DNA of 38,611 nucleotides from Deltaproteobacteria bacterium (GTDB lineage: Bacteria; UBA10199; SPLOWO2-01-44-7): positions 1-38,611 of the forward strand of contig JACRBV010000150.1 in the NCBI GenBank assembly GCA_016213065.1. Direction: 5' to 3'. This document shows positions 1 through 38,611 of the stretch, piece after piece. The notes beneath the pieces were generated by a model, which did no database searches, had not been told where the DNA came from, and worked only from the letters and a program-made list of their open reading frames with translations. The first letter of the stretch is position 1; the number at the start of each line of letters is the position of its first letter. Position numbers and translations under genes: made by a program.

Positions 1-926
<926 letters not shown>

Positions 927-2087
927 TTAAAGTCCGCATAAGCGGCGTAAATCGTTAATTTTGTCTGTTTTTTCCCATGTGAATTCGGGTCTGCCAAAAT
1001 GTCCAAACGAGGCCGTTTGCCTGTAAATGGGTTTCAGCAAATCCAGATGACGGATCATTCCGGCCGGTTTCAATGGGAAGATTTCACGAACGGCTGTCGC
1101 AATTTTATCCTCCGGAGTTTTGGAGGTGTTGAATGTTGTGACATAAAGGGAAATAGGATCGGCATAACCGATGGCGTAGGCCAGTTGAACTTGGCAACGC
1201 TCCGCAATTCCCGCGGCCACGATATTTTTTGCGATGTAGCGGGCCATGTAGCAGGCGGTTCTGTCCACCTTGCTAGGATCTTTTCCGGAGAAGGCGCCGC
1301 CGCCGTGGGCGCTCATACCGCCGTAGGTATCGACAATGATTTTGCGACCGGTCAGTCCGCAATCTCCCTGTGGGCCCCCAACAACAAAGCGACCCGTGGG
1401 GTTGATAAGATAGGTTGTATTTTTGTCCAGAAGTTCGAGCGGAAGAGATTTTTTGATAACCTCCGAGAGAATTCCTTCTTTCAGATCATCGTAAGAAACA
1501 TCCGGGCTGTGCTGTGTGGAAACAACCACCGTTTCAATGGCGACCGGTTTGTTGTTTTCATAACGGACTGTGACTTGTGATTTGCCGTCTGGTCGGAGGA
1601 AGGGGAGCGCTTTGCTCTTTCTTGCCTCAGACAAACGGCGTGTGATTTTGTGAGCCCATGTGATGGGAGCCGGCATGAGTTCGGGAGTTTCATTGCAGGC
1701 GAAACCAAACATCAAACCCTGATCTCCCGCACCTTGTTCTTTAAAAAGTCCTTCTCCTTCGTTAACACCTTGGGCAATATCCAGAGATTGTTTGTCGAGT
1801 GTTACCAAAACACCGCAGGTTTGATAATCAAATCCGTAAGCGGCATCGGTGTAACCAATTTCCTGAATTGTTTTTCGTGCCACGGCGGGAATGTCGACAT
1901 AACAATTGGTGGTAACTTCGCCGGCAATTAAAGCCAGTCCTGTTGTGACTAACGTTTCACACGCAACCCTAGCTTTTTGATCCTGCGCCAGGATGGCATC
2001 AAGTACCGCGTCTGAAATCTGGTCTGCAACTTTGTCGGGATGTCCTTCTGTGACCGACTCGGAACTGAAAAGATAACGACTGCTCAT
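927..2087 (-). CDS. metK: S-adenosylmethionine synthase
   Basis: Methionine adenosyltransferase makes SAM from methionine and ATP in the cytoplasm. The 386-residue product has the family's usual length. It shows the N-terminal ATP/methionine motif [16 protein letters not shown], the [20 protein letters not shown] block and the P-loop-like [19 protein letters not shown] near residue 260. The start is the ATG at 2087, with a strong GGAGG 8 bases upstream; the upstream open frame (to 2159) lacks homology. ahcY follows 58 bases downstream on the same strand, so synthesis of SAM and removal of SAH are linked. The leader is about 80 bases; no SAM riboswitch fold was recognised by eye. Confidence 0.97.
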
Positions 2088-2168
2088 TAGGGGCCTCCTC
2101 CCTGATTGATAAAAAAGCCGTTTCAAATAATTTTGGATAGTAGAAAACAGCCTTTGCAATAGACGGAT

Positions 2169-2197
2169 TGCCTATCGGGGTCGGAAGTCCCTGTCAA
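2169..2197 (-). promoter_or_regulatory. Candidate metK promoter
   Basis: A perfect -35 TTGACA (2192-2197, minus strand) lies 17 bases from a weak -10 TAGGCA (2169-2174), about 80 bases before the metK ATG. The -35 and spacing are good and the -10 is poor, so the call is tentative. Confidence 0.35.
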
Positions 2198-2231
2198 CTT
2201 TAAATTAGATTTTAAAATTTTTAAAAATTAC

Positions 2232-2558
2232 TTATGCGGCAATTGACAGACCTGTACGCTTTACCTGATAGGAAAAGGAACGGGGATCGGGCGATTTAAG
2301 ATCCTCCGGAGTCATTGCCAAAACCTCTAACAATGGTGAAACCTTGGCCGCTATACGTGACAAATTTTCAAGAATTTCCATTTCAGATTTCTTGCGAAAA
2401 TCGGGTGACACGATTACGAGATCAATATCACTATGCGACTTGGCAGAGCCTGTGGCATAGGAGCCAAACAATATCACCTTGCTGACTTTATACTGTTTTG
2501 CAACCTCCCCTACATACCGGCGAACGATACTTATTACTTGATTTTTTGTTTTAACCAT
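2232..2558 (-). CDS. MNT-type minimal nucleotidyltransferase (antitoxin-like)
   Basis: This 108-residue protein is a minimal nucleotidyltransferase. The signature G32-S33 (FGSYATGS) is followed by D44 and D46 (HSDIDLVI), the metal-binding pair of the polymerase-beta fold. Single-domain MNTs paired with HEPN proteins are antitoxins; in the characterised MntA/HepT case the MNT AMPylates its HEPN partner. It overlaps the HEPN gene by 25 bases, as expected for a coupled pair, and has AGGA about 9 bases before the ATG. Here the toxin gene comes first. The pair is the last part of the rpoN-hpf-ptsN operon. Confidence 0.88.
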   Translation of the reverse strand: MVKTKNQVISIVRRYVGEVAKQYKVSKVILFGSYATGSAKSHSDIDLVIVSPDFRKKSEMEILENLSRIAAKVSPLLEVLAMTPEDLKSPDPRSFSYQVKRTGLSIAA

Positions 2559-2920
2559 TTTGACAGTTCCTGTGTTTTTTTAAAAAAAAACTTTGCCTTT
2601 AGGCCTGTGCAAACTTTGGATAAAGCCTGCTTGTATTCTCCATAACGTGCTTTGATATAATATGGATTCAAATCAGCCAGTAGCACACGAAACTCTTCGC
2701 TCATCTCATCATAACATTGTGCATCTTGGGCCAAGCGCACAAGATTGTGAACAAATGGCGGCGCTTTGCCATGTGATGCTACAACGGCTTTCAACATTTT
2801 TTCAAGCGACTGCTGACACATAAACGCAACGTACAAGTATCGCCCGCCTTTGAGGACGTGAGAAATGCTCTTCAAATCATACTCCGCCCGTTCAACCCAC
2901 TGTCGTGTCAATGAATCCAT
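2534..2920 (-). CDS. HEPN domain protein (toxin-like partner of the MNT)
   Basis: This 128-residue, mostly helical protein is of the HEPN family: WVERAEYDLKSISHVLKGGRYLYVAFMCQQ at the N terminus, a conserved Lys in the LEKMLKAVV helix, HNLVRLA in the middle and LNPYYIKARYGE towards the C terminus. HEPN proteins paired with MNTs are commonly RNases. However, the classic R-x4-6-H catalytic motif is not evident here, so it may act differently or be inactive. Its ATG follows the ptsN stop after one base, so it is co-transcribed and probably translationally coupled with ptsN. It overlaps the MNT gene at its 3' end. Confidence 0.85.
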   Translation of the reverse strand: MDSLTRQWVERAEYDLKSISHVLKGGRYLYVAFMCQQSLEKMLKAVVASHGKAPPFVHNLVRLAQDAQCYDEMSEEFRVLLADLNPYYIKARYGEYKQALSKVCTGLKAKFFFKKTQELSKWLKQKIK

Positions 2921-2921
2921 T

Positions 2922-3383
2922 TTAGATTTTTTCGTCTTCGTCGCACAGAATTTTGTAGAGGGCCAAGGCGTCTTCGGCTTTGAGCATTTTCTCTCTTAAG
3001 GTTGGGCTTTTGAGTAATCGGGAAAGGCGGGCCAGCAATTTGAGATGTTCCGTCGTGGCATCTTCCGGAGCCAATAATACAAAATAGAGATGGGTTGGTT
3101 TGTTGTCGTAGGCTTGAAAATCAATTCCCTTCAAACTGCGTCCAAAAATCATGATGATTTTTGAAAGTTGTTTCATTTTGCCATGAGGGATGGCGATGCC
3201 GTCTTGTATTCCTGTGGAGCCGAGTTTTTCCCTTTCCAGCAGGACATGGGCGATATCATCTTTTTTTAATTCCGGATAAGCCTTCGCGGCGGCCTGAGCA
3301 AATTCCATCAGGCAGTCGACTTTGTTTTGGGAAACCAAGTCGGGCAAAATCAAATCTTTCGATAAAGTGTCTGCAAGTTTCAT
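2922..3383 (-). CDS. ptsN: Nitrogen-type PTS EIIA component
   Basis: PtsN (EIIA-Ntr) is a cytoplasmic phosphocarrier that signals nitrogen/carbon and potassium status rather than transporting sugar. The 153-residue product has the family's full length. The phosphorylated His is H67 in GIAIPHGKM, and the C-terminal part has the usual LAPEDATTEHLKLLARLSRLL block. It lies downstream of rpoN and hpf in the conserved order. Downstream, where rapZ or hprK would often follow, there is instead a HEPN/MNT pair. A 131-base gap with a heptad repeat separates it from hpf. Confidence 0.95.
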   Translation of the reverse strand: MKLADTLSKDLILPDLVSQNKVDCLMEFAQAAAKAYPELKKDDIAHVLLEREKLGSTGIQDGIAIPHGKMKQLSKIIMIFGRSLKGIDFQAYDNKPTHLYFVLLAPEDATTEHLKLLARLSRLLKSPTLREKMLKAEDALALYKILCDEDEKI

Positions 3384-3479
3384 GAAAAAAGAATGTGTTT
3401 CCTTTTGGGGGCGGGAGTCTAGTCTAAAAAGACAAATAAAGGCAACAGCTTTTTAAAATGAAAATTTAATTATTTCAAA

Positions 3480-3510
3480 GCTGAAAGCTGACCGCTGATT
3501 GCTGACCGCT
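3480..3510. repeat. GCTGANN heptad repeat array in the hpf-ptsN gap
   Basis: Four successive 7-base units (GCTGAAA, GCTGACC, GCTGATT, GCTGACC) lie just after the hpf stop codon. The sequence differs from the GTCCATG and A-rich families elsewhere in the window but has the same 7-base period. Confidence 0.75.
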
Positions 3511-3514
3511 TTTT

Positions 3515-3808
3515 TCAGGATTTATGTTCTTTGAGGCGTTCTTTGTATTTTTTGAGCTGGCGTTCCAATTTTGCCACGGCTTTGTCGATGGAGGTATACA
3601 TGTCTTCGCTCTTCTCATGGCTGATATATTGGATGCCATTGGCGTTAAGAGTTACCTCGACCACATGATTGAAACGCTCCACGCCGAAAATAATGTGGGC
3701 TTGAGTTGGCTTAACAAGATATTTTCCGAGTTTGGTTAATTTGTCCAACGTGTGGGTTTTGAGAGCATCGCTTGCGTTGATGTTGCGGAACGTGAATGTT
3801 GTTTCCAT
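3515..3808 (-). CDS. hpf: Ribosome hibernation promoting factor, short form
   Basis: This is a 97-residue protein of the HPF/YfiA family, which binds the 30S decoding region and inactivates or dimerises ribosomes in stationary phase. The family features are visible: METTFTFRNINASDALKTHTLDKLTKL at the start, the beta strand with HIIFGVERFNHVVEVTLNANG, and DMYTSIDKAVAKLERQLKKYKERL at the end. It lacks the long C-terminal dimerisation domain, so it is the short type. Its ATG overlaps the rpoN stop by one base (TAATG), and GAGG lies about 9 bases upstream. Confidence 0.95.
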   Translation of the reverse strand: METTFTFRNINASDALKTHTLDKLTKLGKYLVKPTQAHIIFGVERFNHVVEVTLNANGIQYISHEKSEDMYTSIDKAVAKLERQLKKYKERLKEHKS

Positions 3809-5295
3809 TAGATTTGCCTCTTTCTTCTGGAGGAGGGGAGTATCCCCAAAACTTCGCGGTATTTGGCCACAGTTCGCCTTGCAATGTCAACATGATGTTG
3901 GGTTTTTAAAATGGTTGTTATTTCCTGATCGCTCAAAGGTTTCTGAGGCGACTCTTGGGCGATCAATTTTTGGAGATGGTTTTTGACCACTTCAGAAGCA
4001 ATCCCTTCTCCTTCGTTATTTCCAAGGCTGGAATTGAAAAAATATTTGAGTTCAAAAATACCGCGTGGCGTATGAACATATTTGTTGGTGGTCACACGGC
4101 TGATGGTGGATTCATGCATGCCGATATCTTCTGCGACATCTTTTAGAACCATTGGTTTAAGAGACGTTGTCCCTTTGTCGAAAAATTCCTTCTGAAATTT
4201 GACGATACTTTTTGTTACCCTATATAAAGTGCGTTGGCGTTGGTGAATGCTTTTGATGAGCCACAAGGCTTGGCGCAATTTGTCCTGAATATATTCCTTG
4301 GCCTGATTGCCCACGGTTTCTCCCGCCATGATGGCGCGTCGATAAAGCGGACTGACAGTTAGTTTGGGAAGTCCATCATCGTTGAGGAAAACGACATATT
4401 CTTTTCCCATTTTTTGCACATGAACATCCGGAGTGATGTATTGCGGTTCCGCATTGGAGTAGGCTCGACCCGGTTTTGGATCAAGCTGATGAATGACTTT
4501 CGCAATTTCCTGAACATGTTCAAACGAGATGCCCAATGTTTTTGATATTTGTCTGTAATCGTGTCGCTCCAAATCTCCCATGTGATTCTCAATAATTTTC
4601 GTTAAAAGTTTTGCCTCGTCGCCGCCCATGTGGGCACATTGCAAAAGAAGACATTCTTTTAAATCTCGGGCGGCAACGCCGATGGGGTCGAAAGTTTGAA
4701 CTTTTTTGAGGCAAGCCTCTACTTGTTCTTTTGTCGCGTGGGTTCTTTCAGCAATTTCCTGAACGGTTGCCTGAAGATAACCGTCTTCATTGATGTTGCC
4801 AAGAATCTCCTCGGCAATGTTTGCCTCGATTCCCTTCAAACCGGAAAGACCCAACTGCCAGAAAAGGTGATCTTGAAGTGTCTCTGTTCTTGTGAGGGTG
4901 TTTTCGTAGGTGGGGAGATCGTCTCCATCTGTTTTGCGTTCAAAGGTGTAGGAGGGGATATTATTGCTTTCAATATAATTTTCCCAATCGAAATTGGCCG
5001 GTTCTTTTAATTCGCCGTCTTTATTTCCGATTTCGTCGGAGAGATGTTCGTGTCCCTTATCTTCTTCTTTTGCTTTTTCAAGTTGTTCGCCGTGGGATTC
5101 ATCTTCCGCCTGCAATTTTTGTGTTTCGCTTTCCTCATCTTCTTCTTCAAGACACGGGTTTTCAACGAGTTCTTTTTGGACGAGATTGGCTAATTCAAGA
5201 CGGGAGAGTTGTAATAGTTTGATTGCTTGTTGCAACTGGGGGGTTACAACCAGTTGCTGTGAGAGCTTCATGCTTTGTTTGATTTCAAGAGCCAT
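3808..5295 (-). CDS. rpoN: RNA polymerase sigma-54 factor
   Basis: Sigma-54 directs RNA polymerase to -24/-12 promoters and needs AAA+ activators. The 495-residue product is full length: an N-terminal Gln/Leu-rich activator-interaction region (LSQQLVVTPQLQQAIKLLQLSRLEL), an acidic linker (about residues 50-90), the core-binding domain, a helix-turn-helix near DIGMHESTISRVTTNKYVHT, and the RpoN box ARRTVAKYRE at about residues 472-481. The start ATG has GGAG 6 bases upstream. It is the first gene of the rpoN-hpf-ptsN-HEPN-MNT operon, with no lptB upstream in this window. Confidence 0.97.
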   Translation of the reverse strand: MALEIKQSMKLSQQLVVTPQLQQAIKLLQLSRLELANLVQKELVENPCLEEEDEESETQKLQAEDESHGEQLEKAKEEDKGHEHLSDEIGNKDGELKEPANFDWENYIESNNIPSYTFERKTDGDDLPTYENTLTRTETLQDHLFWQLGLSGLKGIEANIAEEILGNINEDGYLQATVQEIAERTHATKEQVEACLKKVQTFDPIGVAARDLKECLLLQCAHMGGDEAKLLTKIIENHMGDLERHDYRQISKTLGISFEHVQEIAKVIHQLDPKPGRAYSNAEPQYITPDVHVQKMGKEYVVFLNDDGLPKLTVSPLYRRAIMAGETVGNQAKEYIQDKLRQALWLIKSIHQRQRTLYRVTKSIVKFQKEFFDKGTTSLKPMVLKDVAEDIGMHESTISRVTTNKYVHTPRGIFELKYFFNSSLGNNEGEGIASEVVKNHLQKLIAQESPQKPLSDQEITTILKTQHHVDIARRTVAKYREVLGILPSSRRKRQI

Positions 5296-5312
5296 AACAA
5301 ACTCCAGAGCAC

Positions 5313-5373
5313 GTCATTCTGAGCCGCAGGCGAAGAATCCAATCGGGAGATCCTTCGCTCCGCTCAGGATGAC
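5313..5373. repeat. REP-like imperfect inverted repeat
   Basis: The element starts with GTCATTCTGAGC and ends with GCTCAGGATGAC, with inner GAAGAATCC and GATCCTTCG arms. It belongs to the widespread GTCATTCTGAGCGAAGCGAAG type of intergenic repeat. A related copy lies at 24833-24902. It sits between rpoN and pyrG. Confidence 0.7.
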
Positions 5374-5444
5374 ACTTGCAAAAGCAATTACGCCAATCAA
5401 GGCAACCCAATGATAGAGTGGAAATGAAACATAAGTCAATCTTC

Positions 5445-7214
<1,770 letters not shown>

Positions 7215-7616
7215 TTAACGTTTCGAATATTGTGGGCGTTTGCGTGCTTTTCTGCATCCCACTTTGCGGCGTTCTTTTTCTCTGGGGTCCCGGGTCAAAA
7301 GGCTGGAGACTTTGAGCGGCTTGCGCAGATCGGGATTCATGTCAATGAGGGCTCTGGAGATGCCATGTTGCAATGCTTCTGCCTGTCCGGAAATGCCTCC
7401 GCCAACCAAGATGGCGCTGACATTGTATTTGCCTTCAGTGCCAGTGACATTAAAAGGCTGTTGGACAGCCAACTGAAAACTTTCATGACCAAAATATTGG
7501 GTAAGACCCTTACCGTTTACATTGATTTCGCCGGTGCCGGGAAGGAGGCGGACACGTGCAATAGCGGTTTTACGTCTTCCAGTCGCTGTAAATTCTTTTT
7601 TCGCTTTTGTTGTCAT
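7215..7616 (-). CDS. rpsI: Ribosomal protein uS9
   Basis: Small-subunit protein S9, 133 residues, with the conserved ATGRRKTAIARVRL N terminus and the invariant RKARKRPQYSKR C terminus that reaches the P-site tRNA. It lies 3 bases after rplM, the usual rplM-rpsI operon. Confidence 0.97.
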   Translation of the reverse strand: MTTKAKKEFTATGRRKTAIARVRLLPGTGEINVNGKGLTQYFGHESFQLAVQQPFNVTGTEGKYNVSAILVGGGISGQAEALQHGISRALIDMNPDLRKPLKVSSLLTRDPREKERRKVGCRKARKRPQYSKR

Positions 7617-7619
7617 AAA

Positions 7620-8057
7620 TTATTTTAACGGAGTTGGGTTTTGAGCGGTATGTGGGTGGCAGTCTCCCTCATAGACTTTTAATTTTTGAATTAATTTGTC
7701 GGCCAAAAAGTTTTTCGGGAGCATTCCTTTGACTGCTTTTTTCAAAATAGCTTCTGGGTGTCTTACCTGCAATTCTTTGGCAGTGTGTTGTTTGATGCCT
7801 CCGGGAAATCCCGTATGGCGGTAATAAATTTTGTCGTCCCATTTTTTGCCGGTGAGATTGATTTTGTCGGCATTGATGGCAACCACAAAATCTCCACCAT
7901 CAACATTGGGTGTGTAGGTGGCTCTGTTCTTGCCGCGCAAAACATCGGCAATCTTGGTGGCGGCGCGGCCCAGTGTTTTTCCTTCCAGATCAATGATCCA
8001 CCACTGGCGCTGTACCTCTCCGGATTTCAACGTAAATGTTTTTTGTTGTTTTGACAT
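7620..8057 (-). CDS. rplM: Ribosomal protein uL13
   Basis: Large-subunit protein L13, 145 residues. It shows RQWWIIDLEGKTLGRAATKIADVLRGKNRATYTPNVDGGDFVVAINADKI, the YYRHTGFPGG block and AVKGMLPKN. The ATG at 8057 is chosen because family homology begins there. There is no Shine-Dalgarno (the upstream bases are CACCCCCTC), and a promoter -10 ends only 9 bases upstream, so the mRNA may be leaderless. It is the first gene of rplM-rpsI. Confidence 0.96.
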   Translation of the reverse strand: MSKQQKTFTLKSGEVQRQWWIIDLEGKTLGRAATKIADVLRGKNRATYTPNVDGGDFVVAINADKINLTGKKWDDKIYYRHTGFPGGIKQHTAKELQVRHPEAILKKAVKGMLPKNFLADKLIQKLKVYEGDCHPHTAQNPTPLK

Positions 8058-8066
8058 GAGGGGGTG

Positions 8067-8095
8067 CTCATAGACAAAAAGCAAAATGAAGTCAA
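8067..8095 (-). promoter_or_regulatory. rplM promoter, leaderless arrangement
   Basis: On the minus strand, TTGACT (8090-8095) is followed after exactly 17 bases by TATGAG (8067-8072). Nine bases then lead to the rplM ATG. Transcription should start at or next to the initiation codon. Confidence 0.6.
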
Positions 8096-8112
8096 ATGCT
8101 ATTCCCGCCTCC

Positions 8113-8140
8113 TTGACAATCTCTGTTGGCTGTATATATC
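8113..8140 (+). promoter_or_regulatory. fmdB promoter, leaderless arrangement
   Basis: A perfect TTGACA (8113-8118) precedes a TATATATC stretch (8133-8140; TATATC at 16-base spacing). Only six bases separate the -10 from the ATG at 8147, and no Shine-Dalgarno is present. It is divergent from the rplM promoter. Confidence 0.6.
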
Positions 8141-8146
8141 CCCGCC

Positions 8147-8392
8147 ATGCCTATTTACGAATATGGTTGTGTTGCTTGTGGCAAACACCACGAAATCATT
8201 CAAAAGATAAATGAACCTCTTTTGACGATTTGTCCTGCCTGCGGGGGAAAATTGGAGAAGAAGTTCTCGCTTTCCGGTTTTCAACTCAAAGGTGGGGGAT
8301 GGTATAAAGATGGTTATACCTCCTCCGAAAAAACTTCTGAAAAAACCACACCCTCGACCCCCCTAAAAAAACCGGAAAAATCTGGGAAATAA
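8147..8392 (+). CDS. FmdB-family zinc ribbon protein
   Basis: This 81-residue protein has the FmdB/CxxC_CXXC_SSSS start MPIYEYGC and two zinc knuckles, C8/C11 and C29/C32, followed by KKFSLSGFQLKGGGWYKDGY. The C-terminal 25 residues are low-complexity, rich in Ser, Thr, Lys and Pro. The family's role is still poorly defined; regulatory or chaperone-like functions have been proposed. The ATG at 8147 is the family start, and the mRNA is probably leaderless. It converges on the cysteine desulfurase gene, whose stop lies 3 bases beyond. Confidence 0.9.
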   Translation: MPIYEYGCVACGKHHEIIQKINEPLLTICPACGGKLEKKFSLSGFQLKGGGWYKDGYTSSEKTSEKTTPSTPLKKPEKSGK

Positions 8393-8395
8393 ATC

Positions 8396-9535
8396 TTATT
8401 TTTTCAGGCGACGGAGGACTTTTTCCAAAACGGTGATGGTTTGATTGATCTCTTCATTGGTTGTTTCAAAGCTCAAAGAAAACCGGACCGTTCCTTTGGA
8501 TCTCTTTTGAGAAAACCCCATCGCTTTTAAAACATGGGAAGGATCAAGTGAGCCGGCACTGCAAGCGGAACCGGTGGAAACAGCGATCGCTTCTTCATTC
8601 AATAAGAGGCAAATTGTTTCGGCATCCAATCCCTCAAAAGTAATACTGGACGTGTTTGGAAGGCGTGGTCCTTCTTTTCCGTTAATCTGAACAAATCCAA
8701 ATTTATCTTTAAGATGAGTTTCAAAAGAATTTCGCAATTCGCTTGTTTGACAACCATTTTGGGCCAGACGCTTCTGGGAAAGTTCGCAGGCTTTTCCCAG
8801 TCCGATAATGCCGGCCACATTTTCGGTGCCCGCTCTTCGGCTTCGCTCTTGGCTTCCGCCAACAAGTTGCGCCTTGATCTGTGTACCGCGACGGACATAA
8901 AGCGCTCCAACGCCTTTGGGTGCGTGAAGTTTGTGTCCCGCGAGAGTCAACAGAGAAACGCGCGCCTTTTGCAAATCGACAGGAATTTTTCCGACAGCTT
9001 GAATGGCATCCGAATGAAACGGAATTTTATTTTCCTCACAAATTTTTGCGATTTCTTCGACGGGAAAAAGAACCCCGGTTTCATTGTTCGCCCACATAAT
9101 GGACACAAGGGCGGTGTCGCTTCGTATCGCTTTTTTAAGATCTTCCAGATGAAGGGCTCCGGAGGATTGAACGGGAAGATAAGTGATTTTGAAATTTTCT
9201 TTCTCGAGTTCGTGACAGAGAGACGAAACGGAGGAATGTTCTACTTGTGTTGTAATAATGTGTCGTTTTTTGGGATTGGCTTGTAATGCGCCGCGAATGG
9301 CCAGATTGTTCGCTTCGGTTCCGCCGCTCGTGAAAATAATTTCATTGGATTTTTGCGCCCCAATGAGGCGCGCGACCTGGTCGCGGGCGTGGTCAACATG
9401 TTTTGTAACCTGAGATCCAAAATGGTGAATGCTGGAAGGATTGCCCCACAGTTCGGTATAAAAAGGAAGCAGGGCTGACAAAACATCAGGATGCGGTTTG
9501 GTTGTGGCGTTATTATCGAGATAAATCACGGGCAT
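8396..9535 (-). CDS. Cysteine desulfurase, NifS/IscS family
   Basis: This PLP enzyme moves sulfur from cysteine to acceptor proteins for Fe-S cluster or thio-nucleoside synthesis. The 379-residue product has the N-terminal YLDNNATTKPH, TSGGTEANNLA, the SDAIQAVGKIP cofactor Asp region, the Schiff-base Lys in LAGHKLHAPKG, and the catalytic Cys in VSTGSACSAGSLDPSHVL. The short Cys loop fits the NifS/IscS class rather than SufS. There is no iscU or iscA next to it, so its acceptor is not evident. No good Shine-Dalgarno precedes the ATG at 9535. Confidence 0.94.
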   Translation of the reverse strand: MPVIYLDNNATTKPHPDVLSALLPFYTELWGNPSSIHHFGSQVTKHVDHARDQVARLIGAQKSNEIIFTSGGTEANNLAIRGALQANPKKRHIITTQVEHSSVSSLCHELEKENFKITYLPVQSSGALHLEDLKKAIRSDTALVSIMWANNETGVLFPVEEIAKICEENKIPFHSDAIQAVGKIPVDLQKARVSLLTLAGHKLHAPKGVGALYVRRGTQIKAQLVGGSQERSRRAGTENVAGIIGLGKACELSQKRLAQNGCQTSELRNSFETHLKDKFGFVQINGKEGPRLPNTSSITFEGLDAETICLLLNEEAIAVSTGSACSAGSLDPSHVLKAMGFSQKRSKGTVRFSLSFETTNEEINQTITVLEKVLRRLKK

Positions 9536-9570
9536 GAGCTATACGCTCAGTGCGGGGCTGTCAATAGACT

Positions 9571-9733
9571 TTAAAATTAAAAATCAAAAAGCAAAAATTA
9601 AAAACACAGACCAAAATTAAAATAAAAAACCAAAGATTAAATATCAAAAACACAAATCAAAAATAAAAAATTTTTGCTTTTTGGTTTGTGTTTTTAATTT
9701 TTGCTTTTTGCTTTTTGATTTTTAATTTTAATT
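9571..9733. repeat. AT-rich heptad array forming a long inverted repeat
   Basis: This stretch is built of A-rich 7-base units (such as AAAATCA, AAAAGCA, AAAATTA, AAAACAC). The right half (about 9680-9732) is the reverse complement of the left arm (about 9571-9617), apart from one 7-base unit of length difference. It could extrude as a cruciform or act as a terminator for the transglycosylase gene. It fills most of the 202-base gap between that gene and nifS. Confidence 0.75.
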
Positions 9734-9737
9734 TCGT

Positions 9738-10376
9738 CTATGCCAATTTTGCGTTGGGCGGTGGGACGGTTTGACCTTGGGGTTGGCGTAACATTTGGAC
9801 CATTGCCAGTGCGTAGCCCAAAACACTGGGGACATAATTTTGGGTTTCGCGAAAAGGGGGGATGCGCATCCCGTGTTTTTCGACATTGTGTTCTCCGGCG
9901 TTATAGCCAGCGAGAGTTAGCTCCACATTTCCTTTGAAATGATCGAAGAGCCATCGGAGATATTTCGTTCCCCCTTCGATATTTTGGCGTGGATCGAAAG
10001 AATTTGTAACGCCGAAACGGCGGGCCGTTTGCGGCATCAGTTGCATCAGTCCTTTGGCTCCGGCAGGGGAGTGAGCGCGAACATTTCCGCCCGACTCTTG
10101 CAAAATCACTCCGCAAATCAGCTCCACGGGAATGTTATGTCTCTGCGCGCAATCGCGAATGATGGGCGCATATTTGGCCAATTTTTGCGCTTGCCCCATT
10201 GTAATGCTCTGGGGTTTGGCGCGGTGATGAGGGATATTGTGAATTGGTTTGGCGACGTTTACTTTATTATGGAGGAGCTTGTTAAAACCCTTGTCCGACT
10301 TTTTAAGGTTCTTCTGCGCCTCAAAAAAAGCCAGCATATGCTCCGAAATCTTCTTATTGTTCACAGGATTATTCAT
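9738..10376 (-). CDS. SLT-type lytic transglycosylase
   Basis: This 212-residue protein has a C-terminal lysozyme-like SLT domain (about residues 65-190). It contains the catalytic Glu E94 in ILQESGGN, AGAKGLMQLMPQTARRFGV, NIEGGTKYLRWL and TLAGYNAGEHNV. Such enzymes cut peptidoglycan at the MurNAc-GlcNAc bond. The first 60 residues are polar and rich in Lys and Asn. No Sec signal peptide or membrane segment is visible, which is unusual for a periplasmic enzyme; export by another route or action during lysis is possible. It is a single gene with a near-leaderless promoter. Confidence 0.9.
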   Translation of the reverse strand: MNNPVNNKKISEHMLAFFEAQKNLKKSDKGFNKLLHNKVNVAKPIHNIPHHRAKPQSITMGQAQKLAKYAPIIRDCAQRHNIPVELICGVILQESGGNVRAHSPAGAKGLMQLMPQTARRFGVTNSFDPRQNIEGGTKYLRWLFDHFKGNVELTLAGYNAGEHNVEKHGMRIPPFRETQNYVPSVLGYALAMVQMLRQPQGQTVPPPNAKLA

Positions 10377-10387
10377 AACTCATTCAA

Positions 10388-10417
10388 ATTATAAAGTTTT
10401 TGGTCCCTCAAAGACAA
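10388..10417 (-). promoter_or_regulatory. Transglycosylase promoter
   Basis: On the minus strand, TTGTCT (10412-10417) is followed after 18 bases by a consensus TATAAT (10388-10393). The start codon is 11 bases beyond, so the untranslated leader would be only a few bases. Confidence 0.55.
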
Positions 10418-10524
10418 GCCATTAAAACACATCGACCTCCATTACTATTATCGGCTTTAAAGAGGGGTAAAGTTGCGTCCGGGGAAAAGTCAAATATTAT
10501 TCCACCAGAAGCGGATGCGGAGGC

Positions 10525-11772
10525 TTAAAAGTGGGGGCGAAGATCCAGTTCGTGGGCCCTTTTAAAAGCCGCCAAAGCTTCTTCACGTCGGCCAAGTCCT
10601 GAGAGAGCATTACCACGGTTGAAATGGGCAGAGGCAAAATTTGGATCGATGGCAATGGCTCGATCATAAGCATCCAAGGCTTCTTTGTTTCGGCCAAGTC
10701 CTGAGAGAGCATTACCACGGTTGAAATGGGCAAAGGCAAAATTTGGGTCGATGGCAATGGCTCGGTCATAAGTAGCCAAGGCTTCTTTGTTTCGGTTCAG
10801 TTCTCTGAGAACAACACCACGGTTGGAATGGGCTAAGGTAAAATTTGGATCGATGGCAATGGCTCGGTCATAAGCAGCCAAGGCTTCTTTGTTTCGGCCA
10901 AGTTCTGAGAGAGCATTACCACGGTTGGAATGGGCAGAGGCAAAATTTGGATCGATGGCAATGGCTCGATCATAAGCAGCCAAGGCTTCTTTGTTTCGGT
11001 TCAGTTCTCCGAGAACAATACCACGCATGATTAGGAATTCGTTTTCTAATTGTTTGTCATCCAAGGTTTGAAGATAGACCTCATTTTGAATTTGTTCCGG
11101 AGTGACGTTATAAGGGGGGCGGAGATATTCTTCGTTAGATGTCAAATCGCCAAAATCAACATTAAATTCTCCGCCATCTTCTCTTTTTCCTCTTAAAAAA
11201 AGATGTTCTGGAGCCTTCACTGCTTGTAGGGTCACTCCCCGCTCATCTCCCATTGCCATGGCAACAAAACTCGATGTGTCGCAATCCAGTTGTCTGCTGG
11301 CTATGTTGGTGATTAATGAAGGATCCTTTTGACTTTCAAAAACGATTCCGGCTCCTTTTATTAGTTGATAATAAATAGGTGATTCCTGTTCCGGTGGTAA
11401 ATGATGTTGCGGTCCAAGAGTTTTATTGGCATCCGCGACGCGATCTGCGATAAAAAGATAGGCCGATTGCATCAACGCATCGGAATGCAAGTCGGACAAC
11501 CAATACATGAGTTGATGAATCCGGTTGTCAACAGAGAGTCTTTCGCCCCACTTCAGAAAAGGAATTTTTGCGGAGAGAGCAGGGCGGTTGTTGCGAAGAT
11601 AGGTTTTGTAATCATCACGGTCTCCGACTATTCCGTTACCGTTGAGATCCCCAAAAACTTCATTGCCTTCAATGACGCCGTTGCCATCCAGATCGATTCC
11701 TCCCGTCTTCGAGAAATCGGGATAGGCCACGGTTAAAACCCCTTCAATCCAGAATTTAGCAACGTTCACCAT
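10525..11772 (-). CDS. Transglutaminase-like/TPR protein with EF-hand-like N terminus
   Basis: This 415-residue protein appears to have three parts. Residues 26-56 carry two calcium-loop-like Asp/Asn/Gly segments (DLDGNGVIEGNE and DLNGNGIVGDRDD), like EF-hand or dockerin loops. Residues 85-210 resemble the SirB1/transglutaminase-like fold, with C164 in LDCDTSSFVAMAM, H190 in APEHLFLRG and D206 in FNVDFG, a plausible Cys-His-Asp triad. From about residue 240, five TPR motifs of 34 residues follow (NKEALAAYDRAIAIDPNF core), nearly identical to each other. No signal peptide is seen. The exact function is unknown; protein-protein scaffolding through the TPRs is likely. The transglutaminase-like call is an inference from motif order. 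Confidence 0.75.
   Translation of the reverse strand: MVNVAKFWIEGVLTVAYPDFSKTGGIDLDGNGVIEGNEVFGDLNGNGIVGDRDDYKTYLRNNRPALSAKIPFLKWGERLSVDNRIHQLMYWLSDLHSDALMQSAYLFIADRVADANKTLGPQHHLPPEQESPIYYQLIKGAGIVFESQKDPSLITNIASRQLDCDTSSFVAMAMGDERGVTLQAVKAPEHLFLRGKREDGGEFNVDFGDLTSNEEYLRPPYNVTPEQIQNEVYLQTLDDKQLENEFLIMRGIVLGELNRNKEALAAYDRAIAIDPNFASAHSNRGNALSELGRNKEALAAYDRAIAIDPNFTLAHSNRGVVLRELNRNKEALATYDRAIAIDPNFAFAHFNRGNALSGLGRNKEALDAYDRAIAIDPNFASAHFNRGNALSGLGRREEALAAFKRAHELDLRPHF
10570..11010. repeat. 102-bp tandem repeats encoding TPR motifs
   Basis: About 4.5 copies of a 102-base unit (34 codons) lie in tandem inside the TPR gene. Copies differ at few bases even at third codon positions, which points to recent amplification or gene conversion. 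Confidence 0.85.
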
Positions 11773-11830
11773 ACATTCTTATTATCGGCAATCTCCCCGC
11801 GAAAGTTGTTACCCGATCCTAAAAAAACAA

Positions 11831-11872
11831 TGTAGTAATAAAACACAGAATGTGGTAATAAATGTGGTAATA
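11831..11872 (+). promoter_or_regulatory. Three direct repeats upstream of the Fic gene
   Basis: TGTAGTAATA at 11831, TGTGGTAATA at 11851 and TGTGGTAATA at 11863 lie just upstream of the Shine-Dalgarno of the Fic gene. The placement suggests an operator, perhaps bound by the Fic protein's own C-terminal winged-helix region (inference). Confidence 0.55.
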
Positions 11873-11887
11873 GAAAGAGGAGGGGTT

Positions 11888-12931
11888 ATGAAATCGTTGA
11901 ATATCGCTTACTTGGAGTTAAATGCTCTACCAATAGGTTTGGGTCAAATGATGCAAACATTGGGTGAATATAAGGGCAAACAGGACCTGTATACGAAGCA
12001 AACGCCGCAGGTTCTGGAAACCTTAAAACAGGCCGCCATAGTACAAAGTTCCGAATCTTCCAACAGAATAGAGGGAATCACGGTTGTTCCCGAACGACTC
12101 AAAGCCATCCTGTTGCAACACAGCAAACCCAAAGACAGATCCGAAGCGGAAATTATCGGTTACAGAAATGTGTTGGAAAAAATCCATATTCAATTTGACT
12201 CGATAGATTTAACGCCAAAAACCATTCTAAAATTTCATGAGGATATGCTTAAGGCATCGGGAATTCCTGCGGGCATTTGGAAACAGAGAGACAATACGAT
12301 TGAGGAAAAATTGCCGGAGGGACGTTGGGTCACGAGATTTGTTCCCGTATCCTCGCAGGAGACGCCCTATTACATGGAAGAATCCTGTAAAATATTTCAG
12401 CGACATTGGAGTGAAGGGAAAATCAGCAAGCTGATTCTCATTCCATCCATTATTCTGGATTTTCTTTGCATCCATCCTTTCATGGACGGGAATGGTCGCA
12501 TATCCCGCCTGCTAACTGTTTTGCTTCTGCACAAAGCGGGATACGAAGTTGCGCGCTATATCAGTTTGGAAAGAATCATCGAGAATGCCAAGATATCTTA
12601 TTACGATGTTTTGCATCGCTCCTCGCAACATTGGCATGAAGGCAGACACGACATAAAACCATGGTGGGAATATTTTTTATCTACATTGATCATGGCGTAT
12701 CGGGAACTGGAAGATCGGGTTGGGATGATAACCAAAGGGCGCGGGGCAAAGACGAATCTGATTGAATCCGCCGTGGAAAACATGCCTTCGACTTTTGGTA
12801 TTTCCGATGTTGAACGGGCCTGCCCGTCGGTTGGGAGAGACATGATCCGGATTATTCTGAATAAATTGCGCCACGATGGAAAACTGCAATCAACCGGTGC
12901 GGGCCGCGGAGCCAAGTGGAAAAAAAATTAA
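11888..12931 (+). CDS. Fic family AMPylator with N-terminal inhibitory helix
   Basis: Fic proteins transfer AMP from ATP to protein Ser, Thr or Tyr. The 347-residue product has the catalytic motif HPFMDGNGRISR with H196. It also has an N-terminal inhibitory motif SNRIEG (S58 to G63; Ser-x3-Glu-Gly), so it is a class II, self-inhibited Fic protein. The last 80 residues look like a winged-helix DNA-binding domain (MPSTFGISDVERACPSVGRDMIRIILNKLRHDGKL). The ATG at 11888 has a very strong AGAGGAGG upstream; an earlier in-frame GTG at 11852 is rejected because the repeats overlap it. It converges with the RDD gene, and their stop codons overlap. Confidence 0.93.
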   Translation: MKSLNIAYLELNALPIGLGQMMQTLGEYKGKQDLYTKQTPQVLETLKQAAIVQSSESSNRIEGITVVPERLKAILLQHSKPKDRSEAEIIGYRNVLEKIHIQFDSIDLTPKTILKFHEDMLKASGIPAGIWKQRDNTIEEKLPEGRWVTRFVPVSSQETPYYMEESCKIFQRHWSEGKISKLILIPSIILDFLCIHPFMDGNGRISRLLTVLLLHKAGYEVARYISLERIIENAKISYYDVLHRSSQHWHEGRHDIKPWWEYFLSTLIMAYRELEDRVGMITKGRGAKTNLIESAVENMPSTFGISDVERACPSVGRDMIRIILNKLRHDGKLQSTGAGRGAKWKKN

Positions 12932-14481
12932 GGAGCCACGAGGAAAGTTCTTTGCTCTGTTAGATGGTGGTCGGAGAAGCGGTCGTGGAGGATGAGGACT
13001 AGTGTATAGTGGCCGGGTTGGGCGTTTGGGGGGAGGGCAAGGGTGTTTACAATTTCCAAAGGGATCTCGGGATTTTTAAGCATTTGATGGAAGTCGACAA
13101 TGTTTTCCTGCTTAAAGCCAACCGCGTTGTCGGGATATTGAACCGTTAAATCTTCCTGAATCCACGCTTCGTTATTGCGCACGGTAAAACCTGTAACATC
13201 AAACGAAAAATAAATGGTCTCGCCCGGTTTGTATTCGGCGCTTGGGCGCAGAGTTGTCCGGTCGGGCAGGACATAAGAAAATCGCCTGATGAAAAGATTT
13301 TGAGCAACTCCGGGAACCGGGGCCAATCCTGCTCTTCCTCCCACTCGGATTGTGAAAATTTTTGGAATAAAATCGATTTTAAAGAAAGGGGAGAGATAAT
13401 TTCTTGGATTGGTGAGTCCCACCGCCCAGACACCCGCAATGACGGCAATAGAAATCACAACACCGATTGCCACTTTCCACGAGCGTTTCGCATAAACCAC
13501 AAAAGTTCCCGCGACAAAATCGGATGGTTTTTGATTGTGTGAGGATAAATAAAGAATCGCCCAACCGAGCGGGTTTGTGTCGAACAGTTTAAAAAAGGAA
13601 CGAAGCATGACTTCCGTGAAACCGACAGGGGCTCCCTCTTCCTGTGAAAGTTGACAACCGAAAATCCATTGACCGAGGGTTGTGTTAAAAAGAGTTTCCC
13701 AAGTAACGTGCCAGAGTAGATAGAAAAGAGGAAGCAGGAGGATCACGAGAAAACTGAAGATGGGTCTTTGATAGTCGATCAAAAGACAAATTCCGCCGAT
13801 CCATGCGGCGCTGAAAAGAAGATCAATACTGCCGGTAATCAAGCGAACGGTGGCGGAAGCGGTATTGCCGAAGATTGTGAAGTGTTGTGAGGGGGCGCGC
13901 CGGTGTTGCTGGACCGTTGTTCCGGCAATAATATCCCCAATGCGCTGTCGCAGTTTCAACTTTTCCAGAAGAATCCACGTCGGCAAAATCAGAAAGAGAT
14001 AATCCAAAGGTCTGAAAAAATTGCGCAGGATGATGGCAAACAGCGAAGGGGATTCCCCATTTTTTTTGATGACCGAAAGTCTGCTGAAAAATTTCCCCAA
14101 ACTTGTAAAAAAAACTCCTTCGCTGATGAAAAAATACAAAAAACAAAAGAGAAGGAAAATGGCGTGAAAAATAGTAACGTGATTGCTTTGCGCCGGAAAG
14201 GGCCGCAGAAACTCCCGCCAGATGATGTAGTTGTAGCCCAATAGAGCGCCGAAGTAGATGTAAAACAGGACAAGAAAATCAAAAAGACCCGAAGCCATGC
14301 GATCTCTAAGAGAAGCAACGCGAAACCCGATCTGCGAAATGGGAGTCACTTCCTCTTCTTCTTTATCTTCGGCTTCCCATTTTGCGAGGGTATTTGTAAA
14401 TCCCTCCTCCGACTCTTTCAATTCTTCGGGAGAGACCAACTCGGTTGCGTCGTCCGGATTTGTTTGATTTTCATCGGCCAT
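12928..14481 (-). CDS. RDD-family membrane protein with two RDD modules and an extracytoplasmic domain
   Basis: This 517-residue integral membrane protein has an acidic cytoplasmic N terminus (about 50 residues). The first RDD module starts at GFRVASLRDRMASGLFDFLVL and ends with LRQRIGDIIAGTTV. A second, more divergent module ends with SDFVAGTFVVYAK. A further transmembrane helix near residue 345 (VAIGVVISIAVIAGVWAVGL) is followed by a C-terminal region of about 150 residues that looks like a beta-rich extracytoplasmic domain (YKPGETIYFSFDVTGF, PPNAQPGHYTLVLILHD). The RDD family is implicated in ion exchange or membrane protein maturation; the function here is not known. It overlaps the GDPD gene by 11 bases. 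Confidence 0.8.
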   Translation of the reverse strand: MADENQTNPDDATELVSPEELKESEEGFTNTLAKWEAEDKEEEEVTPISQIGFRVASLRDRMASGLFDFLVLFYIYFGALLGYNYIIWREFLRPFPAQSNHVTIFHAIFLLFCFLYFFISEGVFFTSLGKFFSRLSVIKKNGESPSLFAIILRNFFRPLDYLFLILPTWILLEKLKLRQRIGDIIAGTTVQQHRRAPSQHFTIFGNTASATVRLITGSIDLLFSAAWIGGICLLIDYQRPIFSFLVILLLPLFYLLWHVTWETLFNTTLGQWIFGCQLSQEEGAPVGFTEVMLRSFFKLFDTNPLGWAILYLSSHNQKPSDFVAGTFVVYAKRSWKVAIGVVISIAVIAGVWAVGLTNPRNYLSPFFKIDFIPKIFTIRVGGRAGLAPVPGVAQNLFIRRFSYVLPDRTTLRPSAEYKPGETIYFSFDVTGFTVRNNEAWIQEDLTVQYPDNAVGFKQENIVDFHQMLKNPEIPLEIVNTLALPPNAQPGHYTLVLILHDRFSDHHLTEQRTFLVAP

Positions 14482-15160
14482 ATTCTTCTCTTGCGAAACG
14501 GGCGTTGTCGGTGAAAACGCCGTCGACCTTTAATGCCTCACATCGTTTCAATTCTTCAGCCGTATTGGCTACCCATGCGTGAACTTTAAATCCCCTCTTA
14601 TGCCACTTTTGCACCAACTCTGGTGTGAGCCATGTCATAAGAGGATGAATGGCCCGAACCCCGAGGAATTTATCAAAAATCGCCAAAGGAACAAGTTTAA
14701 AAGCACTTTTGCTGATAATCAAACTCCGCTCCAGACGTGGAAAAAATTTTTTCAGTGTGCGTAAATGTCTCCAGTAAAAGGAAGTGAGGAGAATCCGGTG
14801 GGAGGGGAGAATCTCTTGCGCCAGTCCCGCAACAATATAAGGAGAGGATTCCATGAGGTTCGGTTGTGATTTGATATCGAAAATGGCCAACACAGAAGAG
14901 GGTTTGATTTGTTCCAGCACCGCCGTCAGCGTTGGTATTCCCAAAGGTTCCAGCTCGTGCCAATTCTTGTCGTGCACAAATCCTTCGATCTTAAAAAGAA
15001 CGCGGAGATCATCATAGTGAGTGACGACAGGAACTTTGTCTTTGGTGAGGAGGCAGTCAAACTCAATTCCATCTACGCCGATTTCGATCGCCTTCTGAAT
15101 TGCCTCGAGAGAATTTTCAGCGGCTTCCCCCGAAGCTCCGCGATGAGCAAAAATTTTCAT
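14471..15160 (-). CDS. Glycerophosphodiester phosphodiesterase family protein
   Basis: This 229-residue TIM-barrel enzyme hydrolyses glycerophosphodiesters to sn-glycerol 3-phosphate and an alcohol. It shows the N-terminal FAHRGASGEAAENSLEAI with the catalytic His-Arg, the metal ligand region GIEFDCLLTKDKVPVVTHYDD, AIFDIKSQ, and the C-terminal HAWVANTAEELKRCEALKVDGVFTDN. There is no signal peptide, so it is the cytoplasmic UgpQ type. It overlaps rsmE by the 4-base ATGA and the RDD gene downstream by 11 bases, forming a translationally coupled operon. Confidence 0.92.
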   Translation of the reverse strand: MKIFAHRGASGEAAENSLEAIQKAIEIGVDGIEFDCLLTKDKVPVVTHYDDLRVLFKIEGFVHDKNWHELEPLGIPTLTAVLEQIKPSSVLAIFDIKSQPNLMESSPYIVAGLAQEILPSHRILLTSFYWRHLRTLKKFFPRLERSLIISKSAFKLVPLAIFDKFLGVRAIHPLMTWLTPELVQKWHKRGFKVHAWVANTAEELKRCEALKVDGVFTDNARFAREEYGR

Positions 15161-15888
15161 ATATTCCCCAGTTCATACTGGCATAAGGTGATCGTTACAA
15201 GGGCCGCGGTTTCGCATTTCAAAATCTGTTGGCCGAGACTTGCCCTTTTTGCGCCGGCTTTTTCCGCTTGCATCACTTCTGCTTTAGTAAATCCCCCCTC
15301 CGGCCCCACTACCAACAGCAGTTGGGAGGAATCGATCCCCTTGAAAATCGAATGAAATGTGTGGGCCTCTTCTTCCTCTTCCCAAAAAAGAAGCGTGTCC
15401 GAAAAATCTTTCAGATTTTGGAGCAGGGACTGCCAAGTCCGCAACGCATGAACTTTGGGAATGACGACACCGCCCGATTGCTTGGCGGCTTCCCGGGCAA
15501 TTTTTTGAAAACGTTCGAGTTTTTTGGGCGTTGCGGATTCATGATAGTGGGGAATGGTTCTCTCCGAAATAAACGGGAGAAATTCCACAACGCCTAACTC
15601 TACGCCTTTTTGCAAAACGAGTTCGAAGTGATCGTGTTTTAATAAGGAGATAGCAAGCGTCGGCGGTTTTGCTTTTTGAACAAACGCGTGTTGTTCCAGA
15701 ATTTTTAACGAAGCCTCTTTAAAACCGATGTCGGTGATTTTTGCCTTGTATTGGTTTTTGCCGTCGCTCAAAAAAAGAGTGTCTCCCACTTTGTGGCGCA
15801 GAACTTTGACGAGATGCTTGGCTTCATCCCCATGGAGCGTGACAGTGCCGTCGGTGACGGCATCAGGGGTGATTAAAAATTGGGCCAT
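15157..15888 (-). CDS. rsmE: 16S rRNA (uracil-1498-N3)-methyltransferase
   Basis: RsmE methylates U1498 of 16S rRNA using SAM. The 243-residue product has an N-terminal PUA-like domain (HLVKVLRHKVGDTLFLSDG) and a SPOUT knot. The knot carries the diagnostic VVGPEGGFTKAEV and ASLGQQILKCETAALVTITL. The length is normal. It is the first gene of rsmE-GDPD-RDD. A heptad repeat lies immediately upstream of the ATG, and no Shine-Dalgarno is seen. Confidence 0.95.
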   Translation of the reverse strand: MAQFLITPDAVTDGTVTLHGDEAKHLVKVLRHKVGDTLFLSDGKNQYKAKITDIGFKEASLKILEQHAFVQKAKPPTLAISLLKHDHFELVLQKGVELGVVEFLPFISERTIPHYHESATPKKLERFQKIAREAAKQSGGVVIPKVHALRTWQSLLQNLKDFSDTLLFWEEEEEAHTFHSIFKGIDSSQLLLVVGPEGGFTKAEVMQAEKAGAKRASLGQQILKCETAALVTITLCQYELGNI

Positions 15889-15897
15889 ATTTTTTAG

Positions 15898-15978
15898 AAA
15901 TCAAAAATCAAATATCAAAAACTAAAAACACATATCAAAAAAATTAAAATAAAAAATTTTTGCTTTTTGCTTTTTAAT
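15898..15978. repeat. AT-rich heptad array between rsmE and the ROK gene
   Basis: Degenerate 7-base A-rich units (such as AAAAATC, AAATATC, AAAAACT) run into a T-rich complementary half (TTTTTGC, TTTTTGC, TTTTTAA), like the array at 9571. The T-rich half supplies the putative -35 of the ROK gene promoter. The array separates two divergently transcribed genes. Confidence 0.7.
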
Positions 15979-15995
15979 TTTCCTTATCATATGTT
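15967..15995 (+). promoter_or_regulatory. Candidate ROK kinase promoter
   Basis: TTGCTT (15967-15972) is separated by 17 bases from TATGTT (15990-15995), 15 bases before the ATG. The leader would be about 8 bases with no Shine-Dalgarno. Both boxes are imperfect. Confidence 0.35.
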
Positions 15996-16010
15996 AAGCG
16001 CTGTCACAAT

Positions 16011-16916
16011 ATGCGTTATGCAATTGGAGCGGATGTTGGTGGAACGAATATCCGGGTTGGTCTGATCGACGAATCGGGTCGTTTGCTCGCCAAAAAAAGT
16101 GAACCCGTGGGAGTTCATCGGGATCCGCTTCCATTTTTCAATCGTTTGACAAATTTAATTGAGAACGTCGCAGGCACGCATTTGAATTCTTTGTCCGGCA
16201 TCGGATTGGGACTTCCGGGCATCTGCAACAAAAAAGAGGGGATGATCCATCAGCTTCCCCATTTTCCTTCTTGGCGTGATGTGCCCGTTTCAAAAATTCT
16301 TTCGGAGAAATTTTCATGCCCGATTTTTTTCGACAATGATGCCAACATGGCTACGTTGGGAGAGCTTTGGCGGGGGACGGCGAAGAATCTCGACTCCTTT
16401 ATTATGCTGACATTGGGAACGGGGATTGGAGGCGGGCTCGTTTTGAATCGAAAGCTTTGGCAAGGCGCGCAAGGTTTTGCGGGCGAAGTGGGACATATGG
16501 TGATTGAAGTGGGTGGGCGTGCGTGTGCGTGTGGGAACAAAGGTTGTTGGGAGGTCTATGCCTCTTCGGGAGCTGTCCCTAAAGAAACAACGGCTGAAAA
16601 ATTGTCGGATCAGGCACTTGCGGGCGATTTTGAAGCGAAAAAATTCTGGGAAACGTTTGGAAAATATCTTGGAGTGGGTATTGCCAATCTGGCCAGCATC
16701 ACCGGAATAGAAAATTATGTTTTGGCCGGTGGCATTGCCAAAGCTTTTCCCCATTTTATGGAGGCGTGCAAAAAAGCAGTGCGTCAAAACACCTACAATC
16801 ATCTCGCCCAACGAGTCGTCATCCTGCAATCCACGTTGGACGGAGATGGAAACCTGCTCGGTGCCGCCCATGCTGTTTTTACCTCATCTATTTCAACCGG
16901 TGCAAAAGTTGAATAG
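16011..16916 (+). CDS. ROK family sugar kinase (glucokinase-like)
   Basis: This 301-residue ROK protein has the ATP site IGADVGGTNIRVGLID at its N terminus, the catalytic FFDNDANMATLGE, LGTGIGGGLVLN, and the zinc-binding ROK signature with GHMVIEVGG then CACGNKGCWEVYASS. There is no helix-turn-helix, so it is a kinase rather than a repressor. Glucose is the usual substrate for this length class, but the sugar is not certain. It converges with the downstream glycosyltransferase and the two 3' ends overlap by 29 bases. Confidence 0.9.
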   Translation: MRYAIGADVGGTNIRVGLIDESGRLLAKKSEPVGVHRDPLPFFNRLTNLIENVAGTHLNSLSGIGLGLPGICNKKEGMIHQLPHFPSWRDVPVSKILSEKFSCPIFFDNDANMATLGELWRGTAKNLDSFIMLTLGTGIGGGLVLNRKLWQGAQGFAGEVGHMVIEVGGRACACGNKGCWEVYASSGAVPKETTAEKLSDQALAGDFEAKKFWETFGKYLGVGIANLASITGIENYVLAGGIAKAFPHFMEACKKAVRQNTYNHLAQRVVILQSTLDGDGNLLGAAHAVFTSSISTGAKVE

Positions 16917-18456
16917 TCTCTTCATGGGGTGGTCTGTCTCCGAAGCGCTCCAGAAAATGTTTGTAGCGAATGGGGGAGTTGAGATCCCAGTTAAGCACGG
17001 GGATTTGCGTATCGATGATTTCATAAGCGTGACCCTCCGCCTCCCATTCTTTTTTTATTTCTTCTTCCGAGATATGCGGTCCCTCAGCCAAGCCAACCCG
17101 GTCCGGACCAATCCACCACCTAATGACTTGTCTGTCGGTCCATCTTTTTTCCAGAGGAGGAACCTTTGGAGAAATTTTTTCAGGCTCTGCAATATAAGCC
17201 AAAGGAATGTCCGAATAAAACTGCCAGACATGTTGACTGCTATTTAGATAAACATACTCACCCGGCTTCCATTTTTCTGCCACCATTTTGGGGATGATCT
17301 GGATGGGATCCGCATATTCTTTCAAATAATAATTTTTCATTGCGGGCCATTCCGGTTTGATTAGCGTAAAACTTTGGAAGAGGCCGGTTCCCCATAAAAT
17401 CACAAACGAGAGGACTCCAGCGATTTTGTTTTTCTTGTAAATTTGTAGAAGAGTGACGGCCATCAAAAAACAGAGAAGAGGAAAGAGCTGAAAGCCGTAT
17501 CGCAGAACGTCGAAATTAAGAATGGGAACACCAAACCATCCGACCAAAACGATACAGGTGATCAGAAGAAGCGTTTTCTTCTGAACAAGAAACCATTGGG
17601 AAGTCCTCCACCAATAAATCCAGACAAAAACCAGAATAAGAGGAACAATCTGCCGGTTGAAATAAAAGAGATGGGTTCCAAACTTTTTGAAATATTGAAC
17701 CACCGTTGGAAAGTGCGTCATCATGTTGGTGCGTGTTTCAAAAGAACCGATGAGGAAAAAGGGGAGACAGAAAAGGGCCACGGTAACGATTGTTGTGAGG
17801 AGCGCGCGGATTTTGATTTCTTTTCCTTCAGCAAAGAAAAGGGTGTAAAGGGCAAGTCCTCCCAAACTTAAGAAACAGATGAAATAATTGGCGTGAAAAA
17901 GCAGAATCAGACCAACAGCATAAAGCAGAGTTCCTTTTTTCTTTTCTTCCCAATTCAGAAAGCCAAGGAGCAGAAGGCCGATCCCAAAAAAATTGATCGG
18001 ATAGGTTTTGGATTGGCGAATATAAAGTAAAACCCACGGATTAAAAGCAAACAGAAAGAGGGAAAGCCACGTCACTGCGGCATTTCGTGTCCATCGCCAA
18101 AAAAGAAAACCGAGAGGAACGATCGAGAGAAAACCCAGAAGAGCAAAGGGAAAACGGGCGGCCCAAGCATTGACGCCGAACAATTTAAAACTGGCCGCAC
18201 GCAAGTACAAAAAAGGTGCCGTGTCGAAAAACCAAAGATAGTGGGAGGTCGATTCCGCCCCGTTCCATTGAGTGATAAATTTTCCATCTACGAGCGCAAG
18301 CGGGAGTCCATTTTGCAAAACGGATTTTGATAACAGCGAAAGATCGGCCTCATCGTGCCAAAGACTGAAACGATCAAGCCGCCAGAAAATTAGAAAACCA
18401 AAAACAAGCGCAAGAAAGAGGGTAGGCCAAAGCCATTTTTTAAAATTGGGTTGCAT
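16888..18456 (-). CDS. GT-C fold membrane glycosyltransferase (PMT/ArnT-like)
   Basis: This 522-residue membrane protein has about a dozen hydrophobic helices. It carries the acidic first-loop motif of GT-C enzymes (DRFSLWHDEADLSLL, about residues 29-43) and a large C-terminal soluble domain. Such enzymes use polyprenol-phosphate sugars as donors on the periplasmic face. The ATG at 18456 (MQPNFKKWLWPTLFL) is chosen because the membrane protein begins there. The frame stays open upstream, but that stretch is antisense to the next gene and has no membrane features. The start lies 30 bases from the likely start of the divergent glycosyltransferase. Confidence 0.82.
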   Translation of the reverse strand: MQPNFKKWLWPTLFLALVFGFLIFWRLDRFSLWHDEADLSLLSKSVLQNGLPLALVDGKFITQWNGAESTSHYLWFFDTAPFLYLRAASFKLFGVNAWAARFPFALLGFLSIVPLGFLFWRWTRNAAVTWLSLFLFAFNPWVLLYIRQSKTYPINFFGIGLLLLGFLNWEEKKKGTLLYAVGLILLFHANYFICFLSLGGLALYTLFFAEGKEIKIRALLTTIVTVALFCLPFFLIGSFETRTNMMTHFPTVVQYFKKFGTHLFYFNRQIVPLILVFVWIYWWRTSQWFLVQKKTLLLITCIVLVGWFGVPILNFDVLRYGFQLFPLLCFLMAVTLLQIYKKNKIAGVLSFVILWGTGLFQSFTLIKPEWPAMKNYYLKEYADPIQIIPKMVAEKWKPGEYVYLNSSQHVWQFYSDIPLAYIAEPEKISPKVPPLEKRWTDRQVIRWWIGPDRVGLAEGPHISEEEIKKEWEAEGHAYEIIDTQIPVLNWDLNSPIRYKHFLERFGDRPPHEETIQLLHRLK

Positions 18457-18486
18457 TTTACGAGTGGTTTCCTTTATCACAGCCCA

Positions 18487-20112
18487 GTGAGTTCCAAAAA
18501 GAGAATTTTCCTCTATCTTCTTGCCATTATTTTTGTCGGTTGTGCACTGCGCATTCCTTCTTTGCTCGTTAATTTTGTTAATATTGATGAGAATGAAGTT
18601 GTCCTTGCCGCCAAAATTCTCACGCAGGGTGGACTTCCGTACCGTGATTACATGATCTACCAACCGCCTCTGCTTTATTATTTTTATGCTCTGGTCATGG
18701 TTCTTATTCCGACGCCGGAGCTCAGCGATTCCATTTGGTGGGTGCATGTGGCGACTTTTTTTGTGGTAGCAGGCACCTGCATCGCCATTTATTTTACGGC
18801 GAAGTCCGTTTTCGACGATCAAAGGAAGGGGCTTTTTGCGGCTCTGTTTTTTGCCATTTTTTCAACCACCTATCTTCCGCAAGACATGCTGGCGGCCAAT
18901 ATTGAGCTCATTATGATTCTGCCCATGACTCTTTGCGTCTGTTTTTTCGTCAGGGAAAAATATTTTTTGGCCGGGCTTTTTATGGGGCTGGTACTTTTGT
19001 CCAAATATCAGGGTGCCGTTTTGCTTCCGGCGCTTGGTCTTTATCTTTTAATTAAGAAACGCGGATCCGCTGTGTTTCCCATGACCGTCCTATTAATTGC
19101 GACGGCGCTTGTTTGTGCCTCGTGGGCTTATTATTTATATGCCAAAGGGGCGTGGTCTTATGCCGTTCAGTGTTTTCAATATATCCTCCATTATGCCAAG
19201 GGACCCCAGCAAAACGACTGGCTCTACATTACTCTCAAACTTTTACTGCGCACCACCTTGATAGGGATTGCCGGATTTGGGCTTTGGGCTTTTGCTCTGA
19301 AGGGCTTTCGCAAATCCTTCCATTGTCCGGAATTTTTGTTTGTCTTGTGGATCGTTTTTGGTTTTTTGGCGATCATCGCGGGCGGTAGGATGTATTTTCA
19401 TTACTATCTGATTATCTATCCGCCATTAGCCATTTTGGCGGGTGCGCAGGCGGTGGATTTTTTTGAGCGTCTGAAGCATCTTCCATTCGAAAAAACGGTG
19501 TGGCGGGTCACCATTTTTATTCTGATGTTCTCCCTGCCTGTTACGGGATTCACGGCCTACGCCACTTACAAACCTTTTCGTATCAAGTCTCCCAAGGATT
19601 ATTGGATTTATGTCGTGGATTACATTCGCGACCGGAGTGCGCCCACAGACTCCGTTTTGGTGTGGGGTTACTGTCCGCAAATTTATGTTGCATCGAATCG
19701 CAACATGGCAACCCGTTTTACCACCTCGGATTATTTGACCGGAAGAACTCCGAAAACGGCGGGTTTGGAATATGATCCCAAAACACTTAACCCTCCCTCC
19801 GTTTGGAAAAAATTATTGGGTGATTTTAAAACTCCGTCCCAAGTTATCGACTACGATACCTCCGACAATATTTTCCCGGTGGCTTGGGAATTATTTTCAC
19901 AAGATTTATCTAATAATAAACCGGAGTTGATTATTGATACGTCTCCCTCCAATTACAGAATGTATGGGCGGTATCCGATGTCCAAATTTCCCGTGCTGGA
20001 CGAATATGTTCATAAAAATTATGTCTTCGAGGCGAGTATTCGCGGAATGGATATTTACAGGAAAAAGTCGTCCGTTGTCAGAAATCAGTCGTCAGAAAAA
20101 AAACAAAGATGA
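18487..20112 (+). CDS. GT-C fold membrane glycosyltransferase, family 39-like
   Basis: This protein of about 541 residues has many transmembrane helices. The first-loop acidic motif is NIDENEVVLAAKIL, followed by the LPYRDYMIYQPPLLYYFYA segment typical of glycosyltransferase family 39/ArnT-like enzymes. A C-terminal soluble part carries VWGYCPQIYVASNR. The start is uncertain: a GTG at 18487 gives a short basic tip before the first helix, while a TTG at 18451 would overlap the divergent gene. It overlaps the downstream polyprenol-phosphate sugar synthase by ATGA, so donor and transferase are probably made together. Confidence 0.8.
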   Translation: MSSKKRIFLYLLAIIFVGCALRIPSLLVNFVNIDENEVVLAAKILTQGGLPYRDYMIYQPPLLYYFYALVMVLIPTPELSDSIWWVHVATFFVVAGTCIAIYFTAKSVFDDQRKGLFAALFFAIFSTTYLPQDMLAANIELIMILPMTLCVCFFVREKYFLAGLFMGLVLLSKYQGAVLLPALGLYLLIKKRGSAVFPMTVLLIATALVCASWAYYLYAKGAWSYAVQCFQYILHYAKGPQQNDWLYITLKLLLRTTLIGIAGFGLWAFALKGFRKSFHCPEFLFVLWIVFGFLAIIAGGRMYFHYYLIIYPPLAILAGAQAVDFFERLKHLPFEKTVWRVTIFILMFSLPVTGFTAYATYKPFRIKSPKDYWIYVVDYIRDRSAPTDSVLVWGYCPQIYVASNRNMATRFTTSDYLTGRTPKTAGLEYDPKTLNPPSVWKKLLGDFKTPSQVIDYDTSDNIFPVAWELFSQDLSNNKPELIIDTSPSNYRMYGRYPMSKFPVLDEYVHKNYVFEASIRGMDIYRKKSSVVRNQSSEKKQR

Positions 20113-20804
20113 TGACCGCCATTGTCATACCGACTTATAACGAAAAAGAGAATCTCCCGATTCTGGCGCAGAGAATTTTTGCGCTCAATCTTCCCGATGT
20201 GTATTTGATTGTGGTGGATGACAACTCTCCCGATGGAACGGGGGATGTGGCAGAGGGGCTGGTCAAAGAATACGGCAAGATTCATGTGCTTCACAGACAA
20301 GTCCGTGGTCGCGCAACGGCGGGGCTGGATGGTTTTCGTCTGGCTCTGAAAATGGGTGCCGATTTTATTGTGGAGATGGATGCGGATCTTTCGCACGATC
20401 CCAATGATATCCCAAGATTTCTGGAGGCGATTCGTTCGACGGATGTGGTCGTCGGTTCCCGTTACTCTGGCGGCGTTATCGAAAATCGAAGTTGGTTTCG
20501 CAATCGTTTGAGTGATGTCATCAATTTTTTCAACCGGTGGTTTTTGGGTTTGAAAATCAGGGATATTTCCGGCGGATATAAATGTTATCGCAGAGAAGTT
20601 TTGGCTTCCCTGAATTTTGACCGGTTTGTTTCGACCGGTTATTCAATCGGCGCGGAACTTTTATACCGGATTTCGAAAAACAAATTCAAAATGGTGGAAA
20701 TTCCGATTCATTTTCACAACCGCATCCATGGATATTCCAAATGTGATTTGCGACAGATGGTGAACTACGGATTCAAGTTGGTACAAATCCGGTTTTTCAT
20801 GTGA
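20109..20804 (+). CDS. Polyprenol-phosphate mannosyltransferase (DPM1-like, GT2)
   Basis: This 231-residue soluble GT2 enzyme transfers a sugar from a nucleotide donor to polyprenyl phosphate. It shows VIPTYNEKENL, the VVDDNSPDGTGDVA nucleotide-binding motif, the metal site MDADLSHDP, VVGSRYSGG, and ISGGYKCYRREVL. It lacks the C-terminal membrane helices of the longer bacterial forms, so it is the short dolichol-phosphate mannose synthase type. Its coupling to the upstream GT-C gene suggests a lipid-linked donor pathway for glycosylation of envelope proteins or lipids (inference). Confidence 0.9.
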   Translation: MMTAIVIPTYNEKENLPILAQRIFALNLPDVYLIVVDDNSPDGTGDVAEGLVKEYGKIHVLHRQVRGRATAGLDGFRLALKMGADFIVEMDADLSHDPNDIPRFLEAIRSTDVVVGSRYSGGVIENRSWFRNRLSDVINFFNRWFLGLKIRDISGGYKCYRREVLASLNFDRFVSTGYSIGAELLYRISKNKFKMVEIPIHFHNRIHGYSKCDLRQMVNYGFKLVQIRFFM

Positions 20805-20812
20805 ATGTTTTT

Positions 20813-20832
20813 ATGGTCCATAGTCCATGGTC
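20813..20832. repeat. GTCCATG-type heptad repeat before trpG/pabA
   Basis: Nearly three 7-base units (GGTCCAT, AGTCCAT, GGTC) end 6 bases before the ATG of the amidotransferase gene, leaving no room for a normal Shine-Dalgarno. Confidence 0.75.
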
Positions 20833-20838
20833 TTTTTT

Positions 20839-21402
20839 ATGATTCTCCTTCTCGATAACTACGATTCGTTTACCTATAATCTTTATCAGGCCGTTTCCCA
20901 TTTTGGTCAGGAGGTGAAGATTGTCCGCAACGATCAGATCACTTGTGAAGAAGCGCTGAAGTTGCAACCAACTCATATCATTTTATCTCCGGGCCCAAAA
21001 ACACCGAATGAAGCGGGCATTTGCGTGGAGCTCATTCAAAAAGTGTCGGGAAGTATTCCTCTGTTGGGAGTTTGTCTGGGACATCAAGCCATTGCGATGG
21101 CGTTTGGCGGCACGATTATCCCGTCCAGAAAAATTGTTCATGGAAAAACATCCAAGATTTTTCACAAGCACGAAGGTCTTTTTCGTAACATGGACAGCCC
21201 GTTTGAAGCGACGCGCTATCATTCTCTGGCGGTGGCAAGAGAAACATTGCCGGAGTTTCTTAAAATTACCGCCACCACCGAAGACGATGAAATCATGGGT
21301 CTGGAACATGTAAAATGGCCCCTCTTCGGCATTCAGTTCCACCCCGAATCCATCCTGACACCCGCCGGAAAACAACTCCTAGAAAATTTTTTCCAGTTCT
21401 AA
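20839..21402 (+). CDS. Anthranilate/aminodeoxychorismate synthase glutamine amidotransferase subunit
   Basis: This 187-residue class I glutaminase supplies ammonia to TrpE or PabB. It begins MILLLDNYDSFTYNL and has ILSPGPKTPNEAG, the nucleophile C79 in LLGVCLGHQAIA, RYHSLAV, and the catalytic FGIQFHPESILTP. TrpG and PabA cannot be told apart here, and no trpE, pabB or other trp gene is adjacent. A heptad repeat lies directly upstream of the start, and no Shine-Dalgarno is visible. Confidence 0.92.
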   Translation: MILLLDNYDSFTYNLYQAVSHFGQEVKIVRNDQITCEEALKLQPTHIILSPGPKTPNEAGICVELIQKVSGSIPLLGVCLGHQAIAMAFGGTIIPSRKIVHGKTSKIFHKHEGLFRNMDSPFEATRYHSLAVARETLPEFLKITATTEDDEIMGLEHVKWPLFGIQFHPESILTPAGKQLLENFFQF

Positions 21403-21449
21403 CGCATTCCGCCTTGATCTCTTTTTTCTTTTAGTTAAAGGAACCGCCC

Positions 21450-21773
21450 GTGGAATTCTTTCAGACCATTCGGGAAAAGATGTTTCAGCAGACTTTGGCA
21501 TCATTGCCAAAAGGGTTTCCCCAATATACGGCCGAGCAAGAGGCTTTCCGTTCTTCCTTTCAAAAATTGCTGACAGACGACAATTTGAAGATGGTTCTCT
21601 TTCCAAAAGCTCCTCTGTGCGATGCTGATAAAGCGGTTGTAAAAGAATTTGCGAGAAAAATTAAACAGGATTCTGCTTCGGAAGAGGAGTTTCAGAATAA
21701 AGGTATTATGACGGTATATGAACCCATTGTGCCGGCAGAAGATCTCTATCTTCTTGCGAGTCTCTATTTGTAG
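21450..21773 (+). CDS. Hypothetical protein, N-terminal part of a gene split by an insertion
   Basis: This 107-residue protein is not recognised. It starts with GTG at 21450 preceded by AAAGGAA at good distance. It is mostly helical and charged and ends EDLYLLASLYL at a TAG. The same reading frame continues without another stop through a hairpin-rich stretch into the next open frame, where an IYLLPASVSDSM segment resembles the LYLLAS end of this one. It is most simply the N-terminal half of one gene of about 270 codons carrying a 210-base insertion. Confidence 0.6.
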   Translation: MEFFQTIREKMFQQTLASLPKGFPQYTAEQEAFRSSFQKLLTDDNLKMVLFPKAPLCDADKAVVKEFARKIKQDSASEEEFQNKGIMTVYEPIVPAEDLYLLASLYL

Positions 21774-21970
21774 GGGCTTGCGTCGCCCCCTCCACCGGCA
21801 AAGCCGGCGGAGCCTCCCCCTCACGTTCGCTTTGCTCACTCGGTAGATTCCCACGGGCAAGCCCGCAGAGTACCATGCGCTTGCGCATGGGTGAATGCTT
21901 CCTTTTCTCGCGCAAAGCGCGTTTTCAAAAGTGCCACGGGCTTGCCCGTGGGAATCTATCTGTTGCCGGC
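21761..21970. mobile_element. 210-bp hairpin-rich insertion (MITE/REP-like) inside a hypothetical gene
   Basis: The stretch contains several perfect hairpins, including GGCTTGCC-type arms. A perfect 22-base inverted repeat has arms at 21844-21865 and 21937-21958. Its flanks 21744-21760 and 21954-21970 form an imperfect direct repeat exactly 210 bases apart, so the reading frame is kept. The piece GCCCCCTCC-A/C-CGGCAAAG recurs at the end of the window inside holA. Confidence 0.6.
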
Positions 21971-22436
21971 CTCAGTAAGTGATTCAATGGCCACTGCAGG
22001 TCATCCGGAAGAATATAAAGAAACAAGACCCCATATTGAAGACTCCAGATTATGCCGACTGCCTTCAGAAAAACTCGCAACCTTTGCGTACTATTCCGCG
22101 ATGAGTGCATTTGGATTTGGCTCTAGCATGGTGATGGGTGTGACAAGAGAGGAGAGCGGTTTTCAATTTCATTTAGAACCCTCCTGTGTGACAGCTCAAA
22201 ATGAAGAATTAAAAACAGAAAATGTAGTCCGGTTTGATGGGATGCAAGTTTATTTGCCTGTTACTATCGAACAAGACGGAGTCAAAAAAGAAAGAACTCT
22301 TGCACTATCTGGAAGTGTCGGTCTTTGGGCGGGAGCTTCTTCGTGGGCCATGAAACATTTTGTTTCCGCAAAAATCAAAAGAACCGGTTACGCGTGCGGC
22401 CCCGCCACAGAAATTTTGGCTGTTATTAAAAGATAA
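21891..22436 (+). CDS. Hypothetical protein, C-terminal part of the split gene
   Basis: This open frame of 181 codons is in the same phase as 21450-21773. Its first 25 or so codons lie in the hairpin-rich insert. From ASVSDSMATAGHPEEYKE onward it looks like ordinary coding sequence. It has a Gly/Ser-rich central region (AFGFGSSMVMGV) and ends YACGPATEILAVIKR. No family was recognised. It has no Shine-Dalgarno of its own, so expression would need readthrough of the TAG at 21771 or internal initiation. It converges with the methyltransferase gene. Confidence 0.5.
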   Translation: MNASFSRAKRVFKSATGLPVGIYLLPASVSDSMATAGHPEEYKETRPHIEDSRLCRLPSEKLATFAYYSAMSAFGFGSSMVMGVTREESGFQFHLEPSCVTAQNEELKTENVVRFDGMQVYLPVTIEQDGVKKERTLALSGSVGLWAGASSWAMKHFVSAKIKRTGYACGPATEILAVIKR

Positions 22437-22451
22437 ATGAATTAATAATTG

Positions 22452-23288
22452 TTATTTCATGCCGCTTACAACTGTTATTGGATTAATTGCCACAAGCGTC
22501 GGATCTCTTTTTATTTCATCGAGAACGGAGATGAATTCAGCTAGGTCTTCTTTGGAAAAGTATTCAGGCATGGCTTTATGATTAGTTTCCGCAATACTTT
22601 TAAAAAAACTGTAAAAAGTTTCCGACTCCATCTCAATGGAAGAGTACCATTGTTTGATATCGAGCTTTATATTTTTAAATCCGTTTTTTAGGAGGATGTG
22701 CGGCAATATCCTGCCAATGTTTCTATCGGCACCTTGTTCTCCACATCTTTTGGCATACGCACGAAACAGTTTATACCAACCCTTTCTTTCAGGGAAAGTA
22801 TGCACTCCAAAATCCATTAAATCTGTAATTATCATACGGGAACCTTTGCTTAACAAACCATAACTCCACGAGATTACATCCTCTCTATTTGGCATTAGAT
22901 AAAGCGAAAGCCTTGCTGTTATCAAATCAAAATCCGCGTTGACTCGATCCGTTGGACACCTGTCCTTGACAAGTCTAACATTGGGTAATTGATTTTCTTT
23001 TATTAATTCTTCCGCCACTCTGATTAGCGGTTCACTGACCTCAATACCGGTAAACATTTTTTCTGGATAACGTTTAGCAAGTCTCAAAAGGAAATACGCA
23101 TTGCCCGTCCCGATATCCAAAATATTTCTGGCATTTTTAAGGCCATGTTCTTCAAGACATAGGACTTCTTTGGGCCATGCCACATCCACCTGTGCTCTCA
23201 GTTGGTTGTCCATTTCAGATGTTAAATGTATAGCGTCCAAGTCTTCAAAATAGTTTCGCATAGAGAACTTAATTACATCTTGCTCCAC
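22452..23288 (-). CDS. Class I SAM-dependent methyltransferase
   Basis: This 278-residue protein has a Rossmann methyltransferase core: motif I ILDIGTGNAYFLLRLA (about residues 56-71), the acidic ribose-binding GIEVSEPLIRVAEEL, motif II-like ADFDLITARLSLYLM and SKGSRMIITDLMDFG. The C-terminal third is probably a lid domain. The substrate is unknown. The gene is markedly AT-rich compared with its guaB neighbour, which would fit horizontal acquisition. It is divergent from guaB. Confidence 0.8.
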   Translation of the reverse strand: MEQDVIKFSMRNYFEDLDAIHLTSEMDNQLRAQVDVAWPKEVLCLEEHGLKNARNILDIGTGNAYFLLRLAKRYPEKMFTGIEVSEPLIRVAEELIKENQLPNVRLVKDRCPTDRVNADFDLITARLSLYLMPNREDVISWSYGLLSKGSRMIITDLMDFGVHTFPERKGWYKLFRAYAKRCGEQGADRNIGRILPHILLKNGFKNIKLDIKQWYSSIEMESETFYSFFKSIAETNHKAMPEYFSKEDLAEFISVLDEIKRDPTLVAINPITVVSGMK

Positions 23289-23326
23289 CCATTGACAATT
23301 TTATTTTTGTTGAGTAGGGAGTCGCC

Positions 23327-24787
23327 ATGTCAGAGTCCCCCATACAAGCTTATACATTTGATGATGTGTTGTTGCTCCCGGGCGAGAGCCAGATTTTGCC
23401 GTCAGAGGCGGATCTTTCCACTTATTTCACTCCCAAAATTCGATTAGCAATTCCAATAATTAGCGCCGCCATGGACACGGTTACGGAAGCCCAAACCGCC
23501 ATTGCAATGGCGCAAGCGGGCGGTCTTGGTGTGATCCATCGCAACTGGTCTCCCGAAGAACAATCTCAAGAGGTGAGTCGCGTGAAAAAGTCGGAAGGGG
23601 GGATGGTGATTCATCCTGTCACCGTGGAACCCGACCAACCTTTGGCAGAAGTGCTCCGTCTGAAAAAAGAATCGGGCATTTCCGGTTTTTGTGTGGTGAA
23701 GGAAGGAAAACTCGTGGGACTTTTGAGTCACCGCGATTTTCAGTTCGAAGAAGATCTGACCCGTCCCGTGAAAAAATGCATGACTCCCGCTGAGAAATTG
23801 ATCACCGCCAAAGAAGGCATCCAGATGGATGAAGCGCAACGCCTTCTTCATGAACACCGCATTGAAAAATTGCCGATTGTTGATGACCATTTTAATTTGA
23901 AGGGATTGATTACCATTAAAGATTTGGAAAAATCGCGCAGGTATCCCCATGCCACCAAAGACGCGTTGGGAAGATTGCGCGTTGCCGCGGGTATTGGCAC
24001 AGGTCCCAAAGAAATTGAGCGCGCGGGTCATTTGCTCGACGCCGGTGTTGATTGTGTCGTGATTGATACCGCTCACGGTCATACCAAGCTGGTTATGGAA
24101 ACCGTGAAAGCCTTTCTGAAAAATTATCCGAGCGCGGAAATTGTTGCGGGTAATGTGGCCACGGAAGAGGGCGCGCTGTCTCTCATCAAAGCCGGTGTGC
24201 ATGCCGTGAAGGTGGGTATGGGACCGGGTTCCATTTGTACCACGCGCATTGTCGCGGGCGTTGGGGTGCCGCAATTAAGTGCGGTGCAGTGGGCCAACGT
24301 CGCTTCCGCGTCTGCCGGCATTCCCGTCATTGCCGACGGTGGTATCAAATTTTCCGGAGATATTGTGAAGGCGTTGGCGGCCGGTGCTTCCACCGTGATG
24401 ATTGGCTCTCTGTTTGCCGGAACGGATGAATCTCCGGGCGATATGGTGCTTTATCAGGGAAGAACCTACAAAGTTTATCGCGGCATGGGATCTCTTTCTG
24501 CCATGCAGACCGGCGGGCGAGATCGTTATTTTCAACAAAATGTTGCGTTGCAAAAATTGGTGCCCGAAGGAATTGAAGGACGTGTTCCCACTCGCGGTCG
24601 TCTCACTGAAGTGGTGCATCAATTGGTTGGAGGCATTCGCGCGGGCATGGGCTATGTGGGCGCACCCAGTATTCCGGAATTAAAAAAGAAGGGACGTTTT
24701 GTCCGCATCTCACCGGCCGGTTTGAAAGAATCGCACGTGCACGATGTAATCATCACGCAAGAAGCACCCAATTATCGTTTGGAATAG
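23327..24787 (+). CDS. guaB: IMP dehydrogenase
   Basis: IMPDH oxidises IMP to XMP with NAD, the first step of guanine nucleotide synthesis. The 486-residue product has the [12 protein letters not shown] start and a CBS pair (about residues 93-200; [23 protein letters not shown]). The catalytic Cys lies in [20 protein letters not shown], and the flap has GGRDRYFQ. The ATG at 23327 has GGAG 5 bases upstream, and a TTGACA is present at 23293. It precedes guaA, so the two GMP steps are consecutive. Confidence 0.97.
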
Positions 24788-24817
24788 GAGAAAAGATTAA
24801 AAATCAAAAAATGAGCT

Positions 24818-24927
24818 CTCTAAAAACCCTGCTTGTCATCCTGAACGAAGTGAAGGATCTACTTGATAACAATGTGGATTCTTCGCTTCTCTCAGAATGA
24901 CAAACTATGTTTCATAGGTTTTTAGAG
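24818..24927. repeat. Nested inverted repeat element in the guaB-guaA gap
   Basis: An 11-base perfect inverted repeat (CTCTAAAAACC at 24818-24828 with GGTTTTTAGAG at 24917-24927) encloses a GTCATCCTGAACGAAG... REP-like imperfect inverted repeat (about 24833-24902). Heptad-like A-rich pieces flank it on both sides. It looks like a MITE or REP-type element. If transcribed, it would fold into a long stem. Confidence 0.65.
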
Positions 24928-24972
24928 GTGCCAAAATTTTGATATTTAATTTTTAATTTTTGGAGTTTAACT

Positions 24973-26520
<1,548 letters not shown>

Positions 26521-26526
26521 AGGTTC

Positions 26527-29500
26527 ATGCACCACAGCGACTTTGTTCATTTGCATCTTCATACCTACTACAGTCTCCTCGATGGGGCGTGTCCGATTCA
26601 GGCGCTTGCCGACAAAGTTCATGATTTGAAAATGCCTGCGGTGGCGATGACCGATCACGGTAATCTTTTTGGGGCGATCGAATTTTATCAGATCATGTCG
26701 AAAAAGGGGATCAAGCCGGTCATCGGTTGTGAAACTTATCTTATGACGGCCGGTTCGCGGCACAAAAAAGATACTTCGGGCGAAGGTTTTTTGTCTCACA
26801 TTACGCTTCTTTCAAAAAACAGAACCGGTTATCAAAATCTTTGCCGCCTCGTGAGCGCCGGACACTTGGAAGGGTTTTATTACAAACCGCGCATCGATAA
26901 AGAATTGTTTGAGCAATATAGCAGTGATCTCATCGCGTTGTCCGGGTGTTTGCGCGGTGAAATTCCCATGCTTCTGCAACGCGGAAATTTCGAAGGAGCC
27001 AAACAGGCGGCCCAGTATTATTCAAAACTTTTGGGAGAGGGAAATTTTTATCTCGAACTCACCGATTGCGGCATGCAGGAGCAGATCAACGTTCGTGAAG
27101 GGCTTTTAAGATTGGCCAAAGAGGTGGGGCTTCCCCTCGTCGCAACAAACGATGTTCATTATCTCCGGCAGGAAGGCTCTGCGGCACACGATGCGCTGGT
27201 TTGCATCCAGACCGGAAAACTGCTCTCCGACACGAACCGGATGAAAATGGATTCGGATCAGCTCTATCTCAAATCCGCGGAGGAGATGAAGGCGCTGTTT
27301 TCCGACGCACCCGAGGCGATTTCCAATTCCGTTTCCATCGCTGAAAAATGCAATCTCGAACTTGATTTCAAGACCTATCATTTCCCGCGCTTTCAGGTCC
27401 CTGACCAAAAAGATTTGCCGACTTATTTAACGGATCAGACGTCGCAGGGATTTGAAAAACGTTGGAAGGAAATTGAAATTCGTTTTGCCAGTTCTGAAAC
27501 GAAACCTTCAAGGGCGCTTTATCTGAAACGTCTCCACTCCGAATTGGAGATGATTAAAAAAACCGGTTTCGCCGGATATTTTTTGATCGTGGCGGACTTC
27601 ATAAGTTACGCCAAATCGCAAGGCATTCCCGTGGGCCCCGGGCGCGGTTCTGCGGCCGGTTCACTCGTGGTTTATTGTCTGGGAATTACCGACATCGACC
27701 CCGTGGAACATCATCTTTTGTTTGAGCGCTTCATCAATCCGGAGCGTGTAACTCAACCCGATATGGATATCGATTTTTGCATGCGTCGTCGCGATGAGGT
27801 TTTGCAATATGTGACGAAAAAATATGGCAACGTTTCGCAAATCATCACGTTTGGAAAAATGAAAGCCCGCGCCGTGGTGCGCGATGTGGGTCGCGTGATG
27901 GGAGTGCCGTATGGAGATGTCGATCGTCTTGCGAAATTAATTCCAAATGTTTTGGGAATGACACTGGAACTGGCTTTGAAAACCGAACCGCAGTTGAAAG
28001 ATCTTGCCGAAAAAGATGAAAAGATAAAAAAACTGATTGAAGTGGCCAAAATGCTCGAAGGTTTTCCGCGCCACGCCTCCACGCACGCCGCCGGTGTGGT
28101 GATTTCCGATCAACCGCTTGTCAATTTTCTTCCGCTCTATCGCGGTCAACATGATGAAACGGTGACTCAATACGATATGAAGGCCGTGGAAAAAGTGGGT
28201 CTCATCAAATTCGACTTTTTGGGACTCAAAACACTCACCGTTCTGGACGACACGATAAAACTGATCGAAAAAAATCACGGGAAAAAAATAGATTTGTCCA
28301 CGTTGCCCCTCGATGATCCGCTCGTTTATAAAATTCTTGGAGAAGCCGACACCTCCGGTGTTTTCCAGCTTGAATCTTCCGGGATGACCGATCTTGTGGC
28401 GAAGCTTAAACCAAACCGCTTTGCCGACCTCATCGCGTTAGTGGCTCTTTTCCGCCCGGGTCCTCTGGGCTCCGGCATGGTTGATGATTTTATTGCGAGA
28501 AAACACGGGCGCACTCCGATCCGTTATGAACTCCCTCAACTCGAAGAAATTTTGGCCGACACTTACGGCATCATTTTATATCAGGAACAGGTGATGCAAA
28601 TCGCAAGTAGGCTTGCCAATTTCAATCTAGGAGATGCCGACATTTTGCGCCGTGCCATGGGAAAAAAGAATGCCGAAGAGATGGCAAAGCAACGTCAGCA
28701 ATTTTTGTCCGGCGCCAAGGCCAATAAAATCCCCGCGCACAAAGCGGAAAAGATTTTTGATCTGATGGCCAAATTTGCCGAATACGGTTTCAATAAATGC
28801 GTTGTTGGAGAAACGGAACTGGTGGATGCCGTGACGGGTGAGATTTTTACAGTGGAAGATTTGGTAAGAGAGGGGCCCGGCCGAAAAATTTTCAGCTGTG
28901 ACGAAAAATTCAAAATAGTTCCGCGAAAAATTGAGGCAGTGATTTCTAATGGAAAGAAAAAAGTTTTTTTATTGAGAACCCGATTGGGTTATCAAATCCG
29001 GGCCACGGCCAACCACCCGTTTTTAGCTTTGGATGGCTGGAAGCATCTGAAAGAATTAAAGATAGGAGACAGGATTGCCACGCCCAGACGGTTATTTGTC
29101 AATACTCAGGAGGAATGGCCGGAGCACGAAGTTATTTCATTGGCATGGTTGATCTCGGAGGGTAATACCTGTCACCCCAATTCGTTGTATTTCTATAATA
29201 ATGATATTTCCCTTGTGAAGGATTTTGCGGCCCATATTGAAAAGTTTCCGTTCACCAAAGCACGGTGTTATCAGTGCAAAAATGGTCGTTGGGAAGTCTG
29301 TGCCAATACAGGGGTTCGGCTTCAGGCGGACACGGCCAGAAAGCGCGGACATCCCAGCAGGTCCGGTGCGTTTATTTGGGCTCAAAAATTGGGTCTGATT
29401 GGAAAGAAGGCTCGCGAGAAATCTATTCCTCAACAAGTATTTCGGCTGTCCCCGCGGCAATTAGCTATTTTTTTGGGTCGGCTCTGGTCTGGAGACGGTT

Positions 29501-31317
29501 TTATCTATGGATTGGATAATGCCGTTCCGTTTTACGCAACCTCATCGGAGAAATTGGCGGCTCAAGTGCAACATCTGCTACTCCGATTCGGCATTGTTTC
29601 GAGAGTCGCCATGAAAAATTTTTCATATAAGGGAGGAATTAAGAAGGGGTTTGCCGTTCTGGTTACGGGAGAAGGGTCGAGTCGGCTGTTTCTCGATTCG
29701 ATAGGGCCTTATCTAATTGGAAGAGATCAGCAAACCACTGCATTAAAAAAATATTTGAAAAAGAGGGGCGCAGGAAAGGGGTGTCGAGATACCATTCCGT
29801 GGGAAGTTAAATGTTGGATTAGAGAAGCAAAAGGGGCATCCGGCAAAACATGGGTGGAGATCGAAACGGAGACAGATTTATCCATGAGAGAATTTTATGG
29901 GGGGCATCATCTCTATAAAAGGGGCTTCAGGCGCAATACTGTTGAAAAATTGGGGCGATATTTTTATTCGGATAGATTGGCGGCTCTTGGTACTTCGGAC
30001 ATCTATTGGGATGAGATTGAAACAATTCAGCCCGAAGGGATTCGAGAAACTTATGATTTAACTATAGAAAAAAATCATAATTTTGTGGCTGACGGAATCA
30101 TCGTTCATAATTCTCACAGTACCGCGTATGCAATGGTTGCCTATCAGACCGCCTATTTCAAAGCTCATTACCCAACCGAATACATGGCCTGTCTGCTCAC
30201 AACGGAAATGGGGAATACCGACAAGGTTTTATTTTACATGCAGGATTGCGCGGCGCACGACATTCAGATTTTGCCTCCGGATTTAAACGAGAGCGAACTT
30301 CCTTTTTCGGTGGTGGCAGACAAAAAAATCCGCTTCGGTCTGGCGGCCGTGAAAAACGTGGGGGAGGGTGCGGTGGAGATCATTGTAGAAAGCCGCCAAA
30401 AAGAAGGTCCCTTTTATTCTCTTTTCGATTTTTGTGAGCGCGTGGATTCCAGAAAATCAAACCGCCGCGTGGTGGAGAGTCTTATCAAAGCCGGTGCGTT
30501 TGATTTTACCAAGGCAAGGCGTTCGCAGTTGATGGCGGTGCTGGATGTCGCCATCGAGTATGGAGATCGCCGCCAAAAAGATAAACTGAGAGGACAGTTT
30601 AGTTTGTTGGATCAATTCAGGACCATGGACAATGGACAATGGACCATGGACCAAAAACTTTCCGATATTGAGGAATGGTCGGAGAGGGTGAGACTTCAGT
30701 TTGAAAAAGAAGTTTTGGGATTTTATCTCACCGGGCATCCTCTGGCTCAATTTGAAAAACTGCTGGCGCAATACGCCACCGCCGATTGTCTTCAGGTGGC
30801 CGAACTTCCCGACAAACGGGAGATCCGCGTCGCCGGCGTTGTTGCGAGCCTCAAAGAAATCACCACCAAAAAAGGGGAGAGGATGGGTTTCATCACTCTC
30901 GAAGATCTGAAGGGTTCCGTAGAGGTGGTGGTTTTTCCGGAGACGTATCAGAAATCTCACACATGGCTTAAAGAAGAGAGACCCATTCTCCTTGTTGGCA
31001 ATGTGGATGAGGGAGAAGAAACCAACAAGATCATCGCCAAACAAATTTTTCTTCTGGAAGAAGCACCGCAACAATTGACCAAAACAATTCACTTTCGCTT
31101 AAGCAGTGTGGAGGCCTCTCCAAAACAATTGCAGGCGCTGAAATCGGTCCTCGGTCGCTATCGCGGGAATTGCGCGGCCTACCTGCATCTCATCATTCCC
31201 AACGAATCCGAAACGGTCCTCAAACTTCCCGACGATCTCAAAGTCGATCCCATCCCCCAACTCGTAGAATCCGTCCAAAAACTCTTCGGCCACAACATAA
31301 CGTGGTTTCAAAACTGA
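26527..31317 (+). CDS. dnaE: DNA polymerase III alpha subunit containing an intein
   Basis: This is the replicative polymerase catalytic subunit. The precursor has 1596 residues; without the 438-residue intein it has 1158, close to the usual DnaE length. In order there is an N-terminal PHP domain (FVHLHLHTYYSLLDGA, AMTDHGNLFG), the polymerase C-family core with GPGRGSAAGSLV and PDMDIDFCMRRRDEV, the third Asp region IKFDFLGLKTL, helix-hairpin-helix sequences, and a C-terminal OB fold (IRVAGVVASLKEITTKKGERMGFITLED). The intein sits in the highly conserved stretch FAEYGFNK/SHSTAYA. A heptad repeat encodes the loop RTMDNGQWTMDQ near residue 1370. The ATG has AGAGG 5 bases upstream and follows guaA closely. 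Confidence 0.97.
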   Translation: MHHSDFVHLHLHTYYSLLDGACPIQALADKVHDLKMPAVAMTDHGNLFGAIEFYQIMSKKGIKPVIGCETYLMTAGSRHKKDTSGEGFLSHITLLSKNRTGYQNLCRLVSAGHLEGFYYKPRIDKELFEQYSSDLIALSGCLRGEIPMLLQRGNFEGAKQAAQYYSKLLGEGNFYLELTDCGMQEQINVREGLLRLAKEVGLPLVATNDVHYLRQEGSAAHDALVCIQTGKLLSDTNRMKMDSDQLYLKSAEEMKALFSDAPEAISNSVSIAEKCNLELDFKTYHFPRFQVPDQKDLPTYLTDQTSQGFEKRWKEIEIRFASSETKPSRALYLKRLHSELEMIKKTGFAGYFLIVADFISYAKSQGIPVGPGRGSAAGSLVVYCLGITDIDPVEHHLLFERFINPERVTQPDMDIDFCMRRRDEVLQYVTKKYGNVSQIITFGKMKARAVVRDVGRVMGVPYGDVDRLAKLIPNVLGMTLELALKTEPQLKDLAEKDEKIKKLIEVAKMLEGFPRHASTHAAGVVISDQPLVNFLPLYRGQHDETVTQYDMKAVEKVGLIKFDFLGLKTLTVLDDTIKLIEKNHGKKIDLSTLPLDDPLVYKILGEADTSGVFQLESSGMTDLVAKLKPNRFADLIALVALFRPGPLGSGMVDDFIARKHGRTPIRYELPQLEEILADTYGIILYQEQVMQIASRLANFNLGDADILRRAMGKKNAEEMAKQRQQFLSGAKANKIPAHKAEKIFDLMAKFAEYGFNKCVVGETELVDAVTGEIFTVEDLVREGPGRKIFSCDEKFKIVPRKIEAVISNGKKKVFLLRTRLGYQIRATANHPFLALDGWKHLKELKIGDRIATPRRLFVNTQEEWPEHEVISLAWLISEGNTCHPNSLYFYNNDISLVKDFAAHIEKFPFTKARCYQCKNGRWEVCANTGVRLQADTARKRGHPSRSGAFIWAQKLGLIGKKAREKSIPQQVFRLSPRQLAIFLGRLWSGDGFIYGLDNAVPFYATSSEKLAAQVQHLLLRFGIVSRVAMKNFSYKGGIKKGFAVLVTGEGSSRLFLDSIGPYLIGRDQQTTALKKYLKKRGAGKGCRDTIPWEVKCWIREAKGASGKTWVEIETETDLSMREFYGGHHLYKRGFRRNTVEKLGRYFYSDRLAALGTSDIYWDEIETIQPEGIRETYDLTIEKNHNFVADGIIVHNSHSTAYAMVAYQTAYFKAHYPTEYMACLLTTEMGNTDKVLFYMQDCAAHDIQILPPDLNESELPFSVVADKKIRFGLAAVKNVGEGAVEIIVESRQKEGPFYSLFDFCERVDSRKSNRRVVESLIKAGAFDFTKARRSQLMAVLDVAIEYGDRRQKDKLRGQFSLLDQFRTMDNGQWTMDQKLSDIEEWSERVRLQFEKEVLGFYLTGHPLAQFEKLLAQYATADCLQVAELPDKREIRVAGVVASLKEITTKKGERMGFITLEDLKGSVEVVVFPETYQKSHTWLKEERPILLVGNVDEGEETNKIIAKQIFLLEEAPQQLTKTIHFRLSSVEASPKQLQALKSVLGRYRGNCAAYLHLIIPNESETVLKLPDDLKVDPIPQLVESVQKLFGHNITWFQN
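28798..30111 (+). other. DnaE intein with LAGLIDADG homing endonuclease
   Basis: The intein spans residues 758-1195 of the DnaE precursor (438 residues). It starts with Cys (CVVGETELVDAVTG, block A) and has block B with TANHPFLALDGW. Two LAGLIDADG-type dodecapeptides follow: SLAWLISEGN near residue 868 and FLGRLWSGDGF near residue 978. It ends with block F and G, ETYDLTIEKNHNFVADGIIVHN. The next extein residue is Ser, so splicing is chemically complete (Cys1, His-Asn end, Ser+1). The region between the second dodecapeptide and block F is probably DNA-binding. It is contiguous, unlike the split cyanobacterial DnaE intein, which sits 3 residues earlier. All splicing residues appear intact. Confidence 0.95.
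30620..30653. repeat. GTCCATG-type heptad repeat inside dnaE
   Basis: The reverse complement of the GTCCATG family (units GACCATG, GACAATG, GACAATG, GACCATG) is translated in frame as part of a variable loop in DnaE (residues RTMDNGQWTMD). It lies between the SLLDQF and EEWSE segments. Confidence 0.8.
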
Positions 31318-31343
31318 AGAGGTAATCCGGACAGAGGGGTTTT

Positions 31344-31451
31344 TCAGTCCAGTTGTTTCCTTGCCTCTTCAATGAACCGTTCGGCCGCCAAAACAAGTTT
31401 CTTTGCGCCCGCCTCTGAAAAGGTTTCTTCGTAATCGGCATTTTCTCTCAT
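31344..31451 (-). pseudogene. HEPN protein remnant or micro-ORF
   Basis: This 35-codon frame, MRENADYEETFSEAGAKKLV..., ends RFIEEARKQLD. It resembles the last helix of HEPN proteins (the conserved ADY then FI..A...L pattern). It starts 18 bases after the wHTH-nucleotidyltransferase stop and has an AAAAGGCGG upstream. A complete HEPN domain needs over 100 residues, so this is probably the C-terminal remnant of the nucleotidyltransferase's partner. The catalytic region would be lost. Confidence 0.5.
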
Positions 31452-31469
31452 GGTTTTTGTACCGCCTTT

Positions 31470-32012
31470 TCAGCTCTGTTCCCATAAAAGGATTCCCTTT
31501 CTTATCGTTTCATAAAAAACGCTGTTATCTTGCGGCAGAGACAGCCACTCCGCGCTGGATTTGACGACGATCTGCAGTTTTTCCTCAAATTTGCGCGCGA
31601 TTTTAAAGATGGCGTCGGCAGTTTCCGATACTACGAAAAGGTCGCTGTCGCTTTCTGAAGTATTATCCCCGACCGCTCTGCTACCAAAAAGAATTATTTT
31701 TGAACTTTGCGGTTTCAAATGTTCCACAAGCTCCTGAACATGCAGAATGTTGCTTGCGATCTTCATGGTATGAATGAACGGGGACTCGATAAGGCGGTTC
31801 ATGACCATATTGCCGCGCACCGTCCTTTCAACAAGGCCCATGCGTGTCAGCTCACGCAATGACATATTGACGGCAGAACGCCCGACGCCTTTTACCCGCG
31901 CTGTTATCTCGGTGTCATTGAGCTTAAGGTCGGAATTCTGCAAAAGGAAATCAAGGACCTTGAGTTTCGGTGTCGAAAAAAGCCCTTTCCATATATAAAG
32001 CTTATTTACCAT
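31470..32012 (-). CDS. Winged-helix / MNT nucleotidyltransferase fusion
   Basis: This 180-residue protein has an N-terminal winged helix-turn-helix (about residues 13-75; EITARVKGVGRSAVNMSLRELTRMGLVERT) joined to a nucleotidyltransferase domain. The signature is FG110-S111-RAVG with D122 and D124 in SDSDLFVV. Such fusions probably combine self-regulation and an antitoxin-like enzyme. The ATG at 32012 (MVNKLYIWKG) is chosen. It overlaps a CCATATATATGG palindrome and has a TATTAT -10 just 8 bases upstream. A HEPN remnant follows on the same strand. Confidence 0.8.
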   Translation of the reverse strand: MVNKLYIWKGLFSTPKLKVLDFLLQNSDLKLNDTEITARVKGVGRSAVNMSLRELTRMGLVERTVRGNMVMNRLIESPFIHTMKIASNILHVQELVEHLKPQSSKIILFGSRAVGDNTSESDSDLFVVSETADAIFKIARKFEEKLQIVVKSSAEWLSLPQDNSVFYETIRKGILLWEQS

Positions 32013-32026
32013 ATATATGGATAATA
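32009..32026 (-). promoter_or_regulatory. Palindrome and -10 at the start of the wHTH-nucleotidyltransferase gene
   Basis: The 12-base perfect palindrome CCATATATATGG (32009-32020) covers the start codon. A TATTAT -10 box abuts it (32021-32026). A TTGCAT further out (19-base spacing) could be the -35. Autoregulation by the winged helix is plausible. Confidence 0.45.
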
Positions 32027-32086
32027 TTCCATAATTGCGGAAAATATGCAACGATTGTTTGAGCAAATAAAATGTTCATTTTTATT

Positions 32087-32230
32087 GTCATTCCTGCGAA
32101 GCTTGTCCCTGCAAGCAGTAGGCAGGGAGCAGGGATCCAGTAATTTATTTCTGGTTCCCGACTTTCGTCGGGACGACGTCTGGATCCCCGTCGGAGTTTA
32201 CCCCGTACCGCGATACGGGGCGGGGATGAC
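32087..32230. repeat. REP-like hairpin element between two toxin-antitoxin-like loci
   Basis: The element begins GTCATTCCTGCGAAG and ends GCGGGGATGAC. It contains internal hairpins CCCGACTTTCGTCGGG and CCCCGTACCGCGATACGGGG, plus two GGATCC-containing arms. It is of the GTCATTCCCGCGAAAGCGGGAATCC class. The 306-base gap 32013-32318 holds only this element and the two flanking promoters. Confidence 0.7.
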
Positions 32231-32253
32231 ATACTAAAAGATGATTCGCTATA

Positions 32254-32296
32254 GGTGTAATTTTTGTTTGACAAATTACACCACATTTTTTATTCT
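32254..32296 (+). promoter_or_regulatory. vapBC promoter and operator
   Basis: TTGACA (32268-32273) and TATTCT (32291-32296) are separated by 17 bases. A perfect 10-base inverted repeat, GGTGTAATTT (32254-32263) with AAATTACACC (32273-32282), overlaps the -35. This is the expected form for autoregulation by a VapBC complex. The leader to the vapB ATG is about 16 bases and carries GGGAGG. Confidence 0.75.
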
Positions 32297-32318
32297 TATT
32301 CCCGGGCTGGGAGGTACC

Positions 32319-32525
32319 ATGGGGCTCGCAAATATCAAGATTCCAACCAAAGAAATTGAGGAACTGAAAAAATACACCGAGGAGAGCACGGGCCAGAAAG
32401 CCGTTCAAAAAGCACTGGTTTATTTTCTTCGGGAAGCCAGACAGCGCCGCATTGTGGATGTCTTGAAAGAAGTTTCCTTTCAACAATCCTTTAATCCACT
32501 CAAATTAAGACGAAATGAAAGATAA
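32319..32525 (+). CDS. VapB-type antitoxin
   Basis: This 68-residue protein starts MGLANIKIPTKEIEELKKY, with a short helix-rich DNA-binding N terminus (TGQKAVQKALVYFLREARQRR). A basic tail follows, FNPLKLRRNER, that would bind the toxin. The ATG at 32319 has GGGAGG 5 bases upstream; the longer open frame is rejected because it runs through the operator. It overlaps the PIN toxin gene by 11 bases, so the pair is coupled. Confidence 0.8.
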   Translation: MGLANIKIPTKEIEELKKYTEESTGQKAVQKALVYFLREARQRRIVDVLKEVSFQQSFNPLKLRRNER

Positions 32526-32901
32526 ATATATTCTTGATTCATCGATCTGGATTGAACTGGAGCGCCAGACGCCTGCCATCTGCAAACAGTTCCTCCCTCT
32601 GATTCAGAAAAACAGGGTTTGTCTGGTGGATGTTATTGTGGCTGAAGTTTTACGCGGGACGAAAACGAAAAAAGATTTTCAAATCCTCAAAAAAGCCTTC
32701 GAAAATTTTCGCTGGTTGCGTGGTTCCTGGCAAAAAGTCGCCGAACTGGCTTTTCAAACGGCCCAAAGGGGTTTTCATCCTCCTCTTGTTGATTTGTATA
32801 TTGCGCAATGTGCCCTCGACAATAAAAGAACTGTGGTTACCCAAGACAAACATTTTTCGCATATTGCCCGTGTCACTTCTCTTGAGTTGATTTTGGTCTG
32901 A
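32515..32901 (+). CDS. VapC-type PIN domain toxin (RNase)
   Basis: This 128-residue PIN domain protein has the four acidic residues expected at a metal site: D8 (YILDSSIWIE), E44 (VIVAEVLRGT), D93 (PPLVDLYIAQ) and D111 (VVTQDKHF). VapC toxins cut RNA, often initiator tRNA or 23S rRNA. All catalytic positions are intact. Its partner antitoxin is directly upstream. Confidence 0.9.
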   Translation: MKDKYILDSSIWIELERQTPAICKQFLPLIQKNRVCLVDVIVAEVLRGTKTKKDFQILKKAFENFRWLRGSWQKVAELAFQTAQRGFHPPLVDLYIAQCALDNKRTVVTQDKHFSHIARVTSLELILV

Positions 32902-32919
32902 AAAAACCGATAAAATTCC

Positions 32920-32948
32920 TTGCTCCTCTTATTTGGCGACGGTACAAT
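32920..32948 (+). promoter_or_regulatory. hflX promoter, leaderless arrangement
   Basis: TTGCTC (32920-32925) is followed by a 17-base spacer and TACAAT (32943-32948). The hflX ATG is 8 bases further on, and no Shine-Dalgarno is present. Confidence 0.55.
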
Positions 32949-32956
32949 TAAGCCAG

Positions 32957-34213
32957 ATGTCACATCCGGCTTTCAAGCCAAGTTCCAAAAAAGAACGCGT
33001 TTTCCTCACGGGTGTTCGGCGTCGTGGTCAAACCCATCACGAATTTGAAGCCTCCCGCAGTGAGTTGAATCGGCTTATCGATACGGCCGGTGGGCAGGTG
33101 GTGGCACAAGCCTCTCAGGAAATTGAACATCCCAATCCGAAATCTTTTCTGGGGAAGGGGAAGGTGCAGGAAATTCAGAATCATATTCGTCAAACCTCTG
33201 TCGATAGTGTGGCGATTGACGATGAACTGACCCCAAATCAAAATCATAATTTGGAAGATGCGTGGGGCGTGAAGGTCGTTGACCGGACCGCCGTGATTCT
33301 CGACATCTTCGCCAAACGCGCCCACACAAAAGAAGGGCGTCTGCAAGTGGAGTTGGCGCAGTTGCAATATGTTCAATCAAGACTCAAAGGGATGTGGTCG
33401 CACTTCAGCAAACAGACGGGGGGCATTGGCACGCGGGGTCCCGGCGAAACGCAGTTGGAAGTGGATCGACGCCGCATTCGTGAGCGAATCACTCTTTTGA
33501 GAGATCGCTTGAAAGATGTCGAGACGCATCGCGAAATTCACCGCCTGCGCAGAGAGGCGGTTCCGTTCCCGCTTTTTTCGCTCGTCGGTTATACCAACGC
33601 GGGCAAATCCACTTTGATGAACGCGGTCACGAAAGCCGGAATTTTTGTTGAAGACAAACTTTTCGCGACACTCGACCCCACCGTGCGGCGTTTGAAACTC
33701 CCAAGCGGCCGGCAAGCTCTGTTGGCGGATACCGTGGGTTTCATCCGCAAACTTCCGCATACATTGATTGAAGCTTTCAAAGCCACTTTCGAAGAAATTG
33801 CCCATTCCGATTGTCTGATTCATGTGGTCGATGCAAGCGACCCCGAAATGCATAAACAGATTGAAACGGTGGAACGGGTGCTAACGGAATTGAATCTAGG
33901 CCAAAAACCCGTGATTGTTGTCTTCAACAAAAGTGATCAGGGGATGATGGGTTTCACGGGTCTGCAAGGAATTTCGGTTTCCGCACTCAAGGGATATGGC
34001 ATTGAAAAATTGTTGGAAGAGATGGATACCACAGCCCGTCGCTCGTGCCAGAAAGTCCGGTTTTGCATTCCCTACAGCCGCGGCGATATTCTTTCGACCC
34101 TTTATTCCATGGGTCACATATTGGAAGTAAAACACGAACCCCACGGCGTTGAAGTCGACTGCGAAATCAACCCCAAATTTGTCCAGAGATATCAGGAATA
34201 TCTGGCGGAATGA
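32957..34213 (+). CDS. hflX: Ribosome-splitting GTPase HflX
   Basis: HflX is a TRAFAC GTPase that splits stalled or heat-damaged 70S ribosomes. The 418-residue product has the N-terminal HflX domain (FLGKGKVQEI, DDELTPNQNHNLEDAWGVKVVDRTAVILDIF, GPGETQLEVDRRRI). The GTPase domain has G1 GYTNAGKST, G3 DTVGFIRKLP and G4 FNKSD. The C terminus is a small domain ending QRYQEYLAE. The ATG at 32957 is chosen for its place next to the promoter; an in-frame GTG lies 24 bases upstream. Its last 66 bases are partly duplicated at 35416-35480. Confidence 0.95.
   Translation: MSHPAFKPSSKKERVFLTGVRRRGQTHHEFEASRSELNRLIDTAGGQVVAQASQEIEHPNPKSFLGKGKVQEIQNHIRQTSVDSVAIDDELTPNQNHNLEDAWGVKVVDRTAVILDIFAKRAHTKEGRLQVELAQLQYVQSRLKGMWSHFSKQTGGIGTRGPGETQLEVDRRRIRERITLLRDRLKDVETHREIHRLRREAVPFPLFSLVGYTNAGKSTLMNAVTKAGIFVEDKLFATLDPTVRRLKLPSGRQALLADTVGFIRKLPHTLIEAFKATFEEIAHSDCLIHVVDASDPEMHKQIETVERVLTELNLGQKPVIVVFNKSDQGMMGFTGLQGISVSALKGYGIEKLLEEMDTTARRSCQKVRFCIPYSRGDILSTLYSMGHILEVKHEPHGVEVDCEINPKFVQRYQEYLAE
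34139..34205 (+). repeat. hflX 3' end, left copy of a direct repeat flanking the accessory module
   Basis: The last part of hflX, from CCCCACGGCG to GAATATCTGG, reappears at 35416-35480 with one substitution, a 2-base gap and a few late differences. The two copies lie 1277 bases apart and flank the wHTH/nucleotidyltransferase module. Confidence 0.85.
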
Positions 34214-34221
34214 GGAATGTC

Positions 34222-34257
34222 ATTTCGGCGAAAGCCGAAATTCAGAAGTGACGTTTT
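34222..34257 (+). terminator. Possible hflX terminator hairpin
   Basis: An 8-base stem, ATTTCGGC with GCCGAAAT around a GAAA loop (34222-34241), lies 8 bases after the hflX stop. An outer GTCA/TGAC pairing and a run of five T (34253-34257) follow. The T run is not directly after the stem, so the call is moderate. Confidence 0.4.
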
Positions 34258-34264
34258 TGCCCAA

Positions 34265-34313
34265 TAAGTGTCCGACACTTACAGGGGGGGTCTCTGTAAG
34301 TGTCGGACACTTA
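34265..34313. repeat. Perfect 20-bp inverted repeat with self-palindromic arms
   Basis: The left arm at 34265-34284 and right arm at 34294-34313 are exact reverse complements around a 9-base G-rich spacer. Each arm itself contains the palindrome AAGTGTC-C/G-GACACTT. It could be a REP-like site recognised by a RAYT-type transposase, a recombination site or a cruciform. It sits inside the segment bounded by the hflX 3' repeats. Confidence 0.8.
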
Positions 34314-34332
34314 GTGAGAGGCGACTGACCCC

Positions 34333-34373
34333 TTGCCATTTAACGCTTGTTTTTTGTATAAAATCTTATACAA
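34333..34373 (+). promoter_or_regulatory. Promoter and operator of the wHTH/nucleotidyltransferase module
   Basis: TTGCCA (34333-34338) is followed after 18 bases by TATAAA (34357-34362). A perfect palindrome, TTGTATAA with TTATACAA around AATC (34354-34373), covers the -10, just upstream of the ATG at 34382. The first gene encodes a winged-helix protein, so autorepression is likely. Confidence 0.65.
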
Positions 34374-34381
34374 TTTTATGT

Positions 34382-34762
34382 ATGAAAAGTGTCTTTGATC
34401 TATTTACATCAAGAGCGAGGGTAATGATCCTAAGGACGCTTTATTATCAAAAGCGGGCCATACCGCTTCGCCATGTTTCTTCCATTTCAAATCTGCCGAT
34501 CTTTTCGGTTCAAAATGCCATCCATTCACTTGTGGACGACAATCTGATCATCAGGACGGAGAAAGACAACAATGTCCTGTTTGAACTCAATGAAAAATAT
34601 TTTTTATATAGTATTTTAGAACAATTTTTTATTCTTGAAGCAAACAATCGAATTTCTTTGGAAGCCAAGTTGCTCTATCAAAAGGCAAGAGCGACACTGG
34701 AATTCGCGAACACGGCGAATATTTTTTTCAGGCGTGTCAAACAAAAGAGGGTTACTCAATGA
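34382..34762 (+). CDS. Winged-helix transcriptional regulator of a nucleotidyltransferase module
   Basis: This 126-residue protein has a winged helix-turn-helix over residues 1-75 (FDLFTSRARVMILRTLYYQKRAIPLRHVSSI, NAIHSLVDDNLIIRTEKDNNVLFELNEKY) and a helical C-terminal part rich in basic residues. The ATG at 34382 (MKSVFDLF) is chosen because the domain starts there and the palindromic operator lies upstream; the longer open frame runs through the inverted repeat. It overlaps the nucleotidyltransferase gene by ATGA. The pair resembles an AbiE-like or other regulator/NTase toxin-antitoxin architecture, but no specific family was recognised. Confidence 0.75.
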   Translation: MKSVFDLFTSRARVMILRTLYYQKRAIPLRHVSSISNLPIFSVQNAIHSLVDDNLIIRTEKDNNVLFELNEKYFLYSILEQFFILEANNRISLEAKLLYQKARATLEFANTANIFFRRVKQKRVTQ

Positions 34763-35409
34763 ACCTGATCATGTTTTTCAAGGAGGTTGTTAAAACACTT
34801 CAGGCCAGCAATGCGGATTATGCCTTGGCCGGAGGGCTGGTTGCCTCGGTTTACAGAAAAGATGAAAGGACCACCAACGATTTGGATTTTCTGATATTCT
34901 CAGGTAAAAAAACACAAGAAATGGCGTCTTCAATTATCAGACAATTCGGATTGGAGCCCCACGTCATCAGAAAGGCCGATCTTGAGGGAGGGCCGATGTT
35001 CGCAATCAAAAGGGGAAACACACCCCCTTATATTGTAGCCGGAAGGGCAAAAAAGGATGAAAAAAAAATCGGTCTCGATTTCATCTTGCCAAATATGCCA
35101 TGGTTCGAAGAGTCAATCAAAAGGGCCAAGTTTAACGAAATAGATTTCGGCTTTGGTCCCGTTGCCTGTCTGACAAAAGAAGATCTTATTATTGCCAAAT
35201 TATATTCATTACAGAATGACCAGAGCCGTTTCAACGACCTCGATGACCTAAAATCCATCCTTCAGGCTGGCCATGACATCGATATACCCTATATTTGCGG
35301 TCAAATGCAGAAACTTGAATTGTCGGTTCCAGACCTCATTAAAGATTTTGTGCCCAAGCCAATTCTTTTGACCTCAAAAAGAGTTCGTCGAGAATTTAAA
35401 AATCGTTAA
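34759..35409 (+). CDS. AbiEii-like nucleotidyltransferase
   Basis: This 216-residue protein has a nucleotidyltransferase fold of the AbiEii/DUF6036-like kind. It shows the G25-G26 signature (ALAGGLVASVY), the metal Asp pair D41 and D43 (TTNDLDFLI) and a third Asp, D107, in IGLDFIL. The later EDLIIAKLYSLQND and DLDDLKSIL helices are typical of this superfamily. In the AbiE system such an enzyme is the toxin, paired with a wHTH antitoxin, matching this gene order. The substrate is unknown. It is coupled to the upstream wHTH gene. Confidence 0.8.
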   Translation: MNLIMFFKEVVKTLQASNADYALAGGLVASVYRKDERTTNDLDFLIFSGKKTQEMASSIIRQFGLEPHVIRKADLEGGPMFAIKRGNTPPYIVAGRAKKDEKKIGLDFILPNMPWFEESIKRAKFNEIDFGFGPVACLTKEDLIIAKLYSLQNDQSRFNDLDDLKSILQAGHDIDIPYICGQMQKLELSVPDLIKDFVPKPILLTSKRVRREFKNR

Positions 35410-35415
35410 AAACGA

Positions 35416-35480
35416 CCCCACGGCGTTGAAGTGGACTGCGAAATCAACCCCAAATTTGTCCAGATATCAAGAATACGTGG
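35416..35480 (+). repeat. Duplicated hflX 3' end, right copy
   Basis: It starts 7 bases after the nucleotidyltransferase stop and repeats the codons for the last 22 or so residues of HflX, now as non-coding sequence. It has one substitution early, a 2-base deletion, and divergence at the end. Together with the copy at 34139-34205 it marks the boundary of an inserted or duplicated segment. Confidence 0.85.
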
Positions 35481-35534
35481 TATAAAAATCTTTCCTATTT
35501 TTGACCTTCAGTATAAGCCAATCTTATGTGTGAA

Positions 35535-35665
35535 TGAGTATCCGGCTTTGCCGGTGCGAATGAAAGGGGTGCGGGGGGAATGAGCCACGAAGTGGCGAGT
35601 CAAGGCCAGCCGAGCTGGCCGCGAAGCAAATTCAAAGAATTTGTGGAGCCAAGCCGACCCCCCGA
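35535..35665. repeat. GC-rich hairpin cluster
   Basis: Successive short hairpins occur here: CCGGC-TTT-GCCGG (about 35541), GCCACGAAGTGGC, GGCCAGCCGAGCTGGCC and AAATTC-AAAG-AATTT. They are bounded by GCGGGGGG on the left and CCCCCCG on the right. It looks like a composite repeat element and supplies no convincing gene, although a longer start for the next frame runs through it. Confidence 0.5.
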
Positions 35666-35669
35666 TATT

Positions 35670-35969
35670 ATGAAAAATAAAAAAACGTTACTGCTTGTCT
35701 GTTCTTTGGTGTTGTTTCTGTCGTCATCAGTATTTGCCGGCACGAAGGTTAAAAACGTGATGAGACAACGCGTGGAAGTTCATTTGACTGGCGGAAGAGT
35801 CCTCAGCATTCTTCCGGCAGAAATCGTTACCGTTGCGAATGATGATTTTGAAAGTCCCCAATTGAGGGCATTGATTGAAAAAGGGGATCTCGTTGTAATG
35901 CAGGACGAAAGCACAAAAAAACCGTCCCTCGATATAAAATTCGGAAAAACTGGAAAAGTCCATAAATAG
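35670..35969 (+). CDS. Small exported hypothetical protein
   Basis: This 99-residue protein begins MKNKKTLLLVCSLVLFLSSS and has a likely Sec cleavage site after VFA (around residues 23/24). The mature part is about 75 residues, beta-rich (VEVHLTGGRVLSILPAEIVTV), then Lys-rich at the end. No family was recognised. The ATG at 35670 is chosen for its signal peptide; the 30 codons upstream come from the hairpin cluster. It lies 66 bases before leuS. Confidence 0.65.
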   Translation: MKNKKTLLLVCSLVLFLSSSVFAGTKVKNVMRQRVEVHLTGGRVLSILPAEIVTVANDDFESPQLRALIEKGDLVVMQDESTKKPSLDIKFGKTGKVHK

Positions 35970-35998
35970 TAACTCTAAGTCGCTTCTTTTTTCTCGGC

Positions 35999-36027
35999 TT
36001 GAGTTTGGCGGGTAAAGCCGCTAGAAA
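35999..36027 (+). promoter_or_regulatory. leuS promoter, leaderless arrangement
   Basis: TTGAGT (35999-36004), a 17-base spacer and TAGAAA (36022-36027) are followed by 8 bases and the leuS ATG. There is no Shine-Dalgarno. Both boxes match the consensus at about four of six positions. Confidence 0.45.
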
Positions 36028-36035
36028 CTCCCTTC

Positions 36036-38456
36036 ATGCAAACCTATAATCCGGGCGTTTTGGAAGTGAAGTGGCAGAAATATTGGGAAGAGAAAAAACT
36101 TTTCAAAGCTGTCGAAGAGTCCAAAAAGAAGAAATACTATATCTTGGGAATGCTTCCCTATCCCTCGGGCCGCATTCATATGGGGCATGTGCGCAATTAT
36201 ACCGTTGTCGATGTGTCAGCCCGCTTCAAAAGAATGAACGAATTTTCCGTGTTACATCCGATGGGTTGGGATGCCTTTGGGCTTCCGGCTGAAAATGCGG
36301 CGATCAAAAACAAAATTCACCCGGCCAAATGGACTTACGAAAATATTGATGTGATGCGCACCCAACTAAAACGGATGGGATATTCGATCGATTGGGACAG
36401 GGAATTTGCAACCTGCGATGCCGACTATTATCGCTGGGAGCAGTTTCTTTTTCTGAAGATGTTCCAAAAGGGGATGGTCTATCGAAAAGAAAAACTTTTA
36501 AATTGGTGCGATGGTTGTAAAACCGTACTGGCCAATGAACAAGTCAAAGAAGGGAAATGCTGGCGCTGTTCCACGTTGGTCGCGCAAAAGCCGCTGGAGC
36601 AATGGTTTTTCAAAATCACCGATTACGCCGAAGAACTGCTGAACGACATTGACCTCAAACTGCAAGGCTGGCCCGACCGCGTGAAGACAATGCAGAAAGA
36701 ATGGATCGGCAGATCGGATGGAGCCCTGATAAAATTCAACATCCAAAATTCAAAATCCAAAATTGAGATTTTTACCACCCGCCCCGACACGCTTTACGGC
36801 GCCACTTTCATGAGTCTTGCGTGCGAACATCCCCTGCTGATGGAACTGGCACAAAAAGGGGGAAAACAAAAAGAGGTGCAAGCCTTTGTCGAAAAAACAT
36901 CCCATTTGGAACGGATGAAGCGCCTGACCGGAGAGTATGAAAAAGAGGGAGTTTTCACGGGATGCTATTGCATCAATCCTGTCACACAAGAAAAAATGCC
37001 GATTTACGCGGCCAATTTTGTTTTGATGGATTACGGAACCGGAGCGGTGATGGCCGTTCCCGCACATGACCAAAGAGATTTTGAATTTGCAAAGAAATAT
37101 AAATTGCCGCTCCGACTTGTGATTCAGCCGGAAGGGGAAAAGTTGGTCGTGGAAAAATTGGAAGCGGCTTACGAAGGTCCCGGAAAGCTTGTCGCTTCTG
37201 CCGAGTTTGATGGTTTGGATAATGAAGAGGCCAAGAAAAAAATCACGCAAAAATTAAAAAAGATGGGTGTGGGAGATGTGACCGTGCATTTTAAATTGAA
37301 AGACTGGTGTCTCTCCCGCCAGCGCTATTGGGGTGCGCCAATCCCAATCATCTATTGCGCCGATTGCGGAACCGTGCCCGTGCCCGAAAATGATTTGCCC
37401 GTGAAACTCCCCACCGATGTTCCTTTCACGGGAGAGGGGGGTTCGCCGCTTTCCAAAGTTGAAAAATTTGTGAATGTAAAATGCCCTGAGTGCGGCAAAA
37501 AAGCGCGGCGTGAAACCGACACGATGGACACGTTTGTCGAATCGAGTTGGTATTTGCTCCGTTATGTCTCTCCCAAATATGACAAGGGCATGGTCGACCC
37601 GAAGAAAATTGATTACTGGATGCCGATTGACCAATACATCGGAGGCATTGAACACGCCGTGGGGCATTTGATTTATTCGCGTTACTTCACAAAAGTCATG
37701 CGTGATTTGGGGATGATTAAACTCAATGAACCCGTCACAAATTTGATGTGTCAGGGAATGGTTTGTCTGGGCGGCTCTGCGATGAGTAAATCAAAAGGGA
37801 ATGTGGTCGACCCCGACACCATCATCGAAAAATATGGAGCTGACACAGCTCGTTTGTTTATCCTCTTTGCGGCCCCCGTTGAGAAAGATCTTGAATGGAA
37901 TGATGCCGCGGTTGAGGGAATGTTTCGGTTTTTGGGAAGAGTGTGGCGGCTCGTAACCGAAACCAAAAATCAAAAAGCAAAAATCAAAAATAAAGAAGAA
38001 GAATGGCGCAATAAAACCATCAAGAAAGTAACCGAAGATTTGGAAAAATTTCATTTCAACACGGCGATTTCCTCACTGATGGAATATGTAAATTACTTAC
38101 AGACCATGGACCATGGACCAAGGACTATGGACTTGGAAACCATTGTGATTCTTTTGTCACCGCTTGCACCGCACATGGCTGAGGAATTATGGCAGCACTT
38201 GGGGCACAAACAAAGTATCTTACAAGAGCCGTGGCCAATGTGGGATGAGAAGGCGCTTGTGGCTTCCACGATGTTGATTGTTGTGCAGGTTAATGGAAAA
38301 TTGCGCGGCAATATGGAAGTTCCCGTAGATGAAAAAGAAGAAATGATCAAAAGCCAAGCCCTTGCCCTTGAAAAAGTGAAACCATTTCTGGATGGCAAAC
38401 AAATTGTGAAAACAATCTACGTTCCCAAAAAATTGATGAACGTTGTTGTAAAATAA
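36036..38456 (+). CDS. leuS: Leucyl-tRNA synthetase
   Basis: This class Ia synthetase charges tRNA-Leu. The 806-residue product has the HIGH motif as HMGH in [17 protein letters not shown] (about residue 48) and zinc-binding Cys pairs ([13 protein letters not shown]). The CP1 editing domain has [13 protein letters not shown] and [14 protein letters not shown], and a second zinc-like module lies at [18 protein letters not shown]. The catalytic loop is AMSKSKGN at residue 583; the first Lys of KMSKS is Ala, but the later Lys is kept. Three heptad repeat arrays are translated in variable loops (residues about 233, 643 and 690). holA follows after 1 base. Confidence 0.97.
36732..36765. repeat. 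AAATCCA-type heptad array inside leuS
   Basis: Successive 7-base units (AAATTCA, ACATCCA, AAATTCA, AAATCCA, AAATTGA) are translated as [12 protein letters not shown] just before the conserved FTTRPDTL of the editing domain. Confidence 0.7.
37963..37993. repeat. A-rich heptad array inside leuS
   Basis: Units of AAAATCA/AAAAGCA type, the same family as at 9571 and 15898, are translated as [10 protein letters not shown] in a surface-loop position between the RVWRLV and TIKKV segments of the anticodon-binding region. Confidence 0.75.
38101..38132. repeat. GTCCATG-type heptad array inside leuS
   Basis: Units GACCATG, GACCATG, GACCAAG and GACTATG (the reverse complement of the intergenic GTCCATG family) are translated as [10 protein letters not shown] between YVNYLQ and LETIVILL. 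This replaces the variable loop of the anticodon-binding domain. Confidence 0.8.
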
Positions 38457-38457
38457 T

Positions 38458-38611
38458 ATGGATGTAACCCAACTTGATCAGGAATTGCGCTCCGGGAAAA
38501 TTCGTTCCTGCTATTTGATCGTGGGAGCAGAGCGGCATCTGGCCCTCACCGCGCAAAAACAGATTCTGAATGCTATTATGGGGGCAGGCAAAGCCCCCTC
38601 CAACGGCAAAG
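38458..38611 (+). CDS. holA: DNA polymerase III delta subunit, partial (N terminus)
   Basis: Fifty-one codons remain before the window ends. MDVTQLDQELRSGKIRSCYLIVGAERHLA matches the start of HolA, the clamp-loader delta subunit (the usual pattern is L...L..GKI.PVYLLYGEE). The ATG follows the leuS stop by one base, so the genes are coupled. The last ten codons (MGAGKAPSNGK) come from a GGGGGC...GCCCCC hairpin piece shared with the insertion at 21761-21970, so the gene may be disrupted or extended there. Confidence 0.7.
   Translation, partial: MDVTQLDQELRSGKIRSCYLIVGAERHLALTAQKQILNAIMGAGKAPSNGK

Follow-up and report, generated by a model that had tools for sequence, protein, structure and literature searches.

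A palindromic element that probably truncates an uncharacterised gene in a Deltaproteobacteria genome and lies in frame within other genes

The window analysed here is a 38,611-nucleotide stretch of DNA (contig JACRBV010000150.1, assembly GCA_016213065.1) from a Deltaproteobacteria bacterium. Its plus strand, to which the parts of the locus described below belong, carries two same-phase open frames, separated by a hairpin-rich stretch with a single TAG. The locus raises the question of whether this stretch can be translated as part of a host protein or has broken the gene in which it lies. An earlier note had read it as a 210-bp insertion that splits a hypothetical gene without shifting the frame and that looks able to become protein-coding, comparable to the Rickettsia palindromic elements (RPEs).

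The interrupted gene and the inserted DNA

The host gene, of an uncharacterised family, extends from 21450 to 22436. It has 107 codons (21450–21770) before the TAG at 21771–21773, which is the sole separator; the frame then runs open to 22433 and ends at the stop codon 22434–22436. Uninterrupted homologues of the joined halves, which the earlier note had advised seeking, were found with the 3' half as query: each of the five same-family genomes has a single ORF of about 290–350 codons, and both window halves align along each of them, across the junction. The homologue junctions read, for example, LYASLYLLPT, LYASLYMLPA, and LHASLFVLPT, while the window reads LLASLY, 192 nt, and LLPA. The inserted DNA, missing from all five homologues between SLY and LLPA, is hence 21768–21959, a net in-frame insertion of 192 nt or 64 codons, and the gene is split without a frame shift as the earlier note had held. 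Its figure of 210 bp has to be replaced, and the flanking repeats LYLLAS and IYLLPAS, 210 nt apart, do not mark the boundaries. They are a repeat intrinsic to the host protein (compare LYASLYLLPT in a homologue); the joined host sequence LYLLASLYLLPAS is internally repetitive, with LYLLAS resembling LYLLPAS. The homologue alignment likewise rules out that the 210-bp repeat arose by duplication of a target. On the left, a target-like TCTAT (21763–21767), whose equivalent is present in an empty allele of the relative G004, adjoins the element. On the right, a TCTAT at 21955–21959 overlaps the end of the insert's second module, and from this one site it may be either a duplicate of the target or the terminus of the element itself. 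Neither Pfam nor PDB yielded a relative of the host family, no intact paralogue of the gene is present in its own genome, and none of the five same-family genomes has a homologue split like the window gene.

The insert is bipartite. Core A (21771–21840; TAGGGGC...GCTCACT), defined by an alignment of copies and a covariance model, is a 70-nt unit of three hairpins whose left end supplies the in-frame TAG. Module B (21844–21958), recognised by inverted-repeat search and folding, consists of 22-nt inverted repeats around two smaller hairpins. The repeats (21844–21865 and 21937–21958) are perfect, and no other inverted repeat was found in 21400–22300. Folded as DNA, the insert reaches −54.8 kcal/mol compared with −32.1 kcal/mol for shuffled sequences (z = −7.1; 0 of 200 shuffles as good). 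Apart from the TAG, it is fully open in the host frame. The two same-phase frames with one TAG, the perfect 22-base repeat, the abundance of hairpins, and the otherwise open frame all stand as first described. The core A hairpins have compensatory changes in five pairs in an alignment of 35 copies. Several further copies also combine core A with module B (e.g. C15, C60, C130, and C131), and sequence similar to module B occurs in genomes G016 and G020. Rfam matched no family in the window.

Copies of the element and the frame they occupy

The search for further copies, another suggestion of the earlier note, gave 45 blastn matches to the insert in the 1.8-Mb genome and 78 matches to core A with a covariance model made from the 35-copy alignment; the insert is not unique. 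Neither finding that the earlier note had named as refuting its reading was thus obtained, as the homologues are single genes and the insert is repeated. The main match lengths are 52, 82, and about 130 nt, and the differences are multiples of three. In the variant of about 130 nt (C108-type of genome G000: L108, L089, L110, and L112), the middle hairpin is replaced and 48 nt are added, also a multiple of three, and one such copy lies in frame in a PorA-like gene. The element occurs in 22 of 60 genomes searched, the own genome included (21 of 59 relatives), at 1 to more than 70 copies per genome. An exact pattern run over 84,980 species genomes matched 96 stretches, in records titled Deltaproteobacteria, Nitrospirae, Troglogloeales, Syntrophus/Syntrophobacterales, Bdellovibrionales, and one Actinomycetota; these matches come from metagenome-assembled genomes (MAGs), in which misbinned single contigs are possible, and the one in Actinomycetota is at the end of its contig. 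Phage and plasmid collections had no DNA match to the insert.

We read all six frames through every copy in the own genome. About 40% of the classifiable copies (27 of 66) are intragenic. Twenty-five lie within ORFs that are open on both sides in one and the same frame, antisense to the orientation of the window copy, as against two clear in-gene copies in a sense frame, one in Era and one of the two in RseP. The coding frame has the consensus SEQSEREGEAPTALPLEGATRAPII[D/E], an acidic and hydrophilic peptide of about 25 residues. NCBIfam matched the hosts of 23 of the 25 antisense copies: RseP, TilS, NuoN, a sulfurtransferase, LolA, PheT, RNase R, Dcd, PriA, GlpK, PurF (two copies), AddA, CydB, a TonB receptor, RecG, IspE, a PorA-like subunit, HpnD, and some weaker matches. 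Many of these proteins are conserved or essential (RNase R, PheT, PriA, RecG, GlpK, and IspE). Solved homologues of GlpK, Era, PheT, RecG, and PriA do not have the peptide, and the alignments break at it or bridge it. Copies at gene ends use the same coding frame in what we take, from the sequence, to be the genes for ribosomal protein L3, SufS, and a shikimate-kinase-like protein. The frame is also the one used in relatives and other lineages, in LeuS, MetG, PBP1A, AddA, RimP, BipA, QueA, and CheA-like genes, the sense-frame exceptions there being an Mfd-like gene and a YbeY gene. RseP (L068) and PurF (L088) each have two element copies. A second repeat, of the ATGGTCCATAGTCCATGGTC type, lies between genes at 20812–20836 of the window and is apparently translated as MDHGPRT-like peptides in RseP (L068) and in the RNase R of relatives (L309 and L311).

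RecG proteins of relatives are without the peptide, and the element is in the same RecG loop in two families of the class, represented by the own genome (L097) and G032 (L237). Because G037, a member of the same family as G032, does not have it, the RecG copies suggest independent insertion into one permissive loop. The PBP1A gene of G005 contains the element and that of its congener G004 does not. The flanks of the two alleles align at 73–75% DNA identity, the net insertion is 25 codons (75 nt), and the left motif TTCTTTTAT is already in the empty G004 allele. By this alignment, the orthologous pair is a clean in-frame insertion.

Of the element's frames, three are nearly always open, and 23 of the 25 family-supported in-gene copies use one of them (binomial p about 1e-9). 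The target motif by itself does not account for the bias, since target-like motifs are spread about evenly over the six orientation and phase classes of coding sequence. Selection of the peptide as a functional tag of host proteins would explain both the strength of this bias, given that two sense frames are almost always open, and the recurrence of the same frame in other lineages. Codon-position diversity, however, carries no signal of selection on the peptide, being equal in the in-gene copies (0.139/0.172/0.214) and the others (0.136/0.152/0.206). The host proteins are functionally unrelated, and intergenic copies tilt to the same orientation, less strongly (16:8 versus 23:2 in genes; Fisher p 0.04). 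The preferred frame is acidic and hydrophilic while the other frames are basic or more hydrophobic, so that tolerance can account for the bias, and we consider a functional tag quite improbable. Stops in the coding frame are absent from the 26 in-gene copies and present in 10 of the 36 others. The simplest reading of these patterns is a passenger peptide that would be tolerated, with insertion itself perhaps modestly biased in orientation.

The element appears to enter at a defined motif. T/C-T/C-W-W-TT stands before AGGGG in 75 aligned copies, and the G004/G005 empty-site pair assigns the left motif to the target. A flanking duplication is absent at 64 of 69 copies; the other five are flanked by direct duplications of 17–51 nt. 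Three of these (L070, L103, and L061) stand apart from the other copies in that their direct duplications, of 25, 21, and 17 nt, are perfect. Near tRNA-Thr and tRNA-Gly genes (L099 near 1500–1680, C54:2399, and L105 near 1459–1684, C12:3859), a tRNA-gene piece of 32–51 nt is duplicated across the element, as if the duplication left the tRNA intact. Single-strand insertion of the Y1 type (IS200/IS605) places the target motif left of the element and makes no target duplication. The own genome has two Y1_Tnp genes, and the element was found flanking neither. Y1_Tnp was not detected in four element-bearing genomes, and its presence does not track the copies. As the mobiliser, Y1_Tnp is thus unsupported by co-occurrence or flanking position.

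Fate of the interrupted gene

The window copy is sense to its gene, in the phase in which its left end reads TTG-TAG, opposite to the productive in-gene copies. In its own genome TAG is an ordinary stop that terminates 32 of 147 long ORFs, about a fifth, and copies in the same phase provide the terminal stop of genes that are presumably PabB, PlsB, and GalU, as read from their sequences. After the GalU-ending copy, the frame enters a separate AsnS gene. If the TAG were read through, a full-length protein with a 64-residue insert would result, for which the 192-nt insert, in frame and open but for this codon, provides the room. Yet TAG is a normal stop and same-phase copies end other genes; therefore readthrough is without support and no recoding of TAG, itself unsupported by stop usage, is needed. 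As the copies translated elsewhere also lie in the other orientation, we regard readthrough as highly improbable.

The downstream half could instead be a polypeptide of its own, begun inside or just after the element. A GTG at 21891, within module B, opens a 181-codon ORF, an ATG at 21987 is the other candidate restart, and the downstream half still aligns over its whole length. The window copy is, however, 97% identical to C15, another copy with both core A and module B, and because of this the insertion looks recent. An intact downstream half is therefore expected even in a dead gene and says little on function. No homologue is split likewise either, and two functional polypeptides are quite improbable. 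Two independent adjacent genes with a repeat between them are the right description of other split-looking copies, C97 (GalU/AsnS), C104, and C109, which we rejected as split genes because they are separate neighbours with the element between them. For the window gene the same arrangement is refuted, and practically out of the question, since each of the five same-family homologues is one ORF whose alignment spans the junction.

The most likely reading of the locus, from these comparisons, is a recent disruption or inactivation of a non-essential, lineage-specific gene. The explanation as a whole, which we hold with good confidence, is that of a short palindromic mobile element, multicopy and frame-keeping elsewhere, which here gives a TAG that probably truncates its host gene. 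The element, core A of about 70–75 nt, in the window with module B, inserts adjoining TCTATT-like sites. In the antisense orientation it provides an open frame for an acidic, hydrophilic peptide of about 25 residues; read sense in the phase of the window, it supplies the TAG stop at its left end. The host protein would be cut after 107 codons, so that the gene has most likely become a pseudogene, and recently. Tolerance of the peptide as a passenger may let copies persist in the translatable frame, and copies in other frames may survive mainly between genes, at gene ends, and in dispensable genes such as that of the window. A transposase probably acts in trans to move the element; a single-strand enzyme of the Y1/RAYT type is a plausible candidate.

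Comparison with known palindromic elements

In-frame 'selfish' palindromes were first described in Rickettsia and later in some REP families (PMC2229807, PMC10969869, PMC3733652). The present copies could represent one protein-coding palindromic family that has spread across several phyla of uncultured groundwater bacteria and repeatedly, in a single orientation and frame, adds nearly the same 25-residue peptide to essential proteins, RPE-like and beyond one bacterial order; we put this forward tentatively, a little short of an even chance. Because the coding frame is fixed in unrelated lineages of uncultured bacteria and sister genomes have empty alleles, the invasion of essential proteins by short mobile DNA becomes testable, and with it the alternatives of neutral tolerance of one frame and an insertion rule. 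For annotation, this means that a SEREGEAP- or EGATRAP-like peptide in these MAGs probably derives from a mobile element, and that insertion accounts for some hypothetical genes that are split.

RPEs are 105–146 bp long (PMC2229807) and decorate proteins in frame (PMC2229807, PMC10969869). The present element resembles them in being short, palindromic, multicopy, and non-autonomous (z = −7.1; 78 copies) and in carrying an open frame, which the family, the window copy with its TAG excepted, places in many unrelated conserved genes, where its translation is predicted from sequence. About 40% of its classifiable copies are intragenic. The likeness to RPEs that the earlier note had drawn therefore holds for the family, multicopy and in frame in many genes, and fails for the window copy, which lies in the stop-giving orientation with an in-frame TAG. 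The sizes differ, compared by description, with about 70–75 nt for core A and 192 nt for the window insert with module B; so do the hosts, as RPEs occur in Rickettsia and Wolbachia and the present element in MAGs titled Deltaproteobacteria, Nitrospirae, Syntrophus, and others, not Rickettsiales.

The element shares with IS200/IS605 a fixed left motif that belongs to the empty target (one empty-site pair), hairpins near the ends, and no target duplication at 64 of 69 copies; it differs in having no transposase inside and in the five copies with direct duplications of 17–51 nt. Module B is like a MITE in its 22-nt inverted repeats and lack of a gene. Core A, by contrast, which defines the family, lacks terminal inverted repeats, and a constant target-site duplication is absent. 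The element is also close to the GTAG REPs. A (G/A)TAG stands directly 5' of a GGGGC..GCCCC hairpin, which in the window reads GTAG-GGGGC..GCCCC, the copy number is high, copies are often at gene 3' ends with the tag as the TAG stop (PabB, PlsB, GalU, and others), and some are inside ORFs and encode 20–30 residues. The element differs from them in being a three-hairpin unit with one coding frame, in having ATAG rather than GTAG in most in-gene copies, and, from REP/RAYT systems, in that neither Y1_Tnp gene of the genome is flanked by it. The open-licence literature searched held no description of this element family. Among intragenic GTAG/CGTC REPs, some lie in ORFs and encode 20–30 residues, and the tag gives a TAG stop to neighbouring ORFs (PMC3733652). 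The element is a new family of the RPE or intragenic-REP kind, in which both behaviours, the translated insert and the supplied stop, are already known.

Follow-up and report, generated by a model that had tools for sequence, protein, structure and literature searches.

Putative AbiE-like toxin-antitoxin module between two copies of the hflX tail, and recurrence of gene-tail copies behind conserved genes in the same bacterial family

Genomic islands and integrative elements that lie at the 3' ends of protein-coding genes restore the end of the gene and displace its original end to their own far side. How chromosomal toxin-antitoxin (TA) modules spread without transposases is an old open question. 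For restriction-modification (RM) systems, "insertion with long target duplication" has been described (Nobusato et al. 2000 and Furuta et al. 2010, cited in PMC3874152 and PMC3031569), and for the type VI effector-immunity modules of V. cholerae a stepwise displacement by homology-facilitated illegitimate recombination has been proposed (PMC5361080). The TA systems closest to the genes considered here are the AbiE type IV systems (PMC3985639) and MenAT of M. tuberculosis (PMC10435456, PMC11375011); residues T39, D41, K137 and D152 of the MenT1 toxin have been mutated in published work (PMC11375011). At the locus described here, what appear to be the scars of such spread can still be read.

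The window, by which we mean the whole stretch of DNA analyzed, is the 38,611-nt contig JACRBV010000150.1 (forward strand), which belongs to a genome of 1.8 Mb in 155 contigs (G000, hereafter the source genome). It contains a complete hflX gene on the plus strand (32957-34213; an open reading frame matching TIGR03156 GTP_HflX with E = 1.2e-135). The original prediction for this locus held that the end of hflX is duplicated around a two-gene module, and a repeat search bears this out: positions 34138-34190 and 35415-35467 are 51/53 identical (96%) at a spacing of 1277, and gapped alignment lengthens the repeat to 34128-34200 and 35407-35475, with three small indels. The near copy (34128-34213, plus strand) is the functional end of hflX and terminates in ..QRYQEYLAE-stop. 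The far copy (35407-35484, plus strand) starts with the second module gene's stop codon, has a TAA stop codon of its own and is out of frame through the loss of 2 nt; past the indel its reading is ..RYQEYVV-stop, where hflX has ..RYQEYLAE-stop. Two aligned substitutions and the indels are the only differences between the tails, whose first 18 nt are identical. Where the module meets the far tail only a few bases are shared (GTTAAAA versus GTAAAA). The far copy is the sole other match to the hflX tail in the genome (E = 1.8e-4), and a repeat of this length and identity is far beyond chance. No copy of the tail was found in viral contigs.

The absence of an integrase, also part of the original prediction, holds: the open reading frames listed for 34214-35409 are the two module genes only, and no recombinase gene lies within that interval. 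A search of Rfam over 30.0-38.6 kb returned no RNA family. Three further features between hflX and leuS had been missed. The first is a dispersed palindromic repeat (34262-34316, no strand assigned), found by repeat search and consisting of paired AAGTGTCCGACACTT palindromes with arms 9 nt apart; AAGTGTCCGACACTT has 14 exact matches in the source genome, 12 of them outside the window, and a similar element lies on another contig (C55) of that genome. Beyond the tail-bounded insert are a second dispersed intergenic repeat (about 35529-35652, plus strand), with 36 genome matches listed, and a small gene (about 35670-35969), before leuS starts at 36036. The interval between hflX and leuS therefore holds more than one addition.

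Both module genes lie on the plus strand. The first (34382-34762) encodes a predicted winged-helix protein of 126 aa and the second (34759-35409) a predicted nucleotidyltransferase (NTase) of 216 aa, and their ATGA overlap makes the arrangement bicistronic. The presence of homologous pairs at six other loci, together with the overlapping reading frames, indicates that both genes are real, as had been proposed. The NTase matches Pfam AbiEii (PF08843) at 25.5 bits, just above the cut-off of 22.5, and is thus a distant member of that family; four of four homologues scanned also score above the cut-off. A structure-based search of both proteins had been suggested with the original prediction. By sequence and fold, the nearest solved relative of the NTase is MenT1 of M. 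tuberculosis (8an4/8an5), the fold match counting only in combination with sequence because the confidence of the NTase model is low (mean pLDDT 63). Residues G25, R37, T39, D41, D43, K147, R157 and D163 are invariant, and T39, D41, K147 and D163 align with MenT1 T39, D41, K137 and D152. Like the AbiE and MenAT enzymes, the protein is of the pol-beta type, with conserved glycines, an arginine four residues before the DhD motif, a threonine two residues before it (the position of MenT1 T39) and a downstream lysine and aspartate; an upstream winged-helix partner, overlapping genes and an inverted-repeat operator are likewise shared with those systems.

The partner sets the pair apart from AbiE. 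Its model (mean pLDDT 87) shows a MarR/ArsR-like winged helix-turn-helix with a long single C-terminal helix, and the protein matches none of the AbiEi families of Pfam and PADLOC and lacks the dedicated AbiEi C-terminal antitoxin domain; we therefore label the pair "AbiE-like" rather than "AbiE." Upstream of the NTase in four relatives the winged-helix protein is only 33-38% identical, whereas the NTase is 56-61% identical to the aligned relatives, as expected if the partner evolves faster. Family membership, fold and motifs support the predicted TA-like nature of the pair, which on our best reading is a putative type IV-like (AbiE/MenAT-like) module. The winged-helix protein would be expected to act as antitoxin, neutralizing the NTase, and as autorepressor; the NTase, a putative toxin, would modify tRNA ends if homology to MenT1 is a guide to its toxicity and target.

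The pair was also thought to have a promoter and a palindromic operator of its own, and here the operator is confirmed. Immediately 5' of the winged-helix start codon lies the palindrome TTGTATAAAATCTTATACAA (34354-34373, no strand assigned), which is palindromic at 18 of 20 positions, a score equaled by 1 of 500 shuffles. In all seven loci of the pair (7/7) the winged-helix start is preceded, about 6 to 21 nt upstream, by an AT-rich palindrome with the pattern TTGTACAAA..TTTGTACAA; at one of them the automatic pick chose a different palindrome, yet GTACAAAAATTTGTACA is present. This comparison confirms conservation of the predicted inverted-repeat operator, through which the winged-helix protein might be expected to repress the pair. 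Upstream of the two genes a search returned no promoter-like site of the sigma-70 type, and the operator is what suggests a promoter.

Homologous pairs were found in four genomes from other families of the class, and a contig scan added two, one in a Bradymonadales record, giving six other loci in total. That scan found nothing with a single NTase query and five loci when based on an alignment. In one homologous locus the two genes are fused in frame and a stop interrupts the NTase gene. A search for the pair beside other gene 3' ends had been suggested with the original prediction; other locations do exist, and repeats flank none of the six (0/6). No relatives of the pair were found in viral contigs, and none in plasmids. 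With the six other loci free of repeats, the hflX scar was first viewed as a one-off; a survey of other AbiEii loci overturned that view.

Behind hflX itself, related genomes retain the empty site that the original prediction called for. In three other genera of the family (G001, G003 and G004), none of them the genus of the source genome, the hflX stop and the leuS start are separated by only 12-41 nt, and this adjacency indicates that the site was once empty. In a fourth genus, an unrelated AbiEii gene (E = 1.4e-15) and its partner lie directly 3' of hflX in the opposite orientation, with no tail copy at that hflX. The site has therefore been entered at least twice by NTase modules. AbiEii matches number 4-10 per genome in this family.

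The idea of modules lying behind re-created gene ends holds more widely than had been proposed. Tail copies beyond TA-type modules recur in the source genome, in its family and in one distant classmate, at five other target genes: a ChsH2-like OB-fold gene, dnaE, glmS, a mannose-1-phosphate guanylyltransferase gene and nadE. The modules between the tails are of AbiE, HEPN-MNT, RelE/ParE, DUF4143-ATPase or NTase types. On another contig of the source genome (C143), a genuine AbiE pair (AbiEi_4 and AbiEii) lies between the OB-fold gene and a repeat of that gene's final 33 nt, and the tails differ by synonymous changes (GTG/GTC, GCG/GCA) and in their stops (TGA/TAA). In G004 and G005 the same OB-fold gene is followed by HEPN-MNT and a tail copy; in G003 an MNT gene precedes the tail copy instead. 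The first tail copy of G004 is succeeded by a RelE-family toxin, after which comes a second copy. RelBE stands behind the gene in G002 without a tail copy, and nothing is inserted in G001. Tail copies of this one gene thus occur in four genera, and are stacked in one of them.

We scanned 453 kb of the source genome, sampled with a bias toward AbiEii loci and contigs bearing repeats, and 419 kb of G003 for further tail copies. In the former, a mannose-1-phosphate guanylyltransferase gene is followed by a DUF4143 ATPase and then by a tail copy with a different but sensible end, QHDLSLAPEVVNQLRQK-stop. In G003, an HtrA-like protease and an NTase are inserted behind dnaE, where the tail copy sits at the stop codon of the NTase and few bases (AACT) are shared at the junction, and an AbiEi_2 protein is inserted behind glmS, with a tail copy of 244 nt. 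In the distant classmate (G015), nadE is followed by HEPN-MNT, a further gene and then the tail copy, beyond which lies a VapBC-like pair. Tail-bounded inserts measure about 0.5-3 kb and mostly hold one module each. As a mirror-image control, copies of gene starts in the samples of the source genome and G003 proved to be only tandem paralogues (including two in G003, L156 and L145) or weak, and 400 kb of an unrelated genome (G057) contained no tail copies. Two candidates were set aside: a repeat flanking an AbiE pair on a G002 contig (C62), parts of which recur elsewhere in that genome so that it looks like a dispersed repeat, and a tail copy behind an ampG-like gene (L161), which extends over 43 nt with indels and bounds an insert of unclear contents.

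The differences between the tails bear on their origin. When nine tail pairs are pooled, third codon positions account for 55 of the 69 differences (P = 2e-15); glmS, in which 34 codon changes are synonymous and 1 is non-synonymous, dominates this set, and without it the count is 22 of 30 (P = 7e-6). Set against an expectation of 0.46 for one selected and one neutrally decaying copy, a rough estimate of our own, the excess has P = 1e-8, or 0.002 without glmS. This bias argues that the far copy was once the tail of a functional, diverged allele and did not arise as a local duplicate that decayed, a case that belongs to the pooled set, hflX by itself having too few differences. Several far copies retain a stop codon of their own and end in a C-terminus that differs from that of the gene yet makes sense. 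Each far copy of the OB-fold gene is closest to the gene in its own genome, so the two alleles come from close relatives. Of the two tail copies stacked in G004, the middle one is 86% identical to the gene and the outer one 99%, as would be expected from mixed donors.

We consider it probable, though by no means certain, that the module was acquired at the hflX 3' end by gene-anchored recombination with a relative's hflX end and a one-sided non-homologous join. DNA of a close relative, carrying the end of its hflX followed by the module, would have recombined homologously within hflX, so that the resident gene end was swapped for that of the donor; the other end of the incoming DNA would have joined inside the resident tail without homology, leaving the old tail past the module as a non-coding stump. 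The cost would be low because hflX is kept intact. The same process would have acted repeatedly in the family with other TA modules and other conserved genes, successive events stacking modules with old tails between them. In this scheme we infer the direction of donation, the one-sided join and which of the tails is resident. A ComEC homologue was not found in the source genome, though relatives have one, and natural transformation is accordingly without support as the entry route here. Junctions lie 0 to about 95 nt from module ends, tighter than a random break predicts unless surplus DNA was later lost, and this counts against the scheme.

Stacked tail-module-tail units could also arise by shuttling, in which RecA recombination between the tails excises a circle that re-enters by a single crossover at the same gene end in another cell. 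Such units do exist, the divergent middle tail of G004 is what mixed origins would give, and the glmS pair contains a roughly 40-nt identical block within diverged sequence that could be a crossover point. We nonetheless regard shuttling as unlikely, since a given gene is followed in different genera by modules of several types, or by modules related only distantly, and an illegitimate event would still be needed to create the first tail-module junction. A broader, integron-like life, with gene-tail-flanked TA cassettes of unrelated types stacking behind conserved genes and moving between strains by tail recombination, strikes us as speculative and rather unlikely; if true, conserved gene ends would form a general integrase-free attachment system for defense genes in this lineage.

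A site-specific recombinase acting in trans on an element that carries a substitute gene end would make the far copy the displaced original end (attR). The choice of a gene 3' end, the restored gene, the displaced end on the far side and the synonymous differences would all suit such an element. Yet at least six unrelated target genes are used with no common core found among their far copies, which start at different points of each tail and range from 29 to 244 nt; the glmS and dnaE copies are already divergent at the outset, where an identical crossover core should lie, and no insert that we read contains a recombinase gene. We judge this explanation rather improbable. Less credible on its merits is local duplication, in which slippage or repair synthesis would have copied the hflX tail past a pre-existing module, with decay thereafter. 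The high identity of the hflX tails and the lost frame of the far copy fit it, and the original prediction had allowed for it; the third-position bias once eight further cases are pooled with hflX, the sensible alternative ends (VV-stop in hflX and that of the guanylyltransferase) and the link with TA-type modules make it a poor candidate. An artefact of this metagenome-assembled contig, which the original prediction had named as a possible refutation, is very improbable: strain mixtures can misjoin at gene ends in an assembly so fragmented, and yet the two copies differ, their flanks are unique and the arrangement recurs in separate assemblies, including ones of 10 and 20 contigs.

Gene-anchored capture thus remains our preferred reading, and the best description of these loci is recurrent capture of TA-type modules behind conserved genes, with the previous gene end left as a stump. 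The original interpretation, a mobile cassette that moves by re-creating the hflX terminus, was right in outline and is partly supported: hflX does have an intact end, whereas the repeat-free loci show that the pair does not always re-create a gene end. The arrangement is not a special mobile form of this pair, and probably not the product of integrase-like movement. Our results suggest that such modules spread by hitching onto conserved gene ends. Each module would be bounded by a conserved gene's new end on one side and its old end on the other, and order of arrival and donor relatedness could be read from the old ends. Any genome collection can readily be searched for the tail-copy signature. 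Our literature searches found nothing on hflX as an integration site and nothing that combined toxin-antitoxin with homology-facilitated recombination.

Among described systems, integrative elements at gene 3' ends resemble these loci in outcome, and differ in that here there is no integrase and no fixed core, many different genes are targeted and inserts are only about 0.5-3 kb. Closer are the RM insertions with long target duplication which, as far as they are presented in PMC3874152 and PMC3031569, also involve small selfish modules, long and variable direct repeats of the target (on the order of 100 bp) and no apparent linked mobile element. Flanking target repeats and an empty one-copy site in a relative, by which such insertions are recognized, are both found here, the empty sites being in different genera. 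Relative to the RM case as described there, the modules here are of TA type, lie at gene 3' ends and leave the gene intact, and their repeats show synonymous differences, a sign of recombination with a diverged allele and not of one target being copied. Synonymous bias can separate these two processes, a point that the same sources appear to leave open for RM insertions. The V. cholerae arrays share with our loci a conserved upstream anchor, a non-homologous join at the opposite end, old gene 3' parts pushed downstream, and stacking (PMC5361080). In those arrays the toxin system supplies its own anchor (PMC5361080). At our loci that role falls to housekeeping genes with no relation to the module, and of the anchor gene's end no more than a short stump is displaced.

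The interval between dnaE and hflX holds two further modules: a fused winged-helix/nucleotidyltransferase (NTase) gene on the minus strand (31473-32066) and, on the plus strand, a VapBC-like arrangement in which a small gene precedes one encoding a PIN domain (32241-32901). Together with the winged-helix/AbiEii-type NTase pair inserted at hflX, this places three toxin-antitoxin-like modules around hflX. In G004, a genome of another genus in the same family, the dnaE-hflX gap is short and contains neither the fused gene nor the VapBC-like pair. At a locus in another genome (L021, G024) that is homologous to the winged-helix/NTase pair at hflX, the two reading frames are joined in frame, and the NTase is interrupted by a TGA stop.

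The upstream gene, dnaE (26527-31317), encodes a 1596 aa product with an intein-like insertion (..FNKCVVGETELVDAVTGE....VHNSHSTAYA..), whereas its G004 orthologue is 1163 aa long and lacks the insertion. Between the far hflX tail and leuS lies a gene for a small protein with a signal-peptide-like start (35670-35969), for which a family search returned no match over the cut-off.

Dispersed, partly palindromic intergenic repeats adjoin the added modules at 32069-32233, 34262-34316 and 35529-35652; they differ from one another, and each is multicopy in the source genome.

In G002, from a further genus of the family, an AbiEii gene and small partner other than those of the window lie directly 3' of hflX in the opposite orientation (L083, 5310-6378), and the hflX tail copy is absent there. 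In the stretch L091, a 44-nt segment covering the promoter and beginning of abiEi (2707-2750) occurs again at 4745-4788, between the RelE-like pair and a HEPN-MNT-like pair. This recurrence suggests that the stumps left behind can include module starts as well as gene tails.
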